Source: Elusimicrobia bacterium GWF2_62_30
GTDB lineage: Bacteria; Elusimicrobiota; Elusimicrobia; Elusimicrobiales; UBA9959
Assembly (NCBI GenBank): GCA_001799995.1
Contig: MGUK01000088.1
Coordinates: 1-54,454 of the forward strand
Reading direction: 5' to 3'
Length of the DNA: 54,454 bases
Shown here: one piece after another, positions 1 through 54,454 of the stretch
How the letters are laid out: the number at the start of each line of letters is the position of its first letter
How positions within the stretch are numbered: position 1 is the stretch's first letter
The notes under the pieces: model-generated
What the model was told of the DNA's origin: nothing
What the model saw: only the letters and a program-made list of their open reading frames with translations
The model's database searches: none
Program-made: the position numbers and the translations under genes

Positions 1-367
1 GGATGCCGCGGTAGGCGGCCTTCAGGGCTTTTTCCAGCTCTTCCTCGTCGTTGTCCACGAACTGCACGGCTAGCTCGCCTTCCAGGATCTCCGTGTTCAG
101 CTCCAGCTTCTCCGCTATTTCCAGCAGCAGCGGCCGGTAATCCTCCACTATCAGCGGCTCGGTGTAGCCCCAGTAGCAGAAGAAGGCCACGTGCGGGCAG
201 AGGGCGTAAGCCATGTCCAGCTCGGAGAGGCTGGAGGCGACGACGCGGTTGCGGGGCAGCTTGTAGGGCGGGGTGTCCACTTCTTCTATCGGGTGATAGG
301 CGCTTACCACCGTCGCGCGGCAGAACGGGCATTTCACTCTCTTGCGCCTGAAAATAAGCGGGCTCAT
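1..367 (-). CDS. Partial zinc-ribbon-like hypothetical protein (C-terminus off the window)
   Basis: I do not recognise the family. The frame opens with ATG at 365-367 on the minus strand and stays open to the window edge, giving about 122 residues. The visible protein begins MSPLIFRRKRVKCPFC and has a CPFC pair near residue 13, then a second cysteine-containing stretch (ALCPHVAFFCYWGY) around residues 60-75, so a small zinc-binding site is plausible. The rest is acidic and helical (EEELEKALKAAYRG). GC-rich codon use matches the neighbours. It is divergent from the ChaN-like gene at 453, with an 85 bp gap. Its far end is not visible, so length and domain content are unknown. Confidence 0.6.
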   Translation of the reverse strand, partial: MSPLIFRRKRVKCPFCRATVVSAYHPIEEVDTPPYKLPRNRVVASSLSELDMAYALCPHVAFFCYWGYTEPLIVEDYRPLLLEIAEKLELNTEILEGELAVQFVDNDEEELEKALKAAYRGI

Positions 368-440
368 GGGGTTAACTGATTGTATGTTTTCCGACGGGTG
401 CGTGTAAATCCGGCGCGGGGGCGCGGGCGGGCAAATTTAC

Positions 441-446
441 TATAAT
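441..446 (+). promoter_or_regulatory. Candidate -10 box (TATAAT) for a leaderless transcript
   Basis: A perfect TATAAT stands out from very GC-rich surroundings and lies 6 nt before the ATG at 453. No Shine-Dalgarno motif fits between them, so transcription would start at or next to the start codon. No clear -35 box is visible. Confidence 0.4.
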
Positions 447-452
447 TGGATT

Positions 453-1523
453 ATGATAAAACTGATTTTTTCCCTTATCCTGTTCGCGCAGTGCGCCGGC
501 GCGGCCTCGGTGAAAAAGCCCAAGGCCAACGTGGACGAAAGAAAGGCCCCCGAAACGCCGCCGGCCCCGATCGTGCTTACGCACGACGTCCCCAATTTCT
601 GCGTCTTCGGCTCGCAGTCCGGCAAAGCCTTCACCAGCGAGGCCGCCTTCAAATCCGTAGTGTGGAAGAACGACGTGGTGTACGTCGGAGAGACGCACGA
701 CCAGCCGCTGGACCATATGGCGCAGTTCGAGGCGCTCAAGGCCATGCGTATAGCCCGCGGCTCCAAGATAGCCGTCGGCTTCGAGATGCTCAACCAGACC
801 CTGCAGCCCGTGCTGGACGAGTACGCCGCCGGCAAAATAACGCAGGAGGAGTTCCTCAACAAGGCGGACTGGAAGAAGGAATGGGGCTTCGACTTCGGCA
901 TGTACAAGCCGCTGTTCGATTTTATCGCGGCCAACAAGCTGCGCGCGCTGGCGCTGAACGTGCCCAAGAAGGTGGTGGCCAAGATCGCGCGCACCGGCCT
1001 CGACAGCCTCAGCTCCGAAGAGAAAAGCTTCCTGCCCGAAAAAGTGGAGATCTCCGCGCACAAGAAATATAACGACTACCTCAAAGAGTCTTTCGACGGG
1101 CACGGCGATTCCCCGATGGCCAAGATGTTCACCATTGAGAATTACCTGGCCTCCATGGCCGCCTGGAACGAGGGCATGGGCGCGCGCATAGCGGACTTTG
1201 TCAACGCCAATCCCGGCTACGCGGTGCTGGTGATAGTCGGCAACGGCCACCTGATGTACAACGCGGCCATCCCGGCCTCGGTGAAGGCGCGCGCCAAAGA
1301 AGCCAGGCAGGCCACCTTCCTGACGGAGAGCGCCGCCGCCTGCCCGGAGAAGATGCCCAAAGAGAACAAGGATATGGCCAGCTATATCTGGTACCTGAAC
1401 CACGCGCCCAAACCGGAGGCCGCAGCCGCGCCTGTCGCGTCCACCGCCGCCACGGCCGCCGTTCCTGCCGTTCCGGCCGCCATGCCCGCCGCGGCGCAGC
1501 AGCCTGTCACCGAAAAAAAATAA
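453..1523 (+). CDS. ChaN-like (DUF399/TIKI superfamily) secreted protein
   Basis: 356 residues with an N-terminal signal sequence (about residues 1-18, ending near CAGAASV). The core has hallmarks of the ChaN haem-binding/TIKI-type fold: VYVGETHDQPLDHMAQFEAL with the Glu-Thr-His-Asp cluster, VGFEML, an EFLNKADW segment, and IVGNGHLMYN near residue 265. Known family members are membrane-anchored proteins linked to haem or iron uptake, and TIKI relatives are metalloproteases; which applies here is not shown by sequence. No clean lipobox cysteine is seen, though a Cys lies at residue 12. The last 50 residues are a low-complexity Ala/Pro/Val tail. The start lies just after a TATAAT box with no ribosome binding site. 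The MFS gene follows 27 bp later on the same strand. Confidence 0.75.
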   Translation: MIKLIFSLILFAQCAGAASVKKPKANVDERKAPETPPAPIVLTHDVPNFCVFGSQSGKAFTSEAAFKSVVWKNDVVYVGETHDQPLDHMAQFEALKAMRIARGSKIAVGFEMLNQTLQPVLDEYAAGKITQEEFLNKADWKKEWGFDFGMYKPLFDFIAANKLRALALNVPKKVVAKIARTGLDSLSSEEKSFLPEKVEISAHKKYNDYLKESFDGHGDSPMAKMFTIENYLASMAAWNEGMGARIADFVNANPGYAVLVIVGNGHLMYNAAIPASVKARAKEARQATFLTESAAACPEKMPKENKDMASYIWYLNHAPKPEAAAAPVASTAATAAVPAVPAAMPAAAQQPVTEKK

Positions 1524-1550
1524 TTTTCCGCGCGCGGTTCCCGGCGTTCT

Positions 1551-2807
1551 ATGAGATTCTTCACGAAATATGCCGCCTCGTTCCGCGCGTTCCAGCCTAA
1601 TGCGCGGCGCCTGCTGGCGCTGTCCTTCCTGCTGGCCTTCGCGCAGAACGTGTTCTCGCTGGTCTTCAACCTCTACATCCTGAAGCTGGGTTATGACCGC
1701 GACTTCCTGGGCGCGCTGGGCTCGCTGCCCATGCTGGCCGTGGCCGCGCTGGCGGTGCCGCTGGCGCTAACCTGCTCTAAGCTTTCGGCCCGCAAGACCC
1801 TGCTGATCTCGCTGGCCCTGACCTTCGTTTCCATGTGCGGGCTTTCGTTCTTCACCGGCCGAAGCGCGCTGATGTTCTTCTCCGCCCTGGGCGGCGCCGC
1901 GGCGGCCTTCTTTTCCATCACCATGTTCCCGCTGATGGCCCGCAGCTCGTCGGAGAGCGAGCGCCAGGACCTGTTCAGCGGGCAGTTCGCGGTCTCGATG
2001 GTGGCCGGCTTTGCGGGTTATCTTTGCGCCGGCTGGCTTACGGGGCTGGGCGCGCGGCTGTTCTCCGGCGGGGAGGAAAGCGCGGCCGTCTACCGGCTTA
2101 CCATGCTGGCGGCGCCGGCCCTGATAGCCGTAGCGGCCTGGCCGGCCTTCAGGATAAAAGAAGCCGCCGTCCCGGCGCAGTTCGGCGGCGCTATCGCCGG
2201 GATAAAGCTGCCGCACGCGCTGCTGGTGTTCGCGCCGCAGCTGATAGTGGGCTTCGGCGCCGGCATGATCATGCCGTACCTCAACGTTTTTTTCAAGAGC
2301 GGCTTCGACCTGCCTATCAGCAGCCTGGGTTTTTACATGGCGCTGATGCCGCTGGCCATGGCCGTGGGGGCCATGATAGGGCCGTGGCTGGTGCGGCGGC
2401 AGGGCCGCGTGCGCGCCATCATCACCTTCCAGTCGCTCTCCATCCCTTTCCTGGCGGCCATGGGTTTTTCCGGGCTGCTTCTGCCCACGGTGCTGGCCAC
2501 TTTTGCCCGCACCATGCTGATGAACGCCAGTTGGCCGGTGTACAGCGTGTTCATGCTCAGCCATTTCCCGGCCGCGCAGCACGCCGGGGCCAGCGCCATG
2601 TATTCCGCCGGCTGGAACCTTACCTTCGCGCTGGGCGCGCGCCTCAGCGGCCGCCTGCAGATGGATACCGGCTTCACCCTGTCTTTTCTCATCACCATAG
2701 TCTGCTACTGCTCCGCCACGCTGCTGCTGTCGCGCAAGTTCCTGCGCGCCGAAAAAAAAGCGGCGGCCGCCGCGCGGCCGGGTTTTGTGGAAACGCCTGA
2801 AATGTAG
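1551..2807 (+). CDS. Major facilitator superfamily (MFS) transporter
   Basis: 418 residues, almost entirely hydrophobic, with about 11-12 predicted membrane segments in two halves joined by a short charged loop near residues 205-220. The first half has the short charged inter-helix loop expected of MFS (LKLGYDRDFLGALGSLPML) and the second half repeats the pattern (GAMIGPWLVRRQGRVRA). It ends in a basic, Ala-rich tail. Substrate cannot be read from sequence. ATG at 1551 lacks a strong Shine-Dalgarno motif, and the gene is probably read through from the ChaN-like gene 27 bp upstream. The SulP-type transporter follows with its own promoter. Confidence 0.85.
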   Translation: MRFFTKYAASFRAFQPNARRLLALSFLLAFAQNVFSLVFNLYILKLGYDRDFLGALGSLPMLAVAALAVPLALTCSKLSARKTLLISLALTFVSMCGLSFFTGRSALMFFSALGGAAAAFFSITMFPLMARSSSESERQDLFSGQFAVSMVAGFAGYLCAGWLTGLGARLFSGGEESAAVYRLTMLAAPALIAVAAWPAFRIKEAAVPAQFGGAIAGIKLPHALLVFAPQLIVGFGAGMIMPYLNVFFKSGFDLPISSLGFYMALMPLAMAVGAMIGPWLVRRQGRVRAIITFQSLSIPFLAAMGFSGLLLPTVLATFARTMLMNASWPVYSVFMLSHFPAAQHAGASAMYSAGWNLTFALGARLSGRLQMDTGFTLSFLITIVCYCSATLLLSRKFLRAEKKAAAAARPGFVETPEM

Positions 2808-2816
2808 CCGCGCGCT

Positions 2817-2844
2817 TTGAGGCGGTTATTTTGTTTTGTATAGT
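2817..2844 (+). promoter_or_regulatory. Candidate sigma-70 promoter for the SulP fusion gene (leaderless)
   Basis: TTGAGG (2817-2822), a 16 bp spacer and TATAGT (2839-2844). The ATG follows only 8 nt after the -10 box and no Shine-Dalgarno motif is present, so the mRNA would be leaderless. Confidence 0.4.
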
Positions 2845-2852
2845 TTTTCAGA

Positions 2853-5081
2853 ATGTCGACAATAACTGAAAATTCTGCCGGACTCGCAAGACCGGACTGG
2901 GCCGACGCCTGGGGCGGAATGGCCGCCATGCTGGTGGCGTTGCCGTCGGCCATAGCTTTCGGCGTGGCCATGTACGCGCCGCTCGGGCCCGGCTTTGCCG
3001 GCGCCGGCGCCCTGGCCGGGGTGCTGGGCACCGCGGCCCTGGGCCTGCTCGCGCCCGCCCTGGGCGGCGCCCCGCGGCTGATCTCCGCGCCCTGCGCCCC
3101 CGCCGCCGCCGTCATGGCAGCGCTTTGCGCCAGGCTGGTGGCCGAGGGCGCGCCCGCACCGACCATAGTGGTCTCGCTGGCCCTGGTGGGCCTGTTCTCC
3201 GGCGCCCTGCAGGCCGTCTACGGCGCGCTGGGCGGCGGCCGCCTCATCAAATATATCCCGTACCCCGTAGTGACCGGCTACATGAGCGGCGTGGGCCTGC
3301 TCATCATACTTAAGCAGCTCAGCGCGCTGCTCGGTTTCGGTAAGGACGTCCCGGCGCTGCTCGGCCTGTTCTCCCCGTCGGCCTGGCAGTGGCCGGCGGT
3401 AAGCGTGGCGTTCTTCACCATCGCCGTGATGCTCATAGCTCCCAGGCTTACCAAAAAGGTCCCGGCGGCCATCCTCGGCCTGGCGGCCGGAGTGGCCGCG
3501 CATTTCGCGTACGGCTTCTTCCGGCCGGAACTGCTTATAATGGACGCGAACCCTTTCATCATCGGCCACATCTCCACCAGCCCCGGCGCTATTTTTTCCG
3601 GGATCTCCTCCAACTTCGGCGCGCTGGGCGGTTTGGGCCGCGCGGAGCTCTACGCCCTGCTGGGGCCCGCGCTTACGCTTTCTGTGCTGCTTTCCATCGA
3701 CACGCTCAAAACCTGCGTGGTGACCGACGCCATAGTGCGCTCGCGCCACGATTCCAACCGCGAGCTGCGCGGGCAGGGCGCGGGCAACATCGCCTCGGCG
3801 CTGCTGGGCGGCATGCCTGGCGCGGGCACGCTGGGCGCCACCATGGTGAGCCTGGCCGCCGGCGGCAAGACCCGCGCGGCCGGATTATTCGAAGGCGCTT
3901 TCGCGCTGGTGGCCGCGCTGGCGCTGGGCGGCGCCATGGGCCGCATCCCGCTGGCGGCCCTGGCCGGCATCCTGACCGTGGTCGGCCTGCGCATGATAGA
4001 CCGCTCCAGCGTGAAGCTGGCGCTGCGGCGCTCCACCATGCTGGATTTCGCGGTGATCTTGTCGGTGACGGGCACGGCGCTGGCGTCCGACCTGATAAAC
4101 GCCGCCGGCGTGGGGATAGCCCTTTCCATCCTGCTCTTTATCCGCGAGCAGATGCACAGCACCGTGATCCGGCGCAAAGCCACTGGCGCCGAGATGTCCT
4201 CCAAGCAGCACCGCCTGCCCGGAGAGCGCGTCGTGCTGGACGCGCGCGGGGCGGAAACACTTATCGTGGAGCTGCAGGGCAGCCTTTTCTTCGGCACTAC
4301 CGACCAGCTTTTTTCGGAGATAGAGGGCGAGATGCGCACCTGCCGCCGCCTCATCCTGGACATGCGCCGTGTCACGTCGGTGGATTTCACCGCCGTGCAC
4401 ATGCTCGAACAGGTGGGAGAGACGCTGCGCGAGCGAGGCGGGTCGCTGGCTTTCTCGCATTTGCCGGCCAGCCTGCCCACCGGGCAGGACCTGGGCGCTT
4501 ATTTCAAACACCTGGGGCTGACGCGCCGCGACAAGGCCGGCGGCCGCATCTTCGAGACCCTGCACGACGCGCTGGAATGGGCGGAGGACACGGCGCTGGA
4601 CGAGGCCGGCGTGGCGCGGCCCTCGGCGGGGGACCTGCTGGACCTTTCCAAAATAGATTTCCTGCGCCAGATAGCGCCGGCTTCGCTGGCGGACCTGCGG
4701 CCCATGTTCAGGGAAACCCGCGTGGAGGCGGGCAAGCCCGTGTTCCTGCGCAAAGGCCACGGCGGGGAACTGTTCCTGATACGCCGCGGGCACGTGCGCA
4801 TAGTGCTGCCGCTCAAGGACACGCACCGCCAGCATCACCTGGCCGTCTTCGGCCCCGGCGACTTCTTCGGCGAGGTGGCCTTCCTCGCGCGCACCCCGCG
4901 CACGGCCGACGCCATAGCCTTGACCGACGCCGATCTTTACGTGCTCACCCGCGACGATTTCGACGCCATCTCCCTTCTGCACCCGGCCGCCAGCGCCACC
5001 TTCTACGAGCGCATGGCCGGCGTAGAAGCCCTGCGCCTGCGCGACGCCGACCGCGAACTCCGCCGCCTCCAGGACAGCTAG
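2853..5081 (+). CDS. SulP-family anion transporter with STAS and cyclic-nucleotide-binding domains
   Basis: 742 residues. Residues about 15-425 form the SulP (SLC26-like) membrane domain, with repeated Gly/Ala-rich helices and the conserved region IKYIPYPVVTGYMSGVG. Residues about 450-560 are a STAS domain (VVLDARGAETLIVELQGSLF, then LILDMRRVTSVDFTAVHMLE). Residues about 605-730 are a CAP-type cyclic-nucleotide-binding domain, with a phosphate-binding cassette of the form GDFFGEVAFLARTPRTADA. SulP proteins move sulfate, bicarbonate or carboxylates across the inner membrane; the substrate is not evident. The extra sensory domain implies gating by a cyclic nucleotide or related ligand. It may be transcribed alone. 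A palindromic repeat lies immediately after the stop codon. Confidence 0.9.
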   Translation: MSTITENSAGLARPDWADAWGGMAAMLVALPSAIAFGVAMYAPLGPGFAGAGALAGVLGTAALGLLAPALGGAPRLISAPCAPAAAVMAALCARLVAEGAPAPTIVVSLALVGLFSGALQAVYGALGGGRLIKYIPYPVVTGYMSGVGLLIILKQLSALLGFGKDVPALLGLFSPSAWQWPAVSVAFFTIAVMLIAPRLTKKVPAAILGLAAGVAAHFAYGFFRPELLIMDANPFIIGHISTSPGAIFSGISSNFGALGGLGRAELYALLGPALTLSVLLSIDTLKTCVVTDAIVRSRHDSNRELRGQGAGNIASALLGGMPGAGTLGATMVSLAAGGKTRAAGLFEGAFALVAALALGGAMGRIPLAALAGILTVVGLRMIDRSSVKLALRRSTMLDFAVILSVTGTALASDLINAAGVGIALSILLFIREQMHSTVIRRKATGAEMSSKQHRLPGERVVLDARGAETLIVELQGSLFFGTTDQLFSEIEGEMRTCRRLILDMRRVTSVDFTAVHMLEQVGETLRERGGSLAFSHLPASLPTGQDLGAYFKHLGLTRRDKAGGRIFETLHDALEWAEDTALDEAGVARPSAGDLLDLSKIDFLRQIAPASLADLRPMFRETRVEAGKPVFLRKGHGGELFLIRRGHVRIVLPLKDTHRQHHLAVFGPGDFFGEVAFLARTPRTADAIALTDADLYVLTRDDFDAISLLHPAASATFYERMAGVEALRLRDADRELRRLQDS

Positions 5082-5086
5082 AGGGA

Positions 5087-5168
5087 GGGGACGCTGATGA
5101 CTTTATGACTATTTATCAACCGGCGGATACATTTGTTAATAACAAGTCATAAAGTCATCAGCGTCCCC
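5087..5168. repeat. Palindromic repeat element, type A (copy 1)
   Basis: Perfect 24 bp inverted repeat: left arm 5087-5110 begins GGGGACGCTGATGACTTTAT, and right arm 5145-5168 is its exact complement. The arms enclose a 34 bp loop rich in TTAAT/TCAAC. The tips (GGGGACGCTG / CAGCGTCCCC) recur at 7863, 11729 and 19386. It looks like a REP-type extragenic palindrome and could also act as a transcript-end hairpin for the SulP gene. Confidence 0.85.
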
Positions 5169-5183
5169 CCTAAAACAGAAGCC

Positions 5184-5212
5184 TTGACATTTGTTAAGTC
5201 GCCCCATATACT
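5184..5212 (+). promoter_or_regulatory. Strong sigma-70 promoter
   Basis: Perfect TTGACA at 5184-5189, a 17 bp spacer and TATACT at 5207-5212, lying 26 bp upstream of the ATG at 5239. A purine-rich ribosome site (AAGGGGGAAAG) lies between. Confidence 0.8.
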
Positions 5213-5238
5213 GTAAATAAAATAAGGGGGAAAGTTTT

Positions 5239-6426
5239 ATGAGAAAAATAATCGCGAGTGTAGTCGTGGTTCCCTTAATGTGTGTTGCCATTTATGCTCG
5301 GGATTTCAGCCTTAATACCATCACTGCTTCAAATATCAGTAGTTCAGACAATAACGGAAGTATCCAGCCGGCGCCGGCTTTCGCTTCAAAAAACACGAAT
5401 GATGCCTATGATTTTTCGGTAAAGCCCGGGACTGAAAAGTGGAAAGCGTTTGACGACAGCAGAGAAATGTTGAAAGCCTGCCAGGTGCCTGAGCAAATTC
5501 TCCGGAAAATGTCCACTGCCGGCCTGGTTAAAACCGTTATGAATCAACCGCTATTCTGGAGCACCATAATGTTCCATACGAAAACACCAGACAGCGCCGG
5601 CATGCAGTGGGGATTTAATGTCCTGGTTTCCCAGTTCAACGGCATCCAGGAATTACTCAAACGCAGGGATGCCGGGACCGAGTTGCTGCTGAAGTACCGT
5701 TCCATACCCCTGCCGAAAAAGGAAGCCAGCGACACTGAAATCGGCGATTATCTTTTCTATTGCTACAGTTTTGAAATCCTGTTCGCGCAGGGATACATCC
5801 GCGCCGGTTTAACTGAAACCCAGCTTGAGGAATTAAGAAAAGAACTTCTAGCAAAATATGAAATAAAAAAAGCATTAAAAAGTGAAGGAGGATACAGCAG
5901 AGAACTCATGGAACTTAACGGCCTTTTGCCGGATTCGCCAAAGCTCTATAATATAACTGTACCCACGCCTAAAGGTTATCCGGTAGAGGCGCTGCAAATG
6001 CAAGCGAGTGATGAAATGGACCCGAAGGTAATTGCACATTGCAATCAACTCACTATCTTGGAATATCCTAAAGCAACATGGGAAGCAAGCTGCACGCAAA
6101 TGTACAATTGCCATTCTTATGCTTGGTATAACCAGGCAACATCAAATACTGTATGGATAGATGGGCCGAACCAGGCAAAGTATTGGGAGGATGGCAGTTA
6201 TGTCCCATCCCCTTATGCCACTGCCGGAATGAAATTGAGTTATTCTAACGATAATCATTCCGCAGTTTTTGTATCCGGCGATTATCCGTCTACTAACCCT
6301 ACTGGGGCTCTTTGCCGTTCAAAGTGGGGAAACGGACCGTTAATGTTGCATCCATGCGGTAATGGAAAACCCTATGAGCCGTATAACGCAGTAGGGATAG
6401 TGGTCTATAGGCTTAATGTAAAATAG
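5239..6426 (+). CDS. Secreted protein with a putative Cys/His hydrolase-like C-terminal domain
   Basis: 395 residues. A signal peptide (MRKIIASVVVVPLMCVAIYA, cut near residue 20) indicates export. The middle (80-220) is helical with no recognised family. The C-terminal 110 residues contain NCHSYAWYNQ with Cys291-His292, then NDNHSAVFVSGDYP with His340, and SKWGNGPLMLHPC. This recalls NCHSYAW-type secreted domains of Firmicutes, which look like NlpC/P60- or CHAP-fold cysteine hydrolases; that is inference from motif memory. GC content is about 45-50% by eye, well below the flanking genes, and codon use is more AT-rich, suggesting transfer. It has its own strong promoter and sits between palindromic repeats at 5087 and 7863. 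Confidence 0.7.
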   Translation: MRKIIASVVVVPLMCVAIYARDFSLNTITASNISSSDNNGSIQPAPAFASKNTNDAYDFSVKPGTEKWKAFDDSREMLKACQVPEQILRKMSTAGLVKTVMNQPLFWSTIMFHTKTPDSAGMQWGFNVLVSQFNGIQELLKRRDAGTELLLKYRSIPLPKKEASDTEIGDYLFYCYSFEILFAQGYIRAGLTETQLEELRKELLAKYEIKKALKSEGGYSRELMELNGLLPDSPKLYNITVPTPKGYPVEALQMQASDEMDPKVIAHCNQLTILEYPKATWEASCTQMYNCHSYAWYNQATSNTVWIDGPNQAKYWEDGSYVPSPYATAGMKLSYSNDNHSAVFVSGDYPSTNPTGALCRSKWGNGPLMLHPCGNGKPYEPYNAVGIVVYRLNVK

Positions 6427-6466
6427 AATCCGCCCTGAACGCTACAAGACGTAAGCCTGTAGTTTT

Positions 6467-6663
6467 TTACTTATCACTTTCTTCCAGGAATTTCCCGGCT
6501 TCCAGCGCCGCACAGCAGCCCGCTCCGGCGGCTATAATAGCCTGTTCGTAATGGGGGTCCATCACGTCGCCTGCAGCGAAAAACGCGACCCGCCCGATGA
6601 AGACAGCCAGGTGGACCCGCGCGTTGATAAAAACGAAGGCATAGCCCCGCCAGCTTCCGAGGA
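6467..6663 (-). pseudogene. Thioredoxin reductase C-terminal relic
   Basis: On the minus strand one frame ending at a TAA (6467-6469) reads [20 protein letters not shown] followed by [18 protein letters not shown], clearly the C-terminal FAD-binding end of a thioredoxin-disulfide reductase (family pattern: FAAGDV, QAITAAG, GC.AALEA). The frame continues upstream only as far as about [14 protein letters not shown]. The VFIG segment is joined almost directly to FFAAGDV, so the roughly 25-30 residues that normally separate them are missing. There is no start codon, NADPH domain or CxxC redox motif. It is therefore a decayed fragment, lying between the lower-GC genes at 5239 and 6730. Confidence 0.75.
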
Positions 6664-6729
6664 TTAAAGAAAATTAACCGCGCTTATGTTTACTACGAAG
6701 TTGCCCCCGAACTCCGTCCCGCAGGGCAT

Positions 6730-7827
6730 TTATTTCTCAGACAGGCTTTGGTATCTTTTCTCGTCAGCTGCCGCCTTTCCGTATTCGCCCTTTCCACGAT
6801 ATGCAAGTCCACGGGCGGCATATGCCGGAGCATACTTCGGGGCAATCCCTATCGCCTTGGAACAATCTTTAATTGCCGCGTCTAAGTCCCCTTTCTTACC
6901 ATAGGCGAATCCGCGCCTGTAATATGCCGCGGCATACTTTGGATCAATTGCAAGCGACTTGGAAAAATCTTTGATTGCCGCGTCGTAATCGCCTTTTTGA
7001 GTATAGGCAATCCCACGGAGAGTATATGGCACAGGATACTTCGGGGCAATTGCTATCCCTTTGGAAAAATTTTCAATTGCCTTGTCGTAATCGCCTTTTT
7101 CCTGATACGCAAGTCCACAGTTGTTATATGCCTCCACATATTTCGGGTTAATCTTTATAGCTTCGGACAAATCTTTAATTGCCTTATCATACTCGCCTTT
7201 TTGAGTATAAACAAGTCCCCGGTTACCATATCCCACGGCATCCTTCGGCATGATTGCTATCACTTTGGAAAAATCCTCAATTGCCTTGCTGTATTCGTTC
7301 TTATTGTTATAGGCATGTCCCCGGGTATTATATGCCTCAATATGCTTCGGGTCAATTGCTATCGCCTTGGACAAATCTTCAATTGCCTTGTCGTACTCGC
7401 CTTTTTGATTATAGGCAAATCCACGGAGACCATAGGTCTTAGCTTGCCTCATGCCAAGTTCTATCGCCTTGGAAAAATCTTCAATTGCACTGTCATATTT
7501 GCCAAGACTAAAATAGGCATTCCCGCGATTATGATATATCGTGGGTTCTTCTGGGGTAAGTGTTGTCGCCTTGGAATAATCCTTAATCGCCTTGTTAAAC
7601 TCGCCCTTATTAGCGTAGGAAAGTCCGCGGCTGTGATATGTTGTGGGATCAGTCGGGTCAATTTCTATCACCCTGGAAAAATCTTCAATTGCTTTGTCAA
7701 ACTCGCCTTTCGCATGATAGGCCTTCCCGCGGCGAAAATATTCCCCGGCTTCCTTCGGGCCGGCCGAATATGCGCCGACAAACAGAGATAGAACCACCGT
7801 TAAGGTTAAACCCATTTTTCTAATCAT
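6730..7827 (-). CDS. Secreted tetratricopeptide-repeat (TPR) protein
   Basis: 365 residues. A signal peptide (MIRKMGLTLTVVLSLFVGAY) precedes about ten consecutive 34-residue TPR units of the form (A/T)Y.NRG.AY..KGEYDKAIEDFSKAI.IDPK that run to the C-terminus. The repeats are alike at DNA level too: phrases such as CTTGGAAAAATCTTCAATTG recur every 102 bp, indicating expansion by slippage or unequal recombination. TPR arrays bind partner proteins, and here that would be outside the cytoplasm. A GGAAG ribosome site lies a few bases before ATG. GC content is low (about 43-48% by eye) relative to the window, like the gene at 5239. No function beyond scaffolding can be assigned. Confidence 0.85.
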   Translation of the reverse strand: MIRKMGLTLTVVLSLFVGAYSAGPKEAGEYFRRGKAYHAKGEFDKAIEDFSRVIEIDPTDPTTYHSRGLSYANKGEFNKAIKDYSKATTLTPEEPTIYHNRGNAYFSLGKYDSAIEDFSKAIELGMRQAKTYGLRGFAYNQKGEYDKAIEDLSKAIAIDPKHIEAYNTRGHAYNNKNEYSKAIEDFSKVIAIMPKDAVGYGNRGLVYTQKGEYDKAIKDLSEAIKINPKYVEAYNNCGLAYQEKGDYDKAIENFSKGIAIAPKYPVPYTLRGIAYTQKGDYDAAIKDFSKSLAIDPKYAAAYYRRGFAYGKKGDLDAAIKDCSKAIGIAPKYAPAYAARGLAYRGKGEYGKAAADEKRYQSLSEK

Positions 7828-7862
7828 AATGCTTCCTCACAGCTGTCTGGCTAAAAGGGGAT

Positions 7863-7944
7863 AGGGGACGCTGGTAAGTATTTAAGGTTTTATCAACCGA
7901 CGGGGAATTGTCGATAGTGACTCAAATACTTACCAGCGTCCCCT
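7863..7944. repeat. Palindromic repeat element, type A (copy 2)
   Basis: Arms 7863-7883 and 7924-7944 are exact complements over 21 bp (AGGGGACGCTGGTAAGTATT...). The element is 82 bp, the same total length as copy 1 at 5087, but the inner stem sequence differs while still pairing. It marks the downstream border of the low-GC segment. Confidence 0.85.
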
Positions 7945-7948
7945 AGCG

Positions 7949-8857
7949 CTAGGGGAGAACGGCGCCGTAGACGGGTTCCCGGTCCAGGGTTACCTGGCGG
8001 CCGCGGCGGAAGCCGGCTTGCCGCAGTATTTCCTTCCTGAAGAAAGCGCTTTCCTTGGGATACTTGGTGAAGGAACTGCCGGAGAAGACCACGGTGCCTT
8101 CGCCGCCGGCGAATGTCTTCAGGGCGGCGAGGGCGCGGCCTATCCTTTCCACATATTCGCCCAGTATCATGACGGCTAGCGGGTCGCCCTTGGAGTAATA
8201 CTTATAGAACAGCGGCACGAATTTGTACTTGAGCTCCTGCGGCAGGGGTTTGGCGTATTCCCTGAAATCGCAGGCCCAGAGCCGCGCCAGCAGGTCATAC
8301 GGCGTCTTGCAGTGTGCCAATTTCATTATCTCGCCCAGCAGGCGCGAGGGTTTGTTGCCGGGCAGCAGGCCGTGGGCCGCGCTGGAGACGCCTAGCGTCA
8401 TGGTGATAAGCAGGTTTCTTACCTGGTAATCGCAGACCAGGCGCTCGCGGCCCTTGGCGTCTATGGCGGCTATGGTAAATCCCGTGCCGAGGGAAATTAT
8501 GAAGCCCGGCCGCGCCACCGTGCCGGCACGCAGCGCCGCGAAAGCGTCGTTCTCGAAGGCCATGGGCCCGGTATAGCCGAAATCCCGCTTAAGTTTTTCC
8601 TTGAAGTAGGGTCCCACCATTTCTATGTCGCGGGGGAAATCTATGCCGCAAAGGCAGAAGCGGGCGCCGGACAGCTCGATCTTTTTGCCGCGGGCGAGCT
8701 GGTCCACGCCCTGCTTGATAAGGGCGTAAACGGCCTTTACGCCCTTTACCTCCAGGTTCGCGCCCGGTACCCGGGCCACGCGCACCGCCCCGGCTTCCGA
8801 CCGCAGGGCCACGGCTATCTTGGTGCCGCCGCTGTCCACACCAAGGAAATATTTCAC
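7949..8857 (-). CDS. BadF/BadG/BcrA/BcrD-type ATPase, probable sugar (N-acetylglucosamine-like) kinase
   Basis: 302 residues from a GTG start at 8855-8857. The frame is open further upstream, but that part overlaps the GH4 gene. ASKHA-fold motifs are clear: phosphate-1 loop FLGVDSGGTKIAVAL at the N-terminus, ENDAFAALRAG mid-protein, phosphate-2 loop ISLGTGFTIAAI, and the adenosine motif VVFSGSSFTKYP. Family members include N-acetylglucosamine kinases and 2-hydroxyacyl-CoA dehydratase activators; the lack of a CxxxC Fe-S site and the pairing with a GH4 hydrolase favour a sugar kinase. The GTG overlaps the TGA of the upstream gene (GTGA, 4 bp), indicating translational coupling. The exact sugar is unknown. 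Confidence 0.8.
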   Translation of the reverse strand: MKYFLGVDSGGTKIAVALRSEAGAVRVARVPGANLEVKGVKAVYALIKQGVDQLARGKKIELSGARFCLCGIDFPRDIEMVGPYFKEKLKRDFGYTGPMAFENDAFAALRAGTVARPGFIISLGTGFTIAAIDAKGRERLVCDYQVRNLLITMTLGVSSAAHGLLPGNKPSRLLGEIMKLAHCKTPYDLLARLWACDFREYAKPLPQELKYKFVPLFYKYYSKGDPLAVMILGEYVERIGRALAALKTFAGGEGTVVFSGSSFTKYPKESAFFRKEILRQAGFRRGRQVTLDREPVYGAVLP

Positions 8858-10149
8858 CGGGCCCCCTTGTAGGCCGGCAGGAAGGCCTTGTTCTGGGCCA
8901 GCACGGCCTTGAGCAGGCGGAAGGTGACGTCCGCGTCGGGGGTGAGCGGGTTCAAGAGCAGCGCCTGGTAGGCCAGGTCGAAGTCGCAATTCCAGGCGGC
9001 CTCGGCGGTAAGCGCCTCATAGGCCTTTATCCGCTGCGACAGCCCCTTGGCGAAGACCGGCAGCTGCGCCGTCTTCAGCGGCTTATAGCCAGCCTTATCT
9101 ATCATACAGGGCATCTCGAGCACATGATCTTTTTCGAAGTCGTCGTAGGTGCCGTTATTAGGCACGGCCACGGTGACGCGCTTCTTCTGCAGGCCCAGCA
9201 GGCAGGCGATGACGTCGTAGGCGACCACATTGTAGAAGGCGCCGCCCCGCTCCTTTACGGCCTCGGGGATCTCCGAGACCGACGGCGAGCGGTAGGCCGC
9301 GAAGATGCGCCGCTCTATCTCGGCCACCTTGGCCGCGCGCGACGGGGTAGTTTTGTCCTCTTCTACCACCGCGCCGGCGTGGAAGAAATACTTGTGGTAC
9401 CCGGTAGGGATTATCTTCGCGCGGGCCAGTATCTCCGGAGTCATTTTCACCTTGGTGATATTGAGCGCCGTCGGCAGGCCTTCCTTCTCTATCATCCGCT
9501 TTATGACCGCGGGGAGAACGGAGCGGCCGTTGCGGCGCACGTCCAGCACCCAGGCGAAATGGTTGGGGCCGACATAGTCTATCTCGGTGTCCTCCATGCG
9601 CGCCCCGAGCAGGTCGCTCACGCCCTTGTGCATGGTAAGCGAGCCGTTGCAGATGCCCACGGCCCTGATATCGTGGAAGCGCACCAGCGCCTCGGTAACT
9701 ATGCCCACCGGGTTGGTGAAATTCACCAGCCAGGGGTCCTTGGCGCCGTAGCGCAGCAGGGCGTCGGCGATCTTGCGGATCTGGGGTATGGTGCGCAGGG
9801 CCTTGGAGAAGCCGCCCACGCCGGTGGTCTCCTGGCCGATTATGCCGTACCTGCGGCCGAGTTCCTCGTCCTTGCGGCGCGCCGCCATCATGCCCACGCG
9901 GATCTGCGGCACCACTATCTTGGCGCCCTTCACGGCTTCGTTAAGATCGAGCGTGGCTTTGATGGTCAGCTTCGACTTGGACTTTTCCGCCAGCCGCTGC
10001 GTGAAGCCGTGCACGGTCTTCAGGCGCCCGGCGTCTATGTCCATGAGGCAGACCTCGGAAACCGCCTGGTCCAGCCCTGAATTAAGTATGTGGTCGATAA
10101 GAAGGGGGGTGTAACTCGACCCCGCCCCTACGATAGCAAGTTTAGTCAT
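8854..10149 (-). CDS. Glycoside hydrolase family 4 enzyme, probable 6-phospho-beta-glucosidase
   Basis: 431 residues, the normal family length. GH4 enzymes cleave phosphorylated (and some plain) glycosides by an NAD+- and divalent-metal-dependent redox-elimination mechanism in the cytoplasm. Visible motifs are the NAD-binding loop IVGAGSSYTP (residues about 5-14), GQETTGVGGFSKALRTIP, NFTNPVGIVTEAL, the metal-binding Cys in GICNG and the His in NHFAWVL. The C-terminal end (LLNPLTPDADVTFRLL) is typical of the 6-phospho-beta-glucosidase branch. A kinase gene is coupled downstream. No PTS components are visible, so the kinase may supply the phosphate that a PTS supplies elsewhere. Some GH4 members act on alpha-glycosides, which cannot be excluded. 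Confidence 0.88.
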   Translation of the reverse strand: MTKLAIVGAGSSYTPLLIDHILNSGLDQAVSEVCLMDIDAGRLKTVHGFTQRLAEKSKSKLTIKATLDLNEAVKGAKIVVPQIRVGMMAARRKDEELGRRYGIIGQETTGVGGFSKALRTIPQIRKIADALLRYGAKDPWLVNFTNPVGIVTEALVRFHDIRAVGICNGSLTMHKGVSDLLGARMEDTEIDYVGPNHFAWVLDVRRNGRSVLPAVIKRMIEKEGLPTALNITKVKMTPEILARAKIIPTGYHKYFFHAGAVVEEDKTTPSRAAKVAEIERRIFAAYRSPSVSEIPEAVKERGGAFYNVVAYDVIACLLGLQKKRVTVAVPNNGTYDDFEKDHVLEMPCMIDKAGYKPLKTAQLPVFAKGLSQRIKAYEALTAEAAWNCDFDLAYQALLLNPLTPDADVTFRLLKAVLAQNKAFLPAYKGAR

Positions 10150-10223
10150 GGAAAACCTCTTAACCGAAATTCACGCGGCGCGCGGTGGAAAACCGCCGGC
10201 GCCAGCCTAACTTTATCAGTTTT

Positions 10224-10298
10224 TCAGCCGCCGGAGAAAGGGGAGAGCAGGATGACCAGGGCGCCGTCGTTGATGGGCTCGTCCCCTACTGCGACGCG
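10224..10298 (-). pseudogene. Possible MoaD/ThiS-like C-terminal relic
   Basis: A minus-strand frame ending at TGA (10224-10226) reads RVAVGDEPINDGALVILLSP then FSGG-stop. This resembles the C-terminus of molybdopterin-synthase small subunits (family pattern: EPI.DGDEVA..PP.SGG, ending in the functional Gly-Gly). Upstream the frame runs into the 3' end of the NCS2 permease gene (whose stop is at 10286) and loses all resemblance. A deletion apparently fused the tail of a moaD-like gene to the permease terminus. The match is only about 24 residues, so chance is possible. Confidence 0.4.
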
Positions 10299-11716
10299 AG
10301 GATAAACGAAAGAAGGAAGGCCAGGCTGACGACGTACATCAGGGGGTGTATCTCGGAGAACTTGCGCCGGGCCAGCTTGATGGCCGTGTAGGTGATGAAG
10401 CCGAAGCCTATGCCGTAGCTGATGTTGTAGGTGAGCGGGATGCCGATCATGGTCAGGAAAGCCGGCAGCGCCTCGTCGAACTTGTCCCAGTCTATCTCGC
10501 GCACCGTCTTCATCAAAAGCGAGCCCACGATGATGAGCGCGCCCGCCGTGATGGGGTAGACGAAATAGTCGCCGCAGCCCGGGGGGATGACGTCCGCCGG
10601 CGGGGTGAAGCCGCTGTTGACCAGCAGGCAGTAATGCTTGGCGTTAGCCAGGCGGTAGCCGCCGCCCACCATCTGGATAAGCGGCGAGAAGAAGGCGCAC
10701 AGCCCGAACAGCAGCCCCGTTATTATCGCCGACAGACCCGTGCGGCCGCCCTCGGCCACGCCGGCGGCGGATTCGATATAAGTGGTGATGGAGCTGGCGC
10801 CGAAAAGCCCGCCGGTAGCGGCCGCCGCCGAGTCCACCAGCAGGATCTTCTTGATGTCCTGCACCGTGCCGTCGGGGTTCACGAAGCCCGCCTGCTCGCC
10901 CACCGCCACCACCGTGCCCATCGTGTCGAAGAAATCCGTCAGCATGATGGCGAAGATGACGAAGGCCAGCGCCGGCGTAAGCGCGTGGAACAGCGCCAGT
11001 TTTCCGTTGACCTGCTGGAAGGGTGCGAAGAAAGTGGAGAAATCCGGCGCCGCGAAAGCGCTCTGCGGCACCGCCGTCACGCCCAGGAGCAGCGCGGCCG
11101 CCGTGGCCGCCAGCATGCCCCACAGGATATCGCCTTTCACCTTGGCGGCCATGAAAAAGGCCGTAGCGAAGAAACCTATCAGCGTCACCCAGACATAGTG
11201 CTGCGAGAAATCCCCCAGCGAGACCAGGGTTATGGGGGCGGGCCGGATGATGCCGCCCTCATTGAGGCCGATGACGGTGATGAACAGGCCGATGCCCACG
11301 CCTATAGCGCGCTTGAGGTTGAGCGGGATGGAATCCATCACCGCCTCGCGAAAGCCCGTCACCACCAGCGCGAGGATGGCCAGGCCCTCTATAAAAATGA
11401 CCGACATGCCCACCTGCCACGGCACATTGGCCTGCTGGAAGCCTATCACCGAGAAGGTCAGCACCGCGTTTATCCCCATGCCCGAGGCCAGGGCCAGCGG
11501 CCGGTTGGCGATGGCGCCCATCAGCACGCTCATGACCGCCGCGCCGATGGCGGTGGAGGTTACCGCGCCGGCAAAAGGCACCCCGGCGGCCGAAAGGATG
11601 CCGGGATTGACGAAAATGATATAGGCCATTGTAAGGAAAGTGGCCGCCCCGGAAAGCATTTCGGTCTTAAGGTCCGTGCCGCGTTCGGCGAATTTGAAAT
11701 ATTTTTCCATAACCAT
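10286..11716 (-). CDS. NCS2-family (AzgA/PbuG-type) purine permease
   Basis: 476 residues with about 12-14 membrane helices. The N-terminus EKYFKFAERGTDLKTEMLSG, MAYIIFVNPGILSAAGVPF, and ASGMGINAVLTFSVIG are diagnostic of the AzgA-like subfamily of nucleobase:cation symporters. FVIFAIMLTDFFDTMGTVVAVGEQAG and the loop SSITTYIESAAGVAEGGRTG carry the conserved substrate-site region. Known members import adenine, guanine or hypoxanthine. ATG at 11714-11716 is used here; a second in-frame ATG at 11710 is equally plausible. A type A palindrome lies just upstream (11729-11812), and no purine riboswitch is seen there. The downstream end abuts a possible moaD relic. Confidence 0.9.
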   Translation of the reverse strand: MVMEKYFKFAERGTDLKTEMLSGAATFLTMAYIIFVNPGILSAAGVPFAGAVTSTAIGAAVMSVLMGAIANRPLALASGMGINAVLTFSVIGFQQANVPWQVGMSVIFIEGLAILALVVTGFREAVMDSIPLNLKRAIGVGIGLFITVIGLNEGGIIRPAPITLVSLGDFSQHYVWVTLIGFFATAFFMAAKVKGDILWGMLAATAAALLLGVTAVPQSAFAAPDFSTFFAPFQQVNGKLALFHALTPALAFVIFAIMLTDFFDTMGTVVAVGEQAGFVNPDGTVQDIKKILLVDSAAAATGGLFGASSITTYIESAAGVAEGGRTGLSAIITGLLFGLCAFFSPLIQMVGGGYRLANAKHYCLLVNSGFTPPADVIPPGCGDYFVYPITAGALIIVGSLLMKTVREIDWDKFDEALPAFLTMIGIPLTYNISYGIGFGFITYTAIKLARRKFSEIHPLMYVVSLAFLLSFILASQ

Positions 11717-11728
11717 AATTTAGCATAG

Positions 11729-11812
11729 AGGGGACGCTGATGACTATTTGACTATTTGTTAACATTGTGCGATATTTGTTGATAATAAGTTAAAAAGTCA
11801 TCAGCGTCCCCT
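11729..11812. repeat. Palindromic repeat element, type A (copy 3)
   Basis: Arms 11729-11745 and 11796-11812 (AGGGGACGCTGATGACT and complement) pair perfectly over 17 bp and continue imperfectly inward. The loop contains GTTAACAT. It lies between the divergent NCS2 permease and the secreted-protein gene at 11933. Confidence 0.8.
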
Positions 11813-11822
11813 CCACCCCCCC

Positions 11823-11864
11823 TTGCGGATATTGCCCGAATGGCCTATACTGTATATAGGCCAA
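11823..11864 (+). promoter_or_regulatory. Sigma-70 promoter with an overlapping palindrome
   Basis: TTGCGG (11823-11828), a 17 bp spacer and TATACT (11846-11851). The -10 box sits inside the inverted repeat GGCCTATA-CTGTA-TATAGGCC (11842-11862), a shape expected of a repressor operator. The gene starts about 80 bp downstream at 11933. Confidence 0.5.
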
Positions 11865-11932
11865 AGGGCCCATGATTAAAGTCAATAGACCTCGCATCAT
11901 ATTAATAGTAATTACAGGGGCGGGGTTGAATT

Positions 11933-13327
11933 ATGAGAATATTAAAGACCTTACTGGCTTTATTGATCTTTCTGACCGCTGCTGTGCCGGTGCCGGCGCA
12001 GAACTGGTACCAGCCCACTGAGAACACGGCGGTAGCTTCCACCACCCGCGTAGCTAAACCCATTATGAAGCCGATCTCCGCCGCGGCGGTGATAAGCCTC
12101 AAGGACTGGACCCCGGACCAGAAGGCCGTGGCCTATGCCAGCCTGCTTTATTCGGCCGTTTCGGGCAAAGGTAATCCCACCCCCGCCGCGGGCCGGCAGT
12201 TCGCGGCCAAGGCCCTGGGCGCCCTGGCGCCTTCCATCGTGGATAACAAGACCTACGGGCTGGCGATGCTGCAGCTTATGCTGGCCGTGGGCAACGACCC
12301 AGACCCCGAGACGCGGGTGCTCGCCATGATGTCCCTGTACGTGGCGTACAAGGCCAATCCTTCCCGCGTTATCTCGGTGAAACTGCCCGGGGTGACGATG
12401 TCGAAGACCACCTCGCTGGCCACGTTCAGCCTGCTGATGGAAGTGGCATCGGCTACGAACGGAAAAGAACTGAACGGCGAAACCCCGTACTTCCTCGGCA
12501 TGCGCAAAGTGGCGGCGTCGCTGATGGCGGACGCCAACTCGCCGACGCTGCTGGAGACGTCGCTGGCCGCCATCATAGGCACGCACCAGGGCAGCATGTC
12601 GTTCTTTGCCGAAGACGAGACCAGTTTCTGGACGAAGGACTCGGCCGAGGACCATTACAAGATGGAGGCCTATATCCTGGACCTGCTGGGCGAGATGGCC
12701 AAGAAAGGCAATAAGAGCGCTTTGGAACGCCTGAAGAAATACGCCGCCATGTACACCCGGTCCTGCAGCCTTTCCACGGGCTACATGACCCGGTCCACCT
12801 ATGGGGAATACAACCAGAACGTGGTGGCCCACGCCCGCCTGATCCTTGGCAGGAACGGCCTGCTCTGGTTCTCCCAGATGGACCCGCAGACGCACGTGGT
12901 GGGCAGCGCCAGCTGCCTGGTGCCGATCATAAACGACGACAACACTTTCGACTGCGGCACCCGCAAAGAGGCCAGCGAACTTTACTACCACTATGTGCCG
13001 GACATGGTCTACGACGCCGACGGCCCGAGGCCGCGGGCGCTCACCGTGGGCGCGGACTGCAGCAAAGAGGCCATCATCTTCATCACGGTGGAGGTGGCCA
13101 AGATATATGTCGGCGGGGCGATACTGAAAGGGGTATTCGCGGTCGGTTCGCATTTCGTCTTCAGCGGCCTGAGCAAGGTCGCCGGCCCCGCCACGGTGTC
13201 GTTCCTTGAAAAGGGCGCGGAAGCAAGCTTCGAGGCGTGGCACCTTAAGCATGAGATAGTGGAGTACAGCAAGGCCGTGCTGGAGACGGCGGAGATAATG
13301 AACGGGAAGCCGGAAGGGCACAAATAG
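11933..13327 (+). CDS. Secreted protein of unknown function
   Basis: 464 residues, family not recognised. A signal peptide (MRILKTLLALLIFLTAAVPV, cut near VPAQ) targets it to the envelope. The body is mostly helical and Ala/Leu-rich, with repeated short helix pairs between residues 60 and 300 (LLYSAVSGKG, MLQLMLAVGNDPDPETRVLAMMSLYVAY), which could form a HEAT-like solenoid. A hydrophobic Val/Gly-rich stretch follows at about 385-415 (IFITVEVAKIYVGGAILKGV), perhaps membrane-associated. Four Cys are scattered in the second half. It has a good promoter, and a bidirectional terminator separates it from the converging amylase gene. Confidence 0.65.
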   Translation: MRILKTLLALLIFLTAAVPVPAQNWYQPTENTAVASTTRVAKPIMKPISAAAVISLKDWTPDQKAVAYASLLYSAVSGKGNPTPAAGRQFAAKALGALAPSIVDNKTYGLAMLQLMLAVGNDPDPETRVLAMMSLYVAYKANPSRVISVKLPGVTMSKTTSLATFSLLMEVASATNGKELNGETPYFLGMRKVAASLMADANSPTLLETSLAAIIGTHQGSMSFFAEDETSFWTKDSAEDHYKMEAYILDLLGEMAKKGNKSALERLKKYAAMYTRSCSLSTGYMTRSTYGEYNQNVVAHARLILGRNGLLWFSQMDPQTHVVGSASCLVPIINDDNTFDCGTRKEASELYYHYVPDMVYDADGPRPRALTVGADCSKEAIIFITVEVAKIYVGGAILKGVFAVGSHFVFSGLSKVAGPATVSFLEKGAEASFEAWHLKHEIVEYSKAVLETAEIMNGKPEGHK

Positions 13328-13363
13328 GGCGGATAAGAGGCGCTGCGGGATAAGCAGTTAAGC

Positions 13364-13397
13364 AAAAAAAGGCCGCGACTTATGTCGCGGCCTTTTT
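13364..13397. terminator. Bidirectional rho-independent terminator
   Basis: Stem GGCCGCGAC (13371-13379) / GTCGCGGCC (13384-13392) with a 4-nt loop, an A7 tract on the left and a T5 tract on the right. It serves the convergent genes ending at 13327 (+) and 13413 (-). Confidence 0.85.
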
Positions 13398-13412
13398 GCG
13401 TTAAGGGAACGC

Positions 13413-14873
13413 TCAATACAGGGGCAGGGGCTGCGTCCACACGGCGAAGCGGTCGCCGCTGGCGGACAGCGTCCAGCCGGTGCCGGGGTTCCAGCCCCAG
13501 TTGCGGCCCAGCTTCACTACCACGCGCTGCTTCTCGCCGTCTATCACCGCGGCGTACAGCTCGTTGGTGGCGGCCAGGATGGCCATGCGGCTGGTGGAGG
13601 TTATGCCCGCGGCCTTGCGCAGGTTGATCAGGTTCTGGAGGTTGGCGCGGTAGGCGGGGCCCCAGTCGAAGAAATGCGACCAGAACACCGAGGGGATGCC
13701 CGGGTGGGTGAGGATATAGGCATAGCCCATCAGGCGCTGCGTCTTGTACTCCGTGGTGGCGCTGGCTATGAATTCTGGGTCGCGGGGGGAGGTGTCGTGG
13801 TTCTCCACGAAGGTCACGGCCTTGGCGGGCCACCAGCCTATCATGCCGGAAGGGCGGCCGTTGTCGTTGAGGGCCTCGTAGCGCTCGTTCTCAATGGCTG
13901 AAAGGAGCGTGAACTTGGTGGGGAAGTCGAAAGCGCTGGAAGCGTTCATCTTGTCCTGGGAGCGGTCGGTGCCGTCTATCCAGTTGGCCACCACCTGCCG
14001 GTTGCCGTCATACACTTCGCCTACGGAGAACAGCGGGGTGGAGGCTTTGTTGTAATCCTCTATATGGTTGGGCGAAAAGCCCTTTACCATGTCGAAGCGC
14101 CAGCCGTCGAATTTCATGGTGTTCTTGAGCCAGAGCATGAAGATCTTGGCTTCCTTCTGCACCAGCGGGTTCTGGTGGTCCAGGTCGCGGCAGCCCGAAT
14201 CGTTCTGGCCTTCGTCATAGCTGGGGCTCTTGCTGTTGTAGGGGGTGTTGGCGAGGCCCGGCCATTCGTCGTTCTGGGTTATGGTGTGGGTGGGCCAGTC
14301 GGGGTTGGTGAAGTCGGCCCAGTCTTTGGTGCCGTTGCGGTGGTTAAGCACCACGTCCGCCACTACCTTGACGCCGGCCGAGTGCATGGCGCCTATGGCT
14401 TTTACCAGGTAATCCTTTTTGCCCCACTGGGAATCCAGGTTATACCATTCCTTGGGGTAATAGCTGCCCACGGAAACCGGCGGGAACCAGACCAGGTCGA
14501 AGCCGGCGCGGCCCACTTCGGGCGCTTTATCGGCCAGCACGCCCCACCAGCCATTGGGCGGGTGGAACCAGTAATTATCGGCGTACCAGTGGAAGCCCTG
14601 CAGCAGGATGAGCTTGCTGTTGTTGGTGTCCACGCGCTGCTGCGGCTTGGGGGCGTAGTTGCCGTAAAGCTTTACGGCGTTGAGCCATTCGGCGCGGGCG
14701 GGGCTGAGGGGGGAGTTCTCGAGCTTGCCGGTGGCTTCAGGTATTATCAGGTCGAAATCGCCGGACTTGAGCTTAAGCGAGTCCAGGGCGGAACCGGCCT
14801 GGAGGGATTGTGCCTGAAAGAGCGAGAGGAAAACAGAAGGTAAGAGCCAGAACTTTTTAAAATTTGAGTGCAT
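13413..14873 (-). CDS. Secreted alpha-amylase (GH13)
   Basis: 486 residues starting at MHSNFKKFWLLPSVFLSLFQ, a signal peptide cut near LQAGSA; GGGGGAG lies 6 nt before this ATG. The GH13 TIM barrel is intact: LQGFHWYADNYWF, FDLVWFPPVSVG, KVVADVVLNHRNG (region I), DGWRFDMVKGF (region II, nucleophile Asp), FSVGEVYDG (region III, acid/base Glu) and FVENHDTS (region IV). The pattern with a WYNLDSQWG segment resembles the plant/archaeal alpha-amylase group. The C-terminal beta domain ends in GWTLSASGDRFAVW. It hydrolyses alpha-1,4-glucans such as starch or glycogen outside the cytoplasm. The surrounding genes are not obviously part of a starch locus. Confidence 0.92.
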   Translation of the reverse strand: MHSNFKKFWLLPSVFLSLFQAQSLQAGSALDSLKLKSGDFDLIIPEATGKLENSPLSPARAEWLNAVKLYGNYAPKPQQRVDTNNSKLILLQGFHWYADNYWFHPPNGWWGVLADKAPEVGRAGFDLVWFPPVSVGSYYPKEWYNLDSQWGKKDYLVKAIGAMHSAGVKVVADVVLNHRNGTKDWADFTNPDWPTHTITQNDEWPGLANTPYNSKSPSYDEGQNDSGCRDLDHQNPLVQKEAKIFMLWLKNTMKFDGWRFDMVKGFSPNHIEDYNKASTPLFSVGEVYDGNRQVVANWIDGTDRSQDKMNASSAFDFPTKFTLLSAIENERYEALNDNGRPSGMIGWWPAKAVTFVENHDTSPRDPEFIASATTEYKTQRLMGYAYILTHPGIPSVFWSHFFDWGPAYRANLQNLINLRKAAGITSTSRMAILAATNELYAAVIDGEKQRVVVKLGRNWGWNPGTGWTLSASGDRFAVWTQPLPLY

Positions 14874-14907
14874 GCATCTCCCCCGAAATATTATTTTCGA
14901 ACAATAT

Positions 14908-14935
14908 ATTATACATCCCACCCCCGCGCGCGCAA
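14908..14935 (-). promoter_or_regulatory. Sigma-70 promoter for the amylase gene
   Basis: On the minus strand TTGCGC (14930-14935), a 16 bp spacer and TATAAT (14908-14913), giving a leader of about 30 nt before the ATG at 14873. The remaining 15-15.05 kb intergenic stretch shows no gene. Confidence 0.6.
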
Positions 14936-15053
14936 GTCCGAAAGGACCCACCCCGCGTATAGGCTTTTAGGTCTATATAGCCAAAGAAAGCTGCTTATTT
15001 GTCCTTTGTGGAACATCGGGGATGCTTTTGTGGCACTTCGCGGATTCTCTCTT

Positions 15054-16595
15054 TCAACTGCCGAGCAGCTCGGGGCCGAGCATCGCCATTACGCTTTTGC
15101 GGAATTCAAGGCGGAGGGCGGCGTCCTCGTAATCGAGGGAGCCCAGGTCGTCGGTGGAAGGCGCGCGGGTATGGCGAGCCGGGCGGCCGGTTGCCGCTGT
15201 TTCTCGGCAGTCGGCCTCCAGTTCCGGCAGTATGCGGCCGGGATAACCGCGTCCGTCGTTAATTTTAAGGTTCTCACCGGCGATAAGGCAGGCGTTCACC
15301 GGCTGTCCCCCTGTCCCTTCCGCCTTCTTCGTGAACACCATCGCGCTGCCGAATACCTCGCAAAGGCCGCTTTCAAGCAGTTCAAGGCCGGGGGAGGTCC
15401 CCGGCGCGGAGGTTACGGTGCTGACCACCAGCCGGCCGCCGGGGTTCAGCAGGGCTTTCATGCGGACCAGGCTTTCGCGCGTCATCAGATGCCAGGGGAT
15501 AGCTTCGCCGGCGAAAACATTCACCAGGATAAGGTCGTAGCCCGGCCTTTCGGAGTTGATAAAGGTCCGGGCGTCCGTATTGTGCACCGTGACTTCCGCC
15601 GGCAGCCGGAAAAATTTACGCGAAACCTTTATGATCTCCGGCTCTATCTCGACCGCCTCCACACGCATGCCGCGGGCGTGGAGCTGCCGCGCCAGCGCGC
15701 CGCTGCCCAGGCCCAGGAGCAGGGCTGTTTTGGCCCGAGGGTGGAAGCGCCAGCTGAGGTTCGCCATGTATTCCAGGTTATTGTAAACGGGCAGGCCGCT
15801 TTCAACGTGCATGCCGCCCTGGATGACGCCGTCGAGCAGCAGCGTGAGGCTGCCCCCGCCGGTAACCTTGAGCACCTGTATGAGGCCGGAGGGTGCAGGT
15901 TGGGAATACAGCAAGTCCAGCTGCAGTCCCCCTGCGTTGAAATGCGTCTTAGCGCCAGGGGCGGCCGCAAGCAGCAGCAAGGCCGCCAGCGGTGTTGCGA
16001 CGGCCGCGTATTTTACGTTCCTTTCCCGCCAGCTCCAGGCGGAGGCGAGAACAACCAGCGCGGCTCCGGTTCCGCCCAAAACCATCCCGAGCCGGAAGTG
16101 GGGCACCAGCGCCAGCGCGCAAAGCCAGCCGCCGGCCAGGCCGCCCAAAGTATTGGTGAAGAATATTCCGCCGGCTGCGGAACCGCCGTACGCGCCCCGC
16201 TGCAGGCGCTGTATCAGCAGCGGGCTTACCGCACCCATGCATAGCAGGGGCGGGCCGTAGAGGAAGGAGCCGGCGAGGAAGCTGCCCGCGGCTATGCCGG
16301 CCGCCGCTGCGGCCGCGCCCAGCACCTGCACGCGCCAGAACGGGAAGAGCAGCAGCCAGACCCCGGCGCCCAAGAAGACGGAGGGAAGGGCCAGCGGCAG
16401 TTCCCTGCGGCTGAGGCGGCCGCCGAGGCCGTAGCCCAGCGCGAGGAACAGCAGCGTAGCGGTGATCTGCGCGGTCCAGACATATAATGAAGTGCCGAAA
16501 TATGGCGCCAGGGCTCGCGCCCCCGCCAGTTCTATCACGAGCACGGCCATTCCTTCCAGAAAAGCCGTGATGAAAAACGGTATCTTTTGTTTCAC
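15054..16595 (-). CDS. Polytopic membrane protein with spermidine-synthase-like methyltransferase-fold domain
   Basis: 513 residues from GTG at 16593-16595, placed 10 nt after an AGGAGG ribosome site; the frame is open further upstream but runs into a palindromic repeat. Residues about 1-210 carry about seven membrane helices. From about residue 250 follows a cytoplasmic domain of the spermidine synthase fold: LLLDGVIQGGMHVES, LLGLGSGALARQLHARGMRV and VEAVEIEPEIIKVSRKFF. The catalytic region normally reading YD.I.VD is YDLILVNVFAG here, with Asn in place of the usual Asp, so true aminopropyl transfer is doubtful. Such fused membrane/SpeE-like proteins are common and of unknown role. The C-terminal 60 residues are unusual and Arg/Ala-rich. 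Confidence 0.8.
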   Translation of the reverse strand: MKQKIPFFITAFLEGMAVLVIELAGARALAPYFGTSLYVWTAQITATLLFLALGYGLGGRLSRRELPLALPSVFLGAGVWLLLFPFWRVQVLGAAAAAAGIAAGSFLAGSFLYGPPLLCMGAVSPLLIQRLQRGAYGGSAAGGIFFTNTLGGLAGGWLCALALVPHFRLGMVLGGTGAALVVLASAWSWRERNVKYAAVATPLAALLLLAAAPGAKTHFNAGGLQLDLLYSQPAPSGLIQVLKVTGGGSLTLLLDGVIQGGMHVESGLPVYNNLEYMANLSWRFHPRAKTALLLGLGSGALARQLHARGMRVEAVEIEPEIIKVSRKFFRLPAEVTVHNTDARTFINSERPGYDLILVNVFAGEAIPWHLMTRESLVRMKALLNPGGRLVVSTVTSAPGTSPGLELLESGLCEVFGSAMVFTKKAEGTGGQPVNACLIAGENLKINDGRGYPGRILPELEADCRETAATGRPARHTRAPSTDDLGSLDYEDAALRLEFRKSVMAMLGPELLGS

Positions 16596-16684
16596 AAAGC
16601 CGCACCCTCCTGCTACGCCGTTCGTGTACCGAATTTTAACATATTCGGGTCGCTGAGCCTTAAGGGCGGAGGGGGGAGGCGGAG

Positions 16685-16763
16685 AGGGGACGTTGTTTAC
16701 TATTTGACTATTCATCCACACTGGAAGTCTCCGGCAATAGTCAAATAGTAAACAACGTCCCCT
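16685..16763. repeat. Palindromic repeat element, type A (copy 4)
   Basis: The longest stem of the set: arms 16685-16711 and 16737-16763 are exact 27 bp complements, with tip AGGGGACGTTGTTTACTATT. The tip differs from the other copies (GTTG for GCTG), but both arms changed together. Confidence 0.87.
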
Positions 16764-16770
16764 CCCCCCC

Positions 16771-16807
16771 AAATAAAAACGCCGCCCGTTGTGACACGGA
16801 CGGCGTT
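16771..16807 (-). terminator. Rho-independent terminator after the SWIB gene
   Basis: Arms AACGCCGCCCGT (16778-16789) and ACGGACGGCGTT (16796-16807) pair with one mismatch. On the minus strand the stem is followed by TTTATTT. Confidence 0.8.
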
Positions 16808-16823
16808 AAGAAAAGAAACAACC

Positions 16824-17087
16824 TTATTTCTTTATGTTCTTGCTGATGATGGTGGCCAGGTCGAACATGCTGACCTGTTTCTTACCGGCGAAAAGCTTAC
16901 CCAGCTTCTCATCGGCATTGATCATGCGCTTGTTCTTCTTGTCCTGCAGGTTGTACTTCTTTATGTAGACCCAGAGTTTCTTCACGATCTCCGTGCGGGG
17001 CAGGGGCTTGTTGCCGACCAGCTCGCTGAGGATCTCGTTCGGGGTAACGGGGGCCATGAACTTCGAGTTTGCTTTGGCTGCGGGCAT
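16824..17087 (-). CDS. SWIB/MDM2-domain protein
   Basis: 87 residues from ATG at 17085-17087 (MPAAKANSKFM...), preceded at 8 nt by GGAGG; an upstream in-frame ATG at 17117 would add ten residues over the ribosome site and is less likely. The whole protein is one SWIB domain: PVTPNEILSELVGNKPLPRT, EIVKKLWVYIKKYNLQDKKN, MINADEKLGKLFAGK and FDLATIISKNIKK. SWIB domains are protein-binding modules of eukaryotic chromatin remodellers. Bacterial stand-alone forms occur in Chlamydiae (where one is fused to topoisomerase I) and other phyla, and are thought to be chromatin-associated. It has its own promoter and terminator and is divergent from glycyl-tRNA synthetase. Confidence 0.92.
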   Translation of the reverse strand: MPAAKANSKFMAPVTPNEILSELVGNKPLPRTEIVKKLWVYIKKYNLQDKKNKRMINADEKLGKLFAGKKQVSMFDLATIISKNIKK

Positions 17088-17128
17088 GTGTACTTCCTCC
17101 TTAAGGATGTCTTTCAAATTACCACTAC

Positions 17129-17158
17129 ATATAACCTATTTTCCTCTATGACTGTCAA
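17129..17158 (-). promoter_or_regulatory. Sigma-70 promoter for the SWIB gene
   Basis: Minus strand: perfect TTGACA (17153-17158), an 18 bp spacer and TTATAT (17129-17134), about 40 nt before the ATG. Confidence 0.7.
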
Positions 17159-17172
17159 TAGATTTCCCAATG

Positions 17173-17280
17173 GAGCCCCTTCGGGGCCGTTTTTGGGCCG
17201 CCCCGGGCCGGCTCCTAAGGCCGCGCCCGTAAGCCGCCCCGTTTCGGGCGAAAGCGGCCCCAAAAGGGCCCGCGGGGCGC
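17173..17280. other. GC-rich region with nested inverted repeats in the SWIB/glyS intergenic gap
   Basis: Several overlapping complementary blocks are present, for example GGAGCCCC (17173-17180) with GGCTCC downstream, and GGGCCGCCCC with GGGGCG. No gene and no T-box signature is seen. It may be decayed repeat or a structured leader upstream of the glycyl-tRNA synthetase promoter. Confidence 0.3.
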
Positions 17281-17294
17281 CCACGCCGACAGGT

Positions 17295-17324
17295 TTGGAA
17301 ACCGGGGGGGCCCTTTGTTACAAT
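17295..17324 (+). promoter_or_regulatory. Candidate promoter for glycyl-tRNA synthetase
   Basis: TTGGAA (17295-17300), an 18 bp spacer and TACAAT (17319-17324), about 39 nt before the ATG at 17363. Confidence 0.4.
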
Positions 17325-17362
17325 CATTTCCCCGGCCCCGCCGGGAAAGGACCGTAAACTTT

Positions 17363-18793
17363 ATGGCTCAGATCACCAAACTTGACGACATCGTATCCCT
17401 CTGCAAGCGGCGCGGCTTCATTTTCCAGTCCAGCGAGATCTTCGGGGGCCTGGCCAGCTGCTACGACTACGGCCCGCTGGGGGTGGAGCTTAAGAATAAC
17501 GTGAAAAAGGCCTGGTGGAAGAGCATGGTGCAGATGCGCGACGACGTTGTCGGCCTGGACTGCAGCATCCTCATGCACCCCCTGGTGTGGAAAGCCTCCG
17601 GCCATGCCGACCATTTCTCGGACCTGGTGGCCGAGTGCAAGAAATGCAATGCCCGCACCCGCGTGGACCATCTAAAGGACGCCGCCGGCAGCGCCGAAGG
17701 CGACCTGTCCAAAAAGGTGTGCCCCCATTGCGGCGCCACGGGCCAGTTCACCCAGCCCATGCCCTTCAAACTGATGTTCGAGACCACCATGGGCGCCAAC
17801 CGGGAAGATTCCATGACCCTTTACCTGCGCCCGGAGACGGCGCAGGGCATCTTCGCCAATTTCCGCAACGTGCTCGATACCTCCCGGGTAAAAGTGCCGT
17901 TCGGCATAGCCCAGATAGGCAAGAGCTTCCGCAACGAAGTTACCACCAAGGCCTTCATCTTCCGCACCCGCGAGTTCGAGCAGGCCGAGATGGAGTTCTT
18001 CTGCGAGCCCGGCACGGACGAGACCTGGTACCAGCACTGGAAAGAGCAGCGCTTCAAGTGGTACCTGGACCTGGGCATAAAGAAGGAGAACCTGCGCTTC
18101 CGCGAGCATGAAAAGGACGAACTGGCCCATTATGCCAAGGGCTGCGTGGACGTGGAATACAAGTTCCCGTTCGGCTCCGGGGACTGGCAGGAGCTGGAAG
18201 GCATAGCCAACCGCGCCGACTACGACCTGCGCCAGCACCAGCGCGGCATGCGCACCACCACCGCCTGGCACGAGGCCAAGGGCGACCTGGCCAAGGTTAA
18301 GCTCAAGGACGAGGCGGAAGACTATATGTCGGGCCCGCTGTCCTACTTCGACGAGGCCAAGAAGGCCCGCTATATCCCTTATGTGATCGAGCCCAGCGCC
18401 GGCATGGACCGCAGCACCCTGGCTTTCCTGGTGGACGCCTATGACGAGGAAGAGGTGCGCGGAGAGGTCCGCAACGTGCTGCGCTTCGCCCCGGCCATAG
18501 CGCCCATAAAGGCCGGCATCTTCCCGCTTACCAACAAGGAAGGCCAGCCCGAGGTGGCCCGCAAGCTCTTCGACAGCCTGAAGGGCTACTTCAGCTGCTC
18601 TTATGACGAAAAGGGCGCCATAGGCCGCCGCTACCGCCGGCAGGACGAAGCCGGCACACCCTTCTGCGTGACCGTGGACGGCCAGACCGCCCAGGACCAG
18701 GCCGTTACCGTGCGCGAGCGAGACTCCATGACCCAGACCCGCGTAGCCCTGGACCAGGTAAAGCCCTACTTAAGGGAAAAACTGGACTTGTAA
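17363..18793 (+). CDS. glyS: Glycyl-tRNA synthetase (single-chain, alpha2 type)
   Basis: 476 residues from ATG at 17363 (MAQITKLDDIVSLCKRRGFI); the frame is open 48 nt upstream but that lies at the promoter. It charges tRNA-Gly with glycine in the cytoplasm. Class II motifs are present: IFGGLASCYDYGPLGVELKN, LRPETAQGIFANFRNV, FGIAQIGKSFRNEVT, RTREFEQAEMEFF, and EPSAGMDRSTLAFL (motif 3). A four-Cys zinc-ribbon insertion (ECKKCNART ... VCPHCGATG) occurs at about residues 95-130. The C-terminal anticodon-binding domain starts near residue 385 (APIKAGIFPLTNKEGQPEVA). This is the eukaryote/archaeal-like single-chain form, so a separate alpha/beta enzyme is not expected. Confidence 0.96.
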   Translation: MAQITKLDDIVSLCKRRGFIFQSSEIFGGLASCYDYGPLGVELKNNVKKAWWKSMVQMRDDVVGLDCSILMHPLVWKASGHADHFSDLVAECKKCNARTRVDHLKDAAGSAEGDLSKKVCPHCGATGQFTQPMPFKLMFETTMGANREDSMTLYLRPETAQGIFANFRNVLDTSRVKVPFGIAQIGKSFRNEVTTKAFIFRTREFEQAEMEFFCEPGTDETWYQHWKEQRFKWYLDLGIKKENLRFREHEKDELAHYAKGCVDVEYKFPFGSGDWQELEGIANRADYDLRQHQRGMRTTTAWHEAKGDLAKVKLKDEAEDYMSGPLSYFDEAKKARYIPYVIEPSAGMDRSTLAFLVDAYDEEEVRGEVRNVLRFAPAIAPIKAGIFPLTNKEGQPEVARKLFDSLKGYFSCSYDEKGAIGRRYRRQDEAGTPFCVTVDGQTAQDQAVTVRERDSMTQTRVALDQVKPYLREKLDL

Positions 18794-18797
18794 CCTT

Positions 18798-19400
18798 ATG
18801 CTCCGCCTGGAAAACACCCCGGCCCTCTCTAATTTTCTGGTGGCCGCCGCCTGTCTGCTCGAGTACGCCGGGCTCTTCCCCGCCTTCTCGGGCGAGCTGA
18901 TGGCCATCCAGTTCATCGTCATCCACTCTTCGGCTTTCGTAATGGCGATCCCCTACCTCGAGATCCCGGAAAAATGGAAGCCCCGCGCCCTGTACTCCCT
19001 CCTGTGCCTGTATGCCCTGTTCGCCATCCAGGCAGGCGGGCTCTCCGGGGTCTTCCAGTTCGCCGGCCTCACCTTCGCCACCTACTCGGGATATGTCCTG
19101 CGCGGGGATACCGCCTCCAGGATGCCGCTCATCTCGCGCTGGGCCTTAGGCTTCGCGTCCTTCATTTTTGTCCTTTCTGTGTGCGGCGTACCCGGGGACG
19201 CGGAAGACTGGGACGGCAACCGGCGCGTAGCCTTTGCCGGCGCCGTCTATTTTACCCTGGCTGGCTTAATGGAGCGGGCGGGCCTGCACGAGAGCGGCTG
19301 GCGAAGGGCGCTGCGCTGGCTGGCCGCCCGGGACCCGGAGTTCAAGGCCCGTATGCCCGGCTGGATGGCGAAGGTCCTGGCCGATAGGGGACGCTGGTAA
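18798..19400 (+). CDS. Small integral membrane protein of unknown function
   Basis: 200 residues beginning 4 nt after the glycyl-tRNA synthetase stop codon, so probably co-transcribed. About five or six hydrophobic helices occupy residues 10-155 (FLVAAACLLEYAGLFPAF, FIVIHSSAFVMAI, YSLLCLYALFAIQAGG, GFASFIFVLSVCG), followed by a short amphipathic tail. The family is not recognised. The last codons (DRGRW-stop) are encoded by the left arm of a palindromic repeat that starts at 19386 and supplies the TAA. The gene's original C-terminus has therefore been replaced or trimmed by the repeat. Confidence 0.65.
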   Translation: MLRLENTPALSNFLVAAACLLEYAGLFPAFSGELMAIQFIVIHSSAFVMAIPYLEIPEKWKPRALYSLLCLYALFAIQAGGLSGVFQFAGLTFATYSGYVLRGDTASRMPLISRWALGFASFIFVLSVCGVPGDAEDWDGNRRVAFAGAVYFTLAGLMERAGLHESGWRRALRWLAARDPEFKARMPGWMAKVLADRGRW

Positions 19401-19478
19401 GTATTTAAGGTTTTATTAACATTCCGGGCGTAAAAACGGGACAGGCTGCTTTTTCTTTCGAAAAGGCAGCCTGTGCCC
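19386..19478. repeat. Mosaic palindromic repeat (type A half joined to type B hairpin, copy 5)
   Basis: The first 31 nt (from AGGGGACGCTGGTAAGTATT) are identical to the left half of copy 2 at 7863, but no matching right arm follows. Instead the sequence switches at TTAACATTCC to a type B unit, with hairpin GGGACAGGCTGC ... GCAGCCTGTGCCC at 19438-19478, as found at 26986. It looks like a recombinant between two repeat subtypes. Confidence 0.75.
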
Positions 19479-19591
19479 ATTTGCAATGTTACTAATTAAC
19501 GTTCGGATCGCCGCGGGGTGACTAAAGTCAAGGTAGCTTTTCAACTTTTATGACAATATATATACGTAATTTCCTGTAGTAAAGGAGCTTT

Positions 19592-21526
19592 ATGTCAAAC
19601 AACATCGTAGAGAAGATCATGCTCTCCCACCTGAAAGAAGGCCAGTACGTTAAAGGCCAGGAAATAGGCATCCGCATAGACCAGACCCTGACGCAGGACG
19701 CCACCGGCACCATGGCCTACCTGCAGTTCGAAGCGATGGGCCTGAAAGAGATAAAGACGGACCTTTCCGTCTCCTACGTCGACCACAATACCGTGCAGGT
19801 CGGCTTCGAGAATTCCGACGATCATAAATACCTGCAGACCGTGGCCGCGAAATACGGCGTGGTATACTCCCGCCCCGGCAACGGCATCTGCCACCAGGTG
19901 CACCTGGAACGCTTCGGCAAACCCGGCACCACGCTGCTCGGCTCCGATTCTCACACCCCCACCGGCGGCGGCATAGGCCAGGTGGCCATAGGCGCCGGCG
20001 GCCTCGACGTGGCCGTGGCCATGGGCGGCGGTTTGTTCTACACCGCGGCCCCCAAGGTTTACCTCGTGAACCTTACCGGCGAGCTCAAGTCCTGGAGCAC
20101 CGCCAAGGACGTGGTGCTGAAGATGCTGGAGCTGCTCACCGTGAAGGGCAACGTGGGCGTGATGCTGGAATACGGCGGCAAGGGCGTGAAGACGCTGTCC
20201 GTGCCGCAGCGCGCCGTCATCGCCAACATGGGCGCCGAGATGGGCGTTACCTGCTCGGTCTTCCCTTCGGACGGCGTCACCAAAAAATTTATGAAGGCCC
20301 AGGGCCGCGAGGCGGACTGGACAGAGCTCAAAGCCGACCGCGGCGCGAAGTACGACCGCATTATAGACCTCGACCTCTCCTCCATAGAGCCGCTGGCCGC
20401 CTGCCCGCACAGCCCCGGCCTGGTGAAGAAGGTCTCCGAGCTGGCCGGCCTCGCCGTGGACCAGGTCTGCATCGGCTCCTGCACCAACTCCTCCTACCGC
20501 GACATGATGACGGCCTCGGAGATCCTTAAAGGACGCAAGGTGGCCCCCACGGTTAGCCTCGGCGTGGCGCCGGGCTCGCGCCAGGTGCTGCAGATGCTGG
20601 CCCGCAAGGGCGCGCTCGCGAACCTGCTCGACAGCGGCGCGCGCATCCTGGAGAGCGCCTGCGGCTTCTGCATAGGCAACCATTTCTCGCCCAAGAGCGG
20701 CGGCGTGAGCCTGCGCACCTCCAACCGCAATTTCGAGGCCCGCAGCGGCACCAAGGACGCGCAGGTGTACCTGGTCAGCCCCGAGGTGGCCGCCGTGGCC
20801 GCCGTCACCGGCAAGTTCACCGACCCGCGCAAGGCCGGCATCGAGTATCCCGTGGTTAAAGAGCCTGCGGCGTTCCTCGTCGACGACTCGATGTTCATAA
20901 AGCCGTCGCCGGAGCTGAGGGGCACCGAGGTGTTCCGCGGCCCCAATATCGGCGAGCCGCCGAAGAACGACAAAATGCCCGAGAAGCTTAACGGCGCCGT
21001 GATGATCCATGTCGGCGACAAGATCACCACCGACCACATCATGCCGGCCGGCGCGCGTTTGAAATACCGCTCCAACGTGCCCGCCTACGCGAAGTACGTC
21101 TTCGAGAACGTGGACCCCGCTTTCCACCAGCGCTGCCAGGAGAGCAAGGCCGCGGGCTTCCATAACGTGATAGTGGCCGGCGAATCCTACGGCCAGGGCT
21201 CCAGCCGCGAGCATGCCGCCATGTGCCCGATGTACCTGGGCGTTAAGGCCGTGGCGGCCAAGTCGTTCGAGCGCATCCACGCGGCCAACCTGATAAACTT
21301 CGGCATCGCCCCGCTGACGTTCAAGAACGGGGCCGATTATGACGGCATAAAGGCCGGCGACAAACTGACCTGCGGCGACTGGCGCGCGGCTTTCGCCGAG
21401 GGCCGGCCGGTCATGCTCAAGAACGAGACCAGCGGCAAGACTATTGAATGTGTTTGCGCCCTCTCCGGGCGCCAGAGGGCCATCCTTACGGCTGGCGGCC
21501 TCCTCAACCAGACTACCGGCAAATAA
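19592..21526 (+). CDS. Aconitate hydratase (Aquifex-type)
   Basis: 644 residues. It interconverts citrate and isocitrate through a [4Fe-4S] cluster in the cytoplasm. The three cluster ligands are visible at Cys297 (CIGSCTNSSYRD), Cys357 and Cys360 (SACGFCIGNHFSP). Substrate-site motifs LLGSDSHTPTGGGIGQVAIG, DKITTDHIMPAG and ESYGQGSSREHAAM are intact, with the swivel domain at the C-terminus. Length and the fused small domain fit the shorter, mitochondrial/Aquifex-type aconitases rather than the roughly 890-residue AcnA. AAAGGAG precedes ATG. It is the first gene of an operon with both ATP-citrate lyase subunits (10 bp gap) and isocitrate dehydrogenase. Isopropylmalate isomerase is a less likely alternative given the fused domain. 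Confidence 0.93.
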   Translation: MSNNIVEKIMLSHLKEGQYVKGQEIGIRIDQTLTQDATGTMAYLQFEAMGLKEIKTDLSVSYVDHNTVQVGFENSDDHKYLQTVAAKYGVVYSRPGNGICHQVHLERFGKPGTTLLGSDSHTPTGGGIGQVAIGAGGLDVAVAMGGGLFYTAAPKVYLVNLTGELKSWSTAKDVVLKMLELLTVKGNVGVMLEYGGKGVKTLSVPQRAVIANMGAEMGVTCSVFPSDGVTKKFMKAQGREADWTELKADRGAKYDRIIDLDLSSIEPLAACPHSPGLVKKVSELAGLAVDQVCIGSCTNSSYRDMMTASEILKGRKVAPTVSLGVAPGSRQVLQMLARKGALANLLDSGARILESACGFCIGNHFSPKSGGVSLRTSNRNFEARSGTKDAQVYLVSPEVAAVAAVTGKFTDPRKAGIEYPVVKEPAAFLVDDSMFIKPSPELRGTEVFRGPNIGEPPKNDKMPEKLNGAVMIHVGDKITTDHIMPAGARLKYRSNVPAYAKYVFENVDPAFHQRCQESKAAGFHNVIVAGESYGQGSSREHAAMCPMYLGVKAVAAKSFERIHAANLINFGIAPLTFKNGADYDGIKAGDKLTCGDWRAAFAEGRPVMLKNETSGKTIECVCALSGRQRAILTAGGLLNQTTGK

Positions 21527-21536
21527 GGGAGACATC

Positions 21537-22850
21537 ATGGCTCAAAGAGGCATAAGGGAATACGAAGGCAAGAAGATTCTTTTCGACGGGCTGGCGCGTA
21601 CCATCCCGTCTTTCAAGGGCAAGTCCGCCAAGCTGGCGCTCGTCACGCCCGGCACCGACCCCAAGAAGCTGGTGAAGGACCACCCCTGGCTGCTTAAGGA
21701 AAAATTGGTGGCCAAGCCCGACCAGCTGTTCGGCAAGCGCGGCAAGCACGGCCTGCTGTGCCTGAACGCCGACTGGCAGGCAGCGTGGAAATGGATCTCC
21801 GAGCGGATGAACAAGACCGTGACCGTGGGGAAAACCACGGGCGAGCTGACCGTGTTCATGATAGAGCCGTTCACGCCGCACCGCGAAGATTCCGAGGAAT
21901 GCTATGTGGCCATCCGCGCCTACCGCGACTACGACACAGTGTACCTCTCCAACAAGGGCGGCATCTACGTGGAGGAGAACTGGGACAAGGTGAAAGAGAC
22001 GCAGGTCCCTATCCTCTCGTCCATCGACGACGTAAAGCTAAACATGCCCGACTTCGGGGCGAAGAAAGCCCAGATAGAGGAATTTGTGCGCGCTCTCTAC
22101 AAGGTGTACGCCGAGGGTCATTTCACGTACCTTGAGATCAACCCGTTCACCTTCAATAACGGCGAGATAGTGCCGCTGGACCTGGTGGCCCGCGTGGACG
22201 ACACCGCGGCCTTCGAATGCACCAAGGTCTGGGGCGACCTGGAATTCCCGTCCTCCTTCGGCCAGAAGCACACCAAAGAAGAAGAGTTCATCCGCAAGAT
22301 AGACGAAGGCACCGGCGCGAGCCTGAAGCTTACCATGCTCAACCCCGAGGGCCGCATCTGGAACATGGTGGCCGGCGGCGGCGCTTCCGTGATCTACGCC
22401 GACACCGTCTGCGACCTGGGCTTCTCCAAAGAGCTCGCCAATTACGGCGAGTATTCCGGCGACCCCTCGGCCGAGGACACTTACCAGTACGCCAAAACCA
22501 TCCTTGACCTGATGACCCGCAAACGTGACCCGCGCGGCAAAGTGCTCATCATAGGCGGCGGCATCGCCAACTTCACCGACGTGGCAAAAACCTTCAAGGG
22601 CATCATCAAGGCCCTGACCGAGTACAAGGCCAAGCTGGTGGAAGGCAAAATTAAGATCTACGTGCGCCGCGGCGGCCCCAACTACAAGGAAGGCCTCGCC
22701 AATATGCGCAAGCTGGGAGAGACGCTGGGCCTGCCCATAGAAGTGTACGGCCCCGAGACGCATATGACCGCCGTGGTCTCCATGGCGCTGAAACCCGCCG
22801 CGGTTAAAGCCCCGGCCTGCAAGCCTGCCAAAGCGGGAGGTAAGAAATAA
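21537..22850 (+). CDS. aclB: ATP-citrate lyase, ATP-grasp (succinyl-CoA-synthetase-beta-like) subunit
   Basis: 437 residues from ATG at 21537, 10 nt after the aconitase stop with GGGAGA before it. The citrate- and ATP-binding chain of ATP-citrate lyase (bacterial AclB; equivalent to plant ACLA) is unmistakable: IREYEGKKILFD, KLVAKPDQLFGKRGKHGL, YLEINPFTFNNGEIVPLD, IWNMVAGGGASVIYADTV, and IYVRRGGPNYKEGLANMRKL. With the next gene it forms the enzyme that converts citrate, CoA and ATP to acetyl-CoA and oxaloacetate. Translation is coupled to the large subunit by a one-base TAATG overlap. The C-terminal Ala/Lys tail is longer than in family members. Confidence 0.96.
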   Translation: MAQRGIREYEGKKILFDGLARTIPSFKGKSAKLALVTPGTDPKKLVKDHPWLLKEKLVAKPDQLFGKRGKHGLLCLNADWQAAWKWISERMNKTVTVGKTTGELTVFMIEPFTPHREDSEECYVAIRAYRDYDTVYLSNKGGIYVEENWDKVKETQVPILSSIDDVKLNMPDFGAKKAQIEEFVRALYKVYAEGHFTYLEINPFTFNNGEIVPLDLVARVDDTAAFECTKVWGDLEFPSSFGQKHTKEEEFIRKIDEGTGASLKLTMLNPEGRIWNMVAGGGASVIYADTVCDLGFSKELANYGEYSGDPSAEDTYQYAKTILDLMTRKRDPRGKVLIIGGGIANFTDVAKTFKGIIKALTEYKAKLVEGKIKIYVRRGGPNYKEGLANMRKLGETLGLPIEVYGPETHMTAVVSMALKPAAVKAPACKPAKAGGKK

Positions 22851-24679
22851 TGAAACCCGAGCTTTTCACCAAAGATACAACCGCCATAGTATACGGCTAC
22901 CACGTCAACGCCATCCAGCGCATGCTGGACTTCGACTACGCGGCCGGCCGCAAGGTGCCGTCGGTGGCGGCCATAGTTAACCCCGGCAGCGAGGGCGTGC
23001 ATAAGGTGTTCTTCGGCAAGGGCGAAGTGCTGTTGCCCGTCTACCGCAATTTCGAGACCGCGGCCGAAAAGCATCCCAAGGCCGACGTGGTGGTAAACTT
23101 CGCGTCGTACCGCTCCGCTTTCGAGTCCAGCATGGAAGCGCTGCATCACCCCAATATCCGCACCGTGTGCGTGATAGCCGAGGGCGTGCCGGAGCGCCGC
23201 GCGCGCATCCTGGCCGCCACCGCCGCCAAGCTGGATAAAATGGTGATAGGCCCCGCCACCGTGGGCGGCATCAAGGCCGGGTGCTTCAAGATAGCCAACA
23301 CCGCGGGCACTTACGAGAATATAGTGGAATCCAAACTGCACCGGCCCGGCTCCGTCGGGTTCGTGTCCAAGTCCGGCGGCCTCTCCAACGAGTGCTATAA
23401 CATCATAGCCCGCAACACCGACGGGCTCTACGAGGGTATAGCCATAGGCGGCGACTCCTATCCCGGCTCTACGCTGCTGCAACACATCCTGCGCTACGAG
23501 GCCATCCCGGCCGTGAAGATGATAGTGGCGCTGGGCGAGATAGGCGGCACCGAGGAACTGCGCATAGTGGAGGCCCTGAAGGCCAAAAAGATCACCAAGC
23601 CGCTGGTCATCTGGGTGACCGGCACCTGTTCCAAGATGTTCCCCGCGGGCGTGCAGTTCGGCCACGCGGGCGCCAAAGCCGGCTCCGACCTGGAGACCGC
23701 CGACGCCAAGAACGCGGCGCTCAAGGCCGCCGGCGCCATAGTGCCTGACTCTTTCGACGATTACGGCGTTAAGATAAACGAGACGTACGCGAAGCTGGTG
23801 AAGAAGGGCGCCATCAAGCCGGCGGCCGAAGTCGCGGCCCCTGTCCTGCCGATGGATTTCGCGCAGGCCATGAAAGAGGGGAAGATCCGCAAGGCCACCA
23901 CCTTCATCAACACCATCTCCAACGAGAAGAAGGAAGAGCTGGAATACCTGAACATGCCGATCTCGAAGGTGCTCGAGAGCAATATGGGAATAGGCGGCGT
24001 GATAGGCCTGCTGTGGTTCAAGCGGGACCTGCCGGAGTACGGCCGCAAATTCCTGGAGACCGCGCTGATGCTGACCGCCGACCACGGCCCCGCCGTGAGC
24101 GGCGCGCATAACGCCATCGTAGCCGCGCGCGCCGGCAAGGACATCATCTCGTCGCTGGCGTCGGGCCTGCTCACCATAGGCCCCCGCTTCGGCGGCGCCA
24201 TCGACGGCGCGGCCCAGCAGTTCAAGCGCGCCTACGACGCCGGCCTCACCCCCGAGCAGTTCATAAAAGACATGAAGGCCAAGGGCATAAACGTGCCGGG
24301 CATCGGCCACAAGGTGAAGAGCCTGACCAACCCCGACATGCGCGTGACCCAGCTGAAGGCCTTCTGCAAGAAGAACTTTAAAAAGACCGGCCTGCTGGAT
24401 TACGCGCTGGAAGTTGAACAGCTTACGACAAAAAAGAAAGCCAACCTGATACTGAACGTGGACGGCTGCATAGGCATAGCCTTCGTGGACATGCTGAACA
24501 GCACCGGCGCGTTCACCAGGGAAGAGATAGACAATATAGTGAACATGGGCTGCCTCAACGCCCTGTTCGTGGTGGGCCGCAGCATCGGCATCTTCGGGCA
24601 TATCTTCGACCAGAAGCGCCTGAAGCAGCCGCTGTACCGCACGCCGTACGACGAGATAGCGTACATGACGGACCTGTAA
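22850..24679 (+). CDS. aclA: ATP-citrate lyase, large (citryl-CoA synthetase/lyase) subunit
   Basis: 609 residues, the usual length for bacterial AclA. The N-terminal CoA-binding domain (TTAIVYGYHVNAIQRMLDFD) leads to the phosphohistidine loop QFGHAGAKAG, with His272 as the expected phosphorylated residue. From about residue 340 a citrate-synthase-like lyase module carries ADHGPAVSGAHN, GPRFGGAIDGAAQQF and GIGHKVKSLTNPD. It cleaves citryl-CoA to acetyl-CoA and oxaloacetate. The presence of both chains next to aconitase and isocitrate dehydrogenase is a hallmark of reductive TCA chemistry, although lyases can run either way and no fumarate reductase or oxoacid:ferredoxin oxidoreductase is in view. 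A GC hairpin (GGCGGCC ... GGCCGCC) follows at about 24690. Confidence 0.96.
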   Translation: MKPELFTKDTTAIVYGYHVNAIQRMLDFDYAAGRKVPSVAAIVNPGSEGVHKVFFGKGEVLLPVYRNFETAAEKHPKADVVVNFASYRSAFESSMEALHHPNIRTVCVIAEGVPERRARILAATAAKLDKMVIGPATVGGIKAGCFKIANTAGTYENIVESKLHRPGSVGFVSKSGGLSNECYNIIARNTDGLYEGIAIGGDSYPGSTLLQHILRYEAIPAVKMIVALGEIGGTEELRIVEALKAKKITKPLVIWVTGTCSKMFPAGVQFGHAGAKAGSDLETADAKNAALKAAGAIVPDSFDDYGVKINETYAKLVKKGAIKPAAEVAAPVLPMDFAQAMKEGKIRKATTFINTISNEKKEELEYLNMPISKVLESNMGIGGVIGLLWFKRDLPEYGRKFLETALMLTADHGPAVSGAHNAIVAARAGKDIISSLASGLLTIGPRFGGAIDGAAQQFKRAYDAGLTPEQFIKDMKAKGINVPGIGHKVKSLTNPDMRVTQLKAFCKKNFKKTGLLDYALEVEQLTTKKKANLILNVDGCIGIAFVDMLNSTGAFTREEIDNIVNMGCLNALFVVGRSIGIFGHIFDQKRLKQPLYRTPYDEIAYMTDL

Positions 24680-24730
24680 AAGCAACCGGCGGCCGGCAGC
24701 CAGGCCGCCACTGATAAAAAACACCCTTAA

Positions 24731-26983
<2,253 letters not shown>

Positions 26984-26985
26984 CG

Positions 26986-27060
26986 GCTATTAACATTCCC
27001 GGGAGTAAAAATGGGACAGGCTGCTTTTTCGAAAGAAAAAGCAGCCTGTCCCTTTTATTT
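26986..27060. repeat. Type B palindromic repeat acting as a terminator-like hairpin (copy 6)
   Basis: Perfect 18 bp stem: GGGACAGGCTGCTTTTTC (27013-27030), a GAAA loop, the complement (27035-27052), then TTTTATTT. The flank CTATTAACATTCC matches copy 5 at 19386. It lies between the convergent isocitrate dehydrogenase and PEP carboxykinase genes and would stop both transcripts. Confidence 0.85.
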
Positions 27061-27071
27061 GGACCCTTTGT

Positions 27072-28652
<1,581 letters not shown>

Positions 28653-28661
28653 GATGCCTCT

Positions 28662-29825
28662 CTAATCCAGGATTTTGCGGATGCGGGTGACGCCTTCGAT
28701 AATATCTTTCTCGGCGCCGCAGTAGCTCAGGCGCAAGTGGCCTTCCAGGCCGAACTCCACGCCGGGCACGGTCACTACCATGGCTTTTTCCAGCAGCAGC
28801 GCGGAAAGCTTGGTGGAATCTTTCTCGTAGGCGCTGAAATCGGGGAAGCTGTAGAAAGTGCCCTGCGGCTTGTGCAGCTTAACTTTCTTGAGCTTGGAGA
28901 GCTCCGCCACCATCACGTCGCGCTTCTTTTCCAGGCCCTGGCGCAGGTTCTCCACGAACCCGCCGGCCTCGTCGCGCAGGGCGCCGGCCGCGGCCGCCTG
29001 GCTGAGCGCCGACGGGCAGGAGGAGACCTGCGCCTGTACTTTTACCATGGCCTGCGTAAGGGCCTCGTTGGCCACGCTCCAGCCTATGCGGTAGCCGGTC
29101 ATGGAGAAGGTCTTGGAGACGCCGTTGATCGAGACTATGATGGACTCGTTCAAGGGGCGCTTGGAATAATTAAAGGCCGACGGCGCTTTGCGCCCGTCGA
29201 AGACCAGCCGGTTGTAGATGTCGTCCATCACCAGGTAGATGTTGCGGGCTTCGCAGACTTCCACCATCTCGTGGATGAAACTTTCCGGGTACACCTGGCC
29301 GGACGGGTTGTTGGGGCTGTTGAGGAGTATAGCCTTGGTGCTGCTGGTCAGGCGCGATTCGATGTCTTCCACCGAAGCGAGGAGCTGCCCTTCCCTGGGC
29401 TGTATCACTATGGGCGTGCCGTAGGCCAGGCGCACCATCTCCGGGTAGCTCACCCAGTAGGGGGCGGGGAAGATCACGTGGTCGCCGGGGTCCACCACCG
29501 AGATGAGGAAATTATAGATGGCCTGCTTGGCGCCGGAGGCTACCACGATGTTCTTCGGGCCGGGCTTTATGCCGTAGTACTTTTCGGTATAGGCGATTAT
29601 TTCTTTTTTGAGCGGGGCGGTGCCGGAAACGGGCGTGTAGCGCACAAAGCCGGAGTCCAGCAGTTTGCGGCTTTCGCCGTCGGCGCCGGCGGGTATTTTC
29701 TCCTCGGGCTCGCCGCCGCCCAGGTGGATGACGGGCTTGCCTTCGGCCTTCAGGTTATTGGCGAGCTCGTTTAATTTAAGGGTGGCCGACTGGCCGAGGG
29801 AGAGGGCTAGCTTGCTGAGGTTCAT
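28662..29825 (-). CDS. PLP-dependent class I aminotransferase, probably aspartate-type
   Basis: 387 residues of fold-type I aminotransferase (Igamma-like). The PLP lysine is Lys238 in INGVSKTFSMTGYRIGW. Other family marks are LGGGEPEE, VRYTPVSGTAPLKKEI, ASGAKQAIYNFL, FPAPYWVSYPEM, LLNSPNNPSGQVY, VMDDIYNRLVF and LRLSYCGAEKDI near the end. These match the bacterial aspartate/prephenate aminotransferase group, which exchanges aspartate and oxaloacetate. An AAGGGA site precedes ATG. It is followed by pckA (9 bp) and preceded by tRNA-Cys 32 bp upstream on the same strand. Pairing with PEP carboxykinase supports an oxaloacetate-linked substrate. Confidence 0.9.
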   Translation of the reverse strand: MNLSKLALSLGQSATLKLNELANNLKAEGKPVIHLGGGEPEEKIPAGADGESRKLLDSGFVRYTPVSGTAPLKKEIIAYTEKYYGIKPGPKNIVVASGAKQAIYNFLISVVDPGDHVIFPAPYWVSYPEMVRLAYGTPIVIQPREGQLLASVEDIESRLTSSTKAILLNSPNNPSGQVYPESFIHEMVEVCEARNIYLVMDDIYNRLVFDGRKAPSAFNYSKRPLNESIIVSINGVSKTFSMTGYRIGWSVANEALTQAMVKVQAQVSSCPSALSQAAAAGALRDEAGGFVENLRQGLEKKRDVMVAELSKLKKVKLHKPQGTFYSFPDFSAYEKDSTKLSALLLEKAMVVTVPGVEFGLEGHLRLSYCGAEKDIIEGVTRIRKILD

Positions 29826-29857
29826 ATTATGTCCCTTGAAAGCCCGGAAAAGAATTT

Positions 29858-29929
29858 AGGTGCGGGCGGGAATCGAACCCGCGAATAGCAGTTTTGCAGA
29901 CTGCCGCCTTACCACTTGGCCACCGCACC
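29858..29929 (-). tRNA. tRNA-Cys (GCA anticodon)
   Basis: A full cloverleaf can be drawn on the minus strand: acceptor GGTGCGG/CCGCACC, D arm GCC-AAGTGGTAA-GGC, anticodon stem GCAGT/ACTGC with loop CTGCAAA (anticodon GCA), and T arm GCGGG-TTCGAAT-CCCGC. The base after the acceptor is U, the discriminator expected for tRNA-Cys. CCA is not encoded. The aminotransferase gene begins 32 bp downstream, so co-transcription and processing are possible. Confidence 0.95.
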
Positions 29930-29980
29930 GTAATAATATCTTATCAAACTTAACCGGGGATTATAAAGGCCCCCCGTGAA

Positions 29981-30003
29981 TTATGTTAACCAGGGTCAGG
30001 CAC
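29981..30003. repeat. Half palindromic repeat, type C (copy 7)
   Basis: A 23 nt block beginning TTATGTTAACCAGGGTCAGG is identical to part of the repeat at 54390-54412, but the complementary arm is missing. It supplies the TAA stop and last codons of the EEP-family gene. Confidence 0.7.
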
Positions 30004-30759
30004 CAGCGCGGGAAAGGTGTATTCAGTTTCGGCGAAGAAGGCGGCGTGGTCGGAGATGTCTTTCCAGGGGCCTTTGTTGAGCACCTGCGCCTTGAGGACC
30101 TTGAAGCCGCGCAGGTAGATGCGGTCCAGCGGGAAGACGGGCATGGCGGAGGGGAAGGTGCGGAGCTTGCGGCCGTGCAGGGCCAGCCCGGCGTCCGTCA
30201 GCAGCAGGCGCGTTTCCAGTTCGTCTTGTTTGCGCTTGCGCCACTCGTTGAAGTCCCCTGCCACTATAACAGGCTCGGTGCCTGGCACCACGCGCTGGAT
30301 GAAGTCTGCTATCTTGGCGAACTGCTTCTTGCGCGAGCGCCCGAGCAGGCCCAGGTGCACGCAGACGCAGTGCAGCGGCAGTTCGACGCCGGGCAGGGCC
30401 ACTTTGGCGTAGAGCAGGCCGCGGTGCTCCAGGCGGTTGGTGGAGATATCCACTTTTTCCGAATGCAGGATGGGGAAGCGCGAAAGGATGGCGTTGCCGT
30501 GATGCCCGGCCGTGTAGACCGCGTTCTTGCCGTAGGCGTGGCTGAAGCCCGACTTCTCGGTAAGGTATTCGTGCTGCGGCTTGGCCGGCCAGTTGAAATA
30601 TTTTTCGGCGTGGCGCAGGTTCTGGCCCACCACTTCCTGGAGGAAAACGATATCCGCGCCGCTGTCGTGCACGCAGTCGCGCAGCTCCGGCAGCGCGAAG
30701 CGCTTGTTCAGCGCGGAAAAGCCCTTATGGGTGTTTATGGTCAGCAAACTAAGCTTCAT
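29986..30759 (-). CDS. Endonuclease/exonuclease/phosphatase (EEP) family protein
   Basis: 257 residues from ATG at 30757-30759 (MKLSLLTINTHKGF). EEP-fold metal-site motifs are in order: TINTHKG, ADIVFLQEVVG (catalytic Glu), GNAILSRFPI, VCVHLGLLGRSR, VAGDFNEWRKRK (Asp/Asn) and DISDHAAFFAE (final His). EEP enzymes cleave phosphodiester or phosphomonoester bonds in DNA, RNA or lipids; the substrate is unknown, and no signal peptide is seen. The C-terminal codons ALVPDPG-stop come from a half repeat at 29981-30003, which probably replaced the original end. It is divergent from the alanine-type aminotransferase with a 62 bp gap. Confidence 0.88.
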   Translation of the reverse strand: MKLSLLTINTHKGFSALNKRFALPELRDCVHDSGADIVFLQEVVGQNLRHAEKYFNWPAKPQHEYLTEKSGFSHAYGKNAVYTAGHHGNAILSRFPILHSEKVDISTNRLEHRGLLYAKVALPGVELPLHCVCVHLGLLGRSRKKQFAKIADFIQRVVPGTEPVIVAGDFNEWRKRKQDELETRLLLTDAGLALHGRKLRTFPSAMPVFPLDRIYLRGFKVLKAQVLNKGPWKDISDHAAFFAETEYTFPALVPDPG

Positions 30760-30808
30760 AGGTTCCCCGGGGTATGATACCACAAAACCCGAACCGTCTA
30801 AAATATTT

Positions 30809-30814
30809 TATAAT
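30809..30814 (+). promoter_or_regulatory. -10 box (TATAAT) for a leaderless aminotransferase transcript
   Basis: TATAAT ends 7 nt before the ATG at 30822. The intervening TTGAGCT contains no ribosome site. No convincing -35 box is present. Confidence 0.45.
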
Positions 30815-30821
30815 TTGAGCT

Positions 30822-32249
30822 ATGGTAAAACTCTCCGATGTAAACTCAAAACTCCTTAAAGCCCACTACGCCGTAAGAGGCAAGATAGTGATCCGCGCCA
30901 CGCAACTGGAAGGGCAGGGCAAGAAAATAATTTATTGCAATATAGGCAATCCCCAGGCTTTGAAACAGAAGCCGCTGACCTTCGTGCGGCAGGTGCTGAG
31001 CCTGCTGGAATACCCGGCGCTGCTCGACCAGCCCGGCGCCGAAAAGCTCTTCCCCGCCGACGCCCTCAAGCGCGCGCGGCTGATACTTTCCCATAACCCC
31101 AGCGGTACCGGTGCCTATACGCAGAGCGCCGGCATCCCGTTCATCCGAAAGGCCGTGGCCGAGTTCATCCACAAGCGCGACGGCATCCAGGCCGACATGA
31201 ACCGCATCCTGCTGACCGACGGCGCCTCCAAGGGCGTGCAGGCCGTGTTCACGCTGCTCACCAACAAAGAGAACGACGGCTACATGATCCCGATACCGCA
31301 GTACCCGCTCTACAGCGCCACCATAGAGCTTTACGGCGCCAGGCAGGTTAACTATTTCCTCGACGAGGCGAACAACTGGCAGCTCAACGAGAGCGAGCTG
31401 AACGCCAGCTACGAGGCCGGCAGGAAAAGCGGCGTGAACCCGGTGGCCATCGCCGTGATCAACCCCGGCAACCCTACGGGCGCGGTGCTTTCCTGGGAAA
31501 ATATCGAGATGATAATCCGCTTCGCCCGCAAGCACAAGCTGGCCATCCTGGCCGACGAGGTTTACCAGGAGAACGTCTACGGCAAAGGCCTGAAGTTCCA
31601 CTCCTTCGCCAAGGTGATGCACGACATGGGCGAAACCGAAGTGACGCTGTTCAGTTTCCACTCGGTCTCCAAGGGCTTTTTGGGCGAATGCGGCCACCGC
31701 GGCGGCTACCTCGAGATCCGCAATATGTCCGACGACGTTTATGCCGAGATGATAAAACTGCAGTCCATCGGCCTGTGCTCCAACGTGGACGGGCAGATAG
31801 TGACCTACCTGATGGTGGCCCCGCCCGTGCCAGGCGACGAGAGTTATGAGCTTTACGCCAAAGAGCGCGGCGGGATCCTCGACGACCTGAAAGAAAAGGC
31901 GGAGATCCTGGGCAAGGGTCTTAACGAGATAGAGGGCATGCAGACCAATATCCCCCAGGGCGCCATGTACGCCTTCGTGAAGTTCGACCTGCCGCATCCC
32001 CCGGGCGCGGCCCCGGAGAAAATGGACGAGAAAGCGCGCGAGGCTTACGAAGCGCAGCGCGACAACGACTACTGCATGGCGCTCCTGGAAGAGACCGGCA
32101 TCTGCGTGGTGCCCGGTTCCGGCTTCGGCCAGAGGCCCGGCACGCTGCATTTCCGCACCACCTTCCTGCCGCCCAAAGAGGACATAAAGGCCCTGGTGGA
32201 CAGCATGAAGAAGTTCCATGCCTCCTACGTAGCCAAGCTGAAGGCCTGA
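30822..32249 (+). CDS. Alanine aminotransferase-like class I aminotransferase
   Basis: 475 residues, the length of the eukaryotic-type alanine/glyoxylate aminotransferase branch. It would exchange alanine + 2-oxoglutarate with pyruvate + glutamate. Characteristic stretches are IYCNIGNPQALKQKPLTF, RQVLSLLEYP, HNPSGTGAYTQSAGIPFIRK, LTDGASKGVQAVFTLL, IPIPQYPLYSATIELYG, VINPGNPTGAVLSWENIEM and LADEVYQENVY. The PLP lysine is Lys284 in SFHSVSKGFLGECGHRGGY. It appears to be translated from a leaderless mRNA. A strong terminator follows at 32271. It is the third gene in the neighbourhood acting on TCA-linked oxoacids. Confidence 0.93.
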   Translation: MVKLSDVNSKLLKAHYAVRGKIVIRATQLEGQGKKIIYCNIGNPQALKQKPLTFVRQVLSLLEYPALLDQPGAEKLFPADALKRARLILSHNPSGTGAYTQSAGIPFIRKAVAEFIHKRDGIQADMNRILLTDGASKGVQAVFTLLTNKENDGYMIPIPQYPLYSATIELYGARQVNYFLDEANNWQLNESELNASYEAGRKSGVNPVAIAVINPGNPTGAVLSWENIEMIIRFARKHKLAILADEVYQENVYGKGLKFHSFAKVMHDMGETEVTLFSFHSVSKGFLGECGHRGGYLEIRNMSDDVYAEMIKLQSIGLCSNVDGQIVTYLMVAPPVPGDESYELYAKERGGILDDLKEKAEILGKGLNEIEGMQTNIPQGAMYAFVKFDLPHPPGAAPEKMDEKAREAYEAQRDNDYCMALLEETGICVVPGSGFGQRPGTLHFRTTFLPPKEDIKALVDSMKKFHASYVAKLKA

Positions 32250-32270
32250 CCCAAGGCCGCCGCCAGGACG

Positions 32271-32300
32271 AAAGCGGGCCCCCGGGCCCGCTTTTTCTTT
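32271..32300 (+). terminator. Rho-independent terminator of the aminotransferase gene
   Basis: Self-complementary AAAGCGGGCCC (32271-32281) / GGGCCCGCTTT (32284-32294), with a T-rich run after the stem. A near copy occurs at 33286. Confidence 0.85.
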
Positions 32301-32331
32301 TCATTTGAGAATATACATTCTCATTTGAAAA
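32298..32331 (+). promoter_or_regulatory. Twin palindromic operator (candidate enhancer-binding-protein site), copy 1
   Basis: Two sites of the form TTYTCATTTGARAA: TTTTCATTTGAGAA (32298-32311) and TTCTCATTTGAAAA (32318-32331), spaced 20 bp centre to centre (about two helical turns). The same pair with the same spacing occurs at 33315-33348. Both pairs lie about 97 bp upstream of a sigma-54-like promoter. Confidence 0.65.
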
Positions 32332-32419
32332 TATTCGCGACTGCGAAAATATGCTCCCTACCCCTGCCTAAGCGCATATTTCCTATGAAACAGCCACAGA
32401 ACCGGCTATTTCCCGGTAT

Positions 32420-32435
32420 TGGCATAAAAATTGTT
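32420..32435 (+). promoter_or_regulatory. Candidate sigma-54 (-24/-12) promoter
   Basis: TGGCATAAAAATTGTT matches TGGCAC-N5-TTGCW with correct GG to G(C) spacing; the -12 GC is GT here. ATG follows at 32485. Confidence 0.55.
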
Positions 32436-32484
32436 CCGTATCTGTCGTCAGACGCTGTAAAAGCTAAAAAAGAGGAACCGAGCA

Positions 32485-33246
32485 ATGAACAAAATAGCAA
32501 AACTCCTGATCCTGGTACTGCTGGCGTGTGCGGCGCAGCCGGCAGGTGCCTATAACGCGGCCATCACCAGCTCCGATTCCGACAGCAGTGACAGCGCTTT
32601 CTTCGCCGACCTGGCCGCGGTAGCCAGAGCGGCCGGCTCCAGTGCCCGCAAGAACAAAATGTCCCCGGCCAAAATGCAGGCCTATATAGACCAGCAGGTA
32701 CAGAAATACACCAAATTCAATCAGTTCGCCAAAGCGGAGCTGGTGGACCATTCGGTAGGCATGGTGGGGAAAATGGGCGACCCCGATGGGATGCTGGCGC
32801 AGGGCAAGGCCCTGGTCTCGGCCGACGCGGCCTCATGGAAGGGCTATGACTATCAGGCTTCCGGCTGGATGCTCAAAAAGAACGCCGATAAGGCGCTGGA
32901 GGCTTACCAGCTCGCCCTGGCCAAAGCCCCTGAGATGCAGAAGGACTGGTACCGCTATATGATGGCCGGCTGCCACAGGCAGAAGGGCGACGCGGCCAAA
33001 GCCCTGGAGCTTTACAGGACGGTACTGGCCAATGATAAGAACTGGATGGCCGTAAAAGGCGCCAGCCTGGCCGCCGGCCTGCTGCTGCTGGAGAACCGCA
33101 GGGCGGCCGAGGGTGCGGAGCTCTTCGACAAGGGCCTCTTGCTGGCCTCCGCCCGCGAGCGGAGCATGCTGCTCGGCCAGGCCGGTTTCTGCGCTAAATT
33201 CAAGCAGTTGGGCGCCGAGCCCATGGGCTGCGACCAGAGCAATTGA
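32485..33246 (+). CDS. Secreted TPR-like protein in the peptide-locus regulon
   Basis: 253 residues, no named family. A signal peptide (MNKIAKLLILVLLACAAQPA, cut near AGAYN) indicates export. A Ser/Asp-rich stretch (SSDSDSSDSAFF) follows, then a helical middle and, from about residue 115, helix pairs with TPR-like spacing (ASGWMLKKNADKALEAYQLA; MAGCHRQKGDAAKALELYRT). Two late Cys (GFCAKF, MGCDQ) are present. GAGGAA precedes ATG. The upstream control region (twin operator plus sigma-54-type promoter) is shared with the peptide/radical SAM operon that starts 290 bp downstream, so it may serve the same process, for example peptide handling or surface display. That link is inference. Confidence 0.7.
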   Translation: MNKIAKLLILVLLACAAQPAGAYNAAITSSDSDSSDSAFFADLAAVARAAGSSARKNKMSPAKMQAYIDQQVQKYTKFNQFAKAELVDHSVGMVGKMGDPDGMLAQGKALVSADAASWKGYDYQASGWMLKKNADKALEAYQLALAKAPEMQKDWYRYMMAGCHRQKGDAAKALELYRTVLANDKNWMAVKGASLAAGLLLLENRRAAEGAELFDKGLLLASARERSMLLGQAGFCAKFKQLGAEPMGCDQSN

Positions 33247-33285
33247 TCGACAAAGGCAAGCTAAAACTTTGCGGCTTAGTGAACG

Positions 33286-33313
33286 AAAGCGGACCCCAAA
33301 AGGGCCCGCTTTT
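33286..33313 (+). terminator. Rho-independent terminator
   Basis: AAAGCGGACCC (33286-33296) / GGGCCCGCTTT (33302-33312) with one mismatch, then TTGTTTT. It is closely similar to the terminator at 32271, as if terminator plus operator had been duplicated together. Confidence 0.75.
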
Positions 33314-33314
33314 G

Positions 33315-33348
33315 TTTTCATTTGAAAATAAATATTTTTATTTGAGAA
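33315..33348 (+). promoter_or_regulatory. Twin palindromic operator, copy 2
   Basis: TTTTCATTTGAAAA (33315-33328), a perfect palindrome, and TTTTTATTTGAGAA (33335-33348), again 20 bp apart. The distance to the following sigma-54-like promoter is the same as in copy 1. Confidence 0.65.
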
Positions 33349-33436
33349 GGCTGGTTTTACTTTAGCGGGATGTTTTGGGGCATATAAACATAATTTTACA
33401 TATGAATACAGGGCAAAACGCCCCGGTGTGGAGTAT

Positions 33437-33452
33437 TGGCATATAAAATGCT
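33437..33452 (+). promoter_or_regulatory. Candidate sigma-54 promoter of the peptide/radical SAM operon
   Basis: TGGCATATAAAATGCT matches the -24 (TGGCA) and -12 (TGCT) elements with exact spacing. The leader to the first peptide ATG is about 75 nt and contains a GTCC-GAAA-GGAC tetraloop hairpin. Confidence 0.65.
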
Positions 33453-33535
33453 CTGTGGTGGGTGTCAGGCGCAGAAAGCTAGGCAAAGTCCGAAAGGACA
33501 AAAGTTTTAGCGAACAATTCAAGGAGACTAACAAA

Positions 33536-33679
33536 ATGGAAAAGAATGAAACAGCGGTAGCGGAACCCGGTTACTTCGTGAAGGCGGACGTGTGCCAGTA
33601 CTGCCCGGCCTGCGTGCCCTGCATCATATGCGGGAATGCCCTGGGAGTGGACCTGGCCATGGTAGCCGCGCTGGGCTAA
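33536..33679 (+). CDS. Cysteine-periodic small peptide 1 (putative RiPP precursor)
   Basis: 47 residues from ATG at 33536 with AAGGAG 9 nt before it; the frame is open further upstream, but without a ribosome site and across the leader. Residues 1-18 (MEKNETAVAEPGYFVKAD) look like a leader. Residues 19-32 (VCQYCPACVPCIIC) hold five cysteines at positions 20, 23, 26, 29 and 32, a strict C-x2-C ladder. Residues 33-47 are a hydrophobic tail (GNALGVDLAMVAALG). Position immediately before a second copy, a radical SAM/SPASM enzyme and an ABC exporter fits a modified-peptide precursor. I cannot place it in a named RiPP class. A metal-binding peptide is the alternative. Confidence 0.8.
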   Translation: MEKNETAVAEPGYFVKADVCQYCPACVPCIICGNALGVDLAMVAALG

Positions 33680-33693
33680 TAAGATCTGATACC

Positions 33694-33712
33694 CCGCCGC
33701 AATGCGCGGCGG
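33694..33712 (+). other. GC hairpin between the two peptide genes
   Basis: CCGCCGC (33694-33700) pairs with GCGGCGG (33706-33712) across a 5-nt loop, with no U-tract. It could stabilise the upstream peptide mRNA or attenuate read-through. Confidence 0.4.
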
Positions 33713-33756
33713 TTCAATACTAACCAAAAGTTCAGTAGAATATAAGGAGCGGTACC

Positions 33757-33900
33757 ATGGAAAAGATAGAGACTGCGGTGGCGGACCCGGGTTACTTTAT
33801 AAAAGCCGACGTTTGCCAGTACTGCCCGGCCTGCATTCCCTGCATCATCTGCGCGAATGCCCTGGGCGTGGACCTGGCCCTGGTGGCTACGCTGGGCTGA
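33757..33900 (+). CDS. Cysteine-periodic small peptide 2 (putative RiPP precursor, paralogue)
   Basis: 47 residues from ATG at 33757, with AAGGAG 7 nt before it. It is identical to peptide 1 at 40 of 47 positions. The substitutions are mostly conservative (E10D, V15I, V27I, G33A, M42L, A45T; N4I is not). All five cysteines (20, 23, 26, 29, 32) and the PGYF-KAD leader end are retained. The core reads VCQYCPACIPCIIC with tail ANALGVDLALVATLG. The duplicated unit includes the leader DNA (CAAAAGTT ... AAGGAG), so it arose by tandem duplication and has been held under purifying selection. The gap to the radical SAM gene (101 bp) contains GC-rich hairpins that could lower downstream expression relative to the peptides. 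Confidence 0.8.
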   Translation: MEKIETAVADPGYFIKADVCQYCPACIPCIICANALGVDLALVATLG

Positions 33901-34001
33901 GCGACCGGTAAAGTTTTTTGCGGCCGTCCCGCGGCCCCTCCGGACCGGAAGGCCCGGCGGGAACTTCGGGGCGGCTGCGGTTATCTCAAGGAGAGCTGAA
34001 C

Positions 34002-35378
34002 ATGAGCGACGTCTATGTGTCATTGGCCGAAAAACTGATCTACCAGCGCAACCCCAAAGGCCTGGACGTGCGGATGCCTTCTTCGGACGACAACTGGAAC
34101 AAGAAAAGGGTGTCCATGAACATGGACGGGGCGCGGCTCATAGAGGCCTGCGCGGACGGGGGCGGCACGGTCGCGGAAATAACCGGAAGGTACAATGCGA
34201 AATACCCGGAGCGGAAGCTGCCGCATGAAAAAGCCGTAGCCTTCTTCAAACGGGCCGCGCTGGACGGGCTGGTGAAGCTGAGCAAAGAGCGGGACGGCGG
34301 CAGGGTGGAGATAAAAGGCTCCGCCACGCTGTATTACCCGCAGCATATGTCCATAGAGCTGACCAGCCGCTGCAATTACCGGTGCAAGCACTGCTACCGG
34401 GGCAGCTCACCGGACGGCGGCGAGGACATCAACTTCGAAAAGCTGATGAAGTTCCTGGACGATTTTTCCATGCACGGCGGGAGCGCGGTTGAGTTCACCG
34501 GCGGCGAGCCGATGCTGAACCCTAAATTTTTCGAGATCATAAACTTCGCGGTGACGCGGTTCCCGATAGTGGCCATCATCACCAATGGATATCTGCTCGA
34601 CGAGGCGGCGCAGCGGCGGCTGCTCCCGTATAAGGAGATCCTGAAGTTCAATATCAGCCTGGACAGCCACCTGCCCGAATACCACAACAGGTTCCGCGGC
34701 AAGAGCGACGCCTACGAGCACACCGTGAAGAACCTGGAGGCCCTCGGCAAGAACGGCTTCATGTTCCGCGTGGCGATGAGCATCACGCACGAGAACTATA
34801 TGCACTTGGAGGAAACCCTGAAGCTGGCGAAAAAACTCGGCGCTACCAAGTTCGTCTACAGCCTGGTGCAGGACGTGGGCCGCGGCGAAGATACCGGGGT
34901 GGTGGTGCAGCAGGCCAAGGGGGAGTTTGAAAAGTACATGGCTTATGAGCAGCGCATCCAGACCGAATACAAGGACATCATCCATTTCGTCTCTCCCGAA
35001 GCCAAAAAAGAGGCGGAAGCAAGCAACTGCGGCATCATACAGCGCTCCTTCGTGCTGGGCCCCGAGGGCGAACTGCGCCCGTGCGTGATGTTCGATGCCA
35101 GCCTGCGCATCGGCAACATCTACAAGCAGCCTTTCGAGGAGATCTTCGGCAGCGGGCTGTCGGCCGAGTTCACCAAGATCCACGCGCCCAAGGAGTCCGT
35201 CTGCGGCAAGTGCGAGCACCTGGCGCTGTACTGCAAGGGCTGCATCCTCAAGGGGATCAAGCGGGGCCGGACGGTGAAGGACTGCCCCTGGCTCAAGCAG
35301 CCGGGCATCGCCAAGTATTTCAGCGAGGCGCCCGTGGAGCGGAGCTGCGCCAATTACAGGGAGCATGTCTGTGACTAA
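34002..35378 (+). CDS. Radical SAM/SPASM peptide maturase with N-terminal PqqD-like domain
   Basis: 458 residues from ATG at 34002 (AAGGAG 8 nt upstream). Residues about 40-100 form a PqqD-like RiPP recognition element (ARLIEACADGGGTVAEITGR ... AVAFFKRAALDGLVKL). The radical SAM core begins at ELTSRCNYRCKHCYRGS, with the CxxxCxxC [4Fe-4S] ligands at Cys124, Cys128 and Cys131, followed by EFTGGEPMLNP. The C-terminal SPASM region supplies auxiliary cluster cysteines (SNCGIIQRS, LRPCVMFD, SVCGKCEHLALYCKGC, VKDCPW). Such enzymes install thioether or carbon-carbon links on peptides bound through the PqqD domain; the Cys-ladder peptides just upstream are the obvious substrates. The 3' end overlaps the ABC ATPase gene by 14 bp. 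The bond type cannot be told from sequence. Confidence 0.93.
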   Translation: MSDVYVSLAEKLIYQRNPKGLDVRMPSSDDNWNKKRVSMNMDGARLIEACADGGGTVAEITGRYNAKYPERKLPHEKAVAFFKRAALDGLVKLSKERDGGRVEIKGSATLYYPQHMSIELTSRCNYRCKHCYRGSSPDGGEDINFEKLMKFLDDFSMHGGSAVEFTGGEPMLNPKFFEIINFAVTRFPIVAIITNGYLLDEAAQRRLLPYKEILKFNISLDSHLPEYHNRFRGKSDAYEHTVKNLEALGKNGFMFRVAMSITHENYMHLEETLKLAKKLGATKFVYSLVQDVGRGEDTGVVVQQAKGEFEKYMAYEQRIQTEYKDIIHFVSPEAKKEAEASNCGIIQRSFVLGPEGELRPCVMFDASLRIGNIYKQPFEEIFGSGLSAEFTKIHAPKESVCGKCEHLALYCKGCILKGIKRGRTVKDCPWLKQPGIAKYFSEAPVERSCANYREHVCD

Positions 35379-36321
35379 CCTGCTGGAGGTTACCGGTCTG
35401 ACCAAGAAATTCACGCCCACGGCCGGCGTGGAGGACGTGAGCTTTGCGCTCAAGCCCGGGCGCGTGCTGGCCTACCTGGGCCATAACGGCGCGGGCAAGA
35501 CCACCACCATACGCAGCGTGCTGGGCCTGCTCAAGAAGGACTCCGGCACGGTGGCCTACCAGGGCGCCGTTTGCGATACGGAAGCGCTGGAATACGACCG
35601 CGTGCGCCTGAATTTCGGCGTCTGCCTGGACACGCCGGGCTTCTACCCGGGCATGACGGCCCTGCGCAACCTGGAGCTTTTCGCCTCGCTTTACGACCTG
35701 CGCGGCGCCCGGTTCCGGGCGCGGGCCGAAGAGCTGCTGAAAAAGCTGGGGCTTTACGAAGTGCGCGGCAACGCGGTAAAGACCTATTCCAAGGGCATGC
35801 AGCAGAAGCTGGCGCTGGCGCGCGCTATCCTGCATAAGCCCAAGGTGCTTTTCCTCGACGAGCCGATGAGCGGCCTGGACCCGGAGGCCCGCATCCTGAT
35901 GCGCGGCTACCTGGAGGAGCTGTCGAAGAAAGAGGGGCTGGCCGTGTTCTTAACTTCGCACGACCTCAACGAAGTGGAGCAGCTGGCCGACGAGGTGTTC
36001 ATCCTGGAAAAAGGCAAAGTAATCCTTTCCGGGGAGCTGGAAGCGCTGAAGAAGGCGCGCGGCGCCGAAAGGTACGTGATAACTTTCGAGGCGGCTCCCG
36101 CGCAGGACGCGGCGCGGGCCCTGGCCGGGGCGCTCTCGGCTTCCTTCGTGAAGCTGCAGGGGCGCGAACTTACCGTGGAGAGCGAAAAGCCCGTGGAGCT
36201 GGCGCAGGCGGTAACGGCCGGCGCGGGGCTGGGGCTGAAGACGGCGGAGTTTAAAAAACAGTCCGCCAGCCTGGAGCAGATCTACTTCGAGTCGCTGCAC
36301 CGCAATGAAAATAAGCCTTGA
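35365..36321 (+). CDS. ABC transporter ATP-binding protein of the peptide locus
   Basis: 318 residues. Walker A is GHNGAGKTTT (residues about 39-48), the signature is YSKGMQQKLALARAIL, Walker B is VLFLDEPMSG, and the switch His is in LTSHDLNEVEQLADEV. The C-terminal 90 residues form an accessory domain (ERYVITFEAAPAQDAARALA) as in DrrA/NatA-type exporters. It powers export by the two membrane subunits encoded next, with which it overlaps by 17 bp. The gene overlaps the radical SAM gene by 14 bp, so all are translated from one message. The likely cargo is the modified peptide; self-protection export is an alternative. Confidence 0.93.
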   Translation: MSVTNLLEVTGLTKKFTPTAGVEDVSFALKPGRVLAYLGHNGAGKTTTIRSVLGLLKKDSGTVAYQGAVCDTEALEYDRVRLNFGVCLDTPGFYPGMTALRNLELFASLYDLRGARFRARAEELLKKLGLYEVRGNAVKTYSKGMQQKLALARAILHKPKVLFLDEPMSGLDPEARILMRGYLEELSKKEGLAVFLTSHDLNEVEQLADEVFILEKGKVILSGELEALKKARGAERYVITFEAAPAQDAARALAGALSASFVKLQGRELTVESEKPVELAQAVTAGAGLGLKTAEFKKQSASLEQIYFESLHRNENKP

Positions 36322-36979
36322 AAGAACGCTGCTCCGGTTCGAGCTCGAGGACCTGCTGCTGAGTAAGGACGGCCTGCTCAAGTTCGCGCTCTTCCAGTTC
36401 ATCCTGTGGTTCTCCACCCGCCGGACGGCGGCGGAGCTTTACGCCGGCTCGCCCGACTACTGGGCCAGCTTCATCCTGCTGCAGGGTTTCGCCAGCGCGT
36501 GCCTGCTCAATTCGCTGTGCGCCATGAGCCTGTTCGTACGGCCCAAGCTGGGCCGCACCATAGAGCTGCTGCTCAGCTCCCGCCTGCGGCCCGAGACCAT
36601 AGCCTGCACCAGCGTGACGGCCAGCCTTATCAATAACGCGGCCTCCCTGCTGTGCTACTTCCTTATATTAGGCTGGACTATCGGCAAGACGGACTTCGGC
36701 TGGCGGCACGTCCTGCCGTTCGTGTCGCTCTTGGCGGCCAACGCCATTACGCTGGTGCTGACGTCCTTCGTGGTCCTGCAGACCAGGCACGGGCAGCACC
36801 TGGCCTCCGGTTTCATACTTTTCTCGCTTATGCTCACGGTGTTGGCCGGCATCTACAAGCTGGAGTTCAGCCCCGCCGCGGGAGCGCAGTGGCTGCTGGC
36901 GGCCGTGCTCTTATTAGCGCTGGCCCTTTCCACCGCGGTCTTCGGCCTGTTCGACAAGGAAAAAATAGTTTCGTCATGA
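36305..36979 (+). CDS. ABC-2-type membrane subunit, first
   Basis: 224 residues with about six hydrophobic helices (FILLQGFASACLLNSLCAMS, SLINNAASLLCYFLILG, VLPFVSLLAANAITLVLTSF, GFILFSLMLTVLAGI, WLLAAVLLLALALSTAVFG). The N-terminus MKISLERTLLRFELEDLLLS is the cytoplasmic amphipathic lead typical of ABC-2 permeases. Sequence detail is too divergent to name a subfamily. It overlaps the ATPase gene by 17 bp and the next permease gene by 4 bp (ATGA), which argues for a heterodimeric channel. Confidence 0.8.
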   Translation: MKISLERTLLRFELEDLLLSKDGLLKFALFQFILWFSTRRTAAELYAGSPDYWASFILLQGFASACLLNSLCAMSLFVRPKLGRTIELLLSSRLRPETIACTSVTASLINNAASLLCYFLILGWTIGKTDFGWRHVLPFVSLLAANAITLVLTSFVVLQTRHGQHLASGFILFSLMLTVLAGIYKLEFSPAAGAQWLLAAVLLLALALSTAVFGLFDKEKIVSS

Positions 36980-37662
36980 AATACACCGGCCTCTTCTTCC
37001 GGCTCACCCTGCGGGAGGTTTTCCGCTTCCCCATGTTCTACCTGGCCACCATCGTGTCCGGGGCGGTGATGTTCATGCTGCTGGGCCGGATGGGGGGAGT
37101 GTTTGATATCCAGGCGGTGGCCGACCTGGCGGCCGGCCAACTGGTTTATGTGCTGCTCTCGCTGGGCATGCTGCTGATCTTTATGTGCGCCATGCCGGTG
37201 TTCATAAACGAGAAACAGCAGAAGATACTGCCGGTGCTGATGTATTCGCCGGCGAATTTCAGGGAAATACTGCTGGGCAAAAGCCTGGCGCTGGTCTTTG
37301 CGGCCATCGTATCCTCCCTGGCTTCCTTCACCGGCCCGCTGCTCTCGCACCCTGCGCTGCTGCGCGCCATGGCCGCCCCCGGCATAGCCGCGGCCCTGGC
37401 CCTTATCTTCGCTACGCTGCTGGTCTTCACGCTCATAATAGGCATGCTGCTCCTGTGCGCGCCGGACATCAAAGTGCTTTACCCGGCGCTCTTCTTCCTT
37501 AACTATATCCCTATGGAAGCCCAGAAGCGCGGCAAGCTTTATATGGAGGCGCACGGCATAGGCGGCATAAACTGGCTGTACCTGCTGTCGCTGGGCGTGC
37601 TGGCCCTCATAGCCGCCGGCGTCTACCGGCTGTACTTCTCCAAGGCCAGGATGACGGCCTGA
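36976..37662 (+). CDS. ABC-2-type membrane subunit, second
   Basis: 228 residues from ATG at 36976, whose ATGA overlaps the stop of the preceding gene; the frame is open further upstream but lies inside that gene. Six membrane helices are evident (FYLATIVSGAVMFMLLG, LVYVLLSLGMLLIFMCAMPV, ALVFAAIVSSLASFTGPLL, IAAALALIFATLLVFTLIIG, VLYPALFFLNYIPM, WLYLLSLGVLALIAAGVY). The cytoplasmic loop INEKQQKILPVLMYSPANFR, between helices 2 and 3, is typical of ABC-2 permeases such as those paired with NatA-type ATPases. It ends the peptide operon; a GC hairpin follows at 37674. Confidence 0.82.
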   Translation: MKYTGLFFRLTLREVFRFPMFYLATIVSGAVMFMLLGRMGGVFDIQAVADLAAGQLVYVLLSLGMLLIFMCAMPVFINEKQQKILPVLMYSPANFREILLGKSLALVFAAIVSSLASFTGPLLSHPALLRAMAAPGIAAALALIFATLLVFTLIIGMLLLCAPDIKVLYPALFFLNYIPMEAQKRGKLYMEAHGIGGINWLYLLSLGVLALIAAGVYRLYFSKARMTA

Positions 37663-37673
37663 GCTTGCCCCAA

Positions 37674-37695
37674 AGGCCCAGACGCGCCTGGGCCT
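37674..37695 (+). terminator. Hairpin at the end of the peptide/exporter operon
   Basis: AGGCCCAG (37674-37681) / CTGGGCCT (37688-37695) with a 6-nt loop. No U-run follows, so termination is uncertain. Confidence 0.45.
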
Positions 37696-37738
37696 GTAAA
37701 CCCTTACCTAACCGCGGTTGGCGGGCTACACTATAGTC

Positions 37739-38671
37739 ATGAAAGCCCCGGCCACCCTCGTCCTTTTTCTGGCAGGCATAGTCGCCGCCCCCTGCGGCCT
37801 GGTGGCCGGCACCGCCCTGGCGGACCTGCAGATAGGGATAGACGCGCGCGCCAGTTTTTCCGCCCCCGCTCCTTCGGCCCCGGAGGCGCTCACCAGCCTG
37901 GAAGCCGTGCAGTACCTGCCCCCGAACAACAACGAACCCGGTTTTGAATGGCCCTCACAGAGAAAGAGCGGCCCCGGCGGTTTCTATATACATATCGGCG
38001 CCGCGCAGACCTTCCTTAAGGTGAACGACGGTTCCGCCGAAGGCCTGGTGGAAGGCACCGGCAAATGCCGCCTGGAAGCCCGCACCCTTTATGAAACGCA
38101 GTCCGCGCCCGTTTTCGAGGGCGACCAGATCATAGCCGTGCTCAAGAACCCGCTGCCCGGCTGCGCGTTCACCCGCGGTTACGTAAATATGCCGGAGATC
38201 TCCTCCACCTCCGCCGGCGGGCTGTGGCAGCTGCCGGTGAACGTGCGCGCCTTCCTCGACACGCTGGCTTTCTCCGAAGGCACCAACGCCCATTACGATT
38301 ATATTTACAGCTACGTCACCTTCAAGAGCTACGCCGACCACCCGCGCAAGGTCGTCTGCTCCGGCGGCCTTTGTTCCAGCGCCGCGGGGCGCTACCAGTT
38401 CCTGACCAAAACCTGGGACGGGCTGGCCAAGGACCTGGCGCTGACCGATTTCACGCCGCCCAGCCAGGAAAAAGCCACGCTGGAACTGATCCGCCGCCAG
38501 GGAGCCTATGCAGCCGTGGAAAAATCCTCCGACTACAAGAATTTCAGCAAGGCCGTCGGCAAGCTCAATACGATCTGGGCTTCCCTGCCCGGCAGCCCCT
38601 ACGGCCAACCCACGCACACCCTGAAAAGGCTCTGGACGGCTTACCAGGCCGCGCTGGCCTCCTACCGCTAG
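37739..38671 (+). CDS. Secreted lambda-endolysin-like muramidase (GH104-type)
   Basis: 310 residues from ATG at 37739; a TTG seven codons earlier is possible. A signal peptide (MKAPATLVLFLAGIVAAPCG) is followed by an unrecognised domain of about 130 residues. From about residue 170 the sequence follows phage lambda lysozyme: FLDTLAFSEGTNAHYD with catalytic Glu180, SYADHPRKVVCSGG, SSAAGRYQFLTKTWDGLAKD, LTDFTPPSQEKATLELIRRQ and NTIWASLPGSPYGQ. Lambda endolysin is a lytic transglycosylase on peptidoglycan. No holin, spanin or other phage gene is nearby, so this is a cellular, exported version. It may be leaderless (TACACT 6 nt before ATG). The next gene starts 3 bp after its stop. Confidence 0.87.
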   Translation: MKAPATLVLFLAGIVAAPCGLVAGTALADLQIGIDARASFSAPAPSAPEALTSLEAVQYLPPNNNEPGFEWPSQRKSGPGGFYIHIGAAQTFLKVNDGSAEGLVEGTGKCRLEARTLYETQSAPVFEGDQIIAVLKNPLPGCAFTRGYVNMPEISSTSAGGLWQLPVNVRAFLDTLAFSEGTNAHYDYIYSYVTFKSYADHPRKVVCSGGLCSSAAGRYQFLTKTWDGLAKDLALTDFTPPSQEKATLELIRRQGAYAAVEKSSDYKNFSKAVGKLNTIWASLPGSPYGQPTHTLKRLWTAYQAALASYR

Positions 38672-38674
38672 TTA

Positions 38675-39346
38675 ATGAGAAAAAAGGAAGTCCTGGCCGC
38701 TATCGGCGCTTCGCCCCTGCCGCGGCTGGTGAAGGATTATTTTGTCCGCGCCTCGGGGGCCGCGCGGGGCTCGGCGCTGAAGGGCGGCCTGAAAAAAGAT
38801 CCGGCCGCTTTCCTCAAAAGCCTGCACGGCCTGCTTTCCTCGGCGGGAAAGATCCTTGGCCGCCCGGCGCAAGAAGTGCTGTTCATCACCGGCTTCAACC
38901 CTAACGACCTGGCGCCCGAAAGGTTCGCCGCCGCGCTGGCCGAGCTGCGCGCGGTGCTCTTCCTGGACGGGGAGGGTTTTAGCGGGCTTAAGTTCATGCC
39001 GCAGGCCGAAGGGCTCAGCGCCGATATTTCCGGCGTGAAGGACGGGCAGCTATGCGTTTTTGAGGTGTGCTGCCTGCGCTCCGGCGGGCTGCTGCCCGCG
39101 GCCGGGCTGCTGGGGGGGAAGTATGAAAAGAAAAAGAGGCAGCTCAACAACGCCCGCAAAAAGCTAGCCTGCGCCCGCGGCGGCCTGTTCTTCGCGGCCG
39201 ACCCGCTGGCCCTGCTGGAGCCGGCGGACGCGGCGGCGCTGAAAGAACTGGCGCGCGCCCTCCACGCGGAAAAGAAGGGTCCCGCCGGCACCCACATCTG
39301 CCTGCTCTCCGGCGCGGCAGGCGCGGTTTTCCCGCCCTGGGGCTGA
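38675..39346 (+). CDS. Hypothetical protein, possibly PD-(D/E)XK-nuclease-like
   Basis: 223 residues, not recognised. Start ATG lies 3 bp after the stop of the muramidase gene, implying coupling. No signal peptide. The stretch SADISGVKDGQLCVFEVCCL resembles the D...E-x-K core of PD-(D/E)XK nucleases, but with Cys instead of the usual Lys. A lysine-rich helix (KYEKKKRQLNNARKKL) and GGLFFAADPLALLEPA follow, an order seen in some restriction-like proteins. This is weak, by-eye similarity; an inactive nuclease fold or an unrelated protein are both possible. Cys-rich for its size (five, three of them clustered in VFEVCCLRSG and CARGG). Confidence 0.55.
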   Translation: MRKKEVLAAIGASPLPRLVKDYFVRASGAARGSALKGGLKKDPAAFLKSLHGLLSSAGKILGRPAQEVLFITGFNPNDLAPERFAAALAELRAVLFLDGEGFSGLKFMPQAEGLSADISGVKDGQLCVFEVCCLRSGGLLPAAGLLGGKYEKKKRQLNNARKKLACARGGLFFAADPLALLEPADAAALKELARALHAEKKGPAGTHICLLSGAAGAVFPPWG

Positions 39347-39363
39347 CCGGCCGTCCCGCAGGC

Positions 39364-40929
39364 TCAGCGGAGCAGGGTAAGTTTGTGCGGTTTGCCCAGC
39401 CTGGCGCCGCCGAGATAGGCGGCCAGGAAATAAACGCCGGCGGCGCAAGCCGCGCCCTTCTCGTTCCTGCCGTCCCATTCCGCATAGTACGGCGCCCCGC
39501 CGGTCCTGTAGCCCTCGTCGAGAGCGCGGACTTTTTCTCCCGCCAGCCCGTAGATCACGAATTTAACCCGGCCGCTGCTGCCCGCCGGCAGGTGGTATTT
39601 TATGACGGTGCCGCGGACGGTGCGCGCTCCGGGCGGCCAGGACGTCCCGCCGTCGGCGCTTATCGTGACCGTCTTCTCTCCCGGCCGGAACGGGTTGGGA
39701 AAATTGTAGACGCGAAAAGCCGGGCCGGTAAAGACGGGCGCGGCCGGCGCCGGGGCGGGCGAGGGGGCGGCCAAGACGTACTTGATGGTGCGAAGGTCCA
39801 GGTCCGAACCGTTATACATGCTGCCCGCGACATAGGCGCCGCCCAGCCCGTCGAGGGCTATGGCCGCCGGGAACCTGCCCGACGAAAAAGCGGAGGAAGA
39901 GATGAAAGCCAGGTCCGGGCCGTACCGCAGCAGCGCCCCGTCCAGCCCGGCGCCGCCAGCCACGTGAAGGACCCCGGCGGTGTCTATCGCCAGGGAATTG
40001 CCCCAGTCGCTGCCGCCGCTGTCAAAGACGGTGGAGGAGAGGAACACCAGGCCGGAGCTGTACCTGACCAGCAGCAGGTCGCTGCCCGACGCGCCGGTCA
40101 CGTAAATGCTGCCCGATGGGCCCGCCTGTATCCCGCGCCCCTCGGCGTAGCCGCCGGCGGCCAGCGTGGCCGAGGATTTAAAGAGGAGGCCGGGGCCGAA
40201 CCTGGCGATGAACAGGTCCGAGCCCGCAGCCTGGCCGGTAACGTAGACGTCGCCGGCGGCATCCAGCGCCACGGCGTTGCCGGAGGCGGAATAGTCGTCC
40301 AGGGTGGCCGAGGACAGGAAGACCAGCCCCGGCCCGTACTTGGCGAGGCTGCCCCCGTAACTGGAAGCGCCGGCCAGGTACACGTTGCCGGCTCCGTCGG
40401 CGGCAAGGGCTGCGCCGAAATCGTCGTAGCCCCCGTCGAACACCGCGGAGGACAGGAAAACAAGGTCCTTATCGTAGCGCAGGATGGCGATATCGGTGCC
40501 GGCTGGGGTCGAAGAGGTGAAAAGCTCGTAGATATTGCCGGAGCTGTCCCGCGTTATGCCTTCGCGCATTACGCCCAGATCGGCGTTGTAGCCGCCTACG
40601 GTGAAGCCGGCTGAAGACAGGAGCAGGCCTCCGCTGTCGTATTTTATGGCCAGGTGGCCGCAGGCGGCGCCGCTGGAGGAGCCGCCCACCACGTAGACAT
40701 ACGGGCCCCCGGCGGTAACCGTATCCAGAGTGATCCCGCCCGCGAAATCCTCCAGCCCGCTGTCGTATACCGCGCCCCCGGCCAGCGAGAAACCCCCGCT
40801 GAACTGCGCCAGGGCCGGCCCCGGTCCGGCTAAAAAAATGAGCGCGGCGCAAAGAAGGGCGGCGCCTGGCGCAGGGCGGGCGGCCCCGGACCTGCGCGTC
40901 TTTATGTCGAAAGGTGTCATATTCCCCAT
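39364..40929 (-). CDS. Secreted beta-propeller (SBBP-type) protein with FlgD-like C-terminal domain
   Basis: 521 residues from ATG at 40927-40929 (MGNMTPFDIKTRRSG); a second ATG three codons later is equally possible. A signal peptide ends near GPALAQF. Residues about 35-390 consist of seven or so 45-50-residue repeats with the signature LVFLSSA.FD.G..D.G.A.ALD..GN.Y..G, as in SBBP/NHL-like beta-propellers. The C-terminal about 110 residues form an Ig-like FlgD/secretion-tail domain: VYNFPNPFRPGEKTVTIS, KFVIYGLAGEKVRALDEG, YAEWDGRNEKGAACAAGVYF, HKLTLLR. This modular layout is common in surface or secreted proteins of Elusimicrobiota, Fibrobacterota and similar groups. Ligand unknown. Confidence 0.82.
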   Translation of the reverse strand: MGNMTPFDIKTRRSGAARPAPGAALLCAALIFLAGPGPALAQFSGGFSLAGGAVYDSGLEDFAGGITLDTVTAGGPYVYVVGGSSSGAACGHLAIKYDSGGLLLSSAGFTVGGYNADLGVMREGITRDSSGNIYELFTSSTPAGTDIAILRYDKDLVFLSSAVFDGGYDDFGAALAADGAGNVYLAGASSYGGSLAKYGPGLVFLSSATLDDYSASGNAVALDAAGDVYVTGQAAGSDLFIARFGPGLLFKSSATLAAGGYAEGRGIQAGPSGSIYVTGASGSDLLLVRYSSGLVFLSSTVFDSGGSDWGNSLAIDTAGVLHVAGGAGLDGALLRYGPDLAFISSSAFSSGRFPAAIALDGLGGAYVAGSMYNGSDLDLRTIKYVLAAPSPAPAPAAPVFTGPAFRVYNFPNPFRPGEKTVTISADGGTSWPPGARTVRGTVIKYHLPAGSSGRVKFVIYGLAGEKVRALDEGYRTGGAPYYAEWDGRNEKGAACAAGVYFLAAYLGGARLGKPHKLTLLR

Positions 40930-41165
40930 AGCCGGGCCGTTGAACCAGCGTACTTGCCCCGGGTTTATTGTATCAAAGAGCGGGCTCTTTGGTGCGCACC
41001 TGCAGCGCCAGGCCCGCCAGCCACGGAAGGCGTGATTTCCGGGCAATAATATTGTATGCTTGCCTTGGGTAGGGGTTAAGTAAATTATCGGGAAAAGCTG
41101 CGGCCCGTCACTACGGGCCAGGCCTCTTTGCCGTATCGGAAAAAAAAGGGGGGAGTATGCTATTG

Positions 41166-42314
41166 ATGAAAAAAGAAGAGTTAAGGGAACTCCTGGAGGA
41201 GCGGACAGGGCCGTGCGTCTCCATCTATATGCCCGCGGAGAAGGGCAGCATAGAGACGAAGCAGAACCCGGTGCGGTTCCGCAAGCTGCTGCGCGAAGCG
41301 GAGCGCAAGCTGGCGGCCTCGGCGGTGAAGCCCGCGACGATAAAGAGCCTGGCCGCTCCCGCGCACAAGCTGCTGGAGGACCATATGTTCTGGCAGTACC
41401 AGGAAGGCGGGGTGGCGGTCTTCCTGTCCCCGAAGATAAAGCGGGTCTACACGCTGCCGCTTAAATTCACGGAGATGGCGGCCGCTAACGGCCGGTTCTG
41501 CGTGAGGCAGCTGCTGCCGCTGTTCGCCGAGGACGCCCGGTTCTGCGTGCTGGCGCTCAGCCAGCGCTCGGTGCAGCTGTTCCAGTGCACCCGCTACAGC
41601 GTCGGGGAGGTGGACCTGCGCCGGACGCCGAAGAGCATCTCCCAGCTGCTGGAGTTCAATCACGGGGAAAAGCAGCTGCAGTTCCACTCCAAAACGGAAG
41701 GCTGGGCCGCGCATGGCGCCAGGGCGGGCGCTTTCCACGGGGGGGCGGAGGATACGGACGAGGAGAAGGAGAACATCCTTAATTATTTCCACAGCATAAA
41801 CCGCGCCGTCAGCGTGCTGCTGGGCGGCTCCGCCGGGCCGCTGGTGCTGGCCGGCGTGGACTACCTGACGCGCATCTATAAAAAGGCCAACACGTACCCG
41901 CAGCTCTGCGAGGGCCGCCTCCCCGGCAGCGCCGCGGGGCAGCGCCCCGAAGAACTACGGGACAAGGCCTGGGAGCTGGTGAAGCCCGGCTTCGAAGAGG
42001 GCGCCCGCGCGGCCGTGCGGCAGTTCGGTCAGCTGCAGGACACGCCGAGGGCCTCGAACCACCTCAAGACCATACTGCGGGCCGCCAACGAGGGCAGGGT
42101 GGAAACCCTTTTCGTCTCGGTGCGCGACCAGCGCTGGGGTTTCTTCGACGCTGAATCCGGGGAGATGGACCTGCACCGGAAGCCGGACCCGCTCGACATG
42201 GAACTGCTGGACCTCTGCACGGCGCGCACGCTCGACCAGGGCGGGAAGGTATACGCGCTGGAGCCGGAGCGCATGCCCGGCAAGGCGCCGGCCGCCGCCA
42301 TTTTCAGGTTCTAA
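41166..42314 (+). CDS. baeRF-type protein (bacterial archaeo-eukaryotic release-factor-like)
   Basis: 382 residues from ATG at 41166, 10 nt after GGGGGGAG; an ATG at 41157 is too close to that site. Family marks are PCVSIYMPAEKGSIETKQNP at the N-terminus, LKFTEMAAANGRFCVRQLLP, CVLALSQRSVQLFQCTRYSV, GPLVLAGVDYLTRIYKKANT, and the end KVYALEPERMPGKAPAAAIF, which is typical of baeRF families. These are homologues of eRF1/Pelota middle domains predicted to act on ribosome-bound peptidyl-tRNA, possibly under stress; no bacterial role is firmly established. A leader hairpin (GGCCCGT-cact-ACGGGCC, 41102-41119) precedes it. The neighbouring convergent gene encodes ArfB, also a peptidyl-tRNA hydrolase. 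Confidence 0.8.
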   Translation: MKKEELRELLEERTGPCVSIYMPAEKGSIETKQNPVRFRKLLREAERKLAASAVKPATIKSLAAPAHKLLEDHMFWQYQEGGVAVFLSPKIKRVYTLPLKFTEMAAANGRFCVRQLLPLFAEDARFCVLALSQRSVQLFQCTRYSVGEVDLRRTPKSISQLLEFNHGEKQLQFHSKTEGWAAHGARAGAFHGGAEDTDEEKENILNYFHSINRAVSVLLGGSAGPLVLAGVDYLTRIYKKANTYPQLCEGRLPGSAAGQRPEELRDKAWELVKPGFEEGARAAVRQFGQLQDTPRASNHLKTILRAANEGRVETLFVSVRDQRWGFFDAESGEMDLHRKPDPLDMELLDLCTARTLDQGGKVYALEPERMPGKAPAAAIFRF

Positions 42315-42339
42315 GGCGGCGGGCGGAAAAAGGGCGGGC

Positions 42340-42738
42340 TCAGTCGAAGGAATTGCGGCGGGACTGTTTTACGTCCGAGCGGATCTTTTTCGTCTCCAGG
42401 CGGCGCTGTTTCGAGCCGTAGGAGGGCTTGGTCGCGCGCCGGCGGCGCGGGGGGCGCAGGGCCCGCTGTATAAGTTCCAGCAGGCGGGCCCGGGCGGCCT
42501 GCCTGTTCTGCTCCTGCGTGCGGTATTCGCTGGCCAGGATGAGGACGTCCCCTTCTTCGGTCAGCTTGGAGCCGGCCAGCGTTTTCAGGCGCGCCTGTAC
42601 CTCCGGGGCCAGGCCGGACAGGGCGGGAAAGAAGCGCAGCTGCACGCTGGTGGCCACTTTGTTCACGTTCTGGCCGCCGTGCCCGCCGCTGCGCACGAAC
42701 TTTTCCTCGAATGATCCCGGGCGCAGGTAAGGTTGCAT
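42340..42738 (-). CDS. arfB: Peptidyl-tRNA hydrolase ArfB (ribosome rescue)
   Basis: 132 residues from ATG at 42736-42738 (MQPYLRPGSFEEKF); an upstream ATG at 42756 is open but less likely. The catalytic GGQ motif is at residues 21-23 in SGGHGGQNVNKVATSVQL. ArfB binds stalled ribosomes lacking a stop codon and hydrolyses peptidyl-tRNA. The basic C-terminal tail that enters the mRNA channel is present (RRRRATKPSYGSKQRRLETK, then KIRSDVKQSRRNSFD). The length is short for peptide release factor 1/2 and there is no codon-recognition domain, which excludes RF1/RF2. It is convergent with the baeRF gene (25 bp gap). Confidence 0.93.
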   Translation of the reverse strand: MQPYLRPGSFEEKFVRSGGHGGQNVNKVATSVQLRFFPALSGLAPEVQARLKTLAGSKLTEEGDVLILASEYRTQEQNRQAARARLLELIQRALRPPRRRRATKPSYGSKQRRLETKKIRSDVKQSRRNSFD

Positions 42739-42881
42739 TACCACCAATATTATCAAAAAACACGCGCGGTTCGGCCAAGCGGATGTTTTGCGGGCCCGGG
42801 CTCTTTACAATACCGGGATTAATTGCTAATTTTTTAGAAATCGGGGAGTGCTTAATTCCCGCCAGATCAAGGAGCAATAAA

Positions 42882-43478
42882 ATGGATAAGAGCAATAATT
42901 ACGTTAAGGTTTTCGCCTGTCTCTGCGCCGCCGTTATGCTGGCAGGCTGCGGCGGCGGCAAGAACGTGAAAGAAGCCGCTCCCGTGGCGGCCCCGGCCTC
43001 CAACATAGCGCCCGCCGGCCCGGCCTGGGTCAACCAGGGCTCCGGCGCCTTCAAGGACGGCAGTTTCTACGGCGTGGGCATGGCTACCGGCATAAAGAAC
43101 AGGGCGCTGGCGGTGGATACCGCCGACAGCCGCGCGCGCGCCAAGATAGCCGAGGTCTTCGACACCTATATCGCCAAGCTCTCCAAGGACTATATGGCCT
43201 CCACCACGGCCGCCGACATGAAGAGCTCCAGCGAAGAGCAGACCGTGACCGTGGCGCTCAAGAGCGTCACGCAGATGAAGCTTTCCGGCGTGGCCCCCAT
43301 AGACCACTGGATAGATCCTACGGACGGCACTATGTTCACGCTGGTGAAGCTGGACCTGCAGGGGATCAAGGCCACGCTGGAGGAAGCCAAGGAGCTGGAC
43401 CCCAAGGTGCGCGATTTCGTGAAGGCCAACGCCGAGAAGGCTTTTGCCGACCTGGCCGTTGAAGAAGCCAAGCGCTAG
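42882..43478 (+). CDS. LPP20-family-like lipoprotein (first)
   Basis: 198 residues from ATG at 42882 with AAGGAG 7 nt upstream. The lipobox is VMLAGC with Cys23 as the lipidated residue, then a low-complexity linker. The body has the LPP20/LpoB-neighbour pattern: GPAWVNQGSGAFKDGSFYGV, TADSRARAKIAEVFDTYIAK, a Thr/Ser-rich turn, and DHWIDPTDGTMFTLVKLDLQ. LPP20 proteins are outer-membrane-associated lipoproteins of unclear role. It opens a four-lipoprotein operon with lpoB, a COG3014 protein and a longer LPP20 protein (gaps 10-25 bp). Confidence 0.85.
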   Translation: MDKSNNYVKVFACLCAAVMLAGCGGGKNVKEAAPVAAPASNIAPAGPAWVNQGSGAFKDGSFYGVGMATGIKNRALAVDTADSRARAKIAEVFDTYIAKLSKDYMASTTAADMKSSSEEQTVTVALKSVTQMKLSGVAPIDHWIDPTDGTMFTLVKLDLQGIKATLEEAKELDPKVRDFVKANAEKAFADLAVEEAKR

Positions 43479-43503
43479 GCGTTTTTTTTAAGGAGCTGAA
43501 ATT

Positions 43504-44103
43504 ATGAAGAACTATTTACTGCCGGCCCTGCTGGCCGCGCTGCCCCTGCTGGCGGGCTGCGGCGGCACGCAGGTAAAACGCATGGACGCCGGGACCACGG
43601 TGGATATAAGCGGGAAATGGAACGATACCGATTCCCGCCTGACCGCCGAGGAGATGATAGCCGACTGCCTTTCCCGGCCCTGGCTGGGCCAGGCTTCCGC
43701 CGGCACCGGCGCCAAGCCCACGGTGATAGTGGGCACGGTGCGCAACCAGAGCAACGAGCACATCAACACCGGCGTCTTCGTGGAAGACATGCAGCGCGCG
43801 CTGATCAACTCCGGGCGCGTGGCCTTCGTGGCCAGCAAGACCGAGCGCGGGGAACTGCGCGACGAGCGCCTGGAGCAGGACACCAACGCCTCCGAAGAAA
43901 CGAAGAAGGCCCACGGCCAGGAAATAGGCGCGGACTTCATGCTTAGCGGCGTCATCAACACCATAGAGGATAAGGAAGGCGGCAAGGCCGTCATCCTCTA
44001 CCAGGTGGATATGAAGATGCTGGACGTGAAGACCAACCAGATCAACTGGAGCGGGCAGAAGAAGATAAAGAAATTCGTGAAGCGCTCCGGCTCCACCTGG
44101 TAG
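43504..44103 (+). CDS. lpoB: Penicillin-binding-protein activator LpoB-like lipoprotein
   Basis: 199 residues. Signal peptide and lipobox end LLAGC (Cys19). Conserved LpoB segments are TTVDISGKWNDTDSRLTAEE, MIADCLSRPWL, PTVIVGTVRNQSNEHINTGV and ADFMLSGVINTIEDKEGGKA, with the C-terminus MKMLDVKTNQINWSGQKKIK. In Enterobacteria LpoB reaches from the outer membrane to activate the bifunctional synthase PBP1B; no such synthase is in this window. It lies in an operon with LPP20-like and COG3014 lipoproteins, an arrangement found in several Gram-negative phyla. AAGGAG lies 9 nt before ATG. Confidence 0.9.
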   Translation: MKNYLLPALLAALPLLAGCGGTQVKRMDAGTTVDISGKWNDTDSRLTAEEMIADCLSRPWLGQASAGTGAKPTVIVGTVRNQSNEHINTGVFVEDMQRALINSGRVAFVASKTERGELRDERLEQDTNASEETKKAHGQEIGADFMLSGVINTIEDKEGGKAVILYQVDMKMLDVKTNQINWSGQKKIKKFVKRSGSTW

Positions 44104-44125
44104 CCCGGGAGCCCCCGGCTCCAGA

Positions 44126-45460
44126 ATGAAGTCCCCTTCCGTCCCACTCGCGCTGGCCTGCGCGGCCGCCTGCCTGGCGGCCTGCGCGGGGCCGTCGCGC
44201 TATTACAGGACGGACCTGAACGCCCGCATAGCCGCCTACGATTATGCCGGCGCCGCGGCGGAAATAGAAAAAGCCAAAAAATCCGAATACGGCGAGAAGA
44301 ACGCCGTGCTGTATCACCTGGACCTGGGCATGGTGCGCCACGACGCCGCGCTGTATGCCCAAAGCGAGGAGAGCTTCACAAAGGCCGAGGACCGCATGGA
44401 GGAGCTGTTCACCAAAAGCGTCAGCCGCCGCGCGGCCACCTTCCTGCTCAACGACAATACCACCAAATACGCCGGGGAGGTCTTCGAGCGGGCGCTGCTC
44501 AATACCTTCCGCGCGCTGAACTACGTTTTTCTCGGCAAGACCGACGACGCGCTGGTGGAGGCCCGCAAGGTCACCGCCTACCTGGCGCGCTTCTCGGAGT
44601 ACATGGAGGGGCGGAGCGGCTGGAAGGACAGCGCTTTCGCGCAGTACCTGGCCGGGATGCTCTTCGAGCAGAACGGCAACGCCGACGACGCGCGCATCGC
44701 CTATGCCGCGGCGGCCCGGGCCTATGAGCGCTACGGCGCAGACTACGGCACGCCGGCCCCGGAATTCGGCGCGCCGGCCTACCCGGAGCTGGACGCCAAA
44801 GGGCTGGGGGAAATAGTTTTCCTGCATTACAACGGCCCGGCGCCCATGAAGCTCTCGCGCACTTTCCAGGTGGCCTGGAACGAGGCCATGGTGGCCGTCG
44901 ACAACAGCGACGAGATGGACGAGGCCGAAACCAAGCGCTTCAACAACGCCCTGCGCGCCGGCGTGCTGGGCGACGCCATAACCGTGGCTTATCCCGTCTA
45001 CGTGCAGGACCCTTTTATGATAGCTTCCTCCCGGGTGAAGGCCGGCGAAGCGGAGGCGGAGAGCCGCCTGGTGGAAGATATTTCTTCGATAGCGCGGCAG
45101 ATGATGGAAGAAAAGAACGACGCGGTGCGGCTGCGCGCTATCGCGCGCGCGGCGGTGAAGTTCGTGCTGGCGCGGGCGGCGGCGGCCGAGGTGGAGAAGC
45201 AGGCCGGGTCCGGCTGGGGGCTGCTGGCGCGCGTGGTGACCAGCGCCACCGCGGCCGCTACCGAGGTGGCGGACACGCGCGGCTGGACCACGCTGCCCGC
45301 GCAGATACGCCTGGCGCGCCTGGCGGTGCCTCCGGGCAAGCAGGACGTTAAAATAACCTTCGTCCGCGCCGACGGGGTGGTGACAGGCACTACGATTTTC
45401 CGTGACGTGGCGGTGGAAAGGGGCAGGCGGACCTACTTGCATTACCGCACGGCCCAATAG
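44126..45460 (+). CDS. COG3014-type lipoprotein (TPR-like)
   Basis: 444 residues. Lipobox CLAAC with Cys20. The body is helical with TPR-like pairs (YDYAGAAAEIEKAKKSEYG; NAVLYHLDLGMVRHDAALYA; FAQYLAGMLFEQNGNADDAR) and the characteristic DNTTKYAGEVFERALLNTF. The second half is a beta-rich segment (EIVFLHYNGPAP; DAITVAYPVYVQDPF). The C-terminal region ends RLAVPPGKQDVKITFVRADG. The family is known only as an envelope lipoprotein that travels with LpoB and LPP20 genes. A weak ribosome site suggests coupling to the preceding gene. Confidence 0.82.
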   Translation: MKSPSVPLALACAAACLAACAGPSRYYRTDLNARIAAYDYAGAAAEIEKAKKSEYGEKNAVLYHLDLGMVRHDAALYAQSEESFTKAEDRMEELFTKSVSRRAATFLLNDNTTKYAGEVFERALLNTFRALNYVFLGKTDDALVEARKVTAYLARFSEYMEGRSGWKDSAFAQYLAGMLFEQNGNADDARIAYAAAARAYERYGADYGTPAPEFGAPAYPELDAKGLGEIVFLHYNGPAPMKLSRTFQVAWNEAMVAVDNSDEMDEAETKRFNNALRAGVLGDAITVAYPVYVQDPFMIASSRVKAGEAEAESRLVEDISSIARQMMEEKNDAVRLRAIARAAVKFVLARAAAAEVEKQAGSGWGLLARVVTSATAAATEVADTRGWTTLPAQIRLARLAVPPGKQDVKITFVRADGVVTGTTIFRDVAVERGRRTYLHYRTAQ

Positions 45461-45470
45461 GAGCGCAATT

Positions 45471-46514
45471 ATGAAGAATATCATCCTGTCGTTGCTGTGC
45501 GCGGCGTTCCTGGCGGCCTGCGCCGGCGCGCCCGCGCGTAAAGACGCCGCCGCGGCCGGGCCCGCGCCGGACTGGGCGGAGGGCGAGAGCGCCCAGTACC
45601 CGCGCGCCCGCTATCTTACGGGCGTGGGCTACGCCGACGACCTGCCGTCGGCCCAGGACAGGGCCCGCGGCGAGATCTCGCGCGTGTTCTCCACTCTTGT
45701 TTCCGTGAAAACCGCGGTGACGGCTTCGGAACAGACCTCTTCGCAGGACGGCCGGACCTCCTCTTCTTCGTCGCAGGACGTGACGCAGGCTGTGCGCAGC
45801 GATTCCAGCAAGGTGCTGGAGGGCGTGGAGATAGCCCAGTCCTGGCGCGACCCCGACACCGGCCGGTATTACTCGCTGGCGGTAATGGAAAGATCAAAGG
45901 CCAAGGCGGCGCTTAACGGCAAGCTCGAAGAGCTGGACGCGCGCGCGGCCGGGCTCAACGCCGCTCTGCCCGCCGCGGCCGACAAGCTGGCCAAAGCCAA
46001 GGCCGGCCTAAAGCTTATCTCGCTTTTTAAGGCGCGCGAAAGCCTGACCGCGGACCTGCGCGTGCTGGAACCCGGCGGCTCCTTCGAGCCGGCCTACGAC
46101 CTTAACGGCATGCGCCGCGCGGCCGCCGCCGCGGTGGCCGGCCTGGACGTGGAAGTATTGATGTCCGGCGACGTCTCCGCTCCGGCCACGGCGGAGATAA
46201 TAAAAACCCTCAATACCATGGGGATACAGGCGAAGGCCGGTACCGGCGCCGCGGACGTGGTGGTGGACTGCGCGGCCACGTTCGAATCCCTCTCCGACCC
46301 GGACCCGCGCTCGCGCTGGAAGTGGTGGCGCGGCAGCGCGGTGATCTCCCTGAAAGACGCCGCGGCCTCCAAGATCTTCCTCAGTTTCGAAGTCTCGGTC
46401 AAGGAAGCCGCCTCCTCGCCCTACGAAGCCAAGCAGAAGACCGAAGTTTCCCTCGGCAAAAAAGCCGGCGCCGGCATCACCAAAGGCATCACCTCCTACT
46501 TCGAGAACCAGTAA
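45471..46514 (+). CDS. LPP20-family lipoprotein (second, longer)
   Basis: 347 residues from ATG at 45471, with AGGAG 7 nt upstream. Lipobox FLAAC with Cys17. Residues 30-160 repeat the LPP20 pattern: PDWAEGESAQYPRARYLTGV, GYADDLPSAQDRARGEISRV, a Ser-rich turn (SSQDGRTSSSSSQDVTQAVR), and SWRDPDTGRYYSLAVMERS. A second domain (200-345) has GIQAKAGTGAADVVVDCAAT and a conserved RWKWWRGSAVISLKD. It is distantly paralogous in its N-terminal half to the first gene of the operon. Last gene before the large inverted-repeat region. Confidence 0.83.
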   Translation: MKNIILSLLCAAFLAACAGAPARKDAAAAGPAPDWAEGESAQYPRARYLTGVGYADDLPSAQDRARGEISRVFSTLVSVKTAVTASEQTSSQDGRTSSSSSQDVTQAVRSDSSKVLEGVEIAQSWRDPDTGRYYSLAVMERSKAKAALNGKLEELDARAAGLNAALPAAADKLAKAKAGLKLISLFKARESLTADLRVLEPGGSFEPAYDLNGMRRAAAAAVAGLDVEVLMSGDVSAPATAEIIKTLNTMGIQAKAGTGAADVVVDCAATFESLSDPDPRSRWKWWRGSAVISLKDAAASKIFLSFEVSVKEAASSPYEAKQKTEVSLGKKAGAGITKGITSYFENQ

Positions 46515-46544
46515 CCTTAGGTCCGCGAGAGTCCGGTCGGGGCC

Positions 46545-46736
46545 GACGGCGGGTTTATTCCGCGCTCCGGGACCGGGTTTTTGGGGAAGAAGGCCGGGGT
46601 CTTCCGCCGGCTGCGGAACTCGGCTCGCACACAGTGCTCGCCTCAAACATTCCTCGCCGTTCCTAATGATAGGAATACGCTCCAGACCCCGGCCTTAAAA
46701 CCCTAGAATGGAGCGCGGAACAAACCCGCCGCCGTC
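46545..46736. repeat. Large nested inverted repeat 1
   Basis: Outer arms 46545-46568 (GACGGCGGGTTTATTCCGCG...) and 46710-46736 pair with one mismatch and a 3-nt insertion. Inside, GGGTTTT (46575-46581) pairs with AAAACCC (46697-46703), and AAGGCCGGGGTCT (46590-46602) pairs perfectly with AGACCCCGGCCTT (46684-46696). Together they fold a roughly 190-nt long hairpin. No open reading frame with signs of coding is present. Confidence 0.8.
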
Positions 46737-46765
46737 CCCTCCGGTTCGTGCGTTCTGGCGGGCGA

Positions 46766-46878
46766 TGCGGGGACCGGGTTAGCAAACCCTTCCGGAGGCC
46801 GAGGCTTGCATAGCGCCGAGGCCGGAGGATGAGCGAGGCACGGTGTGCCGAGCGCGGTTTGCTAACCCGGTCCCCGCA
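46766..46878. repeat. Large inverted repeat 2
   Basis: Perfect 23 bp arms, 46766-46788 (TGCGGGGACCGGGTTAGCAA...) and 46856-46878, enclosing a 67 bp loop that itself contains GGCAC-ggt-GTGCC. The segment GGGACCGGGTT also occurs inside repeat 1 at 46570-46579, suggesting common origin. It could be a mobile palindromic element or structured RNA. Confidence 0.8.
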
Positions 46879-46918
46879 GCGGCCGCCCGGGCTAAATGCG
46901 GCGGCGGCGGGGTTTATG

Positions 46919-46924
46919 TATAAT
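46919..46924 (+). promoter_or_regulatory. -10 box for the nfeD gene
   Basis: TATAAT about 35 nt upstream of the ATG at 46960, with GGGGAG as ribosome site between. No clear -35 box in the GC-rich flank. Confidence 0.4.
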
Positions 46925-46959
46925 GGATTTGTGGGAGCGGTATTACGGGGAGAACGCAT

Positions 46960-48324
46960 ATGAAGAACATAATTTTATCCATCGCGCTGGCGGCCTGCGG
47001 GGCGCAGCCGGCTTTAGCGGCGGCCGTCAAGACCGCGCCCGCAAAGACTTACGAGGTCAACCGCGTGCTGGTAGCCAAGTATTCCGGCGTCATCACGCCC
47101 GCCGCCGCCGAATACCTAGGCATGGCCATCGACAAGGTCAACGCCGCCGGCGGCGCCGATATGCTCGTCATCCAGCTGGACACCCCCGGCGGGCTGGACG
47201 TCTCCATGCGCGAGATAATCAAAGCCCTCCTCGCCTCCAAGAAACCCGTGGCCGTGTACGTGTCGCCCCAGGGCGCGCGCGCCGCCTCCGCCGGGGTCTT
47301 CATAGCCGCCGCCTCGCCGCTGGTAGCCATGGCGCCCGGCACCAATATCGGCGCCGCGCACCCGGTGTTCCTGGGCGGCGTGCCCTTCAGCCCCGGCGAC
47401 AAAAAGAAGGAAGGCAAGGACGTTGCCAAAGACAGCGGGAGCAAGAGCCCGATGGAGGACAAGGTCCTCAACGACGCGGCCGCCTACATGGAATCCATCG
47501 CGCAGAAGACCGGCCGCAACGCGGAGTGGGCCATGAGGTCCGTGACCAAGAGCGAATCCATCCCGGCGCAGGAAGCCGTGAAGAACGGCATGGCGGACTT
47601 CATGGCCGCCGACCTGAGCGACTTCCTGGCCAAGGCCGACGGCTTCAAGGCGGGGGACTTCGGCGTGCTGAAAGCCAAGCAGCCCGCCGTGGAATACCTG
47701 CTGCAGGACCGCCGCCAGAAATTCCTGGCCACCATCACCAATCCCGATATCGCCATGATCTTGATGAGCCTGGGCGCCGCCGGGCTGTTTATCGAGCTTT
47801 ATAACCCCGGCCTGATCCTGCCCGGAGTGGTCGGCGCCGTCTCGCTGGTGGTGGCGTTCTACGCCTTCCAGACGCTGTCGGCCAACTTCGCCGGCGTGGC
47901 GCTGATCCTGCTGGGCTTCGTCTTCTTCATCGCCGAGATCAAGGTGGTAAGCTACGGCCTGCTCACCCTGGCCGGCGCGCTGGCCGTCTTCATGGGCGGG
48001 CTGATGCTGTTCGACAATCCATCCCTGGGCGGCCTTTCCGTCTCCATGGGGATGCTGCTCTCCACCACCATAGGGCTGATAGCCGTGGTGGCGGCGGTGG
48101 CGATGATAGCGGTTAAAGCGCAGCTGCGGCGCGTGGTCACCGGCATCGAGAGCCTGGCCGGCAAAAAAGGCGTGGCCAAGACCGCCGTCGCGCCCAAGGG
48201 CACCGTACTGGTGGAGGGCGAACTGTGGGAAGCCGAGAGCGTTTCCGGGGATATCCCGGAAGGCTCGGAGGTTGTCGTTACCGCGGTGGAAGGCTTCCAG
48301 GTGCGCGTAAAGCGCGCCCCCTGA
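46960..48324 (+). CDS. NfeD-family membrane-bound serine protease (ClpP class)
   Basis: 454 residues, full-length NfeD. A signal peptide (cut near PALAAAV) precedes a periplasmic ClpP-class protease domain: ADMLVIQLDTPGGLDVSMRE, YVSPQGARAASAGVFIAAA with the predicted nucleophile Ser110, APGTNIGAAHPV, and an expected catalytic Lys about 40 residues later. Four or five membrane helices occupy about 255-385. The C-terminal OB-fold (NfeDC) reads GTVLVEGELWEAESVSGDIP ... VEGFQVRVK. The archaeal relative 1510-N cleaves stomatin C-termini; a stomatin gene is not adjacent here. An unusual Lys/Asp/Ser insertion (KKKEGKDVAKDSGSKSP) interrupts the protease domain. Confidence 0.92.
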   Translation: MKNIILSIALAACGAQPALAAAVKTAPAKTYEVNRVLVAKYSGVITPAAAEYLGMAIDKVNAAGGADMLVIQLDTPGGLDVSMREIIKALLASKKPVAVYVSPQGARAASAGVFIAAASPLVAMAPGTNIGAAHPVFLGGVPFSPGDKKKEGKDVAKDSGSKSPMEDKVLNDAAAYMESIAQKTGRNAEWAMRSVTKSESIPAQEAVKNGMADFMAADLSDFLAKADGFKAGDFGVLKAKQPAVEYLLQDRRQKFLATITNPDIAMILMSLGAAGLFIELYNPGLILPGVVGAVSLVVAFYAFQTLSANFAGVALILLGFVFFIAEIKVVSYGLLTLAGALAVFMGGLMLFDNPSLGGLSVSMGMLLSTTIGLIAVVAAVAMIAVKAQLRRVVTGIESLAGKKGVAKTAVAPKGTVLVEGELWEAESVSGDIPEGSEVVVTAVEGFQVRVKRAP

Positions 48325-48326
48325 GG

Positions 48327-48368
48327 AAAAGGGCCCTTTTCCCCGCCCCCTATGTAAACGGGGGGCGG
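48327..48368 (+). terminator. Hairpins between nfeD and clpC
   Basis: AAAAGGGCCCTTTT (48327-48340) is a perfect palindrome ending in T4, followed by CCGCCCCC (48343-48350) / GGGGGCGG (48361-48368). Either could end the nfeD transcript. Confidence 0.45.
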
Positions 48369-48371
48369 AAG

Positions 48372-48401
48372 TTGAAAGCTAATAAGACATTGTGTCATAA
48401 T
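48372..48401 (+). promoter_or_regulatory. Candidate promoter for clpC
   Basis: TTGAAA (48372-48377), an 18 bp spacer and CATAAT (48396-48401), overlapping a second possible -10, TATAAT, at 48401-48406. No CtsR-type heptad repeat operator was seen. Confidence 0.5.
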
Positions 48402-48466
48402 ATAATTTAGCGCGAGTATATCGCGGGAAGATTTTTTATTTATAGTAGCGCACGGAGGCCAAGATA

Positions 48467-50941
48467 ATGGGAACAAGATTTACCGACAGAGCCCAGCGCG
48501 TGATCCTGATAGCTCAGGAGGAGGCGAAGCGCCTTAATCACGACTACGTGGGCACGGAACATATACTGCTGGGGCTCATAGCCCTCTCCGAAGGCGTGGC
48601 CAGCCAGGTCTTTCAGAACCTTGGCATAGATCTGCGCAAGGTGCGCGCCGAGATAGAAAAGATCGTGGGCACCGGCGACAACATGATGCTGCTGGGCGAG
48701 ATCCCCTTTACCCCGCGCGCCAAGAAAGTGCTGGAATACGCCGTAGAAGAAGCCCAGCACATGAGCCACTCTTACATCGGCACCGAGCATATCCTGCTGG
48801 GCCTGATCCGCGAAGAGGAAGGCGTGGCCGCCCGCGTCCTTGAGAACCTCGGCCTCAAACTCGAGACCGTGCGCGAGGAAGTGCTCAACATCCTCGGCGA
48901 GATGGAGCAGAAGGACGCCCCCAAGGAATCCCCCACGCCCAAGAGCCACTCCGCCCATGCCGGCCCCAAAGGCAAGACCAAGACCCCCATCCTGGACGAA
49001 TTCGCCCGCGACATGACCCAGATGGCCCGCGACGGCCGCCTGGACCCCGTGATAGGCCGCGCCGACGAGATAGAGCGCGTCATCCAGGTGCTGGGCCGCC
49101 GCACCAAGAACAACCCCGTGCTGGTGGGCGAACCCGGCGTGGGCAAGACCGCCATCGTGGAAGGCCTGGCGCAGAAGATAGCTTCCGGCGAGATCTCCGA
49201 CACGCTGGTGGGCAAGCGCCTGCTGTCCCTGGACCTGGCGTCCATCGTGGCCGGCACCAAGTACCGCGGCGAATTCGAGCAGCGCCTGAAGGGCATCATC
49301 GAAGAGATCCGCAAGGCCAAGAACAACATCATCATGTTCATCGACGAGCTGCACACCGTGATAGGCGCGGGCGCGGCCGAAGGCGCGATAGACGCCTCGA
49401 ACATGCTTAAGCCCGCGCTGGCGCGCGGCGAGCTGCAGTGCATAGGCGCCACCACCTTCGACGAGTACCGCAAGCACATCGAGCACGACCCCGCCCTGGA
49501 GCGCCGTTTCCAGACCGTGATCGTGGACCAGCCTACCGCCCCCGAGACCATAGAGATCCTCAAGGGCCTGCAGGAAAAATACGAAAGCCATCACAAGTGC
49601 AAGTACAGCGACCCGGCCATCTTCGCCGCCGCCATGCTGTCCGACAAGTACATCACCGACCGCGCCCTGCCCGACAAGGCCATCGACCTGCTCGACGAGG
49701 CCGGTTCGCGCGCCCGCCTGAAACTGTCCGTGGCGCCGGCCGAGTTCAAGGAAAAAGAATCCGAGATAGAAGAGGTGGCCAAGGAAAAGAACGCCGCCAT
49801 CTACGGCCAGGAGTACGAGAAGGCCGCCAAGCTCCGCGACCGCGAGAAGGAACTGAAGAAAGCTCTGGAAGACGCGCGCAAGAAATGGCGCGAAGGGCGC
49901 GACAAGCTGGTGCCCGAGGTTACGGAAGAGGATATAGCGCTTATCGCCTCCAAGTGGACCGGCATCCCCGTAACGCGCATGACCCAGACCGAGGCCGACA
50001 GGCTCACGCATATGGAGGCCGAGATACACCAGCGCCTTATCGGCCAGGAAGAGGCCGTCAGGATCATTTCCCAGGCCATCAAGCGCAGCCGCACCGGCAT
50101 GAAGGACGCCAAGCGGCCCATCGGTAATTTCATCTTCCTGGGCCCGACGGGCGTAGGCAAGACCGAGCTGGCCCGCGTGCTGGCCGATTTCCTCTTCGGC
50201 AACGAAGAGGCCATGGTGCGCGTGGACATGAGCGAGTACATGGAGAAGTTCTCCGTGAGCCGCCTTATCGGCGCGCCTCCCGGCTACGTGGGCTACGAAG
50301 AAGGCGGCAAGCTTACCGAGATCGTGCGCCGCAAGCCCTACTGCGTGATCGTGCTCGACGAGATAGAGAAGGCCCATCCCGACGTCTTCAACATCCTGCT
50401 GCAGATCATGGACGAGGGCACCCTGACCGACAGCCTGGGCCACAAAGTCAACTTCAAGAACACCATCCTCATCATGACCTCCAACGTGGGCGCGCGCCTG
50501 ATCTCCAAGGGCAAGACCCTGGGCTTCATGCCCGCCGAGGACAAAGAGAAGGACTACAAGGAAATGAAGGACACCGTGATGGACGAGGTGAAGCGCGTCT
50601 TCAACCCGGAGTTCATCAACCGCATCGACGAGGTTATCGTGTTCAGGCCGCTCACCGAGGCCGACACCGAGAAGATCCTGGAGCTGCGCCTCAAGACCGT
50701 GGAGGCCAAGCTCAAGGACAAGGGCGTGGCCTTCCAGATCACCAAGGCCGCCAAGGACTTCCTCTGCAAGAAGGGCTTCGATCCGAACTACGGCGCGCGG
50801 CCGCTGCTGCGCACCGTGCAGAAATACGTGGAAGACCCGATGTCGGAGTTCCTGCTCAGCAGCACGCTGAAGAAGGACGACACCGTTAAGGTGGATTACA
50901 AGGGAGAGGGCGACGCGCTGACGCTGGGCGTCACCAGGTAA
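48467..50941 (+). CDS. clpC: ATP-dependent Clp protease ATP-binding subunit ClpC
   Basis: 824 residues. The double Clp-N repeat (FTDRAQRVILIAQEEAKRLN; then FTPRAKKVLEYAVEEAQHMS) spans 1-145. AAA+ module 1 has Walker A GEPGVGKTA (about 220-228). A UVR/M-domain coiled coil follows (YGQEYEKAAKLRDREKELKK). AAA+ module 2 has Walker A GPTGVGKTE (about 560) and Walker B VIVLDEIEKAHPDV. A loop with TLGFMPAEDK in module 2 fits a ClpP-docking [LIV]GF site, which ClpB lacks. It unfolds substrates for ClpP in the cytoplasm. The CtsR-McsA-McsB partners typical of Firmicutes operons are absent here. Confidence 0.95.
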   Translation: MGTRFTDRAQRVILIAQEEAKRLNHDYVGTEHILLGLIALSEGVASQVFQNLGIDLRKVRAEIEKIVGTGDNMMLLGEIPFTPRAKKVLEYAVEEAQHMSHSYIGTEHILLGLIREEEGVAARVLENLGLKLETVREEVLNILGEMEQKDAPKESPTPKSHSAHAGPKGKTKTPILDEFARDMTQMARDGRLDPVIGRADEIERVIQVLGRRTKNNPVLVGEPGVGKTAIVEGLAQKIASGEISDTLVGKRLLSLDLASIVAGTKYRGEFEQRLKGIIEEIRKAKNNIIMFIDELHTVIGAGAAEGAIDASNMLKPALARGELQCIGATTFDEYRKHIEHDPALERRFQTVIVDQPTAPETIEILKGLQEKYESHHKCKYSDPAIFAAAMLSDKYITDRALPDKAIDLLDEAGSRARLKLSVAPAEFKEKESEIEEVAKEKNAAIYGQEYEKAAKLRDREKELKKALEDARKKWREGRDKLVPEVTEEDIALIASKWTGIPVTRMTQTEADRLTHMEAEIHQRLIGQEEAVRIISQAIKRSRTGMKDAKRPIGNFIFLGPTGVGKTELARVLADFLFGNEEAMVRVDMSEYMEKFSVSRLIGAPPGYVGYEEGGKLTEIVRRKPYCVIVLDEIEKAHPDVFNILLQIMDEGTLTDSLGHKVNFKNTILIMTSNVGARLISKGKTLGFMPAEDKEKDYKEMKDTVMDEVKRVFNPEFINRIDEVIVFRPLTEADTEKILELRLKTVEAKLKDKGVAFQITKAAKDFLCKKGFDPNYGARPLLRTVQKYVEDPMSEFLLSSTLKKDDTVKVDYKGEGDALTLGVTR

Positions 50942-50962
50942 CTCTCCCCGCTGGAGCCCGGC

Positions 50963-51997
50963 TTGCATACTCATCCTCAGCACCCACGCCATACGCCGGC
51001 GCCGGCCAGGCCGTCTAACAGCGGCAGGGCCGGCCTGCTGCTGACGGTCGGCATCCTGGCCTGCGGGCTTACCGTCTACTTTGGCGGCCGCTGGGTGCAC
51101 CGCCAGTTCGCGCCGCCGCCGGAAGAAAGGAAGACGGTGCAGTCCCCGATCAACGACGTGGAATGGCAGGACATGCAGGCCGCCCTGCAGAAGGCCTCCG
51201 GGGCCTACCGGGGCAATGTCGGCATCTACATGAAGGACCTGCACACCGGCCGCATCTGGGAATACCGCGCCGACCGCACCTTCCCTTCGGCCAGCCTCAT
51301 CAAAGTGCCGATCATGGCCTCCGTGCTGGAAAAGGTGAAGGAAGGCGCGATAACGCTGGATACGCAGATCAAGCTCACCCGGCGCGACCGGGTCGGCGGA
51401 TCGGGCTCTCTGAAATGGGTGCGGGAAGGCACCAGCCTCAGCGTGACGGAGATCATCTACAAGATGATCACCGAAAGCGACAACACGGCCACCCGCATGC
51501 TGATAGACCAGTTCGGGATGGATTACCTGGCGGAGAATTTCAGGAAGCTGGGGCTGGAAGTGACGAACATCACCCCGGAAGGCATGAGCCTGTCGTCGTA
51601 CCGCGTGAGGCGCGAGAACTACACCACCGCCCGCGAGATGGGCGTGCTGCTGGAGCGCATCTACAACGGCGAGCTGGTGAATAAAGAGGCCAGCGAGTTC
51701 ATGCTGGACGTGCTCAAGCACAACAAGAGCCGCAGCCGCCTGCGCAAAGGCCTGCCGCTGGGCTGGGAGATAGGGCATAAGACGGGGCTGCTGCGCATGG
51801 CCTGCCACGACGTGGGCATAGTGTTCTCTCCGCGCGGCGACTACGTGCTGGCGGTGCTCACCTCGGAGGTGCCCGATTATTCCAGCGCCAAGAATTTTAT
51901 TTCGAAGGTAGCCAAGCTGACTTACCGGTATTACAAGATAGAGGCCGCTTACGCCCAGTCCAGCGCCGACACCGCGGCACCGGCGCGGTCCTCTTAG
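50963..51997 (+). CDS. Membrane-anchored serine hydrolase, class A beta-lactamase/DD-peptidase fold
   Basis: 344 residues from a TTG start at 50963 (GGAG 7 nt upstream; no in-frame ATG precedes the conserved domain). A Pro/His-rich cytoplasmic lead and one membrane helix (AGLLLTVGILACGLTVYFG, residues about 23-41) anchor a periplasmic domain. Active-site motifs are complete: SLIK (nucleophile Ser111, Lys114), SDN (Ser172) in TESDNTATRML, and KTG (Lys273) in GHKTGLLR. The omega-loop Glu/Asn pattern of true class A beta-lactamases (ExxLN) is not obvious (TPEGMSLSSYR), so peptidoglycan DD-peptidase-type activity is at least as likely as antibiotic hydrolysis. It follows clpC by 21 bp. Confidence 0.87.
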   Translation: MHTHPQHPRHTPAPARPSNSGRAGLLLTVGILACGLTVYFGGRWVHRQFAPPPEERKTVQSPINDVEWQDMQAALQKASGAYRGNVGIYMKDLHTGRIWEYRADRTFPSASLIKVPIMASVLEKVKEGAITLDTQIKLTRRDRVGGSGSLKWVREGTSLSVTEIIYKMITESDNTATRMLIDQFGMDYLAENFRKLGLEVTNITPEGMSLSSYRVRRENYTTAREMGVLLERIYNGELVNKEASEFMLDVLKHNKSRSRLRKGLPLGWEIGHKTGLLRMACHDVGIVFSPRGDYVLAVLTSEVPDYSSAKNFISKVAKLTYRYYKIEAAYAQSSADTAAPARSS

Positions 51998-52007
51998 CCT
52001 TAAACTT

Positions 52008-53837
52008 ATGAGAAAAATAGAACTGCTGGCCCCCGCCCGGGACCTGGAAACCGGCATCCATGCCGTGAACTGCGGCGCGGACGCCGTTTATATCGGCGCC
52101 GAGAAGTTCGGCGCGCGCGACGGCGCGGCCAACACCGTTTCCGACATCGCCAAGCTCTGCGCCTACGCGCACCGCTACCGCGTAAAGGTCTACGCCGCGG
52201 TCAACACCATCGTCACGGACAAGGAGCTGCCGGCCGCGCAGAAGCTCATCGGCGACCTCTGGAGCGCCGGCGCCGACGCCGCCATCATCCAGGACATGGG
52301 CCTGCTCGAGGCCGGCCTGCCGCCGATCCCGCTCATCGCCAGCACGCAGACCCACAACGACTCGCCGGAGAAGGTGCTGTTCCTGGAGAAGGCCGGGTTC
52401 AGGCGCGTGATACTGGCGCGCGAGCTGACGCTCAAGGAAATAAAGGCCATAAGGGCGAAGACCGCGGTGGAGCTGGAATTCTTCGTGCACGGCGCGCTCT
52501 GCGTGTGCTACAGCGGGCAATGCTGCCTCAGCTACGCCCAGGGCGGACGCAGCGGCAACCGCGGCGAATGCGCGCAGCCCTGCCGCAAGCTCTACACGCT
52601 CAAGGACGCGGCCGGTGAAACCATCTCCGCGAACAAGCACCTGCTCTCGCTGAAGGACCTGAACCTGTCCCGCCGCCTCGGCCATTTGCTGGACGCCGGC
52701 ATCACCGCTTTCAAGATAGAGGGGCGCCTGAAGGACCGCGACTACGTGCGCAACGTGGTGACGGCCTACCGCCGCGAGCTCGACAAGGCCCTGGTAAAAA
52801 GGGAGCTGTGCCGCGCCTCGCTGGGCACCAGCTTCACCGGCTTCGAACCTGACCTCGCCAAGACCTTCAACCGCGGCTACACCGAATATTTCCTGGACGG
52901 CAACCCGGCCGACGTGGCCTCGCCGGACACGCCCAAGTTCGTGGGCGAGTCCCTGGGGCGCGTTTTCGACGTGAAGAACGGCTCGTTCAAGCTCCATAAC
53001 CCGGAGCGGCTGCATCCCGGCGACGGCATCAGCTTTTTCGACAAGGCGGGCGTGCTGGGCGGCTCGCTGGTCAACGGCGTCGGCGACGGCCGCGTCCGGG
53101 CCGACAACCTCAAGGGCATGGAGAACGGCACCGAAGTTTACCGCAACCTGGACCGCGAGTTCCTGCGCGGCATAGAGCGCGGCGCGGCCCGCAGGAAGTT
53201 CGGCGTCAGGCTGGAATTCTCGGAATACGAAGGCGGCTTCCTCCTTAAGGCCGCCGACGAGCGCGGCGCGGTTGCCGAGGCGCGGCTGCCCGGCGCGAAA
53301 GCCGCCGCCAAAAAACCGGAGCAGGCCGAAGAGACCCTGAAAAAGCAGCTGGCCAAGCTCGGCGACAGCGATTTCTACCTGCAGTCCCTGGAAATCAAAC
53401 TTACGAAGCCGTACTTCATCCCGGTGTCGGTGCTTAACGACCTGCGCCGCGAAGCCCTGGCCGCGCTGGAGAATGCCTGCCCGGTTCCCGCGCGGGAAGA
53501 GGCGGCGCTGGTCCCCAACGAGTACCCTTATCCCGAAGAAAAGCTGGACTACCGCGCCAATGTGCTGAATTCCGCGGCTTCCCGGTTCTACAAGCGCCAC
53601 GGCGTGAAGGAAGTGGAGAAGGCGGCCGAAGCCGGGGCGGACCTGGCCGGCCGGCCGCTGATGACCATCCGGTACTGCATTCGGCGCCGGCTGGGCCTGT
53701 GCAAAAAGGGCAAAGAAGTGGAGCCGCTTTACCTTTCCGACGCCGAAGGCAACCGCCTCCGCCTCGAGTTCGACTGCGACGCCTGCCGGATGAGGCTTTT
53801 CGCCGAAGAGAGGGCGGCCGGAGGGGAAGAAGAGTGA
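52008..53837 (+). CDS. U32-family protein, RlhA/collagenase-like (RNA hydroxylation)
   Basis: 609 residues. The U32 signature is explicit: ELEFFVHGALCVCYSGQCCL, followed by GNRGECAQPCRKLY, giving the Cys set that binds an iron-sulfur cluster in characterised members. The N-terminal TIM-like part reads IELLAPARDLETGIHAVNCG, ADAVYIGAEKFGAR, ASTQTHNDSPEKVLFLEKAG. After about residue 270 come the DUF3656-type and C-terminal domains (KDRDYVRNVVTAYRRELDKA; a late Cys cluster in FDCDACRMRLF). Family members RlhA and TrhP add hydroxyl groups to 23S rRNA or tRNA in a prephenate-dependent way; older annotations call them collagenases. Which RNA is modified here is unknown. It starts 10 bp after the preceding gene. 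Confidence 0.9.
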   Translation: MRKIELLAPARDLETGIHAVNCGADAVYIGAEKFGARDGAANTVSDIAKLCAYAHRYRVKVYAAVNTIVTDKELPAAQKLIGDLWSAGADAAIIQDMGLLEAGLPPIPLIASTQTHNDSPEKVLFLEKAGFRRVILARELTLKEIKAIRAKTAVELEFFVHGALCVCYSGQCCLSYAQGGRSGNRGECAQPCRKLYTLKDAAGETISANKHLLSLKDLNLSRRLGHLLDAGITAFKIEGRLKDRDYVRNVVTAYRRELDKALVKRELCRASLGTSFTGFEPDLAKTFNRGYTEYFLDGNPADVASPDTPKFVGESLGRVFDVKNGSFKLHNPERLHPGDGISFFDKAGVLGGSLVNGVGDGRVRADNLKGMENGTEVYRNLDREFLRGIERGAARRKFGVRLEFSEYEGGFLLKAADERGAVAEARLPGAKAAAKKPEQAEETLKKQLAKLGDSDFYLQSLEIKLTKPYFIPVSVLNDLRREALAALENACPVPAREEAALVPNEYPYPEEKLDYRANVLNSAASRFYKRHGVKEVEKAAEAGADLAGRPLMTIRYCIRRRLGLCKKGKEVEPLYLSDAEGNRLRLEFDCDACRMRLFAEERAAGGEEE

Positions 53838-54355
53838 GCCTGCGCTGCGACCTGAATATCAACGGCGGCTCGCGCCGGGCGCTGTTCGTCTCCAAAGACG
53901 AAGAGACCCCCGAGCACCTGGCGCTGCGCCTGACGGCCGCCATCCTGTTCTTCGACGGCGAGCCCGCGCTGGAAGTCGGCCCGTCCGATCCCGCCGTGGC
54001 CGATATCGGGTTCTATCCCGACCTGATGGTGCCGGACGGCGCAGGCGGCATAGGCGTGTGGATAGAGTGCGGCAACGTGGCCAACAACAAGCTTACCAAG
54101 GTGGCCAGGCGCGTGAAAGGCCGGCTGGTGGTGCTCAAGGAAAGCCCGGAAAGCGGCCGCCGCCTGCGCGAGGTCATCGCGCACGAGATCCGCAACGGGG
54201 AAAAGATAGAGGTCTGGGCCTGGCCCAGGGACGCGTTCGCCAAGTGGACCGCCGCCATCAAGGAATCCAATTACGTTTTCGGGGAAGCCTCCGGCTGTTC
54301 CCTCAATTTAGTCCTCAACGAAACCGCCTTCGACACCCAGCTTATAACCTGCTGA
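53834..54355 (+). CDS. yaeQ: YaeQ-family protein
   Basis: 173 residues from GTG at 53834, overlapping the stop of the U32 gene (GTGA) with GGGGAAGA upstream. Family sequence is continuous: RCDLNINGGSRRALFVSKDE, TPEHLALRLTAAILFFDGEP, AVADIGFYPDLMVPDGAGGI, VWIECGNVANNKLTKVARRV, and the terminal ETAFDTQLITC. YaeQ has a PD-(D/E)XK-like fold (D/E residues in GFYPDLMV and WIECG fit). Its biological role is unsettled; it was first linked to haemolysin or RfaH effects in enterics. Translationally coupled to the U32 gene. Confidence 0.88.
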   Translation: MSLRCDLNINGGSRRALFVSKDEETPEHLALRLTAAILFFDGEPALEVGPSDPAVADIGFYPDLMVPDGAGGIGVWIECGNVANNKLTKVARRVKGRLVVLKESPESGRRLREVIAHEIRNGEKIEVWAWPRDAFAKWTAAIKESNYVFGEASGCSLNLVLNETAFDTQLITC

Positions 54356-54359
54356 TCCC

Positions 54360-54426
54360 GGGGTCAGACCCCGGGTCTGACCCCAGTTATTATGTTAACC
54401 AGGGTCAGGCACTAGTGCCTGACCCT
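54360..54426. repeat. Type C palindromic repeat pair (copy 8)
   Basis: Two perfect palindromes, GGGGTCAGACCC-c-GGGTCTGACCCC (54360-54384) and AGGGTCAGGCAC-TA-GTGCCTGACCCT (54401-54426), separated by AGTTATTATGTTAACC. The second is followed by ATTTTTTT and can act as a terminator for yaeQ. The central block matches the half copy at 29981. No gene is recognisable in the remaining bases to 54454, which include a possible ribosome site (AGGAGG). Confidence 0.85.
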
Positions 54427-54454
54427 ATTTTTTTGCGGCCAGGAGGGCGGTAAG

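Follow-up and report, generated by a model that had tools for sequence, protein, structure and literature searches.

A candidate thurincin H-like, sactipeptide-type peptide cassette in Elusimicrobiota

The window, that is, the whole 54,454-nucleotide stretch of DNA analyzed here, carries a gene cassette (Table 1) that likely specifies a sactipeptide-type RiPP: a modified, exported and cross-linked peptide whose most plausible use would be antagonism. Sequence comparison shows the cassette, with its cysteine-ladder peptides and their pairing with a maturase, to be genuine and conserved, and its most fitting description is a thurincin H/subtilosin-like RiPP system. We favor the sactipeptide reading because peptide and maturase are paired in eight of nine genomes, AlbA and SkfB lead the maturase comparisons, the maturase N-terminus has an RRE-like predicted fold, a TPR protein co-occurs with the maturase, and a counterpart exists in Bacillota.

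Table 1. Positions of the cassette genes and promoter-like sites in the window
Feature	Positions	Strand	Basis or remark
Sigma-54-type promoter-like site, one mismatch to TGGCAYRNNNNWTGCW	32420..32435	+	65 bases before the TPR gene
TPR protein, 253 aa, signal-peptide-like start (by eye)	32485..33246	+	Co-occurrence, predicted helical fold
Promoter-like site TGGCATATAAAATGCT, GG-N10-GC	33437..33452	+	Lies 99 bases ahead of peptide 1
Precursor peptide 1, 47 aa, five-Cys ladder	33536..33679	+	ORF, ladder scan, gene comparison
Precursor peptide 2, 47 aa, five-Cys ladder	33757..33900	+	85% identical to peptide 1
Radical SAM/SPASM maturase, 458 aa, PqqD-like N-terminus, AlbA-like	34002..35378	+	NCBIfam, Pfam, PDB profile, fold
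ABC transporter ATPase, DrrA-like	35365..36321	+	207.7 bits, below the cut-off of 312.45
Permease 1, weak ABC-2 match	36305..36979	+	
Permease 2, weak ABC-2 match	36976..37662	+	

Results

Ladder peptides beside one maturase

Coordinates, translation and a ladder scan bear out the two 47-residue, five-cysteine genes reported in the preliminary description of this DNA. In both peptides the cysteines occupy positions 20, 23, 26, 29 and 32, forming an exact C-x2-C ladder, and the two gene sequences show 22 differences over 141 bases, 16 of these at third codon positions (dN 0.084, dS 0.57). Among 1311 ORFs of 25-110 aa at 12 loci, a ladder of four cysteines at every third residue occurs in 12, all of them cassette peptides, and each of the 12 carries at least four such putative donor cysteines in the N-terminal part of its core. 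A fifth cysteine follows at ladder spacing in ten; the G134 peptide has four ladder cysteines, and in one G128 copy the fifth is shifted by one. Alignment of the cassette peptides shows invariant ladder cysteines and short leaders, with 19 residues ahead of the first cysteine in the window peptides and 13 in their relatives. The tail that follows the ladder is cysteine-free and rich in Ala, Gly and Val. Its length, taken from the 11 of 12 peptides that are unmasked, is 15 residues in the window peptides and 19-24 in the nine other Elusimicrobiota peptides. In the register of thurincin H (offset 6, then every third residue), the window tails have acceptor room for four of the five cysteines, and all nine other tails have room for one acceptor per cysteine.

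A profile built from six maturases and run at E ≤ 1e-50 detects the enzyme in 9 of 340 genomes of the phylum, six of which belong to the genus of the window (its own genome included), two to the same family and one to the same order. In eight of the nine, one to three ladder peptides (12 copies in total) adjoin the maturase on its upstream side, so that the co-occurrence check proposed in the preliminary description came out in favor of a conserved pair. The ninth genome, G082, has the maturase and no ladder peptide within 16 kb; a subtilase gene overlaps the maturase there. Nor are the peptides widespread without the maturase, a pattern named beforehand as one that would speak against a RiPP system: a peptide profile yields 12 strong matches (E ≤ 3.5e-11) in the 340 genomes, solely in the eight that hold both genes, in a search that is partly circular since the profile was made from 11 of these 12 sequences. 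Weak matches (E 8.9e-4 to 0.008) occur in nine further genomes. When a single window peptide is used as the query against the 340 genomes, the best hit outside its own genome is at chance level (E 0.003 per genome), and the window peptides give chance matches in NCBIfam (E 0.12 and 0.3) and none in Pfam.

The cysteines might instead bind metal or an iron-sulfur cluster while the maturase acts on something else, which we regard as very improbable. The peptide profile finds nothing significant in the PDB, and its sole matches there, at chance level (best E 0.5), are mostly to 4Fe-4S proteins, which speaks for this idea; against it stand the AlbA-like maturase adjoining the peptides in eight of nine genomes, a leader-like N-terminus that is conserved separately from the ladder, and the lack of any ferredoxin-type Pfam match.

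An AlbA-like radical SAM enzyme

The 458-residue protein was rightly described as a radical SAM enzyme with SPASM cysteines. It contains the motif C124-x3-C128-x2-C131 followed by the SPASM cysteines, and the Pfam families Radical_SAM and SPASM are matched in seven of seven maturase homologues. SPASM spacing is C-x5-C-x2-C in seven of the eight full-length maturases and C-x6-C-x2-C in the window enzyme. AlbA is matched by all nine maturases and gives the lowest E-value among the NCBIfam families (5.7e-71). The window maturase reaches 220.3 bits against this model (NF012164), short of the curated cut-off of 850; the runner-up among the radical SAM proteins of this genome scores 63 bits. The scores for SkfB (TIGR04403; 80.1 bits, cut-off 300) and for the sactipeptide maturase StsB (NF045574; 93.2 bits, cut-off 625) are likewise below threshold. 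The family search recommended at the outset thus gives the maturase a best relative, AlbA, short of formal membership, and assigns the peptides to no significant family. Among solved structures, SkfB is the closest by profile (103.5 bits; the second reaches 57) and also the closest fold to the predicted model (E 4.7e-16), ahead of SuiB, although this fold match is of limited weight given the low overall confidence of the model (mean pLDDT 61.9, 7 sequences; SPASM half mostly below 50).

The same cassette logic could serve a different chemistry, with thioethers to beta- or gamma-carbons as in ranthipeptides, or another radical link. SPASM enzymes of other chemistries do match the maturase, namely the mycofactocin family (100.7 bits) and the ranthipeptide maturase PapB (NF047865; 62 bits), and an alpha linkage is not readable from sequence. 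We nevertheless consider this chemistry improbable: the alpha-linking AlbA and SkfB head the comparisons, PapB is far weaker and well under its cut-off of 340, and the nested layout with a cysteine at every third residue is that of thurincin H as set out in the excerpted text of PMC8172795.

The predicted structure of residues 1-100 of the maturase consists of strands followed by three helices and a strand (pLDDT 81-87 for residues 41-100 and 56-60 for residues 21-40), and suggests an RRE-like, PqqD-like domain. The PqqD-like N-terminus of the preliminary description is suggested by the fold prediction and has no backing in Pfam, where one of seven homologues gives a PqqD match that is not significant (E 0.088); the N-terminal 104 residues yield chance matches only in the PDB. 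Outside the phylum, we inspected short plus-strand ORFs near distant maturases at 37 loci drawn from at least 74 (best 80 of 101), and none of the 37 has a four-cysteine, every-third-residue ladder, the patterns present being looser. For eight maturases from this set of at least 74, comparison with NCBIfam returned AlbA at E ≤ 1e-25 in no case.

A TPR gene extends the cassette

The preliminary description confined the cassette to positions 33437-37662. The genes listed there stand, and the TPR gene upstream was missed; this gene is a member of the cassette, which starts at 32485. TPR homologues are present in exactly the same six of 61 relatives as the maturase, a coincidence to which independent draws would give a chance of 1.8e-8, a figure that overstates the link because the genomes are related. 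The modeled protein adopts an all-helical repeat fold (pLDDT 80.7) with designed TPRs and MamA as its nearest solved folds, none at E ≤ 0.001, and its Pfam TPR match is below cut-off. An alignment of six homologues shows two C-terminal cysteines without variation, and the protein is probably secreted and periplasmic. Its gene is placed after the permeases in G119 and lies at a contig end in G125, with 40 bases common to that contig and the peptide-bearing one. A tblastn search did not detect it in the G082 stretch or in the G159 contig, the latter breaking off within the maturase.

The ATPase, permease 1 and permease 2 genes overlap their upstream neighbors by 14, 17 and 4 bp, in line with the 4-17 bp first reported. 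All three parts of the putative exporter are present, and the claim that it is dedicated to this cassette holds less strictly: permease 2 has a match in six of 61 genomes, five of which have the maturase, the match in G131 being weak (E 6.9e-15) and without a maturase, and the G128 cassette has no ABC transporter. An MsbA-type exporter lies near the latter cassette; it is common to G128 and G125 (76% identical), which also have in common a protein of 541-548 aa that matches no Pfam family.

Transcription of the cassette probably starts at sigma-54-type promoters. GG-N10-GC is the spacing of such promoters, and a gene for a sigma-54 DNA-binding domain is present in the genome. The pattern TGGCATANNNNWTGCT has two exact matches in the 2.9-Mb genome, one of which is the site at 33437-33452. 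Sites with one mismatch or none precede the TPR gene by no more than 300 bp in six of seven genomes, the exception being G129, in which the start codon is uncertain; 4 of 12 peptide genes have one at such a distance too. For comparison, 31 of 3188 overlapping 300-bp stretches contain such a site, those of the cassettes included. Counted over the window, such sites number three, no more than expected by chance (mean 3.2). Across 20 chosen genomes, exact copies of the pattern total 73, compared with 3 for the reversed control. Of 11 cassette-free genomes, 10 contain the pattern as well, which hence marks a wider regulon.

Genomic setting of the cassettes

Positions 20-50 kb of the window were compared by blastn with nine stretches carrying the cassette or its edge. 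The segment 27079-29951 has counterparts in G125 and G128 at 82% identity; going by eye from the ORFs, it holds the genes for a PEP carboxykinase and an aminotransferase. This pair is separated from the cassette by about 2.5 kb in the window, 3 kb in G125 and 4.4 kb in G128 (measured from the maturase), its orientation relative to the cassette being opposite in the window. A NifU/IscS-like pair beside the cassette is common to G128 and G150 (86% over 2 kb). No flank shared with the window was detected in the available sequence of G134, G129, G119, G159 and G082. At least three to four cassettes therefore lie in one shared chromosomal neighborhood, an arrangement better explained by inheritance followed by loss across most of the genus, or by a common insertion site, than by free movement. 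The view that the cassettes sit at unrelated places was rejected on finding these shared neighborhoods, and free mobility was accordingly dropped as support for a bacteriocin role.

This bears on a further alternative, compatible with the same chemistry, in which the modified and exported peptide would be a signal or serve the producer's own physiology rather than act as a bacteriocin. Three cassettes sharing a neighborhood may be inherited and not freely mobile, the promoter-like sites suggest regulated expression, and no immunity gene is recognized, all of which would suit such a role. The patchy occurrence (9 of 340 genomes), the divergence of tandem peptide copies with their variable tails, and the relatives of the ATPase among drug- and lantibiotic-protection transporters (NCBIfam, scores below the cut-offs) speak instead for antagonism, and we hold a signaling or physiological role to be rather unlikely.

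Discussion

We propose a mechanism in which the short leader of the precursor peptide binds the PqqD-like (RRE) domain of the maturase, by analogy with AlbA and ThnB. The radical SAM/SPASM enzyme would then link the ladder cysteine sulfurs to alpha-carbons of the tail through thioether bonds, leading to a nested hairpin of four or five rungs as in thurincin H. The ABC transporter would move the product across the inner membrane, protect the producer, or both, whereas the TPR protein, probably periplasmic, may bind the peptide, guard against it or pass it on. Expression would be driven from the sigma-54-type promoters, and the product would most plausibly antagonize other bacteria. Several observations count against the sactipeptide reading: the maturase scores below the AlbA, SkfB and StsB cut-offs, the PqqD match is not significant, the tail of the window peptides has room for four acceptors rather than five in the thurincin H register, no protease gene lies inside the window cassette, G082 has no ladder peptide, and the maturase model is poor.

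More tentatively, and with somewhat less than even confidence, the cassette may represent a distinct sactipeptide branch, defined by a five-rung hairpin (thurincin H has one rung fewer), its occurrence in Elusimicrobiota and a dedicated, probably periplasmic TPR partner that would receive the peptide, protect against it or transfer it. If so, the sactipeptide class would gain a novel functional component; being tied to the maturase across genomes, the TPR partner offers a handle on how the producer exports or survives the peptide. The sactipeptide reading itself would place thurincin H-like thioether peptides in Elusimicrobiota, and the 12 natural peptides, with four or five cysteines and tails of 15-24 residues, make a test set for acceptor choice and the rung limit of sactisynthases.

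Comparison with known systems

Searches for Elusimicrobia sactipeptides, RiPPs or biosynthetic clusters gave nothing on point among the matches listed, judged by titles and the starts of abstracts. The preliminary description held that the ladder is unlike known sactipeptides, which is wrong: the excerpted account in PMC8172795 gives the bridges of thurincin H as Cys4-Ser28, Cys7-Thr25, Cys10-Thr22 and Cys13-Asn19, with donors and acceptors each three apart. The contrast fails because thn, the gene cluster for thurincin H in Bacillus thuringiensis SF361, has the same parts, with three precursor copies, the PqqD-domain radical SAM enzyme ThnB and a three-component ABC transporter (excerpt of PMC8172795). 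The window thus shares with thn its every-third cysteines, repeated short precursors (40 aa in thn), radical SAM enzyme (with a PqqD domain in ThnB and a putative PqqD-like N-terminus here) and three-part transporter. As far as the excerpted descriptions go, thn differs in having four cysteines, the protease ThnP, a regulator, a host in Bacillota and no mention of a TPR protein, whereas the window has five cysteines and the TPR protein; thnD and thnE are termed immunity genes in the excerpt of PMC13239113. The auxiliary cysteines of ThnB (449/455/458; excerpt of PMC8172795) show the x5, x2 spacing of seven of the eight maturases, in a likeness drawn from description and not from sequence comparison.

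Subtilosin A, whose AlbA is the best NCBIfam model for the window maturase yet far from its 850-bit cut-off, is macrocyclic with three thioether bridges (excerpts of PMC8172795 and PMC13239113). The sporulation killing factor, whose SkfB is the top solved relative of the maturase by both profile and fold with a score below the family cut-off, has one thioether and a disulfide in SkfA (excerpt of PMC8172795). Gnavucin D of Mediterraneibacter gnavus (2026) is described in the excerpt of PMC13239113 as thurincin H-like, with five tandem precursors, 9-aa leaders and four predicted bridges; it too comes from Bacillota and is likened here by description, not sequence. No leader peptidase was found for it according to that excerpt, just as the window cassette lacks a protease.

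The five-cysteine ladder is not unique to Elusimicrobiota. The Anaerococcus prevotii plasmid pAPRE01 (NC_013164.1) encodes a 41-aa peptide with an exact five-cysteine ladder, PEIV in its leader and a 17-residue tail with acceptor room for four of five cysteines in the thurincin H register. Its maturase has AlbA as best family (101.5 bits) and is 26.7% identical to the window maturase over 72%. An ATPase gene comes next, followed by genes annotated as beta-carotene monooxygenase and hypothetical protein. This cassette differs from that of the window in having a histidine kinase and a regulator, and no TPR gene is annotated in the 9 kb inspected. The window cassette still stands out by its phylum, its fifth cysteine and its TPR partner.

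Genomic context of the cassette

A search with the maturase matches 29 places in its own genome at E<=0.001, the maturase itself counted, and this genome is therefore rich in radical SAM proteins. The sigma-54-type promoter-like site TGGCATANNNNWTGCT, which precedes the first ladder peptide gene, has a sole further exact copy there, at G000:C15:28432-28447 (L171), with an MFS transporter gene directly 3' of it.

Among the Elusimicrobiota relatives, the assembly of G125 is broken within a peptide gene, the first bases of one contig (C6:1-40) matching the end of another (C18) exactly over 40 bases; in draft genomes, the tandem peptide copy number may be under-counted. The cassette surroundings of G125 and G128 share 82% identity with window 27079-29951 (blastn), a stretch whose orientation relative to the cassette is reversed in the window. 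Both genomes also encode, near the cassette, mutually related proteins of 541-548 aa with no match in Pfam, alongside a common MsbA-type exporter. Just upstream of the G119 peptide gene, a 270-base stretch (L140:8909-9178) is 69.6% identical to L046:5940-6209 of G150 (blastn).

The G082 maturase is of the cassette type (38% identity), and its gene shares 4 bases with that of a subtilase; no ladder peptide was found in the 16-kb stretch that contains it.

Positions of features in related genomes and on the Anaerococcus plasmid
Feature	Source	Position
541-548-aa protein	G128	L049:11308-12954
541-548-aa protein	G125	L172:2985-4613
Cassette-type maturase and overlapping subtilase gene	G082	L141:7077-9676
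Five-Cys ladder peptide region	Anaerococcus prevotii plasmid pAPRE01 (NC_013164.1)	L176:3363-5721

On pAPRE01, the exact every-third five-Cys ladder occurs in a 41-aa product annotated as 'hypothetical protein', followed by genes for a radical SAM enzyme, whose best family is AlbA, that of the subtilosin maturase, and for an ABC ATPase.
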